Below are positions 1 through 64,000 of a DNA stretch of 64,000 bases, piece by piece. Numbering within the stretch: the first letter of the stretch is position 1; every line of letters begins with the position of its first letter. The notes under the pieces were generated by a model. The model did no database searches. It was given only the letters and a program-made list of their open reading frames with translations, and had not been told where the DNA came from. Made by a program: the position numbers and the translations under genes. Source of the stretch: Sphingobacteriales bacterium 44-61 (GTDB taxonomy: Bacteria; Bacteroidota; Bacteroidia; Chitinophagales; Chitinophagaceae); contig MKTW01000004.1 of the NCBI GenBank assembly GCA_001898405.1, positions 322,156 through 386,155 of the forward strand, in the 5' to 3' direction.

Positions 1-1
1 T

Positions 2-1534
2 CAACATTTGTCCGAACAAGAGCAATTACGCAGGGAAAAACTGGCCGAACTGATCATGATGGGAATTGAGCCTTACCCGGCTCCCCTGTATCCCGTAAAC
101 AGCAATTCTGTTTATATAAAAGAACATTATAAAGAAGAGGTCAAAGACCAGTTTGCAGATGTATGCCTGGCCGGACGGATCATGAGCGTACGTGATATGG
201 GTAAAGCCAATTTCGCCGTGATCCAGGATGGTCATGGAAAAATTCAACTGTATATCCGCCGTGATGATATTTGCCCTGGTGAAGACAAAAGCCTGTATGA
301 TATCGTTTGGAAAAAACTGATCGATATTGGTGATATCATCGGCATCAGGGGCTATGCTTTTATTACCAAAACAGGGGAAACCTCTGTGCATGTAAAAGAG
401 CTTACGCTGCTAAGTAAATCTTTACGCCCGCTTCCTATTGTAAAAGAAGCGGAAGGCCAGACATTCGATGCAGTAACCGATCCTGAATTCCGTTACAGGC
501 AACGCTATGCCGACCTGATCATCAATCCTTCGGTTAAAGAAACATTTGTAAAAAGGACCAGGCTCATCAATTCCATCCGTGAGTTCCTGAATAATAACGG
601 TGCACTGGAAGTAGATACCCCTGTGCTTCAAAGTATCCCCGGTGGCGCTGCAGCAAGGCCATTCATTACACATCACAACGCACTGGATATTCCTTTTTAC
701 CTGCGCATTGCCAATGAGCTTTACCTTAAAAGACTGATCGTAGGTGGCTTTGACTGGGTGTATGAGTTCAGCCGCAACTTCCGCAATGAGGGCATGGACC
801 GCACACATAATCCTGAATTTACCGTACTCGAATTTTATGTGGCATACAAAGATTATCTCTGGATGATGGAAACCACGGAGCAACTGCTGGAAAAAGCGGC
901 CATGGATGTATGCGGCACAACGGATGTAGCAGTGGGCAATAAAACCATTTCTTTCAAAGCCCCCTACAAACGGATCAGTATTTATGATGCTATACAGGAG
1001 CACACCGGTTTTGATGTAAGCCGTATGAATGAAGAACAATTGCGGGCCGTTTGCCGCCAGTTACACATATCTGTAGATAATACCATGGGCAGAGGTAAGC
1101 TCATCGATGAGATTTTCGGTGAAAAATGCGAACAGCACTATGTGCAGCCTACTTTCATTATCGATTATCCCGTTGAAATGAGTCCGCTCACCAAGAAGCA
1201 CCGTGATAAACAGGGACTGGTGGAACGGTTTGAGTTAATGGTCAATGGTAAAGAAGTTGCCAACGCCTATACCGAGCTGAATGATCCTATTGATCAGCGT
1301 GAACGCTTTGAAGAGCAGCTTAAACTACAGGAGAGAGGGGATAATGAAGCCATGTTTATCGATAATGATTTTCTTCGCGCACTGGAATACGGCATGCCTC
1401 CTACTTCAGGAATTGGTTTTGGTATAGACCGGCTTTGCATGTTGCTGACCAATCAGCCTTCGATACAGGATGTTTTATTCTTCCCGCAAATGAGGCCTGA
1501 ACATAAGCCTGAAAGCAGCAGTGAAGAGAAATAA
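2..1534 (+). CDS. lysS: Lysyl-tRNA synthetase, class II (5' end cut by window edge)
   Basis: Charges tRNA-Lys with lysine in the cytoplasm. All three class II signature regions are visible: motif 1 around GALEVDTPVL, motif 2 as FRNEGMDRTHNPEF, and motif 3 as GIGFGIDRL near the C-terminus. The N-terminal third is an OB-fold anticodon-binding domain. The first start-like codon in the window is a TTG at 8, but the frame is open back to the edge (codons CAA CAT precede it). The real ATG therefore probably lies a few codons outside the window, and the gene is nearly complete. From the TTG it gives 508 residues, the usual family length. It converges on the SDR gene, with a hairpin between them. Confidence 0.96.
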   Translation, partial: QHLSEQEQLRREKLAELIMMGIEPYPAPLYPVNSNSVYIKEHYKEEVKDQFADVCLAGRIMSVRDMGKANFAVIQDGHGKIQLYIRRDDICPGEDKSLYDIVWKKLIDIGDIIGIRGYAFITKTGETSVHVKELTLLSKSLRPLPIVKEAEGQTFDAVTDPEFRYRQRYADLIINPSVKETFVKRTRLINSIREFLNNNGALEVDTPVLQSIPGGAAARPFITHHNALDIPFYLRIANELYLKRLIVGGFDWVYEFSRNFRNEGMDRTHNPEFTVLEFYVAYKDYLWMMETTEQLLEKAAMDVCGTTDVAVGNKTISFKAPYKRISIYDAIQEHTGFDVSRMNEEQLRAVCRQLHISVDNTMGRGKLIDEIFGEKCEQHYVQPTFIIDYPVEMSPLTKKHRDKQGLVERFELMVNGKEVANAYTELNDPIDQRERFEEQLKLQERGDNEAMFIDNDFLRALEYGMPPTSGIGFGIDRLCMLLTNQPSIQDVLFFPQMRPEHKPESSSEEK

Positions 1535-1665
1535 ATGTTTACCCTTATTTGCTGTTATTTATGCACGTTCGAACTTTTACTGTTGTTCTATAAGCATAAT
1601 TTTTGTAGCTTGTATACTATAAAAGTTCTTATTACTAGGGTTTAATGGTTAAGGTCATTATAGAC

Positions 1666-1752
1666 AAAGAGGCTGCCAAAAGAAAAACTCTTTCAAAGGA
1701 ATTAAACCTGTTCTTTGAAAGATGATTTTAGCTTGCATTTGACAGCCTCTTT
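1666..1752. repeat. Two-level inverted repeat between convergent genes (terminator or MITE-like)
   Basis: The outer arms AAAGAGGCTG (1666-1675) and CAGCCTCTTT (1743-1752) match perfectly. After one mismatch the pairing continues with CAAA/TTTG. A second perfect pair sits inside, TTTCAAAG with CTTTGAAA. The element is 87 bp and lies between the lysS and SDR stop codons, with a T-rich stretch after the right arm. It could terminate transcription from both sides. The loop is too long for a textbook terminator, and GAGGCTG-type ends resemble IS or MITE termini, so the origin is open. Confidence 0.6.
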
Positions 1753-1758
1753 CTTATT

Positions 1759-2580
1759 TTAATCCACGAAAAGATCCCTGTACAATTTAGCACCCGGCAC
1801 CACTGCATATTTCTCCAGGTCAGTTATTCCCTCAGCAGCAAAAACATCTTCATCAATAAAACAATTGCCAGTGCAATCCTTTGGCGGTTTGCTCAGGATA
1901 TAATACGCAGCATCAGCCAGCACTTCCGGCTTGCGGCTCATTTTAGCCAGCGCTTCACCTCCCAACAAATTTCTTACTGCTGCTGTATCAATTGTTGTTT
2001 TTGGCCACAGTGCATTGGAAGCAATGGGATAGGATTTTAATTCCTCAGCCCATCCCATGGCCATCATGCTCATGTTATACTTGGTCATGGTATAAGCAAT
2101 ATGCCCAGCCAGCCATTTCGGCTGCAGGTTCACCGGCGGAGAAAGCGTAAGGATATGAGCATGATTGGATTTTTTTAAATGCGGGATGCAGGCTTTGGTA
2201 ACAAAAAATGTTCCGCGCACATTGATGGAATAGATCAGATCAAACCGTTTGGGTTCGGTTTGTTCTGTTGGTGTAAGAGAGATAGCTGACGCATTATTGA
2301 TCAGCATATCAATGCCACCAAAAGCAGCCACAGCTTTATCGATAACATTCTGCACCTGGTCTTCAAACCGGATATCACATTGCACGGCTAGTGCTTTACC
2401 TCCTGCTGCTTCCACCTCGGCGGCCGCTGTGTAAATAGTGCCCCCCAGTTTGGTGTTCTCTTCCACTGATTTGGCCGCGATCACAATATTGGCTCCATCA
2501 GCAGCCAGTTTCAGGGCCATGGCCTTACCAATGCCACGTGTAGCACCGGTAATGAGGACGGTTCTGTTCTTCAATGACAT
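1759..2580 (-). CDS. SDR family oxidoreductase, HSDL2-like
   Basis: NAD(P)-dependent short-chain dehydrogenase of 273 residues. The Rossmann cofactor motif TGATRGIG is at residues 11-18, the structural motif NNAS lies mid-protein, and the catalytic pair is in YTMTK (Y-x3-K) with the active-site serine in LTLSPP. The N-terminal sequence and the long C-terminal tail resemble the dehydrogenase domain of hydroxysteroid dehydrogenase-like protein 2, without its SCP2 domain. The substrate cannot be read from sequence; family context suggests a fatty-acyl or sterol-like hydroxyl compound. Cytoplasmic. It stands alone, converging on lysS. Confidence 0.9.
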   Translation of the reverse strand: MSLKNRTVLITGATRGIGKAMALKLAADGANIVIAAKSVEENTKLGGTIYTAAAEVEAAGGKALAVQCDIRFEDQVQNVIDKAVAAFGGIDMLINNASAISLTPTEQTEPKRFDLIYSINVRGTFFVTKACIPHLKKSNHAHILTLSPPVNLQPKWLAGHIAYTMTKYNMSMMAMGWAEELKSYPIASNALWPKTTIDTAAVRNLLGGEALAKMSRKPEVLADAAYYILSKPPKDCTGNCFIDEDVFAAEGITDLEKYAVVPGAKLYRDLFVD

Positions 2581-2892
2581 AGCAAAAATTTTATTGACTG
2601 AAGATAAGAAAAGCCTTCTATGGGTAGCGAAATACCTCGTAAATGCACGGCAGGCGCCGTAATTCCGGAACGGTAAGAAATTGTTACAACTGCTCTGGCA
2701 ACAGCCAAAAACGAAAATTACTTTTGATTGAGATGCTGGTAAAACGACAGGCCTGCATCGAATAAAACCCGAGTCCCGTTTGATCCAATATATCCGACCG
2801 AAAAACCAGGTCCATTAGTTTAGTTTAGATAGCAGATAGCTGATGACAGATAGAGAACACTGTCATCAGTTGTCTGTTGTCTGTTTATAGCC
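2581..2892. other. 312-bp intergenic stretch with one small hairpin
   Basis: No gene seen. A perfect 9-bp inverted repeat, CTGATGACA at 2840-2848 and TGTCATCAG at 2861-2869, lies 24-50 bp past the lptC stop and could act as its transcript end, although no T-run follows. A TACTTTTG box at 2719-2726 fits the Bacteroidota -7 element, but no plus-strand gene follows it and the -33 element is poor. Confidence 0.4.
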
Positions 2893-3477
2893 TTATTGAG
2901 GAGTAAGTCCGTTACTTTTCACGTCCAGCACCGCTGTTGGCTCTATAAATGTCACCGTTTTCAAATCCTGTGTTGCCTGTAAGCCTTTATGGCCCTGCAC
3001 CTGCTGATCCTTAGAGCGGTACTCTGCATATTTATCCGTGTAGAAAATGCCTTTGTTCTGATCCCACCAGAGATCAGGGCTTTTGAGGGTATCTCCTTTA
3101 ACAGTGATCACTACTACACTATCACGCAGGTACACTTTATTGTAGCTTTCGTAGTATTTGCCGTATTTGCAATCCAGCCAGGTGTCTTTACCAAGACTGT
3201 CATTATAAAAATCAACATGCATCGAGCGGGGAAATTCCACGTATTGGGTGTCTGCACTTACGCGGTACATGAGCGGGGCGGTAAGGCGTGCTTTCATTTT
3301 TCCTTCCTGGCTCATAAAGCTTTCGATGTTGCGTGCTTCTTCACGCATCACAGTATCTTTCGTCCACTCTTCTATCGTTTTCTGGTCGTTCTCACAGCCT
3401 CCAACAAAAAAGCAGCTTATACATAAAGCTGCTGCGCAAGAAATTCTTTTTATTGCTATGATAGCTTGATTAATCAT
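2893..3477 (-). CDS. lptC: LPS export protein LptC (lipoprotein-type)
   Basis: Periplasmic component of the Lpt bridge that carries lipopolysaccharide from the inner to the outer membrane. The N-terminus is hydrophobic and ends in a lipobox-like FVGGC, so in this lineage the protein is probably lipid-anchored. The rest is the beta-jellyroll repeat pattern of LptC (alternating polar beta-strands, 'YVEFPRSMHVDFYND', 'DLWWDQNKGIFYTDKY'). An upstream TTG at 3492 is in frame, but the ATG at 3477 is the better start. It overlaps the stop codon of the preceding barrel gene (ATGATTAA), which implies translational coupling. 194 residues. Last gene of the coaX operon. Confidence 0.85.
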   Translation of the reverse strand: MINQAIIAIKRISCAAALCISCFFVGGCENDQKTIEEWTKDTVMREEARNIESFMSQEGKMKARLTAPLMYRVSADTQYVEFPRSMHVDFYNDSLGKDTWLDCKYGKYYESYNKVYLRDSVVVITVKGDTLKSPDLWWDQNKGIFYTDKYAEYRSKDQQVQGHKGLQATQDLKTVTFIEPTAVLDVKSNGLTPQ

Positions 3478-4897
3478 ATTTCTTTTTAACAAACCAGAAA
3501 TCGCTTAGCGACAGGCCTGCTGATATGCGGAACATGTTTTCCTTTAATGCATTGTCATTATTGCCACGCTTAATAAACTCAAAACTGAGATTGATCATCG
3601 TTGCCTGGCCCGGGCTCATCCGGTTATAGTTCAGGAGCGGCAATCCCAGCCCCAGTGAAGCACCAAATGTATTGAGCTTTTTATTGTCTACCTGGATATA
3701 ATCCGGACCGTAGAAAAAGCCTGCCCTGTACGCTACATTGCTGAAATAATTTGGTTTGGGCACAGGTCTCAACTGACCGCCTACGCGCAATTGCCAGTTG
3801 GATTTCACTGTTGGGTCAGCCTGGCCATAAACGCGGTATTCGTCCCAGTTATTCCGTGCAAAATCCACGCCTACCAGCCAGTCGCTTTGTTTTTTATCCA
3901 GCGAAAGCTGCCTGCGCAGTACAAAGCCAATAGTATAAGAAGATGGATATTTGATCTTCCCTTTGACATTCTTTTCTTCATACACGCTGTCAATCCGTAC
4001 ATAACCCTGATTCTCGTCGTAGAAATATGTTTCACGGATGAGATCCTGTGATGCACTCAGGTTGCTGCCTACGTTTCCATAAGCACCTACGGTAAGAAGA
4101 AAGTCTTTATTCAGTTGCGTCATGTATTGAAGGCCGCCACTGAAAAGCAGATTGCCGTAAGAAGTCTTGGTTTGATAATTCCCTGCGTTGTACGATACGG
4201 TATCATTCAGGAAAAACCGGCGTGTGCTGTAATCTTTCGAACCGAAAAGATAGCCAACGCTTGCACCCAGGGCGATCACATTATTCTTTCCGATATAGAA
4301 CTTGTACCCCATCCCCAGGTTGGGCAGGTAAGCACCACCATCTCCCTGGTTGAGGGTAGTGGCCGTGTCAATCGACTGACCCGTATTGGGATCGACCAGC
4401 CTCTCGTTGCTGGTAATTTTATAACTGACCCTTGCCACGGGGCGGATGCCGAAGCTAAGGCCCCAGTTGCGGCGTAAAGGAACACCTATCTGCACATGAG
4501 AAAAAAGCAGATTGCTGGTACCGAATTTATCTGTGTTATTAGGCTCTACCAGGGTACGATTATCGAGGTTGATACCAACATCCAGTATCGCTCTTCCGGA
4601 AGCCAGTTTATTGGACTTTGCTTCTTTGTATGACTGGAAAAAAGAATAGGATGCCGGGTTGCTGTAGTTGATGCTGAGAGGTACAGGAGCGTCATTTACG
4701 CCGGCGGCAATTCCTCCCATTCCACGTAAATTAATATTGGTGGCAGGCACCATATCTCCCAGGCCATATCGTGAATAAGGCGAATTGTCCTGCGAAAAAG
4801 CAGGCAGGAAAGCAGTAGTGAGTAAAACGCTTAATGAAAAACGGAACACTCCTAAAACGTTGATTTTCTTAGGGGTTATTAAGTTCGCTAATGGCAT
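3470..4897 (-). CDS. Outer-membrane beta-barrel protein of the coaX-lptC operon
   Basis: 475 residues. A signal peptide ends at about residue 35 (...LPAFSQ). The mature N-terminus reads SPYSRYGLGD, a phrase typical of a conserved Bacteroidota barrel family. The remainder has many alternating amphipathic strands, Gly/Tyr/Asn-rich turns and a C-terminus with aromatic residues, as expected for an outer-membrane beta-barrel, perhaps FadL-like. Its cargo is unknown. It starts inside the last 29 bp of coaX and ends inside the start of lptC, so the three are surely co-transcribed. The link to LptC hints at a role in envelope biogenesis, which is inference only. Confidence 0.8.
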   Translation of the reverse strand: MPLANLITPKKINVLGVFRFSLSVLLTTAFLPAFSQDNSPYSRYGLGDMVPATNINLRGMGGIAAGVNDAPVPLSINYSNPASYSFFQSYKEAKSNKLASGRAILDVGINLDNRTLVEPNNTDKFGTSNLLFSHVQIGVPLRRNWGLSFGIRPVARVSYKITSNERLVDPNTGQSIDTATTLNQGDGGAYLPNLGMGYKFYIGKNNVIALGASVGYLFGSKDYSTRRFFLNDTVSYNAGNYQTKTSYGNLLFSGGLQYMTQLNKDFLLTVGAYGNVGSNLSASQDLIRETYFYDENQGYVRIDSVYEEKNVKGKIKYPSSYTIGFVLRRQLSLDKKQSDWLVGVDFARNNWDEYRVYGQADPTVKSNWQLRVGGQLRPVPKPNYFSNVAYRAGFFYGPDYIQVDNKKLNTFGASLGLGLPLLNYNRMSPGQATMINLSFEFIKRGNNDNALKENMFRISAGLSLSDFWFVKKKYD

Positions 4898-5594
4898 AAA
4901 GACCTTTAAATATTAATTCAGGGTCTGCAAATATCTTGTTTTTAAGGTGCGAACCCAAATGTACCATATCACCCCCGGTTAAGACGACGTTAAAGTTGTC
5001 GAATTTTTTACGGTATTCGTCTATGAAACCATCTATTTCATAGACCATTCCCAAAGTGACCCCACTGAGGATATTGGTGGCTGTGTCATAGCCGATAAGG
5101 GGTACATTGCTGTTTGCCTCCATCAGCGGCAACTTGGCTGTATAGTGGTTCAAAGCCCTCAATCTCATCTCCATACCGGGCGAAATCCCGCCCCCGGCAA
5201 ACCGGTGGTATTTATCAATAAAATTATATGTGATGCAGGTGCCCAGGGCAATGATCAGGTTATTGCTATCAGGATAAAACCGTACGGAAGCGGCCAGCAA
5301 AGCCAGCCTGTCGGCCCCGATCGTTTCCGGCTTACCCACCAGCGTAGTAAAAGACAACTTAGTAAGATAGCTCAGCTTATGAAAACGGGTCTGCTTCGCC
5401 AGCAACTCTTCCATCGCAGGATCATGGTTGACCACCGAAGAAAGGATGGATTTCTGCGGATGGTACAGATCAATCAATCCCTGTATCGTAGCCGGAGAAT
5501 CATCAGGCAACGTGATGATCTTTTCAATAAGAGGCCCGGTAAAGATGGCAGCTTTTTTCCGTGTATTGCCAAAATCAAAACAAAGGGTGACCAT
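4869..5594 (-). CDS. coaX: Type III pantothenate kinase
   Basis: Phosphorylates pantothenate, the first committed step of coenzyme A synthesis, in the cytoplasm. The ASKHA-fold phosphate motif DFGNT is at residues 7-11, the GADR motif of type III enzymes at 93-96 and the second nucleotide motif in LGTC near 117. 241 residues, normal for CoaX. It is translationally coupled to the outer-membrane protein gene downstream (29-bp overlap) and lies just past the Lon-N-domain gene, all in one direction. Confidence 0.95.
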   Translation of the reverse strand: MVTLCFDFGNTRKKAAIFTGPLIEKIITLPDDSPATIQGLIDLYHPQKSILSSVVNHDPAMEELLAKQTRFHKLSYLTKLSFTTLVGKPETIGADRLALLAASVRFYPDSNNLIIALGTCITYNFIDKYHRFAGGGISPGMEMRLRALNHYTAKLPLMEANSNVPLIGYDTATNILSGVTLGMVYEIDGFIDEYRKKFDNFNVVLTGGDMVHLGSHLKNKIFADPELIFKGLYAISELNNP

Positions 5595-5627
5595 AGGCGC
5601 AAGATAGTACTTTGACTCAGGACCGGC

Positions 5628-6263
5628 TCAAAGAGCCTTTCCTCCCAGGTTTTTAAAGTGTCCATTCAACTTGATCTTCTCCTTCAATTGCTCAATACCA
5701 GCTACCATCGGAATGGTTTTCGACAGGTGACGCTTCAGGTATTCCTGCCGCTGACGCTCATCCATCAGGCCAAGCAGTTCGTATTCCTCTTCGAGGGAAA
5801 GACCTACATGATGTGCTACATCATAGGCTTTGAGCTCTTCTTCCTCCTTTTTAAAATCCTTACTCACTTTCAAAGCCTGGTGCAGCTCACGGATACTGGC
5901 CAGCACTTTTCTCATCTGCTCAATATTTCCCTGTTCCCTGTTGTCCGGATAATTGACAATAGCGCCACTGTATAATTTATCAGGTATTTCTTTTATCACT
6001 TCAAGGATACGGAATACACGCCCCCCTTCGGTGCGGATATCCATTTCGCCATTATCATATACTTTGGAGATCTCCTGTATTTTCACCAGTGACCCCATGT
6101 CCTGCAGCCTTTCATCGATCACTGTTGGTATGCCGAATTCTTTTCCCTGCTGATGGCATTCTGTGATAAGTTGCTTATACCGTGGTTCAAAAATATGCAG
6201 GTTCAATTGCTCACCGGGATAAACAACAATGCCAAGCGGAAAAATAGGAATGAAATTGGTCAT
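5628..6263 (-). CDS. Stand-alone Lon N-terminal (substrate-binding) domain protein
   Basis: 211 residues made almost entirely of the LON-N/PUA-like fold that recognises substrates in Lon protease. The typical opening IFPLGIVVYPGEQLNLHIFE and the FEPRYK motif are present. The AAA+ and protease domains of Lon are absent, as is normal for this family of free-standing proteins. The C-terminal part is charged and helical. Molecular role unknown; possibly an adaptor for proteolysis. First gene of the coaX-OMP-lptC run, about 33 bp upstream of coaX. Confidence 0.85.
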   Translation of the reverse strand: MTNFIPIFPLGIVVYPGEQLNLHIFEPRYKQLITECHQQGKEFGIPTVIDERLQDMGSLVKIQEISKVYDNGEMDIRTEGGRVFRILEVIKEIPDKLYSGAIVNYPDNREQGNIEQMRKVLASIRELHQALKVSKDFKKEEEELKAYDVAHHVGLSLEEEYELLGLMDERQRQEYLKRHLSKTIPMVAGIEQLKEKIKLNGHFKNLGGKAL

Positions 6264-6304
6264 GCTTCAAAGTTATCTTCTTTATCCGATAAGATTTCTT
6301 AAAA

Positions 6305-7549
6305 CTAATCCCTCTTCATGCTGCTGATTTCCCTGCAAACCCCAAACCATTTCCACCACCACAAAACAAAAAAACCATAGATAAATACACCATATTGCGT
6401 TTCCAGGCTCGTTTCAACCAGGAAGCCCATTATTGCTATTGCGTGCAATAGATTCCAGAAAAAACGATGTGGAATATTTTTTACACATAAAGGAAGAAAA
6501 ACGATCATTGTAAATAATATCATTCCTGGCCAGCCAGCCATTCCTCCATATACGATCCATTCGCTGCTGGGATATAACTTATCGGTTTCTTTTATGCCTG
6601 TTACATGCGCGTCGTACCATTGATCGGTTTCACTTTTCAGGTCGCCTGCCCCAACGCCCAGCAATGGGTTTTCCTTTATTATTTCCCATCCGGCTTTAAG
6701 CGATACCAGCCTGTTTCCATCACTGGTGCCCGACATGTATTTGTTTTTGATCACAAAAGAGAGATCATATAAATTATATTTTACCCTGTTCTGAAATGTG
6801 GGAAAGCAAAACCAACCGATCAGTAAAAAAATAATCAGCCCTCCGGTCACCAGCAGTGAAATTCCCGGTTTCCGTTTTGCTTTATAAAAAGCGAAAGCCA
6901 GTCCAAACACGTACAACATCAGCAATCCCGTGCGGGCAGATAAAATATGGAGATAAACAACAGGGATGATCAGGAGTGCTAACCGTACACCCCGGTATTT
7001 TCCCGGAAATTTGTCCCATAGCAATACGATTGTGATCGCTGCCAGGCAAACCAGCCAGCTGAACCGTACATGATCATCATCCAGTGGAGTAGGAATTGTT
7101 TTAGCCCGGAGATAGCTTTCATTGATCGATTGCATATCCAATAAATACTGGCCAATACTCCAGCAACAGGCCAGCGTTGCAAACAATAAAAAGCTATACG
7201 CAATAATTTTCCATTCTTTTTCTTTCAGCCGCCATTGGCCTGCAAACGCAATTGGCAGCAATAGAAAGGGGAGTTTAACCAGCAATACTTTTCCCCATTC
7301 CTGTTTGTCTTCACTCCATAAACCGGAGATAAAGGGGATGAAAAACAGCAGGCTTATACTGATCAATAAAGGAGAGGCAAGGAATTGTTTCAATTGTGTA
7401 TATACCTGGCTATGCAGTGTGGCAAGCACAATGAATGCAATAAGGCTGATGGATAAAAGAGCGCGTGAAACAAACAGGCTGGCCAGCATCAAGATGATCG
7501 TGGCAAAAATGGCCCTGTTGCGCCACTCATTCTGTACAAGAATCCCCAT
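6305..7549 (-). CDS. O-antigen ligase family membrane protein
   Basis: 414 residues with about ten hydrophobic segments spread over the whole length and one large periplasmic loop (around residues 245-330) carrying a GVGAGDL motif, the pattern of Wzy_C/WaaL-type O-antigen ligases and polymerases. These enzymes join or polymerise lipid-linked glycans at the periplasmic face of the inner membrane. Ligase cannot be told apart from polymerase here. Divergent from the MeaB-GT fusion gene with only 28 bp between the start codons, so the promoters must overlap coding sequence. Confidence 0.82.
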   Translation of the reverse strand: MGILVQNEWRNRAIFATIILMLASLFVSRALLSISLIAFIVLATLHSQVYTQLKQFLASPLLISISLLFFIPFISGLWSEDKQEWGKVLLVKLPFLLLPIAFAGQWRLKEKEWKIIAYSFLLFATLACCWSIGQYLLDMQSINESYLRAKTIPTPLDDDHVRFSWLVCLAAITIVLLWDKFPGKYRGVRLALLIIPVVYLHILSARTGLLMLYVFGLAFAFYKAKRKPGISLLVTGGLIIFLLIGWFCFPTFQNRVKYNLYDLSFVIKNKYMSGTSDGNRLVSLKAGWEIIKENPLLGVGAGDLKSETDQWYDAHVTGIKETDKLYPSSEWIVYGGMAGWPGMILFTMIVFLPLCVKNIPHRFFWNLLHAIAIMGFLVETSLETQYGVFIYGFFVLWWWKWFGVCREISSMKRD

Positions 7550-7577
7550 ACATTTGTAAACCTACAACAAGTTTTTC

Positions 7578-9275
7578 ATGTGGCAGGAGCTATCAGCGCA
7601 ATTACAGCAAGGTGATATCAAAGCATTGGCCCGGAGCATTTCCCTGGTGGAGAATGGTTATGAAGGTTATGCTTCATTCCTGGAGCAATTGCCGGCAGGC
7701 AAAGCTGATATCATTGGCATCACCGGCCCTCCCGGCGCAGGCAAAAGCACGCTGGTAGATGCGCTGATCGGCGAACTGGTGAAGGATGGAAAAAAGATCG
7801 CTGTGCTCTGCGTTGACCCCTCATCACCCTTTCATCTTGGCGCTGTGCTGGGCGACAGGATCCGGATGAGCGAATGGTACACCAATCCTTCAGTATTCAT
7901 CCGTTCGCTGGCCAGCCGCGGAAGCATGGGCGGCCTTCACCCTATGATCATTGAAATAACTTACCTGTTAAAAGCAGCAGGTTTTGATCATATCATTATT
8001 GAAACCGTTGGTATCGGGCAAAGTGAAGTGGAAATTGCAGGGCTGGCAGATACGACCGTGGTAGTGCTGGTACCGGAGGCCGGCGATGAGATACAAACAA
8101 TGAAATCGGGGCTGATGGAGATCGCTGATATCTTTGTCGTAAACAAAAGCGACCGGCCAGATGCTGACCATTTTGTAAAAAACCTGCGGCTGATGCTGGC
8201 ACCTTCTTTTACCCGGCATAAAGAAGAAGTACCTGTGCTGAAAACTGTTGCTTCCCAAAAAACAGGCATACCGGAACTGGCTACCGAGATCATCCGGCAG
8301 GGCTCTCATGCCGATACCAAAAAGAAAGCTTTTCTGCTTGCATCCAAGGCATGGCATATTCTTCAAAGAATACAAATGCAGCATATCGATCAGCAGCAAC
8401 TGGAAATCCAGATACAGGAAGCGCTTGCAAAAGGGTCATTCAACCTGTTTGCATTTGTAAATGAAGTGAGCAAACAGCAGAAGGAAACGCCTTACCTGTT
8501 TTCAATATGCTCTATCATCACCAGCCATGATGAATATGGTGAAATGAGAAAGAGTTTTGAAAACTGCGGGTTTACCCAGGATTGCGAATACATTTTTGCA
8601 GACAATACAACGCATAACCGGTTTGATGCCTATACCGCCATTAACCATTTTCTCCGGGAAGCAAACGGCAGATACATTATTATCGTTCATCAGGATGTAA
8701 GATGTATTGATAATATTTCCCGGTTGCAGAAAATACTGGCTGACCTGACACTTGAGGATGATAAATGGGCTGTTTGTGGTAATGCTGGTGCAATGGGCTA
8801 TCACCAGGATGTACGGTATATTACCAATGGTGGAAAGGTTGTAACACATGAAAACCTGCCGGCAAAAGTGTTTTCCCTGGATGAAAATCTGTTGATCGTG
8901 CGTCAGTCAGCCAATATTGTTGTGTCTGCCGACCTGAAAGGTTTTCATCTCTATGCAGCAGACCTTTGCCTGATTGCTGATTACCTTGGCTATTCCTGTT
9001 ATGTTATTCCTTTTATGGTAAAGCATCTGAGCCTGGGCAATCTGAAGGACCTAAAAAGGCATTTACCTGAATTCCTGGACCTGTACGGGAGGAAACTCAG
9101 GCGGCGCTTTATTCAAACACCAAGCTCCAAGTTTGTCCTAAGCAACTCTTCATTCAAAAATAGATTTCTTAATGGGAAGCTGTTCTTCCTGGTGAAGTGG
9201 TATGAAGGGATAAAACTTTTTTTTAAAACCCCGCGTCACAAAAGCCAGTACAGGAAAACTGTCAGGAAGGAATAA
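7578..9275 (+). CDS. MeaB/ArgK-type GTPase fused to a glycosyltransferase domain
   Basis: 565 residues in one uninterrupted frame with two parts. Residues 1-300 are a MeaB GTPase: Walker A GPPGAGKST at 50-58, DPSSPFHLGAVLGDRIRM at 80-97, ETVGIGQSE at 142-150 and the guanine motif NKSD at 189-192. MeaB normally protects and loads methylmalonyl-CoA mutase and is about 300-340 residues. Residues 305-545 look like a GT2-type glycosyltransferase, with a beta-alpha core 'SICSIITS', FADNTT and a metal-motif-like 'IIIVHQDVR'. The linker is only a few residues. The MeaB part ends at about its normal end, so this looks like stop-codon loss between two adjacent genes or a true fusion. A TACATTTG -7 box lies at 7549-7556. 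The context is polysaccharide genes, not mutase genes. Confidence 0.85.
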   Translation: MWQELSAQLQQGDIKALARSISLVENGYEGYASFLEQLPAGKADIIGITGPPGAGKSTLVDALIGELVKDGKKIAVLCVDPSSPFHLGAVLGDRIRMSEWYTNPSVFIRSLASRGSMGGLHPMIIEITYLLKAAGFDHIIIETVGIGQSEVEIAGLADTTVVVLVPEAGDEIQTMKSGLMEIADIFVVNKSDRPDADHFVKNLRLMLAPSFTRHKEEVPVLKTVASQKTGIPELATEIIRQGSHADTKKKAFLLASKAWHILQRIQMQHIDQQQLEIQIQEALAKGSFNLFAFVNEVSKQQKETPYLFSICSIITSHDEYGEMRKSFENCGFTQDCEYIFADNTTHNRFDAYTAINHFLREANGRYIIIVHQDVRCIDNISRLQKILADLTLEDDKWAVCGNAGAMGYHQDVRYITNGGKVVTHENLPAKVFSLDENLLIVRQSANIVVSADLKGFHLYAADLCLIADYLGYSCYVIPFMVKHLSLGNLKDLKRHLPEFLDLYGRKLRRRFIQTPSSKFVLSNSSFKNRFLNGKLFFLVKWYEGIKLFFKTPRHKSQYRKTVRKE

Positions 9276-9276
9276 C

Positions 9277-10275
9277 TCAAAAGCGGGTGATCTCTTTTTT
9301 ATCTACTGAATTCCGGACGGTGTTCACCACTTCTTTCACGGTCAGTAATTTCCTTTCACCAGCTGCTTTGAAAAGCTTTTTGCGGCTTTCAATTACCCTG
9401 CTGTAGTTTCTGGTAAATAATTGCAGTGATTTCAACCAGCCCCATCTCAGCATAAAAAGATGAGCCAGGCTTTCAAATCCAAGCTGAATAAACCATTGAA
9501 ACCGCTTGAAGGCATTCAGGTGAATAGCATGCAGGTACATTTTGTTCCTGTTGTAAACAACCTGGATGCTTTTTTTCTTGTTGCTGGAATTGATGGATAC
9601 AGAAAGTTTATGCCGGCAAACAGAGAAATCATCATAATAGCATTTCCATCCCATTCGCCAGGCCCGGAGACTCAATTCAAAATCTTCCACATAAAAAGGT
9701 GCAAACAGTTCGTCAAACCCACCCAACAATAATAGTTTTTGCCGGTCTACAAAAGCATTGGCGCCAGAGAGATACATGCTGTAGAGCCATTGGCCCTGCT
9801 CTTTATGAACTGGAATATAATTTCCGGAGGTTTTGATCTTGAGACCGTGAAAAGAGGGGTATTTGCCTCCATCCTGTATCTTATCATCCTCCCAGCCGAT
9901 GATCTTGCCCATTACACCAAATGTATCGGCTCTTTCAAAATAGCGAAGCAAGCCATTAAAATAATTGGGCGTAAGCTTTACATCACTGTTCAGCAATAAC
10001 ACATGGGAATACTGAGCATTAAAAATGCCGGTGTTGATAGTAGGAGAAAACCCTTTGTTGACCTCATTGATCAATAACCTTATTCCGGGATATTCTTTTT
10101 GCAGAAATGAAACGGAATCATCGGAAGAGCAATCATCGCAAATAATGATCTCGAAAGGAAGTGCTGCGTCCTTAGCTGCTCCAAAAATGGAAGGAAGGGT
10201 CTGCTCCAGCAAATAACGCCCGTTATAGTTAGGAATTACAATAGATATACCTGAAACGACGGCAACTGCTTGCAT
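9277..10275 (-). CDS. Glycosyltransferase family 2
   Basis: 332 residues with a GT-A fold: the opening ISIVIPNYNG (residues 10-19), the nucleotide motif ICDDCSSDDS, and the metal-binding LLNSDVKL in place of a classic DxD. A later acidic motif FYVEDFELSLRAWRMG is the 'ED' pair that holds the catalytic base in rhamnosyl- and galactofuranosyl-type GT2 enzymes. Cytoplasmic, probably adding a sugar to a lipid-linked surface glycan. Convergent with the MeaB-GT gene, with a single base between the two stop codons. Confidence 0.9.
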   Translation of the reverse strand: MQAVAVVSGISIVIPNYNGRYLLEQTLPSIFGAAKDAALPFEIIICDDCSSDDSVSFLQKEYPGIRLLINEVNKGFSPTINTGIFNAQYSHVLLLNSDVKLTPNYFNGLLRYFERADTFGVMGKIIGWEDDKIQDGGKYPSFHGLKIKTSGNYIPVHKEQGQWLYSMYLSGANAFVDRQKLLLLGGFDELFAPFYVEDFELSLRAWRMGWKCYYDDFSVCRHKLSVSINSSNKKKSIQVVYNRNKMYLHAIHLNAFKRFQWFIQLGFESLAHLFMLRWGWLKSLQLFTRNYSRVIESRKKLFKAAGERKLLTVKEVVNTVRNSVDKKEITRF

Positions 10276-10329
10276 TTTGATAATCTCCCCTTACCGGGGC
10301 TTAACAGAAAATAAAATAACCCTGGAATA

Positions 10330-10548
10330 TTACTCTTTATTGCTTTGCCACCACTTGTAACCGATATACCCCACTATAAGAAAAGGCGTAAAAGCCAGGT
10401 AGACAATGCCGGTATTCAGCCCTTTTGCGGGCCCTTCACCTAATTGCTGCGCTGTTTTTGTACAGATAGAGCATTGCGCTCCTGCCGTAAGAGAGAGTAG
10501 GATAGAAAAACATGCTGCCAACCAGTAAACCTGTAACCTCTTTTTCAT
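10330..10548 (-). CDS. Small membrane protein with exported CxxC motif
   Basis: 72 residues from ATG at 10548 (a GTG directly before it is also possible). The N-terminal hydrophobic signal ends in AGAQ, followed at once by CSIC (a CxxC pair) and KTAQQLGEGPAKGLN. Then comes one transmembrane segment (IVYLAFTPFLIVGYIGY) and a short WWQSNKE tail. The signal peptide, CxxC pair and membrane anchor suggest an exported redox or metal-binding small protein. No function is known to me. It sits between the GT2 gene and the LytTR regulator, all on the minus strand. Confidence 0.65.
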   Translation of the reverse strand: MKKRLQVYWLAACFSILLSLTAGAQCSICTKTAQQLGEGPAKGLNTGIVYLAFTPFLIVGYIGYKWWQSNKE

Positions 10549-10617
10549 CACCGTAATTTGACAGCAAAAGTACTAAAGAGATGGCGGAGCAAAAAATTCT
10601 ACTTTATACTCCTCCAT

Positions 10618-10658
10618 TTCCCTCAGCCAACCCTATCAAACGAATCAGGTTCAGGGTA
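10618..10658 (-). promoter_or_regulatory. Degenerate TPP-riboswitch-like 3' half
   Basis: Read on the minus strand, the sequence right after the response-regulator stop codon contains AACCTGAT, then GATAGGG and ends GGCTGAGGGAA. This resembles the 3' half of the THI-box (ACCC...GAACCTGAT...UAAU.CC.GCGnAGGGAA). The 5' half (GGGG-GCC-CTGAGA) would fall in the regulator's coding sequence and is not recognisable. The downstream gene is not a thiamine gene. Either a relic or a chance likeness. Confidence 0.3.
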
Positions 10659-11408
10659 TTAAAATCTTGAAAAGAGTTCCATAAACTCCTGGCGCCGGTT
10701 CCGGGAAATATTAATGGAAGCATCATTGTCCATAACGATATAGCCTCCATCACCACGGACAAACTTCTTTACCCGGTTAATATTAATAAGAAATGAACTG
10801 TGAACGCGGTAGAAATCAGGGCCGCTCAGCGCTTCATCAATTTCTTTCAGCACTTTCGATACCAGGATCTTTCTTCCTCCTGCCAGCACTACATGTGTAT
10901 AATTGCTTTCCGCTTCACAATAAATGATATCCTGCGTAGCTACAAACACCAACCCATCGCCGGAAGTGAGTGCAATGCGGTGGGGAGTGGTTTTGTTCGA
11001 CTGATGTATGTTTTGCAATAACAGGTCAAACTGTTCACGCGTAGGAACATTCTTCTTTTCTTCAATACGGCTGATGGTTGCTTTCAGATCGTCAGGGTCA
11101 ACAGGTTTCAACAGATAATTAAGTGCTGCATATTTAAATGCCTTGATGGCAAACTGATCATAAGCAGTGCAGAATACTACATCAAAAAAAAGCTTGTCGA
11201 ATTGTTCCAGCATATCAAACCCGTTCATCTTCGGCATTTCTATATCCAGAAAAACCACATCGGGCTTACCTGCATGGATAGCAGCGATCCCCTGCTCGGC
11301 TGAATTGCACATGGCAATGATCTCTACCTGCGGGCAATAGGTTTTCAACAGCCATTCCATCATTTCCAGTGCATTCTTTTCATCGTCTACGAGAATACAT
11401 TTTATCAT
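10659..11408 (-). CDS. LytTR family response regulator
   Basis: 249 residues. Receiver domain at residues 1-120 with the acidic pair D8/D9 in LVDDE and the phosphoacceptor D55 in FLDIEMPKMNG; the conserved Lys is in NYLLKPVDP. The C-terminal LytTR DNA-binding domain covers about 145-245, with the typical 'YRVHSSFLININRVKKF' segment. Activated by phosphotransfer from the partner kinase, encoded 14 bp upstream in the same operon. Targets unknown; in such Bacteroidota pairs they are often surface or carbohydrate genes. Confidence 0.95.
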   Translation of the reverse strand: MIKCILVDDEKNALEMMEWLLKTYCPQVEIIAMCNSAEQGIAAIHAGKPDVVFLDIEMPKMNGFDMLEQFDKLFFDVVFCTAYDQFAIKAFKYAALNYLLKPVDPDDLKATISRIEEKKNVPTREQFDLLLQNIHQSNKTTPHRIALTSGDGLVFVATQDIIYCEAESNYTHVVLAGGRKILVSKVLKEIDEALSGPDFYRVHSSFLININRVKKFVRGDGGYIVMDNDASINISRNRRQEFMELFSRF

Positions 11409-11422
11409 ACTAATCAGTTTTA

Positions 11423-14400
11423 TTACCCGTCTATGGGTATTTTCAGGATAACTTTTGTGCCAGCAGCTTCGCCATTGCTTGTTATGATATCATTTACTTC
11501 CACAGATGCTTCTGCCTGTATCTGTTTGGTCAGCAAAGCCAGCCGGTCTTCCGTCAGCTTCATGCCCAATGATTTCTTGGTGGAAGCAGATTTGCTTTTC
11601 AGTTCCTTTGCCCTGACCCTTCCCACACCATTATCTTCGATCACGCATTCCAGCAATGAATCCGTTTTCCGGGTGATATGGATCGTAAGATGCCCTGCCG
11701 TTTCCTTATGCAATAGCCCATGCCAGATAGCATTCTCCACATAGGGTTGGATAATCAGCGGCGGTACATAAATACTGTCTGCCTGCACTCCTTCGCTCAC
11801 GCTGATCGAATAGGAAAATTTTTTCTCAAACCTGATACTTTCCATTTCTATATACAATCGCAGTGCTTCCAGTTCGTTTGATAAGGTAACCGATTTGCTG
11901 TTGGAATTGTCAAGTATCAGCCTGATCAGTTTGGCAAACCGGGTAAGGTAAAGGGAAGCAGTAGCCTGGTCACTCTTAACAATGTACCGGTTAATGGAGT
12001 TGAGACAGTTGAAAATGAAATGAGGGTTCATTTGCGCCCTTAATGCCTGCATTTCCACATCGGCCATTTTTCGTTGGGTATCCATTAGTGTTGCTTCTGC
12101 CTTTGCCCGTTCTGCTTCCGCTTTTGCTTTCACGATCTTATTGGCACACAAGGACGCGATTGTAGTGAGGATCGACAAATGCTTTTGAGTAAAGAACCCT
12201 TTTTTTGAGTGTTCGCAGTCAATTACTCCCAATACTTTTCCGTTGGAGATAATGGGCACTGCAATCTCCGAACAGCGCCGCTCATCGTCTACAATATAGC
12301 GCGGGTCTTTGGTCGTATCTGCGATCAGCTCGGCACGGCCACTCGCTGCCACGCTACCGGTGATGCCTTTCCCCAACGGTATTTCCATCGGTTCTTTTAT
12401 TTCATAAGAGACCGGGCTCTTTGGTCCATGTGCAGCGCGTTGGATCAGCACTTTTCTTTCATGGTCCAGCAGGTAGATCACACAATCTTCAAAATGAAGC
12501 CGGCCGATACAGTTCTTCGCTACATCCCACAGGATCGCTTTCACCGAATTGGTTTCATAAATGCTGACAGCAAAATAATTAATGGCCTGCTCTGCTTCCA
12601 GCTCTTCCTGCTGTTCCTGTATCTTTTTATTCCTGTTCCGTACGATCATCCAGATAATACTTCCTATAGCAAGCACCAGCAAGCTGATAAACCACCAGGC
12701 CATCCAGTAGGGCGATTCGATCTCAAAAGAAAAAATATCGTTGGCGTCCACCCAATCCACCCGGTTGAGACTGGCCTGTACTTTCAGCTTATACTGGCCA
12801 GGAGGAAGGGAGGTGAACCGGACAAGATTATTGTTGCCGAGGTATTTCCAGTCGTTATCAAAACCTTCCACCTGGTAGCGGTAAGTCACTTTATCTGCAT
12901 TATTAAAATAGGCCACCGCAAATTCCACTTCCATAGACCGGTCGGAATAGGGTATGGAGTATTGTTTATCGAATGAATACACGATCGAATCCTTATTGCC
13001 CAGGCTGGCCTGGCTGATATATGCCTGGAAGGATTCTGCCGGCGCAGTAAAAGTATCGGGGTTCCAGTAATTGATCCCATTTACCCCGCCGAAATAAACC
13101 GTTCCCTGCTTATCCCTGAACCAACTGTTTCCATTGAACCCATAACCTTGCACATTATCGGAATAATCAAAAAGATTGAGCTTGAACGTAGCAGGATCAT
13201 AGCGGTAAATGCCATGTTGCGAACTGGCCCATATCACTTCATGCATATCCTGGTAGATCGTATAGAGATTAATATGATCGAATACATTGGTCAGTTTATC
13301 TACCACTATTCTTCCATCCTGGTATCTTGATGTATACAACCCCTGCTCACAGGAAAAAAGCAAGCGGCTGTTTTGCTGCATAAAGGAACTCGTGATGATC
13401 TGCGCAGGAGAATCAGGGAAAGACGCTTTTTGCAAATAGTTGTAATTGGAATCTATGCAATGCAATCCGCTATTGGTGGTGATCCAGATAATGCCATTGG
13501 CTCCCTGGTGGGCGAAATTGGGATTTTCGCGGGTGATCATGGGCAAAGGCAATTCCTTTAACAGGTAAGTTTTAGCATCGAGTACATAAATAGCTTCTCT
13601 CCCCATTACAAGATGATCGCCGTTATGCAGCGTAATAACATCATCAATAAAATCCTTTTCACTTTTTACCCTTATGCTATCCGATTCAAAAGCAGGCCGC
13701 CGGTATTTTTTGGTTAGAGGATCAAACAGCCACATACCTTTATCCGTTGGTCCGAGGATAATGTATTTGCCATCGTATACCAACCCACGAATAGAAGGAT
13801 GGCTTAGTTTATCAGTACTTTCAGGGGAGGGAAGAAAAAATTCCCAGTCGCGGCGGTTTGCTTTCCAGTTAACGAAGCCATTGCCTGTGGCCAGCCACAG
13901 ATTACCTTTTTCATCTTCCTGTATCTTCCGGATATTATCAATGCCGGCAGGAAGCACATCATTCAATTGCCTGATACGGGTGAGCCCGATCGGTGAATGC
14001 TTTACGGCAAACCTCACTACGCCGTCGATGGTGGCCATCCATGCATAACCATCTGTATCAAGGTAAATGAAATTGCCATAATCATTTGTTCCCACCTTCC
14101 GGCCACTCAGGAAAAACTGCGGACGGGTATATTGATTTGTTTCATTATTGTACTCAAATATTCCTTCTCTGGAAGCGATCAGGAAGCGATGCGGAGCAAA
14201 TTCCACGATACTCCGTGTAGCAAAATAACTTGAATGTAAGGTCCTCAGGTGTGACGGCAATACCATTGGGCTTATGCTGCCGGTTTTAAAATTATGCCAG
14301 TAGCTTTTGCCATCCCAACTGCTGACAGCAATACTGTCGCGGTTGATAGGAAATATCTTGTAGATGTCTACATTGGGAAGGCTGTCTGCCTTGTTGTTAT

Positions 14401-14977
14401 GCAGATCATATCTTACTATCTGTTGCCCGCTTTGATAAAACAGGAGGTCGTCGTACACAACAGCAAGCGGCATAGTACTAACAGAGGGAGATGGTATGGA
14501 AGAAAGCCAGGGTTGAAATGTTCTGCCTGCCGTTTCATATTTATACAGCCCTTTATTCGTCAGCAGGATGATGTTTTTATCTTTTAGCTGAAAAACAGGC
14601 CCTGAAGTAAATGATGAATCTTCAGCGGAAACATACACCTGCTTGAAATCGCCTTTCTCTTCTGAGAAAAGAAAAACCCTGTTGGTTCCTGTTACCCATA
14701 CATGCCCGTTCTCATCACAAAGCAGGTTATCCCATACTACGCCTTGTTTGAAAGTGACGATCCTTTTGCCATCAAAGCGCTGCAACTGGCGGCGGTAGAG
14801 TACCCATAAACAGCCCTTCTGATCCCTCGCTACCGAGGAGATAGTGCCGGGTTGCAAGCCGGAAGTGTAATCAAATAATTGGAGGTGATAGTCGGGCAGT
14901 TGGGCATTGACGGTCAGGGTCAGCACGACCATTACCGCTGCTAAAAGCAGTTTCTGTATAATACGCGTTTTTTTCAA
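11423..14977 (-). CDS. Beta-propeller/Y_Y_Y sensor histidine kinase with GAF domain (LytS-type)
   Basis: 1184 residues. A signal peptide ends near residue 26 (TVNAQ). The periplasmic region 27-670 consists of two-component-propeller repeats, followed by a Y_Y_Y domain at about 680-755, one transmembrane helix at 759-780, a coiled stretch, a GAF domain at about 805-950, and a His_kinase/HATPase module. The phospho-acceptor is H986 in NPHFIFN and the N-box is ENAIWHG at 1081-1087. It should sense a periplasmic ligand and phosphorylate the adjacent LytTR regulator. The start is a TTG at 14977: an in-frame stop lies three codons upstream and the signal peptide begins directly at this codon. A cytoplasmic GAF domain in addition to the propeller gives a second input site. 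Confidence 0.95.
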   Translation of the reverse strand: MKKTRIIQKLLLAAVMVVLTLTVNAQLPDYHLQLFDYTSGLQPGTISSVARDQKGCLWVLYRRQLQRFDGKRIVTFKQGVVWDNLLCDENGHVWVTGTNRVFLFSEEKGDFKQVYVSAEDSSFTSGPVFQLKDKNIILLTNKGLYKYETAGRTFQPWLSSIPSPSVSTMPLAVVYDDLLFYQSGQQIVRYDLHNNKADSLPNVDIYKIFPINRDSIAVSSWDGKSYWHNFKTGSISPMVLPSHLRTLHSSYFATRSIVEFAPHRFLIASREGIFEYNNETNQYTRPQFFLSGRKVGTNDYGNFIYLDTDGYAWMATIDGVVRFAVKHSPIGLTRIRQLNDVLPAGIDNIRKIQEDEKGNLWLATGNGFVNWKANRRDWEFFLPSPESTDKLSHPSIRGLVYDGKYIILGPTDKGMWLFDPLTKKYRRPAFESDSIRVKSEKDFIDDVITLHNGDHLVMGREAIYVLDAKTYLLKELPLPMITRENPNFAHQGANGIIWITTNSGLHCIDSNYNYLQKASFPDSPAQIITSSFMQQNSRLLFSCEQGLYTSRYQDGRIVVDKLTNVFDHINLYTIYQDMHEVIWASSQHGIYRYDPATFKLNLFDYSDNVQGYGFNGNSWFRDKQGTVYFGGVNGINYWNPDTFTAPAESFQAYISQASLGNKDSIVYSFDKQYSIPYSDRSMEVEFAVAYFNNADKVTYRYQVEGFDNDWKYLGNNNLVRFTSLPPGQYKLKVQASLNRVDWVDANDIFSFEIESPYWMAWWFISLLVLAIGSIIWMIVRNRNKKIQEQQEELEAEQAINYFAVSIYETNSVKAILWDVAKNCIGRLHFEDCVIYLLDHERKVLIQRAAHGPKSPVSYEIKEPMEIPLGKGITGSVAASGRAELIADTTKDPRYIVDDERRCSEIAVPIISNGKVLGVIDCEHSKKGFFTQKHLSILTTIASLCANKIVKAKAEAERAKAEATLMDTQRKMADVEMQALRAQMNPHFIFNCLNSINRYIVKSDQATASLYLTRFAKLIRLILDNSNSKSVTLSNELEALRLYIEMESIRFEKKFSYSISVSEGVQADSIYVPPLIIQPYVENAIWHGLLHKETAGHLTIHITRKTDSLLECVIEDNGVGRVRAKELKSKSASTKKSLGMKLTEDRLALLTKQIQAEASVEVNDIITSNGEAAGTKVILKIPIDG

Positions 14978-15333
14978 GAAGGGTTATTGATTCAAATTAC
15001 TGAGAAACGCGGTAAGGTCAATGGTTAATGGTCTTCGGAGATGAAAATAGGATGAGGGAGAGGGTTAGAGAAGGGCGTTTGAGTATTTGGTGAATCTGTT
15101 TAGTGGATGGTATTCTTCTGTTGACGGAATGGATCATTGGCAATCATCCTTTTCCCTGTCACCCCGGCCCTGGTTCAGGAGAATAACAGGTATAGTACAA
15201 TAAGAGCCGGGGTCTCCCCAACGTTGAGGAGACCCCGGCTCTTATATACTTTAAACCAGAATGAGGTCTGAACCAGGGCCGGGGTGACAGGGAAAGGGTT
15301 CACGGTCACTCGGCCATCGATCATCAGCCATTC
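14978..15333. other. 356-bp intergenic stretch, typA to histidine kinase
   Basis: Apart from the nested palindrome at 15151-15295 no gene or RNA is visible. The first 150 bp must hold the kinase-operon promoter, but no clear -33/-7 pair was found there. Confidence 0.5.
15151..15295. repeat. Nested GC-rich palindrome (28-bp outer, 17-bp inner arms)
   Basis: The outer arms 15151-15178 and 15268-15295 are perfect 28-bp inverted copies (TTTCCCTGTCACCCCGGCCC followed by TGGTTCAG). Inside, 15201-15217 and 15228-15244 are perfect 17-bp inverted copies (TAAGAGCCGGGGTCTCC). The central loop CCAACGTTGA itself holds the palindrome CAACGTTG. The element lies downstream of typA and upstream of the kinase gene, fills most of the 356-bp gap, and is much more GC-rich than its surroundings. 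It has no T-run, so it is not a standard terminator. It looks like a dispersed REP/MITE-type element. Confidence 0.85.
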
Positions 15334-17145
15334 TTAAATTGCTTGCGCACTCATCTTCTTGCTTTGTTTCAAACGCTCATTTTCATCCAGTATCACTTTG
15401 CGCATACGGATAAAGTTGGGCGTTACCTCGATGCACTCATCCTGTTGGATATATTCCATACACTCTTCAAGTGTCATCAGGGTTTTTGGAGCAATGCGGG
15501 TAGCATCATCACTGCCGCTCGCGCGGTGGTTGGTGAGCTTTTTACCTTCAGTGGCGTTTACGATCAGGTCGCCGGGTTTGATATTCTCTGCAATGATCTG
15601 TCCGGCATAAACATCTTCACCTGGGTCAACGAAGAAAGTACCGCGATCCTGCAATTTATCGATAGAGTAACCGGTTGTCTTTTCCGTGTTCTTCGACAGC
15701 AACACACCGTTATTGCGACCGGGGATAGGTCCTTTCCAGGCCTTGTATTCGCTGAAGCGGTGAGCCATTACGGCCTCACCTGTGGTGGCAGTGAGCATTT
15801 GTGTACGCAGGCCGATCAATCCGCGGGAAGGGATCTCGAATTCCAGGTGCTGCATTTCGCCTTTAGTTTCCATGATCAGCATCTCACCTTTGCGGCGGCT
15901 AACCAGGTCGATCACTTTGCTGGCGAATTCCTGCGGCACATCCACTACCAGGATCTCATAAGGCTCACATTTCTTTCCGTCAATTTCTTTAATGATCACC
16001 TGGGGCTGACCTACGGTCAGTTCATACCCTTCACGGCGCATTGTTTCTATTAAGATACCAAGGTGGAGGATACCACGACCATACACTACGAGACTATCAC
16101 CCTCTTCACTATCTACCACGCGGAGTGCGAGATTTTTTTCTGTTTCTTTCATCAGCCTGTCGCGCAGGTGACGGCTGGTCACAAATTTTCCGTCTTTACC
16201 AAAGAAAGGGGAGTTATTAACGGAAAACAGCATGTTCATGGTTGGTTCATCCACGCTGATCACCGGCAGTGCTTCAGGATTTTCTGCGTCGGCAATGGTG
16301 TCGCCAATATTGAAATCTTCGATCCCTACCACAGCGCAAAGGTCACCTGCTACTACTTCAGTCACTTTCTTTTTGCTCATTCCTTCAAACACATAAAGTT
16401 CCCTCACACGCATTTTTTTCACAGAACCATCGGCCTGCATCAAAACAACCGGTTGGTTTTCTTTGATAGATCCGCGGCTCACTTTTCCTACAGCGATACG
16501 GCCGAGGAAGGATGAGTAATCCAGGGAAGTGATCTGCATTTGCAGGGGGCCCTCATTCACTTTTGGAGCAGGTACATATTTCAGGATACCGTCCAATAAG
16601 GGGTTGATATTATCGATCTGCGTGAGTGTATCATTGAACCAACCATTTTTTCCGCTACCATAATAGGTAGGGAAGTTCAGTTGTTCTTCAGTAGCGTCGA
16701 GGTTAAAGAAAAGTTCGAATACCGCATCATGCACTTCATCGGGGCGGCAGTTAGGCTTGTCTACCTTATTGATCACGACGATCGGCTTAAGGTTGAGTTG
16801 AAGGGCTTTCTGCAGCACGAAGCGGGTTTGGGGCATGGGGCCTTCAAATGCATCGACCAGGAGGATCACCCCGTCGGCCATTTTCAGCACCCTTTCCACT
16901 TCACCACCAAAGTCGGCGTGACCTGGTGTATCTATCACATTGATTTTAACATCTTTATAAGTTACCGCCGCATTCTTGCTGAAGATGGTGATACCCCGTT
17001 CCCTTTCCAGGTCGTTGTTATCCATGATCAGCTCACCGGTTTCCTGGTTGTCACGGAACACTTTGGTAGCGTGTAAAATTTTGTCTACCAGGGTGGTTTT
17101 GCCGTGGTCAACGTGCGCGATAATGGCGATATTTCTGATTTCCAT
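15334..17145 (-). CDS. typA: Translational GTPase TypA/BipA
   Basis: Ribosome-binding GTPase of the EF-G family that helps 50S assembly and stress or cold adaptation. 603 residues, normal for BipA. Motifs: G1 AHVDHGKTT at 10-18, G2 near RERGITI, G3 DTPGHADFGGEVERV, G4 NKVDKP. Domain II, the EF-G-like domain III/V and the BipA-specific C-terminal domain follow ('GPIPGRNNGVLLS', 'THMTLEECMEYIQQDE'-like tail). Monocistronic, with a recognisable promoter 50-80 bp upstream. Confidence 0.97.
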   Translation of the reverse strand: MEIRNIAIIAHVDHGKTTLVDKILHATKVFRDNQETGELIMDNNDLERERGITIFSKNAAVTYKDVKINVIDTPGHADFGGEVERVLKMADGVILLVDAFEGPMPQTRFVLQKALQLNLKPIVVINKVDKPNCRPDEVHDAVFELFFNLDATEEQLNFPTYYGSGKNGWFNDTLTQIDNINPLLDGILKYVPAPKVNEGPLQMQITSLDYSSFLGRIAVGKVSRGSIKENQPVVLMQADGSVKKMRVRELYVFEGMSKKKVTEVVAGDLCAVVGIEDFNIGDTIADAENPEALPVISVDEPTMNMLFSVNNSPFFGKDGKFVTSRHLRDRLMKETEKNLALRVVDSEEGDSLVVYGRGILHLGILIETMRREGYELTVGQPQVIIKEIDGKKCEPYEILVVDVPQEFASKVIDLVSRRKGEMLIMETKGEMQHLEFEIPSRGLIGLRTQMLTATTGEAVMAHRFSEYKAWKGPIPGRNNGVLLSKNTEKTTGYSIDKLQDRGTFFVDPGEDVYAGQIIAENIKPGDLIVNATEGKKLTNHRASGSDDATRIAPKTLMTLEECMEYIQQDECIEVTPNFIRMRKVILDENERLKQSKKMSAQAI

Positions 17146-17193
17146 TTGTTTTTTATGTTCGAAACAGGTCTACTGTTTCTTTTTTTGAGGCTG

Positions 17194-17225
17194 CAAAGTT
17201 ACATCAATTAAGCGGGGAGAGCAAA
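17194..17225 (-). promoter_or_regulatory. Bacteroidota-type promoter of typA
   Basis: Read on the minus strand: TTTG (complement of 17222-17225), a 20-bp spacer, then TAACTTTG (complement of 17194-17201). This is an exact match to the -33 TTTG / -7 TAnnTTTG housekeeping promoter of Bacteroidota. The predicted start is near 17187, giving a leader of about 40 nt before the ATG at 17145. Confidence 0.7.
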
Positions 17226-17299
17226 CAGGAGAGATAATTAATACATCCTTAAACTCGATTCACGGCAGATTTACAGTAGTTTTATGAAAATAGCCTCGT

Positions 17300-18283
17300 A
17301 TGAAATTCATCAAGTGGTTAGGACTCATAGTCTTAGTCTTGATCATTGCTTATTTTCTCGGCCCCAGGCCTGCCCCACCAACTTATACACACGAACTTCC
17401 GGCTGTGCCGGGGGTGGGTGGATTAGACCAATTTGTCGCATCAACCGAAGCCACACATAAGCTAAAGCCGGACAACCAGGCCCGGATCGTCTGGGCCAAT
17501 GATTCCCTGAAACAGCAGACGGAATATGCCGTTGTCTATCTTCATGGATTCTCCGCCAGCCAGGAAGAAGGTAATCCGGTACACATAGACTTCGCTCGGC
17601 GTTTTGGATGTAATCTCTATCTCTCCCGCCTGGCTGAACATGGAATCGATACCACAGAACCATTAGTGGCTTTCACGGCCGACAAGCTCTGGAACTCTGC
17701 GAAAGAAGCCTATGCAATTGGGAAGCAACTGGGAAAAAAAGTAATTCTTATCGGCACTTCCACCGGCGGCACACTGGCATTGAAACTGGCAGCAGAATAC
17801 CCCGACATTGCAGGATTGATCCTGCTCTCTCCCAATATCGCCATCAATGATCCCCTTGCCTGGGTGGCCAATAACCACTGGGGATTGCAGGTGGCCCACC
17901 TCGCAAAAGGTAAATACAATGAAACAGGGGATACTGTAGCAGCCGTCAAACAATACTGGAACACCAAATACCGGATGGAAGCGGTTACCGAACTGCAGGA
18001 ACTGCTGGAAACGACCATGAAATCGTCCTTATTTGAAAAAGTGACACAACCGGTCTTATTGCTGTATTACTATAAAGATGAAGAACACCAGGACCCAACA
18101 GTGAAAGTATCTGCTATGAAAAGAATGTTCAGGCAACTGGGCACGCCGGATAGTTTGAAAAGAGCTGTAGCCATGCCGAATGCAGATGCACACGTGATCG
18201 GATCATTCTTGAAATCGAAAGACGTAGTTGGTGTAGAGAAGGAATGTATAAAATTCGGCGAGGAGGTATTAAAGTTGAAATAG
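17300..18283 (+). CDS. Membrane-anchored alpha/beta hydrolase
   Basis: 327 residues. An uncleaved N-terminal hydrophobic helix (residues 5-20) anchors the protein, with the catalytic domain probably in the periplasm. Oxyanion-hole motif HGF at 82-84, nucleophile elbow GTSTGG with Ser154, the acid in the region of YYYKDEEHQD and the catalytic His in the C-terminal 'NADAHVIGS'. It resembles carboxylesterase or monoacylglycerol-lipase-like hydrolases. Substrate unknown. Divergent from typA, monocistronic. Confidence 0.85.
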   Translation: MKFIKWLGLIVLVLIIAYFLGPRPAPPTYTHELPAVPGVGGLDQFVASTEATHKLKPDNQARIVWANDSLKQQTEYAVVYLHGFSASQEEGNPVHIDFARRFGCNLYLSRLAEHGIDTTEPLVAFTADKLWNSAKEAYAIGKQLGKKVILIGTSTGGTLALKLAAEYPDIAGLILLSPNIAINDPLAWVANNHWGLQVAHLAKGKYNETGDTVAAVKQYWNTKYRMEAVTELQELLETTMKSSLFEKVTQPVLLLYYYKDEEHQDPTVKVSAMKRMFRQLGTPDSLKRAVAMPNADAHVIGSFLKSKDVVGVEKECIKFGEEVLKLK

Positions 18284-18609
18284 CGTTTGCTTCGAAAAAT
18301 ATTGCTGTTGCCGAGCTTTATAAATGATGCATAACCTTATGATTATCAAAGTGAAAACCGGCCAAATCAATACTACAAAATAATCGGATCATATCTCACT
18401 ATCCTGATTGTAATAAACACAATCAGGCATTTGAACAATATAAATCCTTCTCAAGAGTTATATAACCTGAAACGTTAACACTTATAAAAAAAATCCACCC
18501 CTGTGAATTACCCCGCTTTGTGGTACGGTCTTTTTACTATTAATAGCTAATTTTATAAAAGCTTCATCCAACCATCAGAGGGTCCGTTCACTAAAAACTC
18601 TTTTTTCTC
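18284..18609. other. 326-bp intergenic stretch with a 9-bp inverted repeat
   Basis: No gene seen. A perfect inverted repeat, CCTGATTGT at 18403-18411 and ACAATCAGG at 18419-18427 (7-nt loop), may end the hydrolase transcript, or it may be an operator for the next gene; no T-run follows it. Confidence 0.4.
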
Positions 18610-20010
18610 ATGGCTTCGTCGCGATGGTCACGCCGTAACATATTAAAAGCATTTGGAATTACTGTTGGTGGCACATTCTTCCCTTTCTCTTTGTGGGGTA
18701 AAAATGAAACAGGTGAGCACCTGATATTGCCCGATAATCCATTACACCGTCCATTAGCAAAACCAGTCACCGCTATCACGCTTGGTGCCGGTGCAAGAGG
18801 AAATGTGTATGGCGATTATGCAGTTGAATATCCCGATCAACTCGATATCGTGGGCGTAGCAGAACCCATTGCCATCCGTAATGAGCGCTATGCCAAAAAA
18901 CATGCGATCCCGGATGCCAACCGCTTTCAAACCTGGGAAGATGTTTTCAAAAAACCAAAGTTTGCCGATGCAGTGATCATTTCCACTCCCGATCAATTGC
19001 ACTATGGCCCCTGTATGGCTGCACTGAAAATGGGTTATAATGTGCTGCTCGAAAAACCGATCTCCCCTTCCGAAAAAGAATGCCGCGATATATTAGAGCT
19101 TACCAAGAAAACAGGAAAGGTGGTGGCAGTATGCCATGTACTTCGCTATGCTCCTTATTTTATAAAACTGCGTGAACTTATGCAGAGCGGTGCGATCGGC
19201 GAGATCATCAGCCTGCAGCATATGGAACCTATTGAGCATACCCACATGGCACATTCTTATGTAAGAGGCAACTGGCATAACAGCGCCACTACTACACCGA
19301 TATTGCTGGCCAAATCATGCCACGACCTCGACATTATTAAATGGATGCTGGGCAAAGAATCCCAAAGCATACAGGCTTTTGGCGATCTGAGGTGGTTCCA
19401 TAAAGAAAATGCACCAGCAGGCAGCACAGCCCGCTGCACAGATGGTTGCGCTGTTGAAAGCACCTGCCCTTATTCAGCATTAAAGATCTATTACCGCAAA
19501 CGGCAAAGGACTTATGTGTTTGATCTTCCGGAGGACAAGGATAAACAGGGCGATGCTATCCTCGATTTTCTGAAAACCACTGATTACGGGCGTTGTGTGT
19601 ACAGAATGGATAATGATCAATGCGACCACTACACTACGAATATTCTTTTCAAAGACAATATTACTGCCAGCTTCAATATGGAAGCCTTCACTCCCTGGGG
19701 TGGCAGAAGAACACGCGTAATGGGCAGCATGGGTTTTATTGAAGGAGACATGAGCAAGTTCACCATCTACGATTTCCGTACCGATCAATCCAAAACTTAT
19801 GAAAGTAAAGTGCTGGATGTAGCCAATTACAAGAATGAAGGTCATGGTGGTGGTGATTGGAGGCTGGTAGCTGATTGGATTCAAGCCGTGGCACAACAAA
19901 ATCCCAACTTACTTACTTCAACGATCGACGCTTCCATTGAAAGTCATATCATGTGTTTTATGGCAGAAGAAAGCAGGGCGAACAAAAAAGTGATGGATAT
20001 CAGGATGTAG
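18610..20010 (+). CDS. Gfo/Idh/MocA family oxidoreductase with twin-arginine-like leader
   Basis: 466 residues. The N-terminus carries SRRNILKAFG followed by a hydrophobic stretch, close to a Tat signal, so the protein is probably exported folded with its NAD(P). Then come a Rossmann domain (ITLGAGARG, 'VGVAEP') and the Gfo/Idh/MocA C-terminal domain with the motif LEKPISPSEKEC, which contains the conserved Lys-Pro. A cysteine cluster, CTDGCAVESTC, is characteristic of this subgroup. Likely oxidises or reduces a sugar or cyclitol; Bacteroidota homologues often serve glycan breakdown. Monocistronic. Confidence 0.88.
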   Translation: MASSRWSRRNILKAFGITVGGTFFPFSLWGKNETGEHLILPDNPLHRPLAKPVTAITLGAGARGNVYGDYAVEYPDQLDIVGVAEPIAIRNERYAKKHAIPDANRFQTWEDVFKKPKFADAVIISTPDQLHYGPCMAALKMGYNVLLEKPISPSEKECRDILELTKKTGKVVAVCHVLRYAPYFIKLRELMQSGAIGEIISLQHMEPIEHTHMAHSYVRGNWHNSATTTPILLAKSCHDLDIIKWMLGKESQSIQAFGDLRWFHKENAPAGSTARCTDGCAVESTCPYSALKIYYRKRQRTYVFDLPEDKDKQGDAILDFLKTTDYGRCVYRMDNDQCDHYTTNILFKDNITASFNMEAFTPWGGRRTRVMGSMGFIEGDMSKFTIYDFRTDQSKTYESKVLDVANYKNEGHGGGDWRLVADWIQAVAQQNPNLLTSTIDASIESHIMCFMAEESRANKKVMDIRM

Positions 20011-20019
20011 ATAACATTC

Positions 20020-22311
20020 TTAGAACGGATATCCTATCCCCAGGTTAAATATCAGGTTATCCTTTCTCCACCTCGAGCTTCCAAAATCAATCTGATCGAC
20101 CACCCAACGCTCGCCCGAAGGCAGATAAGGTTTGCGCAAAGGAAAAGCCACGTCCAACCGCAATACAAGAAACGATACATCAAAGCGAATACCAACACCG
20201 GCATCTACAGCCAGTTCCTTCAGGAAACTGCTGCTGAACTGAGCTCCCTGCAAAGTATCACCATGATACAACCACACATTACCAGCATCCACAAAAACAG
20301 CTCCATGCACAATGCTGAATAATTTGGCTCTTAATTCAGTATTCAGCTCCAATTTGATATCACCTGACTGATCAGGAAGAAAGCTTCCGCTTGGATTGAA
20401 CCGGTAAGTTCCCGGGCCAACAGACCGGCTCCTGAACCCGCGCAAACTATTATTACCACCAGAGAAGAATTGTTTTACAAAAGGCAGGGAGCGGGAATTG
20501 CCATAAGGAACAGAACCGCCCAAAAGGATCCGGTTGGCCAGCACTTTCCATTTACCAAGCTTTATATAATACCTGAAATCCGTTTCCAGCCGTATATATT
20601 GTGAGAACCTGGCGCCGAAAATCTCTTTCGGGTTATTCGCACTTGCGCCAGTGATCAGACCGGCTATATTACCAGACAGGTCAGCATTCCCGTTAAAATA
20701 AATACCTGTTTTAAAAATATTATCCTGCAGCTCGCTGTAGTTATAATTGTAGTTGGCCCCAATGATAAATTGGCGTTCGATTGCTTTTGCCAGGTAAGGA
20801 TTTTGTTCAATACTGTCTGTATACTGCTGGGAAACACTCGCTGGCTGCACATACGTGATCACAAGGGGATTGAATTGCTGTTCATTCTTTGTATCTGTTT
20901 TCCACGCATAGCCAAATGAACCATTAAAAGAGTTCAAAGTGTACAGCTTGCTTTTGATCAGCCTTTCAAACCCGATCGAGACATTTGTTTTGGGAACAAA
21001 GCCACCAGCATTTTTCCAATTGAAAGGAGAAACAAATCTTGGAAAGGAGATCGCTGACTTCAATCCCCACCGGTAAGTATTATAACCGCTCAGCTGCCCG
21101 CCTAATTGCACTTCAAAACCACCTGTTGCATCAATTGACAACATTTCCCCTCCATGAAATGTATTCCGTTTTCTCCATCCCACCGTAATGGATGAGCCGG
21201 TAAGGTTATTTGATTTCGTGCTGGCATTTATTTCACCCCGCAGGGATTGCCTTTGCATAGGAGTAAGATAATAGTATGTGTTCAGCTTTGCTGAATCGCC
21301 GGGCACAGGTTCCAGCCGGTTTTTTACAAACCGGAAAAGATTAAGATTGACCAGGCGGCTGAGTGTTGCATTATGGTCCGTACGGTTATATAATTCACCC
21401 TTATGAAACTGGATAGCATCTTCGAACAACCTGGGCTTGTATTGCTTTTGCCGGTCCAGCACATAATAACCATCATAAAACACCATATCCTTTTTTGATG
21501 TATCCACTTCAACATTTGCACCCAGGCGGAAAGTAGGGAAGATGAAAATATCATTGATAGTGTATGCACGTAACAGTTCTTCTTTAATACCAGGCTTGAG
21601 TTTTACATAGAGGTTTACTTCGTTATTGCCTACCGTTGAGTCTGTTTGAATAATAAGGAATTCCGGGTCAAAAAAATAGTATCCTTTTTCTTTCAACCGT
21701 GTATCTATACGTACACGCTCATCTTTGATCACGGCAAGATCGAATGGGTTCCCTTCTTTTAACAAGGACTCTTTCGCATCTTCCAGTATTGTTTTCTGAA
21801 CAGGGTTACGGGTTGTATCAAAATGTACTTCCCTTATAAAATATCTTACTCCGGTTTGAACATGATATTTTGCTGAAGCCTTTCTTCCATTGACAGTTGT
21901 ATCGCCTTCTACAGCTGCCTGGAAAAAACCGGTATTCTCCAGCGTATTCTGCAGCACTTTAATATTCCTTTCCAGGTCAACTTCGCTCAACAACACAGGA
22001 GGTTCTCCTACTTTATTCTTTAACCAACCTCTTAATGAGCTTTCTTTTTTAGGGTTACCAGCCAGATTGTACATAGATAATTTAAACCGCATGCCCAGGA
22101 ATTTCTTATTGGGCTTTGGTCTTAGCAATGCATGAAGGTTCTCTTCCAGGCTTTTCTTTTCTTTCTTTTTTAATGATGTGCTGTCGATCTTAACCGACCC
22201 GCCAGTATACAGCGCATCTCCTGCCGGGATCTTCTTAAGATTATTGCAGGATGATCCCAGTATGGCAAGAACAACGATCCAGTAACTATATTTTGTAAAA
22301 TAAAACTTCAT
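20020..22311 (-). CDS. tamL: TamL: BamA/TamA-family outer-membrane lipoprotein
   Basis: 763 residues. Lipoprotein signal with LGSSC (Cys22), then POTRA domains (about 35-330) and a C-terminal 16-strand Omp85 barrel with the lid-loop-type segment SLRGFRSRSVGPG near residue 635. A lipid anchor on an Omp85 protein is the hallmark of the Bacteroidota TamL subfamily. With TamB, encoded directly upstream (12-bp gap), it should form the trans-envelope TAM complex that moves lipids or outer-membrane proteins to the outer membrane. Confidence 0.9.
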   Translation of the reverse strand: MKFYFTKYSYWIVVLAILGSSCNNLKKIPAGDALYTGGSVKIDSTSLKKKEKKSLEENLHALLRPKPNKKFLGMRFKLSMYNLAGNPKKESSLRGWLKNKVGEPPVLLSEVDLERNIKVLQNTLENTGFFQAAVEGDTTVNGRKASAKYHVQTGVRYFIREVHFDTTRNPVQKTILEDAKESLLKEGNPFDLAVIKDERVRIDTRLKEKGYYFFDPEFLIIQTDSTVGNNEVNLYVKLKPGIKEELLRAYTINDIFIFPTFRLGANVEVDTSKKDMVFYDGYYVLDRQKQYKPRLFEDAIQFHKGELYNRTDHNATLSRLVNLNLFRFVKNRLEPVPGDSAKLNTYYYLTPMQRQSLRGEINASTKSNNLTGSSITVGWRKRNTFHGGEMLSIDATGGFEVQLGGQLSGYNTYRWGLKSAISFPRFVSPFNWKNAGGFVPKTNVSIGFERLIKSKLYTLNSFNGSFGYAWKTDTKNEQQFNPLVITYVQPASVSQQYTDSIEQNPYLAKAIERQFIIGANYNYNYSELQDNIFKTGIYFNGNADLSGNIAGLITGASANNPKEIFGARFSQYIRLETDFRYYIKLGKWKVLANRILLGGSVPYGNSRSLPFVKQFFSGGNNSLRGFRSRSVGPGTYRFNPSGSFLPDQSGDIKLELNTELRAKLFSIVHGAVFVDAGNVWLYHGDTLQGAQFSSSFLKELAVDAGVGIRFDVSFLVLRLDVAFPLRKPYLPSGERWVVDQIDFGSSRWRKDNLIFNLGIGYPF

Positions 22312-22323
22312 GTTTTTTTATTA

Positions 22324-25300
22324 TTACTCCGATCCTGGTTCCGGTTTACGGCCAGGTGAAGGCGGTTGGGTTTGTTGCTTTTGCTCTCTTTCCTGTCTCC
22401 TTTTCTCCCTTTCCGCTTCCATTTTCTTTTTGCTCTGGAAGATCTGTTTAAATTTATTATAATCGATCGTGATGATAAACCCAACACCGGTTTCTGTTAC
22501 ATATCCATCAATCACTCCCTGGTAATCGTTGGTTACATAGGCACGCAGCTTGTACCGGCCATCAGCGCTTAATGCATAATCTACGGCCACATTGCCGCCG
22601 ATCATTGAGCTGTTGTTGGATGCCTGTGGGCCTTCAAGGGTGATATCGCTTCCAACAGTAACGGTGAGGCGGTCATCCAGCAGGCGTTTGGAGATCCCTA
22701 CATTCAGATCAGTACGGTTTTGCCGCTCACCTGTAGTGTAATCATCCGATGATTCAATACCAAAATTGATATCAACCCCTTCTATCAATCCTTCTGCCAA
22801 CCTGTTTAACTGATCGGCCATCAGTGCGCTTACACTTTGCCTTACCAGTGAATTGGAGCCGCCGCCTGTAGAAAGGGCAAAGGGATTATCAGGAACGAAC
22901 CGGTTCAGCAATAAAAGTGAGAACACCTGTTTATTCATATCACCTGTTTGCTGACGGAGAGTTTCCAGTTGTGCGCGCGCACTGCTCAACACCATCCCCC
23001 CCACACCATAATTCCTGTTCTCAGGTAGTACTATATCAAAGCTTATCTGTGGCTTCATCAATGCCCCTTCCATTTTAAGGATCACATCAAAGGGGATTTT
23101 CTGGAGATAATAATTCTTTGTTCCGTCATCCAGCTCCTGGTTTTTTACGAGATCATACGGCGCTGCTTTAACAGTATACACGGCCGTAATATCGACATTG
23201 GCACTGGTGGGTTCTCCTTCCCAGGTGATCCTGCTGCCTTTCTGGATATCGAATTTCCGTTTCAGCATATTAAATGACAGCTGGTAGCTGCCCTGGTCCA
23301 CTTCATACACACCCGTCATATTGATCTTACCGCTGGGGTCTATCCCGACATTCAATTCAGCTTCTCCTTTAATATTGAGCAGATCACCATTTGCCTCATC
23401 GATCACCAGTGAAAAATCAGCCGCTTTATTCACCTGTACATTCAATGAGATATCCATTCCGGTAAAAGACGAAGTGTTCAACGAATCATAGGCCAGCATA
23501 AAAAGTGAATCATCAACGGGTGCATCCATATCAACAAATTCAACAACTCCTTCGCGGTTTACCACACCCGGGTCAGGCTGTGGCATCACAACAGTCATTT
23601 TTGTTTTTTCATTCACAGCCAACCGGCCATCCACTTTTGGAGCCTTATCCGTTCCGGTAATCTTCAAATTGGTATTGAAATAAAGCTGACCATAAAATAG
23701 TTTGTTATCTTTCTTGGTACTGTTGAGAGCACGGAAGTTGTTGGCCCTTACATCCAGGTTAAATTTATAGTTGGTGTAATCGGTAGTGGCCATTGTGCCA
23801 TTTAGAGTAAGCGCATTGCCTGCGGAGTCTTTTACAGCAAATTGATTGAGCCGGAAGCCTTCATTGGTAAGCTCCAGTTTTTCGTTATCGATGGTAAAAT
23901 AATTGTTCAGCATGGCTACGTTCAGGCCTGCCTGGTTGAAATTGAGTGCGCCTGTAACGGAAGGTTTTTCAGTAGTGCCTGTTACTTTAAAGCGACCGTC
24001 TACGTAACCTTTTGTATCACGTATCATACCGTCGGAAAATATTTCCGCAGTTTTAAGCGGCAATTGTTTCAGGTTGATATCAGCATCAAAGCTGGCGCTT
24101 TTTGCGTTGTAAGCGCCCTGCACTTCCACATCATTGCCTCTGCCACCTAATGTAAGGTTGGCTTGATAAAAGTCAGGAGTTTGGTTATTGACTTTGATAT
24201 CTATATTCCCCAACGTGTCGCGGTGATAGCTGAAATCACGGATACTCAGGTTTCCGGTAAATACAGGTTGCGTAGTAAGGTTTTGAAGATCTATTTCACC
24301 ATTCAGCAATCCATCCACCAGAGATGAATCAGACATGACCATTGCAGTAAAGGTAGATAGCTTGAGATTACTGAAGTTCGCCTTCATGGGTGCAGTAGCC
24401 GATGGTGAAGCGCTGTTTAGGCTTAGCTGCTGTCCTGACCGGCTCAGGGAAAAGCCGGTGGTATAGAATCCACCGTCATTTGTTATCACGATCTTGTTAT
24501 TGTCAGCCACCTGCCATTTATCATAGTTCAGTAAAAGATTATCTGGTTTCAGCGAAAAGAGCAGGTCACCATTGGACGATTGCTGCAATTGTCCGCCCAC
24601 CGTGTACTTATCTTTTACTGCTTTATCTTTTATAGCAAGATCAAAATCAATCAGGTTGTTGGCAACTGTTGCAGTAAGCAATGTGCTGTCGAGTAAAATG
24701 CTGCTGCCGCTTTTGATCTGATGTGCGGCTGCCTTTACCACCAATCCGGAATCTTTTTCGTTTGCGATCACCTGAAGCCCGTTAATCTGATTGGCATCGT
24801 ATATTATTTCATCAGCTTTTACATTAGCTTTTATTCCCTGTTGTGAAGAGAGCCGTGATTGCAAGCCGGCGCCACGTATCCTTTTCAATCCCGGTGCCAG
24901 GGAGTGCAATAAAGGCCGGTCCGTTACAAATGCATTTATCGTAAAATCATAGGGATCTGTTTGTATTTTCTTTTCCTGTGGTCCACCAATGGTATAATAG
25001 CGAGCGATCGCCTGCATCAATACATCCGGCAATTGGGTTAACTTATATTTTCCTTCAAGTCTTGCAGTAGCTACTTCACTATTGAATTGCAGGTAATTCC
25101 CATTTTCTGATCTGCCGGCCTGGAGTTGTACGGTATCCACTTGCACACGGCGATCACTTTGCACTAATACAGATTCAGTAATAAATAATTTTCCGTCAAG
25201 CTCATCAGGATCTGTATTGGCAAAACCAGCGCTGATCTTTCCATGATAGGTAAGCAGGTCAGGGCTTAGGTTCAACTCTTTTGCTTTAATGCTATCTACC

Positions 25301-27450
25301 ATCAGTTCCAGTTTCACATCAGTAGGATAATCCCGGGAAACATTGGCCGATGCATCCATTGCAAAATGAATATTCGGATCAATCATTTCTGCTTTAGCTA
25401 TCAACACCTGGTTGGCAATAGCTGCATCAAGCGTAAGATCTTTATAGGCATATTTTTTATAGGTAGCAGAATGAACAAGGCCTTTCACGGAAGCATCCGC
25501 TGTTTTCATATCATACCCTGTTCCCCTGGCAGTTACAGAAAGATTGACAGGGCCATACGAAGTGTCTTTCAAAAAAGCATTCAGGTCCATCCCTGAAGCA
25601 TGCAATACCAGGTCATACTTCGCATGTTGTGCATTGCTGTAATCCTGCAAAGTTCCTTTTACTGAAACATTGCCCATATCAGTCTTAAGTAACAGGTCGG
25701 CATTCATTTGTGAACCAGTGCCTTTGATGGTACCAGCCAGGTTCATGCTTCCCGGCAAGTTGATCGTTGAAGGCAATGCATCTTCCGGCAAAAAAGAAAG
25801 TATATCCCGCCGGCTGCTGCTAAGTTGTCGTATCACCAGGTTTGCCTGCAGTTTATCCGCATCAGGCAGGCCGGTAATCCTTCCTTTCATATCCACCCTG
25901 GTATCAGCTAGTCCTGCCAGCTGAAGCTTTTCAATTTGCAGATCAGCTATTCTTCCATTTATTTTTCCATCGATGTACCATGTGGCATTAGGTGATGCAA
26001 AAGCTGGTTGCGCACGTAAGGTTGGAACGAATGTGAGTACATCTTTTACCTGTATCCTGCTTTTATCGAGATCAGCATTTATCTGGAGGTTGCCCAGGTC
26101 ATTCACCATCGATTCCAGTGAAGCATAGCGGATGGCAATATTCCTTTTGATCTCTGTACCCGGTGTTTTCAGGTACAGATCTTTCAGGTATGCCTGGTTG
26201 CTGGCATACAGGAAATCTGTTTTAAGCTGATCGAGCTGAAAACCGCTTTGCTCTTTCAGGGATGCTTTGGCAATAACGCCAGCAATGGTATCCGTGTTGA
26301 ATAAAAACCGGTTGATGGTCAATTGCGGTATGGCGGCGTTAAGGTGCATATAATCCATGCCATAAGCTTGCTTTGGACTGTTATCATCATCAAATTTCAG
26401 CGCCACTTCATCCAGTTGGAGGGAATTCAATGCAAACCGGATATTCTGTTGTGTCTGAGCCGTGTCCGGCGCTGTATTTTTTCCTTTTGATTCCGACTTC
26501 GCAATGGATCGTTTTCCCATTCTGAAGCTGGCTTTTGTTTGTTGCAGGGAAATATCACCTAAATCAAAATGAAAGCTGTCGAGGTCCATTTTCTTTGGGC
26601 GAACATTTATCCGGCCAGCATCCACGGCAGCAAACATAGCGTTCATACTGTCCCGGTAATCGATCATTGATTTTTGCAGGTTGATCTCTGTAAATTCCAG
26701 TTGAAGCATCGGTGAGGCGGGTGCCGGGTTTTCTTTTTTCACTTCTTCGACCTCACGTTGGGGTATGATCACCAAGGGGGTCGTTTGTATCACACGCGCT
26801 GTTATCCCTTCCACGCTGGTGCGTGGAATGATAAAATGCATTTTATCCAGGTCAAACTTTTCGATGCGGGTAAAAAAATGATCGAGCCCGGACTCCACAT
26901 CATTGCCGCTGACGATGTCTTTATATACAAACCGGATCTTGCTGAGCTCCACTGATCCTATATCGATCGGCATGCCGGCTGAAGTGTCCGATACCTGCAC
27001 AGTATCGGGTGAACCTCCGCCAAATGCATCGGCAATGAATTGAAAATTGAAAGTGGTATCGGGCAGCACCCGTTTTATTTTAGCCGTAGCATTTTCGAGT
27101 AGAATGCTATTGATCTGAAGTTTTTTCTTCCCAAAAAGCAATTTGCGGAAGCTCATGTTTACCCGGAGCTTGCCGGCAGATAAAAGCGTGTCTTTGCTTT
27201 GATCTTCCACATAAATATCGTCCACCGCGATCTTGCCTGAAAGCGTGATAAAAAGGCGGCCGATCTCTACCCGGGTATGCAGCTTATTTTCAAGGTAATT
27301 GGTCGCTTTATTGGTAATAAAGCGCTGAACGGGTGGGGTAAGGATCAGGAGAAAAAGAACGACTATGAGCAAAAAAATCCACAGGACAGTTTTCATTACT
27401 ATCCGAAATATGCGTTTTCCGATACTCCTTTTCTGTGGTTCCTGCTGCAT
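22324..27450 (-). CDS. tamB: TamB/YtfN-family translocation and assembly module protein
   Basis: 1708 residues. One N-terminal transmembrane helix (about 16-38), then a very long beta-rich repetitive region of the AsmA/TamB bridge type, and the diagnostic DUF490 C-terminal domain (about 1250-1690) with the end segment 'TVTVGSDITLEG'. The last 30 residues are a Lys/Glu/Gln-rich tail ending in a proline-rich stretch. It spans the periplasm as a hydrophobic groove that carries phospholipid or assists barrel insertion. Transcribed first, followed by tamL. Confidence 0.92.
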   Translation of the reverse strand: MQQEPQKRSIGKRIFRIVMKTVLWIFLLIVVLFLLILTPPVQRFITNKATNYLENKLHTRVEIGRLFITLSGKIAVDDIYVEDQSKDTLLSAGKLRVNMSFRKLLFGKKKLQINSILLENATAKIKRVLPDTTFNFQFIADAFGGGSPDTVQVSDTSAGMPIDIGSVELSKIRFVYKDIVSGNDVESGLDHFFTRIEKFDLDKMHFIIPRTSVEGITARVIQTTPLVIIPQREVEEVKKENPAPASPMLQLEFTEINLQKSMIDYRDSMNAMFAAVDAGRINVRPKKMDLDSFHFDLGDISLQQTKASFRMGKRSIAKSESKGKNTAPDTAQTQQNIRFALNSLQLDEVALKFDDDNSPKQAYGMDYMHLNAAIPQLTINRFLFNTDTIAGVIAKASLKEQSGFQLDQLKTDFLYASNQAYLKDLYLKTPGTEIKRNIAIRYASLESMVNDLGNLQINADLDKSRIQVKDVLTFVPTLRAQPAFASPNATWYIDGKINGRIADLQIEKLQLAGLADTRVDMKGRITGLPDADKLQANLVIRQLSSSRRDILSFLPEDALPSTINLPGSMNLAGTIKGTGSQMNADLLLKTDMGNVSVKGTLQDYSNAQHAKYDLVLHASGMDLNAFLKDTSYGPVNLSVTARGTGYDMKTADASVKGLVHSATYKKYAYKDLTLDAAIANQVLIAKAEMIDPNIHFAMDASANVSRDYPTDVKLELMVDSIKAKELNLSPDLLTYHGKISAGFANTDPDELDGKLFITESVLVQSDRRVQVDTVQLQAGRSENGNYLQFNSEVATARLEGKYKLTQLPDVLMQAIARYYTIGGPQEKKIQTDPYDFTINAFVTDRPLLHSLAPGLKRIRGAGLQSRLSSQQGIKANVKADEIIYDANQINGLQVIANEKDSGLVVKAAAHQIKSGSSILLDSTLLTATVANNLIDFDLAIKDKAVKDKYTVGGQLQQSSNGDLLFSLKPDNLLLNYDKWQVADNNKIVITNDGGFYTTGFSLSRSGQQLSLNSASPSATAPMKANFSNLKLSTFTAMVMSDSSLVDGLLNGEIDLQNLTTQPVFTGNLSIRDFSYHRDTLGNIDIKVNNQTPDFYQANLTLGGRGNDVEVQGAYNAKSASFDADINLKQLPLKTAEIFSDGMIRDTKGYVDGRFKVTGTTEKPSVTGALNFNQAGLNVAMLNNYFTIDNEKLELTNEGFRLNQFAVKDSAGNALTLNGTMATTDYTNYKFNLDVRANNFRALNSTKKDNKLFYGQLYFNTNLKITGTDKAPKVDGRLAVNEKTKMTVVMPQPDPGVVNREGVVEFVDMDAPVDDSLFMLAYDSLNTSSFTGMDISLNVQVNKAADFSLVIDEANGDLLNIKGEAELNVGIDPSGKINMTGVYEVDQGSYQLSFNMLKRKFDIQKGSRITWEGEPTSANVDITAVYTVKAAPYDLVKNQELDDGTKNYYLQKIPFDVILKMEGALMKPQISFDIVLPENRNYGVGGMVLSSARAQLETLRQQTGDMNKQVFSLLLLNRFVPDNPFALSTGGGSNSLVRQSVSALMADQLNRLAEGLIEGVDINFGIESSDDYTTGERQNRTDLNVGISKRLLDDRLTVTVGSDITLEGPQASNNSSMIGGNVAVDYALSADGRYKLRAYVTNDYQGVIDGYVTETGVGFIITIDYNKFKQIFQSKKKMEAEREKRRQEREQKQQTQPPSPGRKPEPGSE

Positions 27451-27731
27451 TCAGTCTACTTATAAGTAAATGAAACTGTTCTGTATGCAACTTAGAAAAT
27501 ATCATGCTATAATTTAGAATACAATGGAATAAAACCAGAATAGGTAAAGTTTAGAGTTCAAAAGTTGAAGGGGGTAAAGTTGAATATGACCACGTCCTCA
27601 TCCAGCGACTTCATCCAAGGGTTTTAAACCCCTAAACCCTGAAACTTAAAAAACTCCGATACGATAAGGTCAATCTTTAACAATTAGTTCGTATTGAAAC
27701 AGTTGCATTTTCTTCATAAATTGCCCGCAAA

Positions 27732-28790
27732 ATGCTTGTCATGCCCCGCACAAAGATTGCCGGAATCGGGATGTATGTTCCCCGGAACGTTGTAAAGAAT
27801 GATGATCTCCGCCAGGTAATGGACACCAATGATGCCTGGATACAGGAGCGGACCGGCATCCAGGAAAGACGGTTTGCCACTCGTTTCGAAGATACTACCG
27901 CCACTATGGGCGCAGAAGCTGCGAAAATCGCAATAGAGCGGGCTGATATAACCGCTGCAGATATTGATTTTATCATTTTTGCCACACTAAGTCCTGATTA
28001 TTATTTCCCCGGCTGCGGTGTGCTGGCACAACGCATGCTGGGAATGCGCGAGATCGGTGCGCTTGATATCCGTAACCAGTGCAGTGGCTTTATATATGGT
28101 ATCAGCATTGCTGATCAATTCATCAAAACGGGGATGTATAAAAACATCCTGCTTATCGGTTCCGAAACGCATTCCTATGCGCTCGATTTTTCTACCCGTG
28201 GCCGGAATGTATCAGTGATCTTCGGGGATGGCGCTGGCGCCGTAGTGCTTCAGCCTACTGAAAAAGAGAACCAGGGTATTTTAAGCACGCATCTTCATAG
28301 CGACGGGAATGACGCGGAGCTATTGAGCATGCCTAACCCGGGTTTTCATGCAGGCAGGTTCTGGAAAGAGAAAAAGCCTGCACAACCACAGCAACCTTTT
28401 GGCGGCATGTTCATTACGCAAGACCTGCTTCACAAAGACGATCTGTACCCGAATATGGACGGACCTGCCGTGTTCAAGAAAGCCGTGGTCAAATTTCCCG
28501 AAGTTGTAATGGAAGCCCTGCACGAGAATGGCCTGAAACCGGCCGATATCGACATGCTGATCCCCCACCAGGCTAACCTGCGCATTGCGCAGTTTGTGCA
28601 GCAGCAACTGAAGTTAAAGGACCACCAGATCCACAATAATATCCAGAAATTCGGCAACACCACCGCGGCTTCAGTTCCCATTGCCCTCTGCGAAGCCTGG
28701 GAGCTGGGGAAAATACAGGAAGGTAATCTCGTTTGCCTGGCAGCTTTTGGCAGCGGCTTTACCTGGGGCAGCGCTTTGTTGAGATGGTAG
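27732..28790 (+). CDS. fabH: 3-oxoacyl-ACP synthase III (KAS III)
   Basis: Starts type II fatty-acid synthesis by condensing an acyl-CoA with malonyl-ACP. The catalytic triad is visible as C117 (NQCSGF), H279 (IPHQANLRI) and N309 (FGNTTAA). It is 352 residues from ATG 27732; the ATG at 27741 (MPRTKIAGIG) matches the family's usual start better and gives 349. A small insertion at about 200-230 (WKEKKPAQPQQPF) is seen in the Bacteroidota FabH subgroup. It could be a second, specialised copy. The lipid kinase gene follows after 18 bp in the same direction. Confidence 0.92.
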   Translation: MLVMPRTKIAGIGMYVPRNVVKNDDLRQVMDTNDAWIQERTGIQERRFATRFEDTTATMGAEAAKIAIERADITAADIDFIIFATLSPDYYFPGCGVLAQRMLGMREIGALDIRNQCSGFIYGISIADQFIKTGMYKNILLIGSETHSYALDFSTRGRNVSVIFGDGAGAVVLQPTEKENQGILSTHLHSDGNDAELLSMPNPGFHAGRFWKEKKPAQPQQPFGGMFITQDLLHKDDLYPNMDGPAVFKKAVVKFPEVVMEALHENGLKPADIDMLIPHQANLRIAQFVQQQLKLKDHQIHNNIQKFGNTTAASVPIALCEAWELGKIQEGNLVCLAAFGSGFTWGSALLRW

Positions 28791-28808
28791 CATTAGCTTT
28801 GCAGTTCT

Positions 28809-29720
28809 ATGGAGCGACATATAGTGTACATTATAAACCCTATCTCCGGCACAAGGACCAAAAAAGATCTCCGGGAGCTGATAGAGAAAAAGACGCGGGA
28901 ACAACATATTCCTTTCGAGATATTTCCATCTGTCGCCAGTGGCGACTACTCCTTTCTGCATGGCTATATTGAAGAAAACCGCGTAACCGATGTAGTGGTT
29001 GCCGGTGGCGACGGCACCGTGAGCCAGGTAGTAAGCAGCCTGATGGATTACAAGTTAAACTTCGGCATCATACCCTGCGGCTCCGGAAACGGACTGGCCT
29101 ATGCAGCAGGCATTCCCAAACAACCACAAAAAGCACTCGATATTATTTTCCACGGCAAGCCGGTGGCAACAGATGGCTTTTACATCAATAAACAGTTTGC
29201 CTGTATGCTTTGCGGACTGGGCTTTGACGCAAAAGTGGCACATGATTTTGCACAGCAGCCAAAACGTGGGCTCGCTACATATATAAAGGAAGTGGTTAAA
29301 AACTTCTTTTCCGCTTCCAGCTACACGTTTGAACTGTCATTGAAAAACCGGAAGTTCAAAACGGATGCATTCTTTATCAGCGTAGCCAATAGCAACCAGT
29401 TTGGCAATAATTTCACGATTGCACCAAAAGCCAGTTTAAGCGATGGCTTGTTGGATATTGTGATCGTGACAGATCAAAGCAAGTTGAGTTTATTATTGCA
29501 AACTTTTCGGCAGGTGATGGGTGGAGTGAAATTGCAATCCAGTTCAGAGATCAATACAAAAAAAGGAGTGATCTATTTTCAGACGGATAAACTGGCTATT
29601 CATAATCTTTCTGAAGCGCCTTTGCATGTGGATGGTGATCCGGCGGAAACTCCGGGGGAATTGGAGATATCGGTGAAGAAGAAATGTTTTAAGTTGTTGC
29701 ATGCGGTAGGGGTGGAATGA
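28809..29720 (+). CDS. Diacylglycerol/lipid kinase, YegS/BmrU family
   Basis: 303 residues. N-terminal nucleotide-binding domain with INPISG (residues 9-14) and the signature GGDGT at 66-70, followed by PCGSGNGLA. The C-terminal beta-sandwich domain ends with 'HVDGDPAE'. It phosphorylates a lipid hydroxyl (diacylglycerol, phosphatidylglycerol or a sphingoid base; the substrate is not predictable). Cytoplasmic face of the membrane. Probably co-transcribed with fabH. Confidence 0.92.
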   Translation: MERHIVYIINPISGTRTKKDLRELIEKKTREQHIPFEIFPSVASGDYSFLHGYIEENRVTDVVVAGGDGTVSQVVSSLMDYKLNFGIIPCGSGNGLAYAAGIPKQPQKALDIIFHGKPVATDGFYINKQFACMLCGLGFDAKVAHDFAQQPKRGLATYIKEVVKNFFSASSYTFELSLKNRKFKTDAFFISVANSNQFGNNFTIAPKASLSDGLLDIVIVTDQSKLSLLLQTFRQVMGGVKLQSSSEINTKKGVIYFQTDKLAIHNLSEAPLHVDGDPAETPGELEISVKKKCFKLLHAVGVE

Positions 29721-29819
29721 GGAAAATACATTTATAATCGGTGAAAAACCCATGGTTGTTCTTTTGTATGTGAGCAAATTGCAATTGCCGGGATGAACGG
29801 TGATTAAAGCTCACAAGAA

Positions 29820-30383
29820 ATGAACAATAATGGCAAGATCTACAAAACAAGAAGGGAAAGAGAAGGACGTTCAATCGAATATCTTTTCGTTAGTCATGGG
29901 GAAACGGATATTGACAAAATCATCCAATATCAATATGTTGGCAAAATAAATAACAAGCCGATATTTAATCTGGGGTTTGGCGATTATTATGAGAATACTA
30001 CACAGATTATAGATAATATCGTTTCAAACAATGGTGATGTTTATACTGTGTTTAATACTGTATTAAGCACAATCCCTGAGCTATTTAATATGCATCCAAA
30101 TGCTATAATAATGGTTAGGGGTAGCGATAGCGGCTCAAAGTTTATTCAAAGTTGCCGGCAAACATGTAAGAAAAATTGTCAACCTCATTGCAAAAAAGAG
30201 AACAGAAGAATAACCATTTACAGAGAATACATTAATAAAAACTACGATTCTCTTAATAAAGAATATACTTTTTTTGGAAATTCCGGCCTCGCTGAAAATC
30301 AAGTAGGCATAGAAAATTATAGAGCAGGCGAAAAATACACTTCAATATTTGTAATAAAAAATAAACGTAAATTAGTATTATGA
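29820..30383 (+). CDS. Uncharacterised protein with C-x3-C-x3-C-x3-C motif (tentatively DUF6934-like)
   Basis: 187 residues, not confidently recognised. The overall pattern (short basic start, YLFVSHGET, IIMVRGSDSGSKFI, a C-terminal 'YTSIFVIKNK') resembles the DUF6934 group of Bacteroidota accessory proteins, but this is from memory. Residues 112-124 hold four cysteines spaced four apart (C112, C116, C120, C124), a likely metal-binding or helix-aligned cysteine face. The gene is clearly AT-richer than its neighbours, suggesting acquisition. Its stop overlaps the next small gene in an ATGA, so the two are translated as a pair. Confidence 0.7.
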   Translation: MNNNGKIYKTRREREGRSIEYLFVSHGETDIDKIIQYQYVGKINNKPIFNLGFGDYYENTTQIIDNIVSNNGDVYTVFNTVLSTIPELFNMHPNAIIMVRGSDSGSKFIQSCRQTCKKNCQPHCKKENRRITIYREYINKNYDSLNKEYTFFGNSGLAENQVGIENYRAGEKYTSIFVIKNKRKLVL

Positions 30384-30547
30384 AAACTAAGCAATCTAAT
30401 ATAGCAGTATCTGCAAAAAAGCTTTCTGATGATGAACGATTAGCAATAATAGCTTCGAAAATTAAAGGACGAGATTTATTTCCCGAAAGGACTAAAAGCG
30501 CAAAAAAGTTACTTCAGAATGTAAAAATTCTGGCCAAGGGGCTTTGA
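30380..30547 (+). CDS. Small basic partner protein, 55 aa
   Basis: The ATG at 30380 overlaps the stop of the 187-aa gene (ATGA). The product is 55 residues, rich in Lys/Arg, with a predicted helical middle (DDERLAIIASKIKGRDLF) and a second amphipathic helix (KSAKKLLQNVKILAKGL). No known domain. AT-rich like its partner. The overlap, small size and basic charge are what one expects of a toxin-antitoxin or other two-component accessory cassette, but no activity can be read from sequence. Confidence 0.6.
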   Translation: MKTKQSNIAVSAKKLSDDERLAIIASKIKGRDLFPERTKSAKKLLQNVKILAKGL

Positions 30548-30556
30548 GTTCTGTTA

Positions 30557-30628
30557 AATTTCTTCCTCCTGTATATATTCCTTTGCGGGAACCTTAACAT
30601 CATCATCAAAAACAGCCTCTATAATTGG
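30557..30628 (-). pseudogene. Possible C-terminal gene remnant (24 codons)
   Basis: Minus-strand open frame with acidic, coding-like content (IEAVFDDDVKVPAKEYIQEE) ending in TAA at 30554-30556. It is preceded by an in-frame TAG at 30629-30631 and has no start codon. Reads like the tail of a decayed small gene beside the accessory cassette. Chance cannot be excluded. Confidence 0.25.
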
Positions 30629-30672
30629 CTATATCTTTTCGCAACATATTTATTAAACTGTCTTTCTTAAGG

Positions 30673-30727
30673 AAAAAGTCTTTCAGATTTTACCGATCAT
30701 CAGTAAAATCTGAAAGACTTTTTTATT
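30673..30727. terminator. Strong bidirectional terminator
   Basis: Perfect 21-bp arms, 30673-30693 and 30703-30723, around a 9-nt loop, with A-run and T-run flanks on both strands. It closes the plus-strand accessory cassette and the minus-strand GH16 gene, that is, the end of the polysaccharide utilisation operon. Confidence 0.92.
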
Positions 30728-30735
30728 TTGATATT

Positions 30736-33700
30736 CTACCGCTTTATCAACTTAAATGTTTCCCTTTGTCCATCTCCTTCCAGGATCACCAGGTATATCC
30801 CTGCTTTCCACCTGCTCACATCTTTTATAATCCTCGAATCCTTCCTGCTTATCACCCATTGCTCAATCTCTTGTCCGCTCGCATTCACCACCCTTATGGT
30901 ACGATAGCCGATATTACCCGGCACAATCGTTAACTGCCCCGAAGTCGGATTTGGATAAAGCACCTTGCTTCTTATATCCGTAGATGTTTCGCCCTCTGAA
31001 GAAATTCTTGCAGCCAGTAATCCACTTGAACGGTTCAGCCCCATCTCGGGCGGCGAGCAATTATCAATTACAAAATAATTGAACTTAAAACTGCCCGATA
31101 CCACATGAATACCCGTATAGCTGAGTGCAGGCAATGTCAATGTATCGGTGATCGTCATCCACTGGCCATTCGTAGAAGGAAGCTGGATAATGGCAAATGT
31201 AAAACTGCTATGTCCGATCCGCACCTGCGACGGGGCTGTTGACAATACACGAAAACTGATCCTGTATAAACCTGCTGTTGGAACATTCAACGTATTATAC
31301 GCAAAGTAATGACCTGGTGCCAGCCCGGTGAAGTCTTGTCCGCCACCAATATCCGTACACGCTTCCAGTACCGGACCAGAATGACGGCCAGAAAAACTTT
31401 CTGCTTCATACTTATTGTTCACCGAGCATTCCACTAATTGTACAAGAGCCGTTCCCGAAATAGTATCTGTTGATGCATTAACAAGGTAACTACCCGGAGT
31501 TGGACCCGCTGTGAGCAATCCCATTGAATCAATCATGTTGCCTGTACCATTCACAGACCATTGAACAGATGGCAAACTCACATTGTTCCCGGTACTATCA
31601 TGGCCTGTTGCTTTAAATAAATACTGGCTTCCTGTTGCAAGCAGAATGGTATCAGGAAATACTTTGATGCTGGCTAAGGGTGTCGGCGCTGTCGCACAAT
31701 TATCAATCGCAAACCAGTTGAATTTAAATGAACCTGATATACCATGAATACCGGTATAGCTCAACGCAGGCAAAGTGAGCGTATCGGAAATGGTTTGCCA
31801 TTGTCCGCCTGTCGATGGTATATCGATCAGCTTATAAGTAATGCTGCCATGACCTACCCTCAGTTTCGCTGGCGCTGTTGCAGACACGCGTAGCCGGATA
31901 TTGTACCGGCCTGCAGAAGGTACTTTGAGTGTACTGTATGCAAACCATTTACCTGTTGTAACATTTTCAAAATGCTGACCGCCATCCACATCATCAGTTG
32001 CTACCATGGTGATACCAGCAGCTTTTGATGAAGCAGATTCAGCTTCATAACGGTTATTGACTGTACATGTATACCCCAGTTGCAATGCAAGGGTACCGGT
32101 TACGCCCGCTGATGTTGCCGTAACAGTATACGCGCCCGGTATGCTTCCTGCAACAAACAGCCCGTTATTATCGATTGTATTACCGGAACCGCTCACCGTC
32201 CAGTATACAGAATCCACTAATGGCACCTGTGCATCATACTGATCATATCCTTTTGCAGTGAATTGTTGAGAAGCACCGACAGGGATCACCAGCGTGTCGG
32301 GCTTAATGCGGATAGTTGTTAATATCGGTGCACCGAGTACCCGCACCAAAGAACTATCACTAAATAATCCTGAGGTTGCTTTCACCCAATATGATCCTGC
32401 TGTATCCGAAGTGAACAAACCACCCGGGCTCACTTTCCCCGCACTGTTAGACGTTGTCCAGACCGGCTCGGGTGATAGCATGATGAAATTGCTATCCTGA
32501 TCACGCCCGATTGCGCTCAGTTGTATCGACTCACCCTGCAATATCCGTGCGCTGTCCGGTTGAACATTCAGGCTTTGCACCGAATGATCTCCCGCTGCTA
32601 CAAACTGCAGCCAGTTAAAGTTCCAGCCAGATGAAGAAGAAGTGATCCGTAATGTTTTATGTCCAGGTCCAAAAACAATTGGTGCTGATATAACCGTCTT
32701 CCATGTTTGCCATCCTCCGGTTGCAGGCAATTGCACAGTTGAAAGCAGCATCGTATCAAGTCGTATATCCAATGCTGATGCACTGCTTGCCGCCACCCTG
32801 AAACGTATACGATATGCAGCAGAATCCGGCACATCGATATCGTATTCAAACCAGGTACCATTGCCAATATAACTTACATTCAGCACGCCACTTGTATCCG
32901 CTGTATTTTCTGTGCAGCAAACATTGGAGTTATCATATGCTTCAGCTTCTATTCTTGACGGGATAGGTTTATAGTTCGTTGGTCTTACTGTAATATTCGT
33001 TGACCCGGTTTTACTCGTTGTATCATGTGTTGCTGAAGCAGTAACAACACCGGAGCTTTGAATCACTGCCAGCCCACTGCTATTGATCGTATTTCCCGCA
33101 CCGGTTATACTCCACAACGGAGTAATTCCATTCATCACATGTCCGTTCTGATCAAGCATCTTCGCCAGGAACTGTTGCGTTTTGCCAGGCAACACAGATA
33201 CGTTCGCCGGCGTAATATCAATTGAATCCAGCACAGGCGTGCCCAATCCCTTTTGATAAATACGGACATAATCCACCTGCATACTATCCGGCCAGTCTGC
33301 ATCCGTGATCGCGCCTCCCATACCACCACCAATCGCGATATTCAGTATCACATAGAAAGGTTTATCAAAAGGCCAGTCTTTCCAATCTGTTTTTGGATTC
33401 ACATAAGTATAAAATCCAACGCCATCATGTGTAAATCGCAAAGAATCAGGCGACCATTCCACACCATACGTGTGATACACTGTATCCACGTCTGGCATGA
33501 TCTGGTTGCCGCCAAGATTGCCGCCATTTGTCCAGTTCTTATTTTCCGTATGAACAGCACACATGGCTTTGCCAAAAGTATTGCCCACGTGCTCCAGTAT
33601 ATCTACCTCTCCGCTCTTTGGCCAACTGCCATAAGCACTCGACACAGGCATTAGCCAGAAGGCAGGCCACGACCCTCTCGCCCTTGGCAATTTTGCCCGC

Positions 33701-34830
33701 ATCTCTGCCTTACCATACAGGAATTCCATTTTCCCCAATGATACCACACGGGCAGACGACCATGGCGCATTCGGATCGCCTGTGGGAAAATCTTTTTTAC
33801 CAGTGATCACCAGGTTGCCGTTCCTCACCCTTGCATTATCCCTTGCTGCATCCGTGTATACCTGCTGTTCATTATTGATCCATCCTTTCGGACGTGCGTC
33901 AATAGACCATTTGGATGGATCAGGCAAACCGTCCACTTCAAACTCATCATTGTAGATCATTGTCCAGTTGGGATTTCCGTCAAACACAACGTTTCCCTTC
34001 ACCATATAAGAAACGTTATTCGGGTTTTGTAGTTCGCTCCCATTCACGGTAAGAGTAAACAGGGTACGGGAATAATTGGCGGGTGAATTCCCGGATAAGA
34101 CCAGGTGTACAGTTGTATCATTAACCCTGGAGATACTATCTATCAAAACGCCCTGTGGCAAAGTGGAATTGATCCAACCAGCCGGAGTTAATGTTGTTTT
34201 AAATAGATCTCCATGTAATTTCACCTCGATTACTTTCCCGTTCTCGTTCCCCATAGGGATATTTTGTGGGGTGAACTGAAGGCTTGTAGGGTTTGGCGCT
34301 TGTATCTGGTCAAAATACAGAATTCCGTTCGCCTTCTTTCCATCGATGAACTGTATGGCTATGCGATTAAGATCAGTGCGGTTGCTGATGTTAGGAAAAG
34401 TAAATATCGCTTCCTCCCATTGGTTTATATTTTGGATGCGATAAGTCTGAAAAACCGCCTGTGTATAATCCGTACCCGGTTGAAGTTTGAACATCACGTC
34501 CTCTTTCACGTTGCTATATACCAGCATCCTGAAAGTGGCTCCGCCTGTAAGATCAAGAGGTGAAGAAAGCGTTACCGCCGCTGCCATATAAGGTGAGCAG
34601 GACGTGTCTTTCGTGAATTTTGCCACATGCGAGCTTGTATTCAGACCAGTGGCAGAGGGATTTGCTGCGTTGAATATCACTGTACCAGTTGCTCCCGCTC
34701 CTGCATTATAGATCCAGTTGCCGGAGGCCGGTCCATGGCCTTCCATATCATCAATCAATAATAATTGTGCGTTTATCGTGCCTATGCATGCCAGTATGCA
34801 AAGACAAACGAGGAATGTGATCTTTTTCAT
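30736..34830 (-). CDS. Secreted multidomain GH16 endo-beta-glucanase (laminarinase-type)
   Basis: 1364 residues. Signal peptide 1-21; N-terminal carbohydrate-binding-like domain about 25-180; GH16 catalytic domain about 285-530 with the signature E-x-D-x-x-E (E408 nucleophile, D410, E413 acid/base, in GEVDILEHVG); Big/Ig-like linkers at about 535-616, 750-832, 835-918 and 1050-1132; CBM6-like domains at about 625-745, 920-1045 and 1135-1257; and a T9SS type A sorting domain from about 1290 (LYPNPTSGQL). The E-x-D-x-x-E form with a beta-bulge is the laminarinase/lichenase branch, so beta-1,3- or mixed-linked glucan is the probable substrate. Exported by Sec and T9SS to the cell surface or medium. 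Last gene of the locus. Confidence 0.93.
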   Translation of the reverse strand: MKKITFLVCLCILACIGTINAQLLLIDDMEGHGPASGNWIYNAGAGATGTVIFNAANPSATGLNTSSHVAKFTKDTSCSPYMAAAVTLSSPLDLTGGATFRMLVYSNVKEDVMFKLQPGTDYTQAVFQTYRIQNINQWEEAIFTFPNISNRTDLNRIAIQFIDGKKANGILYFDQIQAPNPTSLQFTPQNIPMGNENGKVIEVKLHGDLFKTTLTPAGWINSTLPQGVLIDSISRVNDTTVHLVLSGNSPANYSRTLFTLTVNGSELQNPNNVSYMVKGNVVFDGNPNWTMIYNDEFEVDGLPDPSKWSIDARPKGWINNEQQVYTDAARDNARVRNGNLVITGKKDFPTGDPNAPWSSARVVSLGKMEFLYGKAEMRAKLPRARGSWPAFWLMPVSSAYGSWPKSGEVDILEHVGNTFGKAMCAVHTENKNWTNGGNLGGNQIMPDVDTVYHTYGVEWSPDSLRFTHDGVGFYTYVNPKTDWKDWPFDKPFYVILNIAIGGGMGGAITDADWPDSMQVDYVRIYQKGLGTPVLDSIDITPANVSVLPGKTQQFLAKMLDQNGHVMNGITPLWSITGAGNTINSSGLAVIQSSGVVTASATHDTTSKTGSTNITVRPTNYKPIPSRIEAEAYDNSNVCCTENTADTSGVLNVSYIGNGTWFEYDIDVPDSAAYRIRFRVAASSASALDIRLDTMLLSTVQLPATGGWQTWKTVISAPIVFGPGHKTLRITSSSSGWNFNWLQFVAAGDHSVQSLNVQPDSARILQGESIQLSAIGRDQDSNFIMLSPEPVWTTSNSAGKVSPGGLFTSDTAGSYWVKATSGLFSDSSLVRVLGAPILTTIRIKPDTLVIPVGASQQFTAKGYDQYDAQVPLVDSVYWTVSGSGNTIDNNGLFVAGSIPGAYTVTATSAGVTGTLALQLGYTCTVNNRYEAESASSKAAGITMVATDDVDGGQHFENVTTGKWFAYSTLKVPSAGRYNIRLRVSATAPAKLRVGHGSITYKLIDIPSTGGQWQTISDTLTLPALSYTGIHGISGSFKFNWFAIDNCATAPTPLASIKVFPDTILLATGSQYLFKATGHDSTGNNVSLPSVQWSVNGTGNMIDSMGLLTAGPTPGSYLVNASTDTISGTALVQLVECSVNNKYEAESFSGRHSGPVLEACTDIGGGQDFTGLAPGHYFAYNTLNVPTAGLYRISFRVLSTAPSQVRIGHSSFTFAIIQLPSTNGQWMTITDTLTLPALSYTGIHVVSGSFKFNYFVIDNCSPPEMGLNRSSGLLAARISSEGETSTDIRSKVLYPNPTSGQLTIVPGNIGYRTIRVVNASGQEIEQWVISRKDSRIIKDVSRWKAGIYLVILEGDGQRETFKLIKR

Positions 34831-34881
34831 TTTGGCAGAAAGTTTAGGTTTTGATAAAGTAAAGCAGGAAGATTTCCTGCT

Positions 34882-36870
34882 TTACTGTGGTATAAAAAGT
34901 ATTGCATCAGCAGGCAGGTAGCCATCGGCTCCGGCATTACTGATCTCTACAAAGCTCTTTTTGTCTTTTGTGAAAGAGTGTGTTCCAAGGCTCACCCATT
35001 CACCTGAGGTTTGCCCCTCCACAATGATCTCCGCCGGCTTGATCAGTATATTCTTCATACCTAATGCCGTGGAAATATTGATCGTCATCTGCGAAGTCAT
35101 TTCTTTTACTTTCGGGATATAGATGTAAACCTGGTAAGCACCTGCCTTTGTCAATGCAGGAATGTATTGAATTGATTTCGGGCTCTTACCTTTGCTGCTG
35201 TCAATCAGCATTGAATGTCCGTAAGCTCCTTTTTTCAGCACCTGCCAGCTGCCTTTAATGCTCACATGCTGCCTGTCTTCGTTATCTACCAGCACTTCAG
35301 GTGTTTTGCCATTCATCAGCGGGTCTTTCTTCAGGATCTCCTGTACTTTCTTCACATCTACTTTATGTACATCGTTGTCGTTATTCATTGCAAGCGATGC
35401 GGCAATGGCTGCCGACTGCCCAAGCACCATAAACACCGGTTCCATCCTTATGGAACCATACGCAATATGACTGGCTGATAAACACACCGGTACTAACAGG
35501 TTATCACACTCTCCTTTTTTGGGGATCAATGAACGGTAAGAAATAGGATAAGGACCAAAGCCGCCGATCTCCACATTCCCTTCATTCTTTACCATTCCAT
35601 TAACCACAATACGTTGGCAGTTGTGGGAGTCCATGGTATAAGCAGCAACACCAACCCCATCATCCACCACTTCGCGTCCTTCACAATTATGCTGCGTCAT
35701 TACATAAGCGCCAACCATACGGCGTGCTTCACGCACGTACATCTGCGGCGTCCAGTTGCCGTTGTCCGTGTATTCATCTTTTGGATAACCCCATTGCAGC
35801 ATCTGATTTCTTAAATGTTCCGGCATCCGTTGATCATGACCAATAAAGAATAGCAACCCTTTTGTATAATCTTCATGCTCCTTCTGGATTTTTTTTCTTG
35901 TTTCATAATCAGCATCAGGGTAATTATAGTTGTACCCGATCATATCTGTGGATATAGGGCCGTTATTATTGATATCCGTTTTGTTGTTCGGCATCAGGTC
36001 AAACTTCAGGAAGCCCCATAGATCACCAGGGATTTTCTTTTGCAGATAGCGCAGAAGCAATTCATAACGGGTAGAATCATAATTATCCGGGCGGGTGATC
36101 GGCACACGGTTCTCCGGCTTATTGGTGAGGCAGATCCTGAAATTATATGCCTGCACTTTTTTATCGCCAGCGCCTGTTTCCGCCAGCTTTCCATTGCTGA
36201 CGCCCCAAATAAGACCACTGTTTGGGTCGCCAGGAATTTTGTACGGGTCAATACCATCAGGAAACTGATGTCCTTCAAGTACCTGAATGCCATTATATGT
36301 TTCTTTATACAGGCTGTTCGCTTCACGACCTACCATATAAGACACACCAGCACGTGCCATTACATCTCCTTCATATGAGCAATCGATGAACATACGGGCA
36401 TTCACTTTTTGCGCAGAACCGTCTTCTTTCTGAACAGTGATGCTGCTGAGCTTACTGCCATTCTTTTCTACTTTCTCCACGCGGTAGCCATATATGACCT
36501 GTATGCCCGCTTCCTGTATATATTGTTTCATTACATTTTCCGCTACACCTGGTTCAAAGATCCATTGCTCAAATTTTCCATAATGCTTACCGATTCTCCG
36601 GTAAACATCCAGCGACAAACCTGTGATCGCATATTTGTTACCAATATCAGTATATCCCAATCCACCAGTCGTCAATCCACCCAAATGAAACCCCGGCTCG
36701 ATCAGGATCACTTTTTTATTCATCCTGGCTGCGGTATATGCCGCAATAACCCCCGAAGCATTTCCGCCATAAATACATATATCAGCCTTTATTGTGTCGA
36801 CCTTAATCTTTTGCAGTGGCACAAAAAATAGATTACAAAGTGCAAACAGCACTAAACCTAAATACTTCAT
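34882..36870 (-). CDS. Exported FAD-dependent oxidoreductase in the polysaccharide locus
   Basis: 662 residues from ATG 36870 (an upstream ATG at 36912 would add 14 residues before the signal peptide MKYLGLVLFALCNLFFVPL). FAD-binding fold of the FAD_oxidored family (PF12831 type), with the dinucleotide motif CIYGGNASGVIAAYTAA, the second strand VILIEPG, and the GGLTTGGLG stretch. The C-terminal 120 residues look like a beta-sandwich of the golvesin/xanthan-lyase CBD-like kind, which would bind glycan. Substrate unknown; perhaps it oxidises a sugar residue of the target glycan. Lies between susD and the GH16 gene on the same strand. Confidence 0.85.
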   Translation of the reverse strand: MKYLGLVLFALCNLFFVPLQKIKVDTIKADICIYGGNASGVIAAYTAARMNKKVILIEPGFHLGGLTTGGLGYTDIGNKYAITGLSLDVYRRIGKHYGKFEQWIFEPGVAENVMKQYIQEAGIQVIYGYRVEKVEKNGSKLSSITVQKEDGSAQKVNARMFIDCSYEGDVMARAGVSYMVGREANSLYKETYNGIQVLEGHQFPDGIDPYKIPGDPNSGLIWGVSNGKLAETGAGDKKVQAYNFRICLTNKPENRVPITRPDNYDSTRYELLLRYLQKKIPGDLWGFLKFDLMPNNKTDINNNGPISTDMIGYNYNYPDADYETRKKIQKEHEDYTKGLLFFIGHDQRMPEHLRNQMLQWGYPKDEYTDNGNWTPQMYVREARRMVGAYVMTQHNCEGREVVDDGVGVAAYTMDSHNCQRIVVNGMVKNEGNVEIGGFGPYPISYRSLIPKKGECDNLLVPVCLSASHIAYGSIRMEPVFMVLGQSAAIAASLAMNNDNDVHKVDVKKVQEILKKDPLMNGKTPEVLVDNEDRQHVSIKGSWQVLKKGAYGHSMLIDSSKGKSPKSIQYIPALTKAGAYQVYIYIPKVKEMTSQMTINISTALGMKNILIKPAEIIVEGQTSGEWVSLGTHSFTKDKKSFVEISNAGADGYLPADAILFIPQ

Positions 36871-36994
36871 GATCGTAGATTTTTTTAATATCAGATTAGA
36901 AGGATAAAGCAACGCTTACCTCCGGCTAAAAAGGTAGCTGCCAAATCTTTCCGCCTTACCGGTACAAAACAAACCGGTAAGGCGGGAAGGAAAA

Positions 36995-38449
36995 TCAGTA
37001 ACCCGGATTCTGATCCGTCGTTGGATTCAGCGCCGTATTGCCATTGAACTCCCGTGGAGGGATCGGCCACAACATATGTTTCACTGCCAGATCTAACCCT
37101 TCAATCTCTTTGATCGTTTCTTTCCATATTCCCAATCTTTTCAGATCAAACCAGTGTTTTCCTTCGCCTACTGTTTCATATCCGCGTTCCAGCACCACAC
37201 GCCTTACAAATGCGTCAAGCGTTGCATAATCCGCAATCTTCAGATCGATTGCCGCATCTGGTGTAGTCGCCGGTTTACCATAAGCCCTGCGGCGGACCAT
37301 GTTCAGTTTCTCCATCGCATCAGCTGTTGGTGCTCCATTCAGGCTGGCATCAGCTTCCGCATAAAATAACAGCAGGTCTGCATACCGGTATAAAGGATAA
37401 TCATTGTTTCCCTGTTGTATCGTTGCCTGGCGATCGCTGAATTTCTTACATAAAACAGTTGTTGGTGAAATACCGATGTTCGCCGGATACCAGGTGAACC
37501 GGTAGCGCAGGTCGGCCCGGTCCCAGTTCTTCATAAACAAATTCAGTGAATCACTATAGATCGTTGCAAAACCGCCAGGAGGGAAATTACTGGTGCTTGT
37601 TGCATGCAGATAAGCGAGGTATTGATAGCCCTGCCCGGATACCTTTGAGGAATATTTGAAATAGAAGATCTCTTCAGTTGTATTATTCGCATCGCGTCCG
37701 AAGATCTTTTCAAAATCATCAGCCACAGACACTGGTACCAATGAATATTTTTTTGACTCGATCACTTCCCATGCGGCTTTTCTTGCCAGCTCATACTTCT
37801 TCAGTGTAAGGTATACTTCTGCCAGCGCCGTCTTTGCCACCCATTTTGAAGGTGTACCCACCAGTCTTGGATTATCAGGTAAATTATTCTCTGCAAAAAC
37901 AAGGTCTTCCTGGATCAGGTTATAGATCACATCTGCACTGCTCTTTGGAACATTGATCGAATCGAGATTATTCTCCGTATGCAGCGGCACGCCAGACCAG
38001 TTCCTTACCAAATGGAAATAGTACAGCCCTCTCAGGAAACGTGCTTCCGCAATATACCTGGTCTTTTCTGCCTCAGTGATCTGGCTAGCCAACGGTGCTT
38101 TCTGGATAATAATATTTGCGTTGCGGATGCCTTTGTAAAAATTATTCCAGGTATCTGTGACCCGGCCTACATTGGTATTATCCAGGCCCTGATACTGGTT
38201 CATTGGAGAAAAACTTCCGCGACCATACATATATTCCGTATTGATCTCATGTTGCAGTGTATAAAAACCGCCAAATGTAGAGAGATAACGGACTGTTTCA
38301 TAGATCGCATTCAAGCCGGCTTCCATTTCAACCGGTGTGTTGTAAAAATTCTCCACCGCTATCTGCTGTGGACGTTCATCTAAAAACTTGGAGCAGGATG
38401 TCAGTGCCATCATCACACAAACAACTGCCAATCCAAAAATATTTTTCAT
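36995..38449 (-). CDS. susD: SusD/RagB family glycan-binding lipoprotein
   Basis: 484 residues. Lipoprotein signal peptide with LTSC (Cys19), then an N-terminal SusD-like domain with TPR helices (ERPQQIAVENFYNTPVEMEAG) and the C-terminal SusD/RagB domain that ends in the usual 'HMLWPIPPREFNGNTALNPTTDQNPGY' type motif. Surface lid that captures oligosaccharide and delivers it to the SusC barrel. Follows susC by 24 bp. Confidence 0.95.
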   Translation of the reverse strand: MKNIFGLAVVCVMMALTSCSKFLDERPQQIAVENFYNTPVEMEAGLNAIYETVRYLSTFGGFYTLQHEINTEYMYGRGSFSPMNQYQGLDNTNVGRVTDTWNNFYKGIRNANIIIQKAPLASQITEAEKTRYIAEARFLRGLYYFHLVRNWSGVPLHTENNLDSINVPKSSADVIYNLIQEDLVFAENNLPDNPRLVGTPSKWVAKTALAEVYLTLKKYELARKAAWEVIESKKYSLVPVSVADDFEKIFGRDANNTTEEIFYFKYSSKVSGQGYQYLAYLHATSTSNFPPGGFATIYSDSLNLFMKNWDRADLRYRFTWYPANIGISPTTVLCKKFSDRQATIQQGNNDYPLYRYADLLLFYAEADASLNGAPTADAMEKLNMVRRRAYGKPATTPDAAIDLKIADYATLDAFVRRVVLERGYETVGEGKHWFDLKRLGIWKETIKEIEGLDLAVKHMLWPIPPREFNGNTALNPTTDQNPGY

Positions 38450-38473
38450 ATCAGATTGTTTAAAAATTCTTGA

Positions 38474-41400
38474 TTAAAAACCGCAACGGATCCCGAATGT
38501 CACAGACTTACTGTTTGGGTAAATAGTATAGTCAATACCTTGCCGGAGCTCATTAGCAGAGCCATAAGCATTCACTTCCGGATCATATCCTGAATAGCCA
38601 GTAATCCTGATCAGGTTTTGGCCGCTCACATAAATCTGCGCTGATTTGAGGTAACTGATCTTCCAGTTGGCTACAGGAAGTGAATAAGCCAGCATAATAT
38701 TGCGCAGCTTCAGGTAAGAACCGTCTTCTACGAATCTTGTAGAGAAATTGCCGTTGATCTTATTGGATGGTTTTGGATATTTCGCATCTGTTTTACCAGG
38801 TGTCCAGTGGTCGGTATACACTTCTTCCGGTTGGTTCAACCCCCAGCCCATATCCAATGTGCTTGCTTTATTCAGGTTAAAGATGTCATTTCCTTGTGAG
38901 CCCTGGAAGAACAGGGTCAGCTCGAAATTTTTAAATTTCGTTGCGGAGTTCAATCCATAAATGAAATCAGGGTTTGGATCTCCAATAATGCTTCTGTCAA
39001 GTGCGTTGATGGATCCATCATTGTTTTTGTCTTCGTATTTGATCAAACCATTATCGGTATAGCCGATTTCTTTATATCCATAAAAAACAAATACAGGTTC
39101 ACCTTCACGAAGCAAGTTGACATAATCATTTATATTACCGGTGTAGATATTTATACCCACAATATCCTGACCTTTATACAACTTCTCCACTTTGTTGCGG
39201 TTAAATGCGATGTTGCCGCCAAGTGTCCATTTCCAATCGCTGTTTTGGATTACGGTCGCATCGATACCAATCTCCACTCCACGGTTGCTGATCTCTCCAA
39301 CATTCTGTAAAGCGGTCTCATAACCGAAAGAAGTCGGCAATTGAACCTTATTAAGCAATGCTTTTGTTCTTTTGTAATAATAATCCGCAGAAATGCGAAC
39401 CTTATTATTGAACAAGCCCGCATCAACACCGACGTCCATCTGATCGGTTTTTTCCCATTGCAGATTACCTGGATATTCAGGGCGTGGGGCATAACCAATG
39501 GAAAGGGCATCGCCGAAAATCGTATTATATGGCTGAAGAATATTTAATGATTGATATGCACCGATGGATGTATTGCCAGTCCGTCCATAAGAGGCGCGAA
39601 CTTTCAAATCGGATACAATTTTTGAATTCTGCAGGAAAGATTCATTAGATAGTCTCCATGCAATGGCAGCGGAAGGAAAGTTTTCCCAGCGGAATTCCTT
39701 TGAATAGGCAGAGTACCCATCACGACGGAAACTAAGCGTAAGCAGGTAACGGTTATCAAAACCATAATTAACCCTGCCGACAAAGGATGACAAGGCAGTT
39801 TTTGAATAAGTTGAGCTGGGTAAGCCAGGCACACCTGCCGACTGAAGGTTTCCTGTATATACAGAATTGCTGAGGAAGTCCTGCGCAATGCCAGATCCCA
39901 TGTAAGTATTTTTATCCAATTGATTGGCGATACCGGCAACAAGATCAATCGCATGTTTTCCCGCTATTGTCTTTTTGTAGTTCAGGATATTTTCATTCAC
40001 CAGGCTGGTTGATTGATAGGTGTTTACGTTCGCATTGCCTGTTGAATTCAATGCATACGGCTCGCGGTTCCGGAAGTTGTCATTACGGCTATTGCTGGTA
40101 AATATATTACCGGAAACCCTGAATTCAAGGTCTCTCGATATCTTAACACGAAGGTTCAGGTTAGCAACGATATCATCCGCTTTGGTATTGTTGGATACTT
40201 CGTTCTGTATGGCAATTGGATTCACGATCGCATTTGAGATGAACGGATACACGGTATTCATCCTAATATAACGGCCATTCGCATCATAAGGGCCAACAGT
40301 TGGAGGGGCAAACAACATACCACCAAACATATCACTGCCCCGGTTACCGGTTGCAGAGTTTTGATGAGACCTGTCGCTGCGGGTGTAAACGCTGGTGAAC
40401 CCAACACTGAATACCTTGCTGATATCATGGGTAACATTTACACGCAATGAATAACGGTTATAGTCAGAATTAGGAATTATTCCTTGTTGGGAAAACACAC
40501 CACCGGAGAGAAAGAAAGAAGTTTTTTCATTTCCTCCTGCAACACTTACACTACCATTATAGATAGGCGCGTTACGCAACATAAGGTCCTGCCAGTCTGT
40601 GCCTTTCATTGTACTGAAGGAATCAAGTTGTTGCTGGGTAAAATAAGGTGCAAGGTTATCGTTTTTCGCCTGCTCATTATACAATGATGCATATTGGAAT
40701 GGGTTCAGCAGTTTCATCTTTTTAGTGATCGTTTGAACGCTGTATCCCATGTCAACATTTACGGTTGTAGGCTGTCCTTTCCTGGCCGAACGGGTCGTGA
40801 TCAGCACAACGCCATTGCCGCCTCTTGAACCATACATGGCTGTGGAAGAAGCGTCTTTCAGGATCTCGATCGATTCAATATCTGCATTCTGCAAATAAGT
40901 GGGGCTGCTGGGAAAGCCATCAATAATATATAATGGTTCATTTCCACCAAGGATTGAGTTTGCTCCGCGAATCCGCACGCTGACAGGAGCGCCGGGCAAA
41001 CCACTGTTCTGCATTACCCGTACACCAGCTGCCCGGCCATTCATTGCCTGCAATACATTGGTAGTAGGAAACGAACTGAGATCAGAACCTTTTACCTGGG
41101 AAACAGACCCGGTGAGATCACCTTTTTTCACTTTACCGTAAGCGACAACAACAATCTCTTCTCCGCTTTTCTGTTCGGGTGTTAACGCAACATCGATGCT
41201 TGTTCGATTGCCGACAGCGATCTCTTTTTCCTCAAAACCAACATAAGAGATCACGAGTATATCATTAGGCTGCGCTTCTACAGAAAATCTTCCGTTGGCG
41301 TCTGTGCTTGTTCCGGTATTTTTATTTTTTACGATAACAGAAGCGCCTGAAAGGGGCTGCCCCTGGTCGTTCCGCACATAACCGGTGATCGTCAGGGGAG

Positions 41401-41797
41401 CAGGCGGTTCAGCATCTGCAATCTTTTCTTCTTCCTTTTTTCTTTTGATAACGATCGTATATCCAACAATGGCATATTCAAGTGGCTGATCCTTGAAACA
41501 GGCTCTTAGTACATCATCAATTGTAGCATTAGAAAACTTTACATTTACTTTTTTTGCTTTTGACAGCTGATCGGCATCAAAGAAGAAAACGTAGTTTGTT
41601 TGCTTTTCGATCAGCTCAAACACTTTTGGCAAGGATGCATTTTTCTCCGATACGGAGATCGTCTGACTATTGCCCGTAGCGCTCACCTGCAAGCAGGTCA
41701 CCAACAAGAAAAAGGCAATTAATTTCATAATAAGCATCATTTTGGGTACCGGATGCCGCTGCAGCTGCCAGCGGTCCGACAAAAAATTAATTTGCAT
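38474..41797 (-). CDS. susC: SusC/RagA TonB-linked outer-membrane transporter with STN domain
   Basis: 1107 residues from ATG 41797; longer in-frame starts exist up to 41848, but MQINFLSDRWQ matches the usual opening of this family. A signal peptide (MLIMKLIAFFLLVTCLQVSATG) is followed by an STN (secretin/TonB short N-terminal) domain, a carboxypeptidase-D-regulatory-like domain (ITGYVRNDQGQPLSGASV), a TonB-box/plug region (LQAMNGRAAGVRV) and a long C-terminal barrel. The STN domain is the part that signals to a FecR anti-sigma protein, and just such a gene lies upstream. Imports oligosaccharide bound by the adjacent SusD. Confidence 0.95.
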   Translation of the reverse strand: MQINFLSDRWQLQRHPVPKMMLIMKLIAFFLLVTCLQVSATGNSQTISVSEKNASLPKVFELIEKQTNYVFFFDADQLSKAKKVNVKFSNATIDDVLRACFKDQPLEYAIVGYTIVIKRKKEEEKIADAEPPAPLTITGYVRNDQGQPLSGASVIVKNKNTGTSTDANGRFSVEAQPNDILVISYVGFEEKEIAVGNRTSIDVALTPEQKSGEEIVVVAYGKVKKGDLTGSVSQVKGSDLSSFPTTNVLQAMNGRAAGVRVMQNSGLPGAPVSVRIRGANSILGGNEPLYIIDGFPSSPTYLQNADIESIEILKDASSTAMYGSRGGNGVVLITTRSARKGQPTTVNVDMGYSVQTITKKMKLLNPFQYASLYNEQAKNDNLAPYFTQQQLDSFSTMKGTDWQDLMLRNAPIYNGSVSVAGGNEKTSFFLSGGVFSQQGIIPNSDYNRYSLRVNVTHDISKVFSVGFTSVYTRSDRSHQNSATGNRGSDMFGGMLFAPPTVGPYDANGRYIRMNTVYPFISNAIVNPIAIQNEVSNNTKADDIVANLNLRVKISRDLEFRVSGNIFTSNSRNDNFRNREPYALNSTGNANVNTYQSTSLVNENILNYKKTIAGKHAIDLVAGIANQLDKNTYMGSGIAQDFLSNSVYTGNLQSAGVPGLPSSTYSKTALSSFVGRVNYGFDNRYLLTLSFRRDGYSAYSKEFRWENFPSAAIAWRLSNESFLQNSKIVSDLKVRASYGRTGNTSIGAYQSLNILQPYNTIFGDALSIGYAPRPEYPGNLQWEKTDQMDVGVDAGLFNNKVRISADYYYKRTKALLNKVQLPTSFGYETALQNVGEISNRGVEIGIDATVIQNSDWKWTLGGNIAFNRNKVEKLYKGQDIVGINIYTGNINDYVNLLREGEPVFVFYGYKEIGYTDNGLIKYEDKNNDGSINALDRSIIGDPNPDFIYGLNSATKFKNFELTLFFQGSQGNDIFNLNKASTLDMGWGLNQPEEVYTDHWTPGKTDAKYPKPSNKINGNFSTRFVEDGSYLKLRNIMLAYSLPVANWKISYLKSAQIYVSGQNLIRITGYSGYDPEVNAYGSANELRQGIDYTIYPNSKSVTFGIRCGF

Positions 41798-41925
41798 ACA
41801 TTTGATGTGTTTAGTGAATAAAATGTCTACCCGGATAGGTGGCATCAAAGCATTAAACTTTAGCTGGAAGTGTTCGCTGCACTTCTGGCTTTTTTAGTGC
41901 TCCGTTGTTTACTCGTTGTTTATGT

Positions 41926-43128
41926 TTAATTATTGATGACGGTTATTGTTTTTCCCTTTACACGGAATTTTACATCGCTTAATTCCAGCACCTTCAACAC
42001 ATCAGACAATGGACTTGCACGTGGGATCTTTCCACCAAACTTTCTTTCCGGTATTGTTCCTTCATACTCTACGGATACATCGTACCAGCGTTCGATCTGC
42101 CGCATCAACCGGTCAAGTTTGTCATCGTTGAACTGGAAGTAACCATTTTTCCAGGCCAGCACTTGCTGAATGTTGACATCATCGTGAACCTTCAGTTGGC
42201 CCCGGCTGTCCTGTAATGCCTGTTGGCCAGGCTTTAGCTGTATCTCCTGTGAGGGAGAGCTGATATGTACAGCACCTTCCACGAGCGTAGTGGCAATGGC
42301 AGGCTCATTGTCATAAGCCATGATATCGAAATGTGTACCAAGCACTGCTACCTTCATATCTTTTACTAATACATTGAAGGGCTGGGAAGGATTGTGGGCG
42401 ATCTCGAAATATGCTTCACCGGTAAGACTTACTTCCCGGGTATCGCCGTTGAAAGATGTGGGATACCGGAGGGAGCTTCCGGCATTCATCCATACTTTGC
42501 TCCCATCCGGAAGTGTGACTGTATATTTTCCACCGCGTGGCGTAACGATAGTATTATATAGTACGGGGCCTTCGGTATTATTGCCGGATTCATACGCGAT
42601 TTCACCACTGGCCAATTTTACAATGTTTGTTCCACCCTGATCAGCCAGCACGCCGTTGTCGGCATCCGTAAGGGCAAGGATAGAGCCATTTGCCAACATG
42701 AGCGTTGCTTTATTATCACCGGGTTGAATGGTTGCAGTATCTATATACTGTTGCTGCCCGGCAAGTTGGGATGATGGAGAAGAGCGATTGATGAATTGAT
42801 ACACCCAGATGCCCATTGCCAGAACAATAACCGCCGCGGCTGCATATTTCCACCATTGTCTGCGCGGTGATAATGGGATTACAGGAGAAGCTTCAGCGTT
42901 TTCCGCCTCAAGCTTTTCCCAAACTTCGCGGAAAGCGGCCTGAGATGAATAATCTACAGAAGCTGTTTCGTGATTTTGATCGTACAGGGATTGAAGCAGC
43001 TCCGCCACCTGTTCACGGTTGGCGTCATCCCTGAGCAGTTCTTTTAACTGCGAAAGTTCTGTCGCACTAAGCGTTCGGTCATTGATATACTTTTCCCAAA
43101 GCAGTTGTAAGGTTTCGCGTTTTGACAT
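41926..43128 (-). CDS. FecR-family anti-sigma factor
   Basis: 400 residues. Cytoplasmic N-terminal sigma-binding region (1-85), one transmembrane helix at about 92-110 (KYAAAAVIVLAMGIWVYQFI), a periplasmic FecR domain at about 170-290 (TPRGGKYTVTLPDGSKVWMNAGS) and a C-terminal DUF4974-like domain ending 'FRVKGKTITVINN'. It holds the ECF sigma factor inactive until the STN domain of the loaded SusC touches its periplasmic end. Located between the sigma gene and susC, the standard order for such a trans-envelope switch. Confidence 0.94.
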   Translation of the reverse strand: MSKRETLQLLWEKYINDRTLSATELSQLKELLRDDANREQVAELLQSLYDQNHETASVDYSSQAAFREVWEKLEAENAEASPVIPLSPRRQWWKYAAAAVIVLAMGIWVYQFINRSSPSSQLAGQQQYIDTATIQPGDNKATLMLANGSILALTDADNGVLADQGGTNIVKLASGEIAYESGNNTEGPVLYNTIVTPRGGKYTVTLPDGSKVWMNAGSSLRYPTSFNGDTREVSLTGEAYFEIAHNPSQPFNVLVKDMKVAVLGTHFDIMAYDNEPAIATTLVEGAVHISSPSQEIQLKPGQQALQDSRGQLKVHDDVNIQQVLAWKNGYFQFNDDKLDRLMRQIERWYDVSVEYEGTIPERKFGGKIPRASPLSDVLKVLELSDVKFRVKGKTITVINN

Positions 43129-43223
43129 ATGGCATGCTATGCATTCGATCCGGGAAGTTCCCGGTGCATATGATCAAATGACGGAGGAGAGAGATGGAGG
43201 AATGCGTGCCACGGAAAAAAAAG

Positions 43224-43820
43224 TTATGCTATCGAAAAAATGAACAACCAGAACAATAGCGGCTCATACTGGTAACGGGACAGATGTTTACGGATGGCGG
43301 CCAGGGCTCTCACCATATAAGACTTTGAGGTAACAAGGGTTATGTTCATCCGGGCTGCGATCTCAGCATGGCTCAATCCTTCAAAACGGCTCAGCCGAAA
43401 CACTTGCTGCATTTGTGGCGGCAGTTGGTTCACGGCTTCGGAGAGAATTTGTTCCAGCTCTTTATATTCGGCATCGCCAGTGAGCATTGCAGCGCCTTCG
43501 TGGAAATAATTAAGCAGGTAATCTTCATTATCCGCCGTAAACACTTTTTTGCGGAGATGATCTATTGCCAGGTTGCGGGAGAGTACATTCAGGTAAGCGC
43601 GGAAATTTGTAACGGCATTCAACTGTGCACGCTGATGCCACAGTTTCATAAACGTCTCTTGCGCAAGGTCCTTCGCCAGTTCCGGCGACTTGGATATTTT
43701 CAGCCCCACGGCATACACCTGATCCCAATACTGTTCAAACACCTGCCTGAAAGCATCCTGCTCGCCTGCAGCCAGGCGCTGAAGCAGATGAGCTTCGTTA
43801 TATGTGGGAATGGAAGGCAA
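43224..43820 (-). CDS. ECF RNA polymerase sigma factor, Bacteroidota sigma-70 family 1
   Basis: 198 residues. Sigma-2 region at about 15-85 (AFRQVFEQYWDQVY, DLAQETFMKLW) and sigma-4 at about 125-180 (LPPQMQQVFRLSRFEGLSHAEIAARMN). Starts with TTG at 43820: the N-terminus PSIPTYNEAHLLQRLAAGEQDAF fits the family, no ATG is available, and an in-frame stop lies eight codons upstream. Released by the FecR protein to transcribe the susC-susD-oxidoreductase-GH16 operon. The hydrophobic C-terminal tail (LLFWLFIF) is common in this group. Confidence 0.94.
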   Translation of the reverse strand: MPSIPTYNEAHLLQRLAAGEQDAFRQVFEQYWDQVYAVGLKISKSPELAKDLAQETFMKLWHQRAQLNAVTNFRAYLNVLSRNLAIDHLRKKVFTADNEDYLLNYFHEGAAMLTGDAEYKELEQILSEAVNQLPPQMQQVFRLSRFEGLSHAEIAARMNITLVTSKSYMVRALAAIRKHLSRYQYEPLLFWLFIFSIA

Positions 43821-43918
43821 CGCAGCAGATCGTTATAGCGCTAAAGTAGTAAATTTCGGATGGATTAGCGGAAAGGAGTATGAGGAGTGGAGCCCTGCTA
43901 TCACATTAGAACATTATT

Positions 43919-46159
43919 TTATTCCTTATAATCCTCTTTTTTCAGCAACTTCATCAACTTCTTAAAACTCTCCTGGTTTCCCGGCGAATTCACTGAAGCT
44001 ATAATATCCAGCTTCTCCCTTTTTCCTAAATGAAAATTCAACGCCGCCTTATTCTCTTCACTTGAGGCAGCATATTGAAACAGGATCTTATGCACTCTCC
44101 TCCCCGTATCCTCACTATAATAGCTCAACATATCATCCTGGAAATATTCCATCATCTTAAACCAGTTGTGCTGCAATAACAGGAAAGGTTTAGTAACATG
44201 GTCCGTAATATCATCTGATAAATAAGGATAGTCCCATCCTCCCGGACTGCGATCGCGTATTTGGATGATCAGCACACCGCTGGTATTAGCCTCGATCCAG
44301 CTATCGAATGCTTCGAGAAAACGTAAGGTAGTTTCCTGTCCATAATTATCCCGTAATCCTGCATCCATTACATCAATGACGGGTTCTGATGGCAACCACA
44401 CATTTGGCAGCACTACAGGAAACGTTGCATTCATTCTTAAAGCTGTCAGCAACCGCAATTCATACGGGTCCTGTTTGGCAAAGAATGCTCCGAAATCAAT
44501 CACGTCAGGGTCCATTTCAGGAATACGCAGAGTATCCTGCCAACCTTGCATCATAAAGCTAACCGGCTGTGTGCTGATCAGCATTTTCCGGCTGTCTCTC
44601 GTCACTACTGAATTGAAGAACATCAAAGGGATCTTCGCAGCCTTTTCATCGGCTGCATAATCTTTTATCTGCTTGTTCAGGAACCCATGCGTGTTCATAT
44701 TCAGCTTTTCTTCAAAAGCATATCCACGGTCCTTCACATAAGTAAATCCATTCACTTTAAACTTTTGCGCAGGGGCTAAAAGGTCCCTTGCCACAAATGA
44801 AGAAAACACGGGGTTGAGCACATCACTTGCAATATCATCCACATATTTCCTGTCTTGCAAACGGATATTTTTCCCTTGCTCCCGTTGGCGGTACAACTCC
44901 CGGAAATAAGTAGCTCCGATCATTCCACCCGATGCACCACTCACCAGGAAAACATTTTTCATAATAGCTCCCTTTGTGAGGCTATCCAGTTGCTGCAGCA
45001 CACTCATGGTAAAAGTTGCACTGCGATGGCCTCCTCCACTCGTGTTCAACACCACCAGCAATGGTTTTTCACTACCCTGGCGGGCTTTCCATTTTTCCAG
45101 TATGCTGATCATATTCCTTCGGTCGGCGTCCACTTTTTCAGGCCGGCATAATTGCATCAGTCCTTCACGGGTATATGCAGGCCTCTCGGTTTTGTTCTCA
45201 TAGTTAAGGCCATATCCTTTATTGCGCGGGTCAATCCAATCTATTTTATAAAAAAAGTTTATCAGCAACAGCAAAGCTATAAGATAAGGAATGCTCCAGC
45301 TCTGCAGGAAATAAGAAAAAGCACCGGCTACACCGATCAGGATAGTAAAGAAAATTGTGATACTTGCTGCCGCTGGTATCTGGAAAAAGGGTGATTCAAG
45401 AAAGAAACCGATCCCGACAAGAAAGATGAAAGCGACAAACACACAAAGTATCGCTGCAAAGTGGTGGCGTTTGAAAAGCGAATCAATAAACTCCACGGTG
45501 TAGTGGCGCACATCCCGGGTAGGGCGAAGACGTATGGGCGACTCAAAATACCATTCCACTTTTATCAGGCTTTCTGTATGATAAGTCTCTTTTACCGGCC
45601 GCAAATGGGTGAGATAGTCATCAGGATTGGTCATTTGTGGCAACAGTCGCCGTAAAATGGAGCGGTCTGCCCGGAAAAAATAAATAAACGAAACTGCCAG
45701 GATCAATATCAATCCACTCAGAAAACCTCCTGCCAGGAAAAGGATCTCTGTTGGGCTTACCAGCTCCTTATAACGGGTAAACTCATATGCCCGGAAAAAA
45801 TAAAAACCCAGGAAAATGATCGGGATAACAGAATTATTAATGCAATATTTTAAGAAAGGATTGGTAGTAGCCGCCAGGAACCGGAAGTTTTTACTGAAAA
45901 GAATAAACGTGCTGATATTCCAGCTCATGATAAACATACCTATCGACATTCCTACCAGGGCCGTGCTCACAGCATTCACATTACCCAAATACTCCGGAGC
46001 CAGGTAAAGGGAATCCGCTCCAAAGCCTTTCATAAAATTACCGTTGATAGTACTGAACAGGATAAACCAGAAAAGAAGTATCACCTGGTATTTCCTGAAG
46101 TGAAGGAAAAGCAGTTGAATAGGAAAAGAAAAATAAAAGCCTCTAAGCCATGCTTTCAT
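43919..46159 (-). CDS. Integral membrane patatin-like phospholipase
   Basis: 746 residues. The first ~310 residues contain about seven transmembrane helices. The cytoplasmic or periplasmic C-terminal half is a patatin-like alpha/beta hydrolase: oxyanion motif SGGGHRSA at 374-381, nucleophile motif GASGG with Ser410, catalytic Asp599 in MDAGLRDNYG. A Ser-Asp dyad of this type cleaves acyl chains from phospholipids. Fusion of a patatin domain to a multi-spanning membrane region is not common. No neighbouring gene gives a clear functional link. Confidence 0.85.
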   Translation of the reverse strand: MKAWLRGFYFSFPIQLLFLHFRKYQVILLFWFILFSTINGNFMKGFGADSLYLAPEYLGNVNAVSTALVGMSIGMFIMSWNISTFILFSKNFRFLAATTNPFLKYCINNSVIPIIFLGFYFFRAYEFTRYKELVSPTEILFLAGGFLSGLILILAVSFIYFFRADRSILRRLLPQMTNPDDYLTHLRPVKETYHTESLIKVEWYFESPIRLRPTRDVRHYTVEFIDSLFKRHHFAAILCVFVAFIFLVGIGFFLESPFFQIPAAASITIFFTILIGVAGAFSYFLQSWSIPYLIALLLLINFFYKIDWIDPRNKGYGLNYENKTERPAYTREGLMQLCRPEKVDADRRNMISILEKWKARQGSEKPLLVVLNTSGGGHRSATFTMSVLQQLDSLTKGAIMKNVFLVSGASGGMIGATYFRELYRQREQGKNIRLQDRKYVDDIASDVLNPVFSSFVARDLLAPAQKFKVNGFTYVKDRGYAFEEKLNMNTHGFLNKQIKDYAADEKAAKIPLMFFNSVVTRDSRKMLISTQPVSFMMQGWQDTLRIPEMDPDVIDFGAFFAKQDPYELRLLTALRMNATFPVVLPNVWLPSEPVIDVMDAGLRDNYGQETTLRFLEAFDSWIEANTSGVLIIQIRDRSPGGWDYPYLSDDITDHVTKPFLLLQHNWFKMMEYFQDDMLSYYSEDTGRRVHKILFQYAASSEENKAALNFHLGKREKLDIIASVNSPGNQESFKKLMKLLKKEDYKE

Positions 46160-46220
46160 GAGTCGGTAACTTGGTAATGGCTAAAATTACTCATTTACCA
46201 TGTATAGTCATAATGCCGCC

Positions 46221-47135
46221 TTATTTTAAGCGTAACCTTAACGTAAATACGGCCAGGATCAGTATGCATGCCAATAACAAGTGCGTTGGCTGTGCCCATG
46301 CGGGTATATTGCCCCACATCATGATCAGGCCAAATATTAATGTGAGTCCTACCATTGAAAGAATCAACCAGGTTATCTTTTTGAATGCTGTATATGGTCT
46401 TGCCTTCCATACAATAGCCAGGCATGCGGCAAGCACCAACCAGGAAAAACTGCGGTGTACCAGGAAAAGATTGTCCAGTTGGCTGATCCAAACTTCTCTT
46501 TGCTGGTAATCCAGGGATTTGGATATTTCATCGATCTGTTCCCTTACCTGTGTGCCCAGCACGATCTGCGCAAGAATGATCACCAATGCTGCAACGGAAA
46601 TATTTTTCAGCCATGTATCTGCTTTTCTTTCCCACTTCTCCAAACGATATATGATAATGATCGGTATGGCTGCAATCACCAGCGCAACCAGCATATGCGT
46701 GGTCACTTTTACGACAGCAAGATTATGGTCAACCACTTTTTTACCTAACCAGCCCTGGAAGCCAACAGTAACCAACAAAAGGAAAGACAGCCACACAATG
46801 GCTTTATTGGTTTTGCGGAAACGGACAAAACTCCAGATGAAATGAATGAAGATAAACACACCCAGTAAAGCTCCCAGCAATCTATTGATGTATTCAATCC
46901 ATGTATGATACGCGTTAAAGCTATGATCAATATCCTGCTTGCCCAGGTATTTTTCAAAATCGGGAGGAAGCTGGCTGGCATCAGTAGGAGGGATCCAGCG
47001 GCCGAAGCAGCGGGGCCAATCGGGGCAACCCATTCCGCTTTGTGTCATCCTCACCACCCCACCGGCTATAATAACCAGGAAAACCATTACCAGCAGGAAC
47101 CAGGTATAACGGAGATATTTCTGATGGCTATTCAT
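46221..47135 (-). CDS. ctaA: Heme A synthase (COX15/CtaA family)
   Basis: Oxidises the C8 methyl of heme O to a formyl group, giving heme A for aa3-type cytochrome oxidase. 304 residues, eight transmembrane helices. Conserved histidines include H77 with the EYINR motif at 81-85, H98, and the C-terminal-half pair near VTTHMLVAL and LVHRSFSWL. The cysteine pair C37/C43 (CPDWPRC) in the first periplasmic loop is present. Inner membrane. Other cytochrome oxidase genes are not nearby, so the gene is separated from its pathway here. Confidence 0.93.
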   Translation of the reverse strand: MNSHQKYLRYTWFLLVMVFLVIIAGGVVRMTQSGMGCPDWPRCFGRWIPPTDASQLPPDFEKYLGKQDIDHSFNAYHTWIEYINRLLGALLGVFIFIHFIWSFVRFRKTNKAIVWLSFLLLVTVGFQGWLGKKVVDHNLAVVKVTTHMLVALVIAAIPIIIIYRLEKWERKADTWLKNISVAALVIILAQIVLGTQVREQIDEISKSLDYQQREVWISQLDNLFLVHRSFSWLVLAACLAIVWKARPYTAFKKITWLILSMVGLTLIFGLIMMWGNIPAWAQPTHLLLACILILAVFTLRLRLK

Positions 47136-47285
47136 CCGGACGCAAAGTTACTAGCTGAAGCATCCCAAAAAATAATTTTTATGTAAGAATATTTACATAC
47201 CCCGGTTATTGATCTGGCGCCACAGCTATATTCTTGATAACTTGGAAAAATTCTTTTACAAGTTCTCTTTACTTTCGCCCTGAGG

Positions 47286-47900
47286 ATGCTTAAGCGATTT
47301 CACCAGGACGTTTTGACCGAAGCCGGCTGTGATGAAGCCGGGCGGGGCTGCTTTGCCGGGCCGGTATTTGCAGCAGCCGTCATCCTGCCACGCAATTTCA
47401 GGCATAAGCTGCTCAATGACTCCAAGCAACTGACAGCAGACGTACGCAATCAGCTGCGGCTGGTTATTGAAGAAAAAGCCATCTCTTATGCTGTTGCCAG
47501 CATTGATAATGAAGAAATAGATTCCATCAATATTCTGAAAGCCTCTTTCAAAGCCATGCACTTGGCCATTGACCAGCTATCCGAAACACCTGGCTTATTG
47601 CTCATAGATGGAAACCGCTTTTATAAATACAGGGATATCCCACACGAATGCATTATTAAAGGGGATGGCATTTATGCCTCGATTGCAGCTGCCAGTATTC
47701 TGGCTAAAACCTACCGTGATGAATACATGATGAAGCTTCACCAGGAATACCCCTTCTACGGCTGGAATACCAATAAAGGTTATGGCACGGAAGAACATCG
47801 CAAGGCCTTAGAGCAATACGGTATTTGCAAATATCACCGGAAAAGTTTCCGTTTGTTTGCTGAACAACTGGATTTGTTTGGCAATGAAACAGCAGATTAA
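47286..47900 (+). CDS. rnhB: Ribonuclease HII
   Basis: Removes RNA from RNA/DNA hybrids and single ribonucleotides from DNA. 204 residues. The catalytic core motif CDEAGRGCFAGPV at residues 15-27 has the Asp-Glu pair D16/E17, and further acidic residues lie in LLIDGNRFY and in AKTYRDEYM. The C-terminal motif 'YGWNTNKGYGTEEHRKA' is typical. The start ATG at 47286 is preceded by a GAGG. Divergent from ctaA. Confidence 0.96.
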   Translation: MLKRFHQDVLTEAGCDEAGRGCFAGPVFAAAVILPRNFRHKLLNDSKQLTADVRNQLRLVIEEKAISYAVASIDNEEIDSINILKASFKAMHLAIDQLSETPGLLLIDGNRFYKYRDIPHECIIKGDGIYASIAAASILAKTYRDEYMMKLHQEYPFYGWNTNKGYGTEEHRKALEQYGICKYHRKSFRLFAEQLDLFGNETAD

Positions 47901-48034
47901 TTGTTAAGCTGTTTAACATTCCTGCAACCTCCTACACAGGTTAAATAAGGTTAATACCCATCTTCCCTTTAAACTCCGCTCTTCTCTTTCCGTCCTATTA
48001 CCAAACAATTTTTATTCAATAAAATCTTGCAGCC

Positions 48035-48325
48035 ATGAAAAAATTAGTATTACTGGGAACCATTTTTACCCTTTTTACAATCGCCGCCTCTGCACAAAAA
48101 GGAAAAGATATCCGTCCTGAAAAGCATCGCTTTGAAACCGGCCAGGTAACTCCTGGAGAACGTACCAGGATCCATAAAAACCGGATGCAGTATAAGAGAA
48201 CTGAACACCGTTTCAAACGGGATGGAAAATTGTCTTATTCCGAAAGAAGGAAATTACATAAGATGAAACGTCATAACCGCCATATGAACTATCGTTTCCA
48301 TCACAACAACCGGAAACGTTCTTAA
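48035..48325 (+). CDS. Small secreted basic protein with a duplicated GxxTxxER motif
   Basis: 96 residues. A clear signal peptide ends at ASAQ (residue 21). The mature part is very rich in Arg, Lys and His. Two related segments, GQVTPGER at 36-43 and GKLSYSER at 64-71, lie 28 residues apart, each followed by R-x-[LI]-H-K, so the mature protein is a degenerate tandem repeat ending in HHNNRKRS. Positively charged exported proteins of this kind might bind cell-surface polyanions, but no function is established. Followed by a clear terminator. Confidence 0.75.
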   Translation: MKKLVLLGTIFTLFTIAASAQKGKDIRPEKHRFETGQVTPGERTRIHKNRMQYKRTEHRFKRDGKLSYSERRKLHKMKRHNRHMNYRFHHNNRKRS

Positions 48326-48344
48326 CCATTATTTAATAATCCAG

Positions 48345-48371
48345 GCACCACTCTTAAAGTGGTGCTTTTTT
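48345..48371 (+). terminator. Rho-independent terminator
   Basis: GCACCACT (48345-48352) and AGTGGTGC (48358-48365) pair perfectly around a 5-nt loop and are followed by six T. It ends the small basic-protein gene. It directly abuts the stop of the convergent tsaC gene at 48370. Confidence 0.9.
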
Positions 48372-48978
48372 ATTCTTCCCATTTTCCCAATCCCTGCCTC
48401 ACCAGCACAGGCTCTTCTCTGGTGCAATCAATAATAGTAGATGGCACAGTGCCGCCGATACCACCATCAACGATAATGTCCACTTCCTTCCGGAAATTTT
48501 CATGCATCACTTCCGGATCAGTATAATCTTCTACCATATCCCCCGGCAATGAAGCGCTGAGAATGGGCCGGCCCAGTTCCCTGATAATATCCAATGCGAT
48601 CTGGTTATCCGGGATCCGAAGCCCGATCGTGTCTTTTTTACTTTGCAGGATCTTTGGTACCATCTTGCTTGCCGGCAGAATGAAAGTGTAAGGGCCGGGC
48701 AGGTATTCCTTTAGTATACGGTAAGTAGCTGTAGGAAGCTGCTTGGCATACTCACTGAGATGGCTGAGATCTGAACAAATAAAAGATAATTGCGCTTTCT
48801 TGGGGTCAACATTTTTGATGCGGCAAACTTTTTCAATGGCTTTATGCTGCAGAATATCACATCCCAGACCATAAATGGTATCAGTGGGATAAATGATAAT
48901 GCCGCCATCGTGGAGCGTTTCCACAACTGTTTTAATTTGTCGTGGCTGTGGATTTTGCGGGTGAATATGCAATAACAT
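48370..48978 (-). CDS. tsaC: L-threonylcarbamoyladenylate synthase (Sua5/YciO/YrdC family)
   Basis: Makes threonylcarbamoyl-AMP from threonine, bicarbonate and ATP for the universal t6A37 tRNA modification. 202 residues: a single YrdC domain without the Sua5 extension. The substrate-site segment GGIIIYPTDTIYGLGCDI (residues 29-46) and the KxR-type loop near 'KNVDPKKAQLSF' are present, as is the conserved 'GLRIPDNQIALDIIRELG'. The related YciO paralogue cannot be fully excluded. Confidence 0.85.
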   Translation of the reverse strand: MLLHIHPQNPQPRQIKTVVETLHDGGIIIYPTDTIYGLGCDILQHKAIEKVCRIKNVDPKKAQLSFICSDLSHLSEYAKQLPTATYRILKEYLPGPYTFILPASKMVPKILQSKKDTIGLRIPDNQIALDIIRELGRPILSASLPGDMVEDYTDPEVMHENFRKEVDIIVDGGIGGTVPSTIIDCTREEPVLVRQGLGKWEE

Positions 48979-49120
48979 GTCTGTTCCTCCGGTCTTTGAT
49001 AGGGTTTGAACGGATGTTAGCCCTAAAACTACAAGTGTTTTGCCAAATTTGGGAGGGGTTGATTGCTAATTGGCAGACAATTTTTATTTTGCTACTTGAA
49101 TTCGGAGACAAACTACGTGT

Positions 49121-50005
49121 ATGCAGCTAAAATCGGTTATTACCCTGGATACGATTGAACCAGAAGTCTTCAAAAAAGAGTTTTATGAACCCGCAATCCC
49201 TGTGGTCATAAAAAAACTTTCTCATGACTGGCCGGCTTATACAAAATGGAACTGGGATTATTTTAAACAATTGGTAGGAGACAAAAAAGTTCCGCTTTAT
49301 AATAACGTAAAAAGTGATGCTTATACACCTATCAATAAAGCCGATGACTATAAAACCTTTGGTGAATATATTGATATGATCAGTGAAGGCCCGGCAGGAT
49401 GGCGGATATTCCTGTTCAATATCTTCGACCATGCGCCACAACTGATTGAAGATTTTACCTGGCCTGAACACTTAATGAAAGGTTTTGTAAAAAAATACCC
49501 GATGCTGTTTACCGGGGGTGCCACCAGCATCACACACATGCATTTCGATATTGACCTTTCACATATTTTACATACACAATTTGTAGGGCGGAAAAGAGTA
49601 CTCATGTTTCCGCATTATGAACAATACAAACTCTACCGCAAACCTTTTGAAGTATTAAGCCTTGCTGATTTTTCGCATTATTATGAAGGTAACGGCACTC
49701 CTGATTATAATTCCTTTCCGGCGCTGAAACTGGCGCAGGGTTATGATTTCATCCTGGAACATGGCGACACCTTATTCATGCCATCCGGTTACTGGCATCA
49801 TATGGAATACCTCGATAGCGGTTTTGCCATGAGCCTTCGCGCCATGCAACCTTCTATTGCCGGCAAACTCAAAGGCGCCTGGAACCTGTTGGGCATGCGC
49901 AGCATTGATACATTCATGAAAAGGACTGCACCCAAGTGGTGGTATGAGAATAAGAAGAAAAAGATATTCGCTGCCGCGGAAAAGGAAATGAGCCAGGTTT
50001 CTTAA
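49121..50005 (+). CDS. JmjC-type cupin-8 dioxygenase-like protein
   Basis: 294 residues, cupin-8/JmjC fold. The iron-binding facial triad is visible: H-F-D in ITHMHFDID (residues ~138-146) and a distal His in PSGYWHHMEY near residue 225. Such Fe(II)/2-oxoglutarate enzymes hydroxylate proteins (for example ribosomal proteins or aspartyl/asparaginyl residues) or small molecules. Substrate unknown. Starts at ATG 49121, divergent from tsaC. Its stop codon overlaps the stop of the convergent korB gene. Confidence 0.85.
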   Translation: MQLKSVITLDTIEPEVFKKEFYEPAIPVVIKKLSHDWPAYTKWNWDYFKQLVGDKKVPLYNNVKSDAYTPINKADDYKTFGEYIDMISEGPAGWRIFLFNIFDHAPQLIEDFTWPEHLMKGFVKKYPMLFTGGATSITHMHFDIDLSHILHTQFVGRKRVLMFPHYEQYKLYRKPFEVLSLADFSHYYEGNGTPDYNSFPALKLAQGYDFILEHGDTLFMPSGYWHHMEYLDSGFAMSLRAMQPSIAGKLKGAWNLLGMRSIDTFMKRTAPKWWYENKKKKIFAAAEKEMSQVS

Positions 50006-51033
50006 GAAGCGATCGTCCACACTTCTTTACCACGGAGCAATGCATCCAGGTCTGCTGCCTTTCTCACTTTCGCATCTTCGATCTGCAATGCCATAATATC
50101 TTCATAACAGGGCCGGTCTGTTTCATAGAACACACCGAATGGCCTTGGAAGATGTCCATCTTTTCTGGGATCATCAAAAATGCGGGACAGTATCTGGGCT
50201 TTGTAAATATCCTGTTCATCGTGGATCCAGCAATCATCAGCGCTGTAGCCATCAGCCAGGTTTACCAGTTTTGGTGTAAACCCATCCAGACGGATTCCTT
50301 TATCGTTGCCGGCACCAAACAATAATGGCTTGCCTTGCTCAAGGAATAAAGTTTCCTGTGCTTTGCTACCCTTCTCTGTAAATATTTCAAAAGCACCGTC
50401 ATTAAAGATGTTGCAATTCTGGTATATCTCCAGGAAAGATGCCCCTTTATGCTGATTTGCTCTCAGCAACATGGCTTGCAGATGTTTGGGATCACGGTCC
50501 ATGGTGCGGGCCACGAAACTTGCATCGGCTCCCATGGCAAGTGCCAGTGGATTGAAGGGGTGGTCAATACTTCCGAATGGGGTTGATTTGGTCACTTTAT
50601 TTTCTTCAGAAGTAGGTGAGTACTGCCCTTTGGTCAATCCATATATCTGGTTGTTGAACACCAGCAGGTTCACATCAAAGTTGCGGCGCAGGAGGTGGAT
50701 CGTATGGTTGCCGCCGATGCTGAGACTGTCTCCATCACCACTCACGATCCAAACACTGAGTTCCGGGCGACTGGCTTTCAACCCTGAAGCAATGGCCGTT
50801 GCACGTCCATGGATGGAATGCATACCATAGGTATTCATATAATAAGGGAAGCGGCTGCTGCAGCCGATACCCGATATGATCACGATATTTTCCCTTGGAA
50901 TGCCGAGGGTAGGCATCACTTTTTGCACCTGTGCAAGGATGGAATAATCCCCGCAGCCGGGGCACCAGCGCACTTCCTGGTCTGTTGCGAAGTCTTTGGC
51001 CGTTAATACAGGCCCTGTTACAGTCTCACTCAT
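50002..51033 (-). CDS. korB: 2-oxoacid:ferredoxin oxidoreductase, beta subunit
   Basis: 343 residues from ATG 51033 (a TTG at 51051 would add six). Thiamine-pyrophosphate-binding subunit: VRWCPGCGDY, the TPP/Mg motif GDGDSLSIGGNH followed by NNQIYGLTKGQ, and 'TPFGSIDHPFNPL'. With an alpha/gamma subunit it decarboxylates 2-oxoglutarate (or another 2-oxoacid) to the acyl-CoA and reduces ferredoxin. The alpha subunit normally sits beside it in Bacteroidota but is not within this window, unless the two have been separated in this genome. Convergent with the cupin-8 gene. Confidence 0.9.
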   Translation of the reverse strand: MSETVTGPVLTAKDFATDQEVRWCPGCGDYSILAQVQKVMPTLGIPRENIVIISGIGCSSRFPYYMNTYGMHSIHGRATAIASGLKASRPELSVWIVSGDGDSLSIGGNHTIHLLRRNFDVNLLVFNNQIYGLTKGQYSPTSEENKVTKSTPFGSIDHPFNPLALAMGADASFVARTMDRDPKHLQAMLLRANQHKGASFLEIYQNCNIFNDGAFEIFTEKGSKAQETLFLEQGKPLLFGAGNDKGIRLDGFTPKLVNLADGYSADDCWIHDEQDIYKAQILSRIFDDPRKDGHLPRPFGVFYETDRPCYEDIMALQIEDAKVRKAADLDALLRGKEVWTIAS

Positions 51034-51087
51034 ACTATTCGATTCCGGCAAATTTACGATTAAAAGTTTAAGATACTTATCTGATCA

Positions 51088-51222
51088 GGTTTTCCCACAA
51101 AGACGACAAAGGCCACAAAGAAATATTATTGCTCCGGGGCTCCTTTATTCCAGCTTTATGGCATAGTAAAAAAATAAATCAAAATATTTCTTTGTGGCCT
51201 TTGTCGTCTTTGTGGGAAAACC
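51088..51222. repeat. Perfect 40-bp inverted repeat in a divergent intergenic region
   Basis: Arms 51088-51127 and 51183-51222 are exact 40-bp inverted copies, built around CACAAAGACGACAAAGGCCAC, with a 55-nt spacer. The element lies between the start codons of korB and the S9 peptidase, where a terminator would not be expected. The CTTTGTG-CTTTGT wording resembles a dispersed palindromic element seen in several Bacteroidota genomes (from memory). No coding capacity. Confidence 0.9.
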
Positions 51223-51325
51223 ATTCAAACCAGGTCAATAGTAATATAATGTACCTCTGTTTATTTTATACAATTTGTTCCTTATTTTCTATCAGACATT
51301 TATCTCTCCCATTTTCAGGAAAATA

Positions 51326-53524
51326 ATGATGAAGTCGTACTTTCACCAACCCAAAATTCCTTCTATGATAAGAATTCTTCTTGTTGGCGCTTTTACCGCC
51401 TTCACAACCATCCTGCATGCCCAGTATGGTACTGAGCCAGTGAAACTGACTGATATGCTGAAGATAAAAACAGTTAATGCAGTGTCGCTCAGCCAGGACG
51501 GAAGCAAAGCCCTGATCGGCCTCACTACCATAGAACCCGATGGAGATAAAGGAGAATATAAATACACCAGCCAGCTTTGGCTGGCCCCATCAGATGGAAG
51601 CGCGGCCCCGAGAATGCTTACCGGGAAGGAAAATGCTTCCCAGGCAGCCTGGAGCCCCGATGGAAAACAGCTTGTTTTTGTGCGGGCAACCGAAGGGAAA
51701 CCTCAATTATTCCTGTTGTCTTTCGATGGCGGTGAAGCCCGCCAACTGACCCGTTCAAAATATGGCGCAAGTGCCCCCCGCTGGAGCCCGGACGGAAAAC
51801 AAATCCTTTTCTCCGGCAGCATTTCTTTCCGCGACCTGCTGAAAGATTCCGTGCTCAACCCCGGCAAAGGCATTCCCAAATGGGCTTTTGAAAAACCCGG
51901 CCTCACCAACAGCCAGGCATTCAACTCTTCCGCCGCCAAAGCAGACCCAGATGGCAATCTCGAGGAAGTCAGGGCCTGGCTCGATAATAATGTTGTTGAC
52001 CGCAAAGCCAAAGTGGCTACCAAGCTCAATTTCCAGGACGAAATGGATGTGAATACCGATATGAGCTTCAGTCATTTCTTCATCACCGGCATTCTCCCTG
52101 AATCCAAACCTGTAGCGCTTACCAAAGGATTTTTCCGGATCGGTGGTGCTGATTTCACACCCGATGGCAAACAGATCATTTTCACCGGCAGCCTCGATTC
52201 AGCGCAGCATCCTGACAGAGTGCTGGAAAGTTCTATTTATTTAATGAACACGGATGGTAGCCAGCTGACTACTTTATTAAGTGAAAAAGGGAAAAGCTTT
52301 TCCGCTCCTAAAATTTCCAATTCCGGTCAATGGCTTGCTTATAATTACAGCCCTGTATCATTTGTAACAATACCGGTTCTGGCCATTATGCCATTGAAAG
52401 GAACAGGCAGTACCACTGACATTCCATTCGATCGGAATAAAGGAAACTATACATGGAGCGATGATGATAAATTCCTTTACTTCTCTTCACAAAGCAATGG
52501 CGGCGCTCCTATTTACCGCCTTGATATGAAAACAAAAAAGATAGATCAGTTAACGGATTATAATAGCGGCACCACTGACTTTGACGTGCGGGGCAATAAA
52601 CTGGTTTTTGCCAGAACCGAAGTACAGAACCCTTCTGAATTGTATACTGCAGATGCCAGTGCAAAGAATATCAAACGGATCAGTGATTTCAATACAGGCT
52701 GGCTGAAAAGCAAAAAACTTTCTTTCCCTGAAAAACAAAGTTTTGTAAACGACAAAGGATTGACCGTTGAATACTGGGTGATGAAACCGGCCAGTTATGA
52801 AGCCGGTAAAAAATACCCTTTGTTATTGGAGATACATGGCGGTCCTTCTGCCATGTGGGGACCCGGAGAAGCAAGCATGTGGCATGAATACCAGTATTTC
52901 TGCAGCAAAGGTTATGGTGTGGTATACAGCAATCCACGCGGAAGCGGTGGCTATGGATTGAATTTCCTGCAGGCAAATATTAAAGACTGGGGCAAAGGCC
53001 CTACCAGCGACGTGCTCACTGCGCTGGATAAAACAGTGGCACAAGGCTGGGCCGACACTTCACGCCTGATGGTAACAGGCGGCTCTTATGCCGGATACCT
53101 CGTGGCCTGGATCATTTCACATGATAACCGTTTCAAAGCAGCTTGTGCACAAAGAGGCGTGTATGACCTCGCCACATTCTTTGGCGAAGGCAATGCCTGG
53201 AGGCTGGTGCCAAATTATTTCGGAGGCTATCCATGGGAAGATTCCGCAAAGGTCATACTCGAAAGGGAATCGCCTATTAATTATGTGCAAAATATTCATA
53301 CACCTTTTATCATCTTTCATGGAGAAAATGACCGGCGCACAGGATTTGTACAAAGCGAAATGCTTTATCGCAGCCTGAAAGTGCTGAACCGCCCGGTGGA
53401 ATATGTACGTCATCCCGGCGGCACACATGAATTAACAAGAAGTGGTAATAACCGTCAGCGGATGGACCAGATGCTGCGCACCTGGGAATTCTTTGAACGG
53501 TGGATCAAGGATGGCGGCCGGTAA
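51326..53524 (+). CDS. Exported S9 family prolyl-oligopeptidase-type serine peptidase
   Basis: 732 residues from ATG 51326, which has an AGGA 8-11 nt upstream; a TTG at 51275 and an ATG at 51365 are the other in-frame choices. The N-terminal hydrophobic segment MIRILLVGAFTAFTTILHAQ is a signal peptide. A WD40/TolB-like beta-propeller ('AAWSPDGKQLVFVRA', 'PRWSPDGKQILFSG') precedes the alpha/beta-hydrolase domain. The nucleophile Ser is at residue 587 in GGSYAGY, the acid in HGENDRRT and the His in HPGGTHE. Probably cleaves peptides in the periplasm. The A in GGSYAGY replaces a more usual G. Confidence 0.9.
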   Translation: MMKSYFHQPKIPSMIRILLVGAFTAFTTILHAQYGTEPVKLTDMLKIKTVNAVSLSQDGSKALIGLTTIEPDGDKGEYKYTSQLWLAPSDGSAAPRMLTGKENASQAAWSPDGKQLVFVRATEGKPQLFLLSFDGGEARQLTRSKYGASAPRWSPDGKQILFSGSISFRDLLKDSVLNPGKGIPKWAFEKPGLTNSQAFNSSAAKADPDGNLEEVRAWLDNNVVDRKAKVATKLNFQDEMDVNTDMSFSHFFITGILPESKPVALTKGFFRIGGADFTPDGKQIIFTGSLDSAQHPDRVLESSIYLMNTDGSQLTTLLSEKGKSFSAPKISNSGQWLAYNYSPVSFVTIPVLAIMPLKGTGSTTDIPFDRNKGNYTWSDDDKFLYFSSQSNGGAPIYRLDMKTKKIDQLTDYNSGTTDFDVRGNKLVFARTEVQNPSELYTADASAKNIKRISDFNTGWLKSKKLSFPEKQSFVNDKGLTVEYWVMKPASYEAGKKYPLLLEIHGGPSAMWGPGEASMWHEYQYFCSKGYGVVYSNPRGSGGYGLNFLQANIKDWGKGPTSDVLTALDKTVAQGWADTSRLMVTGGSYAGYLVAWIISHDNRFKAACAQRGVYDLATFFGEGNAWRLVPNYFGGYPWEDSAKVILERESPINYVQNIHTPFIIFHGENDRRTGFVQSEMLYRSLKVLNRPVEYVRHPGGTHELTRSGNNRQRMDQMLRTWEFFERWIKDGGR

Positions 53525-53630
53525 TAAACCCTGGCAGCTATTTGTTTGTTATTGCTTTGGCCCGATTATAATAACTTGCGCTTAACGATGCTTCCTGCTG
53601 TTTTGAATTTCGCATTTTTAATTTTGAATT

Positions 53631-55043
53631 ATGGAAAATAAATCATTCGATTTCGGCATGGTTGGCCTCGGTGTAATGGGGCGCAATCTTTTGCTGAACA
53701 TAGCAGATCATGGCTTTGCAGCCATCGGCTTTGATAAAGACAGTACAAAAGGCGGCTTACTCGAATCTTCCGCTACGCCCGGCACGAAAGTAAAAGGAGT
53801 TTCCACCCTGGAGGATATGGTATCCCAGTTAAAAACACCCCGCAAGATCATGATGCTGGTGCCGGCAGGCCCCGCTGTGGATGCAGTGATCAATGATCTG
53901 TTGCCCCTGGTAGAACCCGGTGACATCATTATTGACGGAGGCAACTCCCATTTCTCTGATACATTGAGAAGGATCAAATCATTGGAAGGAAAGAATATTC
54001 ATTTCATGGGAATGGGTGTAAGCGGTGGAGAACATGGAGCCCGCACAGGTCCCAGCATTATGCCTGGTGGCGATGTGGAAGCATGGAAGGAAGTGAAGCC
54101 AATTCTCGAAGCTGTATCAGCTAAAGTAAATAATGAGCCCTGTGTGGCTTATATGGGCAAAGATGCTGCCGGCCACTATGTGAAGATGGTGCATAACGGT
54201 ATTGAATATGCCATTATGCAGCTGATCAGTGAAGTGTATGATTTTATGAAACGCGGATTGGAAATGGACAATGCAGCTATTCATACAGTGTTCAAAGAAT
54301 GGAATGAAGGTGAGCTTCAATCCTTCCTGATGGAGATCACTGCCAGCATCTTCACCAAGAAAGATGATAACGGCACCGGCTATCTTGTAGATGTCATTCT
54401 TGACAAAGCAGGGTCAAAAGGTACCGGCAAATGGACATCGCAGGAAGCCATGAACCTGCCTGTATCATTACCCACGATCGATATGGCTGTAGCCATGAGG
54501 GATATTTCCGGCTACAAAGATGAACGCGTGGAAGCAGCAGAGATCTATAAACCAAAGATCAAATCTTTTGCTGCCAGTAAAGAAAAGATACTGCCGCAAT
54601 TAAAGGATGCACTTTATGCAGCTACATTGATCTGCTATGCCCAGGGGCTTGCCATGCTGCAAAAAGCGTCTACAGAACATAAGATGGACATTCCGCTGAG
54701 AGATGTAGTGAAGATCTGGAGAGGTGGCTGTATCATCCGTTCTTCCATGCTCGAAATATTTACTGCCGCTTATAAAAAGAATGCAACACTACCGAATATC
54801 CTGCTCGACAAAAAAATCGCTTCACTCGTTAAGAAGAAACAAACAGGATTAAGGAAATCAGTGCAGCAATACAGCGCTGCAAAAATTCCCGCTGCTGCAT
54901 TGATGAGCTCCCTTGCTTACCTGGATGCTTACACCAGCGCACGCCTGGCCACCAATCTGATACAGGCACAACGCGATTTCTTTGGCGCCCACACTTATCA
55001 ACGGATCGATAAGGAAGGAAGCTTTCACACAGAATGGGAATAA
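53631..55043 (+). CDS. gnd: 6-phosphogluconate dehydrogenase, decarboxylating
   Basis: Third enzyme of the oxidative pentose phosphate path: 6-phosphogluconate to ribulose-5-phosphate, CO2 and NADPH. 470 residues, the long decarboxylating form. Motifs: Rossmann GLGVMGRNLLLNIADHG, GGNSHFSDT, substrate loop GMGVSGGEHGARTGPSIMPGG, catalytic KMVHNGIEYAIMQ (K-x-x-H-N). First gene of gnd-zwf-pgl, with 21 bp to zwf. A TAATTTTG -7-like box at 53619-53626 lies directly before the ATG. Confidence 0.97.
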   Translation: MENKSFDFGMVGLGVMGRNLLLNIADHGFAAIGFDKDSTKGGLLESSATPGTKVKGVSTLEDMVSQLKTPRKIMMLVPAGPAVDAVINDLLPLVEPGDIIIDGGNSHFSDTLRRIKSLEGKNIHFMGMGVSGGEHGARTGPSIMPGGDVEAWKEVKPILEAVSAKVNNEPCVAYMGKDAAGHYVKMVHNGIEYAIMQLISEVYDFMKRGLEMDNAAIHTVFKEWNEGELQSFLMEITASIFTKKDDNGTGYLVDVILDKAGSKGTGKWTSQEAMNLPVSLPTIDMAVAMRDISGYKDERVEAAEIYKPKIKSFAASKEKILPQLKDALYAATLICYAQGLAMLQKASTEHKMDIPLRDVVKIWRGGCIIRSSMLEIFTAAYKKNATLPNILLDKKIASLVKKKQTGLRKSVQQYSAAKIPAAALMSSLAYLDAYTSARLATNLIQAQRDFFGAHTYQRIDKEGSFHTEWE

Positions 55044-55064
55044 ACTATCAGTTAAAAATTATTT

Positions 55065-56588
55065 ATGGATACCAGAAAGAATCTACCCCCCACCATCATT
55101 TTTATCTTTGGTGGCAGCGGCGACCTTACCAAGCGCAAGCTTATCCCTGCGTTATATAATCTCTATCTCGACAATTTTTTACCGGAAAAACATATCGTGG
55201 TCGGCATCGGCCGTTCCCCCTCTTCCGATGACGATTACAGGGCAAAACTGCTGGAAGGTGTACAGGAATTTTCCCGCCGGAAAGAGCAGACAGAAAAATG
55301 GTCTGAATTTTCAAAGAATGTTTTTTATCAGTCGCGCGACCTGGAGGATGATGGATCTTATAAAGGCATTTATGACTATATCAATGAAAAGGGAACAGAA
55401 TGGGGAGCACAACCCAATGTGATGTTCTATCTTTCAGTAGCCCCGCAACTCGCTCCCGTGATCGCTACCAAGCTGGCGCAACATAAGATCTGCGATGATA
55501 CACAACATACGCGTATCGTTTTTGAAAAGCCTTTCGGTCATGACCTTGAAAGCGCCAGGGAATTGAACAAGCTGCTCGATAGCTTATTTAAGGAAGAGCA
55601 GATATACCGCATCGATCACTATCTCGGTAAAGAAACCGTTCAGAATATCCTGGCTTTCCGTTTCGCCAATGCTCTATTTGAACCGATCTGGAACAATCAT
55701 TATATCGATCATATCCAGATCACGGCTTCTGAAACGATCGGTGTGGAAGACCGCGGAGGATATTATGATCAATCCGGTGCGCTGAGGGATATGGTACAAA
55801 ACCACGTGCTGCAATTGCTTTGCATGATTGCCATGGAGCCACCCACCTCTTTCGATTCAAATGAGATCCGCAATAAAAAAGTGGATGTGCTTTCTGCCAT
55901 CCGCAGGATCAGCGTGGAAGACGTGCATGAGAACGCTGTACGCGGTCAGTATGCTTCAGGCTGGCAAAAAGCAAACGAGGTACCGGGTTACCGCCAGGAA
56001 AAAGGGGTCAACGCTGAATCACCTGTTGAAACATTTGTTGCAGCTAAGTTCTTTATTGATAACTGGCGCTGGAAAAATGTTCCTTTCTATATCCGGACAG
56101 GCAAACGCCTGCATGAAAAGATCACGCTTATCACTATTCAATTTAAGGAAGCACCTCATTATTCATTTCCTACAGAAGCTGCAGATACCTGGAGGCCCAA
56201 TCGCCTTACATTCAGTATTCAGCCTCAGATGGATATCCGCATTCGCTTCCAGGCAAAACGCCCCGGAACAGAAATGGTGCTGACACCAGTGGATATGATA
56301 TTCAATTATGCCGAAGCGTATGAGGAACAGGAGCCCGAAGCATACGAAACCCTGCTCGAAGATGTGATTGAAGGCAATCAAACCCTCTTCATGCGTGCAG
56401 ACCAGGTGGAAGCAGCCTGGGAAGTGATCACGCCCATACTTGAAGCATGGCATAAAAGAGCACCGGTCGATTTTCCCAATTACTCACCTGATAGCTGGGG
56501 CCCTGAGGATGCAGAAGCGCTTATTGCAAAAGATGGTCATTTCTGGGCCAACCTGCCATCATCAGGCAAAAACGGCAATCATAAATAA
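55065..56588 (+). CDS. zwf: Glucose-6-phosphate 1-dehydrogenase
   Basis: First step of the oxidative pentose phosphate path, making 6-phosphogluconolactone and NAD(P)H. 507 residues. Nucleotide motif FGGSGDLTKRKLIPALY near the N-terminus, catalytic segment RIDHYLGKE with the active-site His, and the conserved 'FEKPFGHDLESA' and 'VQNHVLQLL'. Second gene of the operon, 6 bp before pgl. Confidence 0.97.
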   Translation: MDTRKNLPPTIIFIFGGSGDLTKRKLIPALYNLYLDNFLPEKHIVVGIGRSPSSDDDYRAKLLEGVQEFSRRKEQTEKWSEFSKNVFYQSRDLEDDGSYKGIYDYINEKGTEWGAQPNVMFYLSVAPQLAPVIATKLAQHKICDDTQHTRIVFEKPFGHDLESARELNKLLDSLFKEEQIYRIDHYLGKETVQNILAFRFANALFEPIWNNHYIDHIQITASETIGVEDRGGYYDQSGALRDMVQNHVLQLLCMIAMEPPTSFDSNEIRNKKVDVLSAIRRISVEDVHENAVRGQYASGWQKANEVPGYRQEKGVNAESPVETFVAAKFFIDNWRWKNVPFYIRTGKRLHEKITLITIQFKEAPHYSFPTEAADTWRPNRLTFSIQPQMDIRIRFQAKRPGTEMVLTPVDMIFNYAEAYEEQEPEAYETLLEDVIEGNQTLFMRADQVEAAWEVITPILEAWHKRAPVDFPNYSPDSWGPEDAEALIAKDGHFWANLPSSGKNGNHK

Positions 56589-56594
56589 AAGAAC

Positions 56595-57317
56595 ATGCAA
56601 ACCTTTGTTGCAAAAAATACAGATGAATTAAGCAGGCTGTTTGCTGACTGGCTTGTGACGTATATACAGGATACCCTGAAAAAGCAGGACCGCTTTACCA
56701 TCTCTTTATCGGGTGGCAGCACTCCTAAAAAGCTTTACCAGTTGCTGGCAACAGATGAATATGCTCATAAGATCGATTGGCCCAAACTGCATTTCTTCTG
56801 GGGCGATGAACGGTTTGTTCCTTTCACGGATGAACGCAACAACGCGAGAATGAGTTTTGATGAATTGCTGGACCATGTTCCGGTTAATAAAGCTCATATC
56901 CATGTGATGCGCACTGATCTTCCTCCTGATGAAGCAGTGAACGATTATGATGAAAAATTGCATCAGTATTTTGATGGGAGGCAATCCAGTTTTGATCTTG
57001 TTATGCTTGGCCTGGGTGATGACGCACATACTCTTTCTCTTTTTCCCGGTTATCCTGTAATAAAGGAGAATGAGAAATGGATGAGCGCGTTTTATCTTAC
57101 TGAGCAGAATATGTACCGCATTACTATCACCAAGCCAATTGTCAACAAATCATCACGGGTGGCATTTTTAGTAAGCGGCTCAGCAAAAGTACCTGCGTTG
57201 AAGGCAGTGCTGTATGGCGAAAAGGATCCGGAGAAATATCCTGCCCAGGTGATACAGCCTGCAAATGGAGAATTGTACTGGTTCCTGGATGAAGCGGCTG
57301 CCGCTGCTTTACAATAA
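56595..57317 (+). CDS. pgl: 6-phosphogluconolactonase
   Basis: Hydrolyses 6-phosphogluconolactone to 6-phosphogluconate, linking zwf to gnd. 240 residues, DevB/SOL type. Motifs: FTISLSGGSTPKKLY (phosphate-binding), the HFFWGDERFVPFTDERNN segment, and LGLGDDAHTLSLFPG. Last gene of the operon, followed by a strong terminator. Confidence 0.96.
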   Translation: MQTFVAKNTDELSRLFADWLVTYIQDTLKKQDRFTISLSGGSTPKKLYQLLATDEYAHKIDWPKLHFFWGDERFVPFTDERNNARMSFDELLDHVPVNKAHIHVMRTDLPPDEAVNDYDEKLHQYFDGRQSSFDLVMLGLGDDAHTLSLFPGYPVIKENEKWMSAFYLTEQNMYRITITKPIVNKSSRVAFLVSGSAKVPALKAVLYGEKDPEKYPAQVIQPANGELYWFLDEAAAAALQ

Positions 57318-57338
57318 TTAACAGATTTCCCTATGATG

Positions 57339-57380
57339 TTCCCGTACTTACCAGGTAAGTTTGTAAGTACGGGAATTTTT
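57339..57380 (+). terminator. Rho-independent terminator of gnd-zwf-pgl
   Basis: Perfect 13-bp arms TTCCCGTACTTAC (57339-57351) and GTAAGTACGGGAA (57363-57375), 11-nt loop, then five T. About 20 bp after the pgl stop. Confidence 0.93.
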
Positions 57381-57474
57381 ATGCCTTTCGTTGTAGGATC
57401 AATACAGAAGATGTAAAAATTGATGCCGGTTGGAAAAAGATCAGGAAATTTGTTTCAAACCTAAAGTTGTCAAT

Positions 57475-57867
57475 ATGATCTCCAGGAAAATAGTGACCCT
57501 GTTTGTACTCAGTGCATTGGTAATTGCTGGGGTAGCTGCTGTAAAAGCTCCATCAGGCCCCTACAGGAACCTGCAAGTGCTTCCCAAAGATATCAGCGAG
57601 CAAAAGCTCGACAGTATTATGGATGCATACTCCAGCGCCCTTGGTATAGGTTGCAGCTTCTGCCATGCAGAAGTAAAGAATTTTCCCGACAGCCTGAACT
57701 TTGCTTCTGATGAAAAACCAATGAAAGAAGAAGCCAGGAAAATGATGCGTATGACCATTGAGATCAATAAGCAAAATTTTTATTACGATAAAACCGAACG
57801 ACCTGAATATTTAAAGGTTGTTACCTGCAAAACCTGTCATAGGGGAGAAGCTTATCCTGCTGATTAG
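57475..57867 (+). CDS. Membrane-anchored c-type cytochrome, reaction-centre cytochrome-subunit type
   Basis: 130 residues from ATG 57475 (a TTG at 57430 is also in frame). N-terminal hydrophobic export segment, then two heme c motifs, CSFCH and CKTCH. The pattern LGIGCSFCH ... FASDEKPMKEEARKMMRMT ... VTCKTCHRGE is the CytoC_RC family, known from photosynthetic reaction centres but widespread as a small electron carrier in non-phototrophs. Located in the periplasm. It follows the terminator of the pentose phosphate operon, so it is transcribed separately. Confidence 0.85.
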   Translation: MISRKIVTLFVLSALVIAGVAAVKAPSGPYRNLQVLPKDISEQKLDSIMDAYSSALGIGCSFCHAEVKNFPDSLNFASDEKPMKEEARKMMRMTIEINKQNFYYDKTERPEYLKVVTCKTCHRGEAYPAD

Positions 57868-58156
57868 TTTAATTCTCTTCCTATTAATTTGAACCTTCCA
57901 GATAGTCTTCCGCTACTGATACAAAATTCTTTTTCATCTTCCAATAGTTCTTTTACGAATTAGTAAGATTTCATTTTTTATCTAAAAATCCCGCAGAGCA
58001 GTCTTACGTATAATTACGGAACAATCACTCGGTTTTACTAAATTTTAGCATAAACACTTAGTCACAAGCACTATCTACGCTTAACTCACGTTACATTTAT
58101 GGCGAAAATTCAACATACTTATTGTAGATCTTATCCTAAAGAAATTATCAAAAGAA

Positions 58157-58918
58157 ATGAGTTTAAGTTTACTCGAACGAATTGCAACCTTTACTTTATC
58201 CTTGCCGATTTTCCTGTTATTATTAACCAGGCTGGCATGGTACAGAAGTTTTATTGCTTTATTCATTTATTATCTTGTCAACTTCAGCTACTCCTTTCTG
58301 TCTATCGGTTATATTCGTTTAGACGATGACTTTATCACTAATTATGCGGTCGTCAACAATATGGTTGATGCGCCTCTTATGCTTTCGTTCCTGAGCTATT
58401 TCAGCCGGACTTCTTCTTTTAAAAGAAAAATATTCTGGGTAGTCGGAGGCTTTCTTATATATGAAGCGGTCATCCTGACCATTTTTGGGTTTAATATAAA
58501 AGCTTCCACGATCATTGCCACACCAGGGCTGGCATTAACCTTTACACTTTCCCTGCTATTCGCTATCCACCAGGTAAAGATCACAGCCATTTACAATAAA
58601 GCTGCAGGCAAGGCTATTATCGCCGCTTCGCTCTTTTTTGGATATATTGGTTTTACTTATGTGTATTCTGTCTTTTATTTCATGGATGAGCGGTATGAGA
58701 AAGATGCACAACAGGTGTTTTTCATTCTTACCACATTATGTTCGCTGGCTATTTCCTGGGGCATTATCCTGGAAAGAAGAAGAGTGAAGAAACTGCTTGA
58801 AATAAAAACAGCCAGGGAGGAATTAAAAGCTCTTTATTCCGGGGAAGAAAGAAAAACGATTGCCCCATTAGAGACAATCGTTTTCAATATTGACAATACC
58901 TGGAGAAGGTCGTCTTAA
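58157..58918 (+). CDS. Seven-helix integral membrane protein of unknown function
   Basis: 253 residues, about seven transmembrane segments between residues 10 and 205, then a charged cytoplasmic tail (ERRRVKKLLEIKTAREELKALYSGEERKT). No recognised catalytic motif. A longer overlapping frame from 58099 in another frame is not hydrophobic and is rejected. The gene overlaps the convergent acyl-CoA dehydrogenase gene by 4 bp, and a terminator hairpin for that gene lies within its last 70 bp. Function unknown. Confidence 0.75.
   Translation: MSLSLLERIATFTLSLPIFLLLLTRLAWYRSFIALFIYYLVNFSYSFLSIGYIRLDDDFITNYAVVNNMVDAPLMLSFLSYFSRTSSFKRKIFWVVGGFLIYEAVILTIFGFNIKASTIIATPGLALTFTLSLLFAIHQVKITAIYNKAAGKAIIAASLFFGYIGFTYVYSVFYFMDERYEKDAQQVFFILTTLCSLAISWGIILERRRVKKLLEIKTAREELKALYSGEERKTIAPLETIVFNIDNTWRRSS
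58853..58884 (-). terminator. Terminator hairpin embedded in the convergent gene's 3' end
   Basis: Arms AAAACGATTG (58853-58862) and CAATCGTTTT (58875-58884) with a 12-nt loop. Read on the minus strand the stem is followed by TTTTTCTTTC, so it should end the acyl-CoA dehydrogenase transcript about 30-60 bp past its stop. The whole hairpin lies inside the coding sequence of the membrane-protein gene on the opposite strand. Confidence 0.75.
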
Positions 58919-60708
58919 AAATTATACTTTCCGTCTGCGATCATCTTATCTGCAATTCTCCTGCGCGCGTCTTTGGTGTTGAATGGTTCTGCTTTGGTAA
59001 AGCGTTTCAGTCCCATCAGGATCATTCGCTGTTCATCTCCTTCTGCAAAGGAATTGATCGCATCTTTACCAGCTTTGTTTACGAGGTCAGCTGCATCATA
59101 CAGGTAGGTACGCATAATATCCTGGTGAATGGAGGTTGCTGCATCACCCTGATGATCGGTCATTTTCATCACACGCAGCAATACGCTTTCTGCACTGAAA
59201 GTAGCGATAGCCATATCGGCCAGGTTCATTAATATTTCCTGTTCGTTCTCAATTTTCATCATCAGCTTTTGCACGGCAGCACCGGCCGTCATCAGGATAG
59301 CTTTTTTAAGATTAGCTACCAGTTTCTTTTCTTTTGCAAAAGGCAGTTCTTCTTCTGATCCAAAATCGGGAATGCTCATCAATTCTTTTTGCACGGCAAA
59401 AGCGGGGTTCATCAGATCGAGCCGTCCACCCATTGCTCTTTTCAACGTCATATCGAGGGTGAGCAAGCGGTTGATCTCATTTGTGCCTTCATAGATCCGG
59501 TTGATACGGCTATCCCGATATGCACGGGAAATATTGTATTCTGCACTGAAGCCATTGCCACCATGCACCTGCACGCCTTCATCCACTACAAAATCCAGGG
59601 CTTCACTACCTGCTACTTTCAATATCGCGCATTCAATAGCATACTCTTCCGCTGCACCTAATAAAGATTCATTAAAAGGTTTGCCGGAAGCCAGCAGCTC
59701 TTTTTCCTTTTTATCGATCCAATCAGCAGTGCGGTATAAAGCTGACTCAGTAACAAAGATCCTGATCGCCATTTCTGCCAGCTTATGCTTGATAGCGCCG
59801 AAATTGGAGATAGGCTGCTTGAACTGTTCTCTTGTTTTTGCATATTCCACAGTACCGCTCAATGATCTCCTGGCTCCGCCGGTAGCTGCTGCACAAAGTT
59901 TGAGGCGGCCGATGTTCAGGATATTGAACGCAATCTTATGGCCTTTACCGATCTCACCCAGCACATTCTCAACCGGCACTTTAGCATCCTGGAAATATAA
60001 CTGTACAGTGGAAGATCCTTTGATGCCCATTTTATGTTCTTCAGGCCCCTGAGTAAATCCTTCTGTACCTCTTTCAACAATAAAAGCAGTGAACTTATCA
60101 CCATCCACCTTTGCAAACACAGTGTATACCTGAGCAAAACCGCCATTGGTGATCCAGCATTTCTGGCCATTCAGTAAATAGTACTTGCCATCAGCACTTA
60201 GCGTAGCCGTAGTTTTTGCGCCCAGTGCATCACTGCCGCTATTGGGCTCTGTAAGGCCATAAGCGCCGGCCCATTCGCCAGTGATCAGTTTGGGAATATA
60301 TTTCTGCTTTTGTTCCGGCGTACCGAAATATAAGATCGGCAAAGTGCCAATCCCTGTATGTGCTGCAACAGCTACAGAAAAGGAATGACCAGCGCCCAGG
60401 TATTCATTAATTATGGTAGAAGTAACAAAATCCTTTCCCAACCCACCGTACTCCTCAGGAAAAGAAGTTGCAAGCAGGCCCTGCTCACCGGCTTTTCCTA
60501 CTAATGATTTCATGAGGCCGGGCTCAAGATTGTCAATACGGTCGAGGATAGGATATATTTCTGCGTCCAGGAACTGGTTACACATATCCCGGATCATCAG
60601 CTCCTCTTCAGTAAAATCTTCCGGGGTGAATGTTTCAAACGGGGAGGATTCTTTAATTAGCCATTCACCTCCCTTCAGCACATTTTTGGCATCAGTGGCA
60701 GTACTCAT
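58915..60708 (-). CDS. Acyl-CoA dehydrogenase family protein
   Basis: 597 residues. FAD enzyme that introduces the trans-2 double bond in acyl-CoA during beta-oxidation. The N-terminal, middle and C-terminal acyl-CoA dehydrogenase domains are complete ('AYGLTEPNSGSDA', 'NGQKCWITNGG', 'VQVHGGNGFSAEYNISRAYRDSRINRIYEGTNEINR'). A further 150-residue C-terminal helical extension makes it longer than medium-chain enzymes and closer to the VLCAD-like bacterial type. Lies 6 bp downstream of the marR gene on the same strand, so it is probably the target of that regulator. Confidence 0.94.
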   Translation of the reverse strand: MSTATDAKNVLKGGEWLIKESSPFETFTPEDFTEEELMIRDMCNQFLDAEIYPILDRIDNLEPGLMKSLVGKAGEQGLLATSFPEEYGGLGKDFVTSTIINEYLGAGHSFSVAVAAHTGIGTLPILYFGTPEQKQKYIPKLITGEWAGAYGLTEPNSGSDALGAKTTATLSADGKYYLLNGQKCWITNGGFAQVYTVFAKVDGDKFTAFIVERGTEGFTQGPEEHKMGIKGSSTVQLYFQDAKVPVENVLGEIGKGHKIAFNILNIGRLKLCAAATGGARRSLSGTVEYAKTREQFKQPISNFGAIKHKLAEMAIRIFVTESALYRTADWIDKKEKELLASGKPFNESLLGAAEEYAIECAILKVAGSEALDFVVDEGVQVHGGNGFSAEYNISRAYRDSRINRIYEGTNEINRLLTLDMTLKRAMGGRLDLMNPAFAVQKELMSIPDFGSEEELPFAKEKKLVANLKKAILMTAGAAVQKLMMKIENEQEILMNLADMAIATFSAESVLLRVMKMTDHQGDAATSIHQDIMRTYLYDAADLVNKAGKDAINSFAEGDEQRMILMGLKRFTKAEPFNTKDARRRIADKMIADGKYNF

Positions 60709-60714
60709 GGTTTT

Positions 60715-61155
60715 TTATTTTAAGTTATCATATACGATCTGCAGAACTTCTTTACAGATCTCAATCCTGTCGGCAGGCACAGTTTTCAATGCTTCGTTCA
60801 GGGTTTCATCTGCTATCTGCATAGTTTCTTCTTCCAGTTTCTGGGCCTGCTTTGTCAGGTAGATCAGGTTGATGCGGCGATCATTTTCTGAAGGGACCCT
60901 TTTTACCAGGTTCAGTTTTTCCAAATTATCTACCAGCCGTGTAATGCTTGGCTTATCCCTGAACGTGGCATTGCAAAGCTGTTGCTGACTGCGGCCATCT
61001 TCTTTCCATAAATGATAAAGTACACTCCATTGTTCAATCGTTATGTTCAATCCCGCCGTGTTGAACCTTTTTTGCAGGCGGCGGGCAATAGCCGTGGAAG
61101 CTTTACCGGTAATAAAGCTGTACAGCTCTCCTTTTTTAAAATGGTTGTTTGACAT
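60715..61155 (-). CDS. MarR family transcriptional regulator
   Basis: 146 residues from ATG 61155. A TTG at 61179 is in frame, but it lies upstream of the predicted transcription start, and the operator would then be inside the coding sequence. Winged helix-turn-helix with the typical 'QWSVLYHLWKEDGRSQQQLCNATFRDKPSITRLVDNLEKLNLVKRVPSENDRRINLIYLT'-like pattern. Probably represses its own operon with the acyl-CoA dehydrogenase and responds to a small lipophilic ligand or acyl-CoA. Confidence 0.93.
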   Translation of the reverse strand: MSNNHFKKGELYSFITGKASTAIARRLQKRFNTAGLNITIEQWSVLYHLWKEDGRSQQQLCNATFRDKPSITRLVDNLEKLNLVKRVPSENDRRINLIYLTKQAQKLEEETMQIADETLNEALKTVPADRIEICKEVLQIVYDNLK

Positions 61156-61175
61156 ATAGTTGTTTGTGCAACTAT
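61156..61175. promoter_or_regulatory. Putative MarR operator
   Basis: Perfect inverted repeat ATAGTTG-TTTGTG-CAACTAT directly before the marR start codon. The size, spacing and TAGTTG/CAACTA wording fit a MarR dimer site. It overlaps the predicted transcription start of marR. Confidence 0.7.
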
Positions 61176-61176
61176 C

Positions 61177-61207
61177 CAAAAATAATATTAAATTTGAATT
61201 ACCGCAA
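61177..61207 (-). promoter_or_regulatory. Bacteroidota-type promoter of the marR operon
   Basis: Minus strand: TTG (complement of 61205-61207), 20-bp spacer, TATTTTTG (complement of 61177-61184), an exact -33/-7 match. The predicted start is just inside the operator at 61156-61175, leaving a leader of roughly 15 nt before the ATG at 61155. Confidence 0.65.
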
Positions 61208-61239
61208 GTAAATTTTTTACTTCAACCGTTTTTAACAAT

Positions 61240-62052
61240 ATGCAACAGCAGTTGCTCACTTACCGGGATTCAACTGTCAATTATTACCGTTTTGGCCATG
61301 GTCCAAAGCAGGTGCTTTGTTTTCATGGGTATGGTGAGGATGCACAATCCTTTGCTTTCCTTGAAGGGCCAATGGGTAATGAATACAGTTTCCACGCCAT
61401 AGATCTTCCCTTCCACGGGCAAACAATATGGAAACAGGGGCTTGATTTTACGGTAAATGACCTGCAGCAGGTCCTTTCCCCTGTCTCCGGCCAATTGAAA
61501 GCCGCAAATAGCAAACCAGTTCTTCTTGGTTTCAGCTTGGGTGGCCGCGTTGCTCTCAGTCTTTATCAATCGGAGCCGGAAAGTGCCGGCAAACTGGTGT
61601 TGCTGGCCCCGGACGGGCTGCTGATGAATCCCTGGTACTGGCTGTCTACTCAAACAATGATGGGTAACCGTCTTTTCAGTTTTACAATGAAACACCCTGG
61701 CTGGTTTTTCGGAACATTGAGAGGTCTGAACAAAATGGGGCAGGTGAATGCCAGTGTATCCAGGTTTGTGAATTCCTATATTGGAAATCCTGAATTGCGC
61801 ACCTTATTGTATCAGCGCTGGACGGTTTTGCGTAAGCTAAGACCCGATCTTTCCCTGATCAGATCATTTATCAGGAAATATGAAACGCCAGTACATCTTC
61901 TCTATGGAAAGCACGATCGTATCATATTACCGGAACGCGGTGAGAAATTCAGAAAGGGAATAGAAGAATATTGCACCATCGATATAGTGCCTGCAGGTCA
62001 CCAGGTGTTGCAGGAAAAGTATATCAGGCAGATAAAGGAGGCGCTGAAATAA
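61240..62052 (+). CDS. Alpha/beta hydrolase
   Basis: 270 residues. Oxyanion motif CFHGYG (residues ~25-31), nucleophile elbow GFSLGG near residue 95, the Asp in LLYGKHDRI, and the catalytic His in PAGHQVLQE. It resembles small soluble esterases or lactonases of the MhpC/YbfF type; substrate unknown. Divergent from marR with 60-85 bp between, so the operator there might affect this gene too. Confidence 0.88.
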   Translation: MQQQLLTYRDSTVNYYRFGHGPKQVLCFHGYGEDAQSFAFLEGPMGNEYSFHAIDLPFHGQTIWKQGLDFTVNDLQQVLSPVSGQLKAANSKPVLLGFSLGGRVALSLYQSEPESAGKLVLLAPDGLLMNPWYWLSTQTMMGNRLFSFTMKHPGWFFGTLRGLNKMGQVNASVSRFVNSYIGNPELRTLLYQRWTVLRKLRPDLSLIRSFIRKYETPVHLLYGKHDRIILPERGEKFRKGIEEYCTIDIVPAGHQVLQEKYIRQIKEALK

Positions 62053-62087
62053 ATACAGGTGTTTACATTTGTAATAATCTTGTTCAA

Positions 62088-63203
62088 ATGATCATTCCAG
62101 CTATTCTCATATGTTTACTTGCCTTGTACGCAGCATTGATCATTTTTTATTGGCAAAGCTGGAAATCGGTCCCTGTTTTTGTGCCAGGTCAGCAAGTTCC
62201 TTCCATTTTCATATCTGTTATTATTCCTGCAAGAAATGAAGAAGACAATATTGGGGCATTGTTGCAGGCGCTGGAACAGCAAACCTATCCCAAAGAGCTT
62301 TTCGAGATAATTGTTATTGATGATCACTCCACTGATCAAACGGCAGCTATCGTAACGCAATTCCCCCGTGTTACGCTTTTACAATTAAAAGAAGATGCGA
62401 TCAATTCTTATAAGAAGAAAGCGATAGAGACAGGTATTGCCGCAGCTAAAGGTGAATTGATCGTTACCACTGATGCAGATTGTGTTCCCCCGCCTGAGTG
62501 GCTCGCAATAATCGCTTCATTTAAAAAAGAAACGGATGCGGTGTTCATTGCTGCACCGGTGGCTTTTCAATGCAACCGCTCTTTATTACAAAAATTCCAG
62601 GCTATGGATTTTATGGTATTGCAGGGCATTACAGGCGCTGCTGTATACCGCAAACACCTTTCCATGAGCAATGGCGCCAACCTGGCTTATGATCGTAAGG
62701 TGTTTTATGAGGTTGGCAGCTTTACCGGCATCGATCATATTGCTTCCGGCGACGACATGCTGCTGATGCATAAGATAGCCAGTGCATATCCTGACAGGGT
62801 GCAATATCTCAAATCGCCGAAGGCTATTGTTTCCACAACTCCCATGAAAACATGGAAAGCATTTTTTAATCAACGCATCCGGTGGGCAAGTAAAGCCAGG
62901 AAGTACAACGATCCGCGTATCCTGCCGGTACTTGCTTTGGTATATTTATTCAACCTTTGCTTTCTTCTGTTATTCATTGCAGGGTTCTGGAACCAGGTTT
63001 ACTTTTTATACGCAGCCGGATTACTGCTTCTGAAAACCATTATTGAATTCCCTTTGTTTATCAGCCTTGCCGTTTTTTTCCGGAAGCGCTTTGCTATAAA
63101 ATTGTTCCTGTTTTTTCAACCCCTGCATATTTTATATACGATCATCTCCGGCTTGTTTGGTCAGTTTGGTAAATATGAATGGAAGGGCCGGAAAATAAAA
63201 TGA
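62088..63203 (+). CDS. Membrane-bound GT2 glycosyltransferase, processive type
   Basis: 371 residues from ATG 62088; longer in-frame starts overlap the hydrolase gene and lack a membrane helix. N-terminal transmembrane helix, then a GT-A domain with the four-aspartate pattern DDHSTD, TTDADC, SGDDMLL and the Q-x-x-R-W motif QRIRW that marks processive cellulose/hyaluronan-synthase-like enzymes. Three or four C-terminal transmembrane helices follow. Builds or adds to a glycan at the inner membrane; the sugar is unknown. 36 bp after the hydrolase, same strand. Confidence 0.9.
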   Translation: MIIPAILICLLALYAALIIFYWQSWKSVPVFVPGQQVPSIFISVIIPARNEEDNIGALLQALEQQTYPKELFEIIVIDDHSTDQTAAIVTQFPRVTLLQLKEDAINSYKKKAIETGIAAAKGELIVTTDADCVPPPEWLAIIASFKKETDAVFIAAPVAFQCNRSLLQKFQAMDFMVLQGITGAAVYRKHLSMSNGANLAYDRKVFYEVGSFTGIDHIASGDDMLLMHKIASAYPDRVQYLKSPKAIVSTTPMKTWKAFFNQRIRWASKARKYNDPRILPVLALVYLFNLCFLLLFIAGFWNQVYFLYAAGLLLLKTIIEFPLFISLAVFFRKRFAIKLFLFFQPLHILYTIISGLFGQFGKYEWKGRKIK

Positions 63204-63233
63204 ACCATACGCATTTATTAATATCTTTCCGCT

Positions 63234-64000
63234 ATGAGCAATGATCAATCATTTCAACGTGCTGCATGGCGAAGGCTTCGCCGCAATAAGGGTGCGTTGT
63301 TTGGTTTGCTCGTTATTATCGCTGCTATTTTTATTGCTGTCTTTGCTTATTTCCTGGCTCCGGACCCATCACCATTTGCCAATCGTATTATCCTGGAGAT
63401 CGGAGGCAACAAGCCCGGCTTCCGGCAGGATTTTCTCCTGGTTAAAAAAGAGAAAACAGTGATAAGGCCTTCATTTTTCGGAAGGCTTATGAATGGAAAA
63501 GAAGATCCTTACTATTATGTTCCGATTGTAGGCTACGAACAAAAAGCCGACAGCATTATCGTGCAAAAATTCATTGATGAAGGGTTGAGTGAACGTCAGG
63601 CATATTCAACCAGCCAGCTATCTCCTTCTCCTATTGTTTCCCAGAAATTCATCCTCGGCACCGATAAGTTTGGCCGTGATATTCTCAGCCGCCTGCTGGT
63701 AGGCACGCGGGTAAGCCTGAGTGTGGGATTGATCACCGTTATCATTTCACTTTCTATTGGTTTGGTGCTTGGTTCAATGGCTGGTTATTTCCGTGGCAGG
63801 ACCGATGATATCATTATGTGGTTCATCAACGTGATCTGGAGCATTCCCACTTTATTGTTGGTATTTGCGATTACTCTGGCATTGGGAAAAGGCTTCTGGC
63901 AGGTGTTTATCGCCATAGGACTGACGATGTGGGTGAACGTGGCGAGGTTAGTAAGAGGACAGGTACTGGCTGTTCGTGAACTTGAATACATCGAAGCCAC
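63234..64000 (+). CDS. ABC transporter permease, DppC/OppC type (3' end outside window)
   Basis: Open from ATG 63234 to the window edge, 255 residues seen. Transmembrane helix at about 20-42, then an unusually long extracytoplasmic insert (about 43-140, versus roughly 40-50 in typical DppC proteins), followed by the family signature ILGTDKFGRDILSRLL and the permease helices, ending at 'VREL' near the conserved EAA-type loop. Inner-membrane subunit of a dipeptide/oligopeptide importer or exporter. The partner permease and ATPases are not in the window. Confidence 0.92.
   Translation, partial: MSNDQSFQRAAWRRLRRNKGALFGLLVIIAAIFIAVFAYFLAPDPSPFANRIILEIGGNKPGFRQDFLLVKKEKTVIRPSFFGRLMNGKEDPYYYVPIVGYEQKADSIIVQKFIDEGLSERQAYSTSQLSPSPIVSQKFILGTDKFGRDILSRLLVGTRVSLSVGLITVIISLSIGLVLGSMAGYFRGRTDDIIMWFINVIWSIPTLLLVFAITLALGKGFWQVFIAIGLTMWVNVARLVRGQVLAVRELEYIEA

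Follow-up and report, generated by a model that had tools for sequence, protein, structure and literature searches.

The meaB gene of Sphingobacteriales bacterium 44-61 forms one open reading frame with a glycosyltransferase gene, and this fusion very probably arose within a single lineage by loss of the DNA between two neighboring genes, with the halves keeping their former, unrelated work. The frame lies in a stretch of 64,000 nucleotides of contig MKTW01000004.1 (called the window here), and its features are collected in Table 1. An earlier note had described a complete MeaB-type GTPase with all of its G motifs joined in a single open frame, through a linker of a few residues, to a glycosyltransferase-like domain. 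This description was borne out: the frame has 565 codons, the motifs are present, and comparison with a sister species (G001) gives a linker of ten residues, which places the boundary between the halves at approximately 8468/8499. The genus is represented by two species, the one carrying the fusion and G001.

Table 1. Features of the fused frame and of its neighbors; positions are those of the window.
Feature	Positions	Strand	Basis
Fused open reading frame, MeaB plus majastridin-like glycosyltransferase domain, 565 aa	7578..9275	+	ATG start, no internal stop; two folded domains in the AlphaFold model
MeaB-type GTPase part, residues 1–297	7578..8468	+	TIGR00750, PF03308; 80 % identity to the separate meaB of G001
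P-loop GPPGAGKS, residues 50–57	7725..7748	+	(Near-)invariant in 24 aligned MeaB rows
Switch III, residues 170–176 (D170, Q173, K176)	8085..8105	+	Invariant in the MeaB alignment
In-frame GTG, putative internal start	8466..8468	+	Scan of in-frame codons
Linker, residues 298–307	8469..8498	+	Codon comparison and DNA alignment with G001; site of the net 72-base loss
Majastridin-like GT-A domain, residues 308–565	8499..9272	+	Sequence profile, Foldseek
Conserved in the GT-A domain: HQDV (residues 371–374), SLDE, GFHxYxxDxCL			
Box TACATTTG, ending 21 bases before the meaB ATG	7549..7556	+	Matches the Bacteroidota −7 element TAnnTTTG
O-antigen ligase-like (Wzy_C) gene, divergent neighbor	6305..7549	−	PF04932
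Ordinary GT2 glycosyltransferase gene, convergent neighbor	9277..10275	−	PF00535; adjoins the glycosyltransferase gene in G001 and G027 too
Gene taken to be LON-substrate-binding-like, conserved meaB neighbor in the family	5628..6263	−	Synteny by tblastn

An AlphaFold model of the fused protein was calculated from 12 sequences (mean pLDDT 81, pTM 0.56). The MeaB and glycosyltransferase domains are each predicted with good confidence, and their mutual placement is not reliable at this pTM. The final MeaB helix extends to residue 301, and residue 306 opens the first strand of the glycosyltransferase domain. One row of the alignment consisted of the two genes of G001 read through the TAA that separates them, and it served solely as an anchor for the halves.

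The first half matches the Pfam family PF03308 over residues 17–246 (E=4.6e-77; 259.1 bits against a cut-off of 23.1) and scores 269.5 bits against the NCBIfam MeaB equivalog TIGR00750, where the cut-off is 240.75. The set of G motifs is complete, with DPSSP (80–84), ETVG (142–145), and NKSD (189–192) following the P-loop. An alignment of 24 MeaB relatives shows little or no variation in the P-loop, switch II (142–148), the NKxD motif, and the switch III residues. In the MeaB of M. extorquens, D182, Q185, and K188 couple GTP hydrolysis to the delivery of adenosylcobalamin (PMC9974510); from a constant offset of 12 residues, D170, Q173, and K176 would be their counterparts here. The protein shares with the MeaB/MMAA family (G3E GTPase chaperones of methylmalonyl-CoA mutase) the nucleotide-binding and switch III residues, the length of approximately 300 residues, and a score above the equivalog cut-off. 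Members of that family are normally stand-alone, whereas here a glycosyltransferase-like domain follows at the C-terminus.

The fused MeaB is the only one of the free type in the source genome. A search of that genome for a second free-type copy found none, and the second match lay in an IcmF-type frame, in its G domain. It had been pointed out that no mutase gene lies near the fusion; this is correct, because the client is present in the genome but distant. The large subunit of an acyl-CoA mutase (523 aa; TIGR00641, 775.8 bits) is encoded on another contig, and a separate B12-binding protein is likewise encoded on a contig other than that of the fusion. The IcmF-type frame (1125 aa; G000:C1:793212-796508) combines B12-binding, MeaB-like G, and mutase domains; B12 mutase systems of the fused and of the separate kind thus coexist in this genome. 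In nature, a MeaB-like G domain is known to occur fused in IcmF (isobutyryl-CoA mutase fused; PMC10481361); its partner there is the client mutase itself, whereas the partner in the frame described here is unrelated. Elsewhere in the Chitinophagaceae, MeaB-family matches were absent from two genomes of one genus (G020 and G212).

The second half scored below the cut-off of every Pfam family (residues 308–565; PF00535, 17.6 bits against 23.3; PF13712, 15.0 bits against 27). Among solved structures, a single sequence of the half matched majastridin (PDB IDs: 2NXV and 2QGI) with E=2e-29 over residues 301–510, and a profile of four rows improved this to 5e-45. Foldseek with the whole-protein model ranked majastridin first (E=3e-21, rmsd 1.9 Å), followed by MeaB, the two being found separately. 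Sequence and model alike indicate that the second domain is a majastridin-like GT-A domain, only distantly similar to GT2 and PF13712, and a predicted glycosyltransferase. The domain had been called GT2-like, and of that label the glycosyltransferase fold stands; assignment to ordinary GT2 does not, with PF00535 and PF13712 under their cut-offs and majastridin as the best match. The entire GT-A domain corresponds to majastridin by sequence profile and by fold, but the identity is approximately 30 % and majastridin is stand-alone. The 2QGI entry is its complex with UDP. Majastridin is the sixth open reading frame of the atp operon of Rhodobacter blasticus, a glycosyltransferase-like gene lodged among unrelated housekeeping genes, as is the case here.

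The glycosyltransferase domain is rare: it was detected in 5 of 396 genomes of the family (one match weak) and in 12 of 395 genomes of the phylum (several weak). It is a stand-alone gene in G027, G138, G495, G535, and G558. In G027 (L069:2757-4221) and G138 (L070:7279-8777), the majastridin-like gene adjoins the LON gene, which is the slot of meaB in most relatives. The meaB gene of G027 lies on a different contig from the glycosyltransferase gene, and none was found in G138, a genome that is 69 % complete.

The identical locus of G001 holds two genes. Its meaB (302 aa) ends in TAA and is followed, after a gap of 30 bases, by a glycosyltransferase gene of 278 aa that starts with ATG; by chance the two share one frame. 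The gap carries TAATTTTG, which fits the −7 element TAnnTTTG of the Bacteroidota promoter consensus exactly (PMC6847099); the 64-kb window has this motif at a density of 0.27 per kb and strand. Between the conserved NEV and FS(I/V)CS there are 10 codons in the fused gene as against 34 in G001, a net loss of 72 bases, and the DNA alignment shows that this loss covers the stop codon, the promoter box, and the start codon of the glycosyltransferase gene. The order of genes is the same in both species from lysS through the GT2 gene, and the box ahead of meaB (TACATTTG) is identical in G001. In the other relatives examined, meaB stands alone and has approximately 300 codons. Given separate meaB genes in relatives and stand-alone glycosyltransferase genes elsewhere, two separate genes are most simply taken as ancestral and the fusion as derived in the lineage of the source species. 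One of the two explanations offered in the earlier note, that two adjacent genes lost the stop codon between them, is thereby upheld, and more than the stop has gone.

A fusion common to the genus was considered and rejected. An apparent open frame of 597 aa in G001 (L003:1501-3276), called for both genes together, contains the intervening TAA, and the DNA of such a frame must be read before a fusion is claimed. Several long MeaB frames were likewise set aside, in G254 (515 aa), G845 (484 aa), G1030, G946, G1043, and G1044, none of which has a glycosyltransferase; their surplus length is mostly upstream frame before the true start and, in G1030, partly a masked downstream stretch. No fused copy other than that of the source genome was found among the relatives examined. 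A scan of the genome collection returned matches to the MeaB half only, the nearest named ones being records of Ferruginibacter and Chitinophagaceae, which is the basis for regarding the window as Chitinophagaceae-like. PHROGs gave zero matches, and the fusion is absent from the titles and abstracts of the papers retrieved on MeaB, mutases, fusions, and GTPases. The earlier note had held that two separate genes in all relatives would make the fusion an artefact or a strain-specific accident; by that rule it is an accident specific to the species.

That the fusion occurs in one genome only, with two genes in the relatives, could also be explained by an error of assembly or sequencing in a genome that truly has two genes. 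We consider this very unlikely. The difference from G001 is a net loss of 72 bases and no point error, and it appears that no single-base change could at once terminate MeaB and supply the glycosyltransferase with a standard in-frame start codon at its head, the sole nearby start being the GTG at the very end of MeaB. The gap region in G001 has no repeats of at least 7 bases that would favor a collapse, and the source genome is rated 100 % complete and 1 % contaminated, in 20 contigs.

The same GTG, the only standard start codon close to the head of the glycosyltransferase domain in a scan of in-frame codons, could give rise to a second product. Internal initiation at GTG 8466 would release a free glycosyltransferase of 269 aa (MSKQQKETPYLFSICS...) beside the full fusion, which is compatible with the loss of intergenic DNA. 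The codon is in frame, lies 11 residues ahead of the conserved FSICS (approximately the length of the head in stand-alone relatives), and is preceded by A/T-rich sequence. However, its context lacks the A at −3 that is favored in Bacteroidota (PMC6847099), a search for a promoter box at the junction found none, and MeaB would still carry the glycosyltransferase extension. Two products from this gene are rather unlikely.

Both halves have diverged from G001 mostly at silent sites (pS 0.80 and pN 0.13 for MeaB; pS 0.75 and pN 0.21 for the glycosyltransferase; raw proportions with silent sites saturated), a pattern that mostly reflects the time before fusion. Because the silent sites are saturated, selection after the fusion is inseparable from selection before it. 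The intact frame of the glycosyltransferase half suggests that it is still in use.

These comparisons point to the following course of events. The ancestor of the genus would have had two stand-alone genes on one strand, meaB and, downstream of it, the gene of a majastridin-like glycosyltransferase driven by a promoter of its own. Comparison with G001 shows that the source lineage then lost a net 72 bases in frame, and with them the meaB stop, the promoter box, and the start codon of the second gene. Transcription of the joint gene presumably still starts at the former meaB promoter, as the conserved TACATTTG box suggests, and leads to a single protein whose two domains are predicted to fold separately. 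The MeaB half would gate the loading of adenosylcobalamin into the acyl-CoA mutase whose genes lie on other contigs; the glycosyltransferase half would use a nucleotide sugar, probably a UDP-sugar, as donor and some cell-surface molecule as acceptor. Most likely the fusion is an accident of evolution that created no new pathway, and most likely it is neutral. On the best reading, both halves were left able to do their old jobs. The glycosyltransferase half lacks an ATG of its own and, if impaired by the fusion, may be heading for decay.

The fusion might instead be functional, with the GTPase regulating, dimerizing, or localizing the glycosyltransferase, or with B12 or propionate status coupled to glycan synthesis. 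Two intact domains in frame, the second with no standard ATG at its head, would fit such a role. The C-terminal part of MeaB serves dimerization in relatives (PMC9974510), so the glycosyltransferase would be brought into the dimer. Against this, the fusion was found in none of the relatives searched, glycosyltransferase genes of the same family are stand-alone elsewhere, and the neighborhood of meaB in the family is one of housekeeping genes and not of glycan synthesis. The recruitment of the GTPase to glycan synthesis, which the earlier note had offered as its alternative, found no positive support: this MeaB is the sole free-type copy, it retains the client-coupling residues of switch III, and the mutase genes are present elsewhere. 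We therefore see a slim chance for a functional fusion, and a slimmer one for its most specific form, in which a UDP-sugar transferase has come under the control of the GTP-driven dimer switching of MeaB, linking B12/propionate metabolism with the synthesis of surface glycans in this species.

None of the relatives examined shows the pairing of MeaB with a glycosyltransferase. Together with the unfused locus of G001, a lineage-specific loss of intergenic DNA provides a clean before-and-after case of a bacterial fusion between functionally unrelated neighbors. It also cautions against "Rosetta stone" inference from fusions seen in a single species, since automatic annotation could wrongly tie MeaB to glycan synthesis.

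The statement that both neighbors of the fused frame are polysaccharide genes is literally true but misleading. In many relatives, the neighbors of meaB are LON, coaX, lptC, and a gene for an outer-membrane protein (G006, G029, G021, G003, G036, G010, L035, L036, and L038), where the names of neighbors that lack a Pfam match rest on a reading of their sequences. The O-antigen ligase-like gene between LON and meaB is variable in the family and was detected in G001, G006, and G021 of the synteny set. The polysaccharide genes at the locus are later or variable arrivals, so their present proximity is no sign that MeaB serves glycan synthesis. The O-antigen ligase-like gene also diverges fast, with 58 % identity to G001 as compared with 80 % for MeaB.
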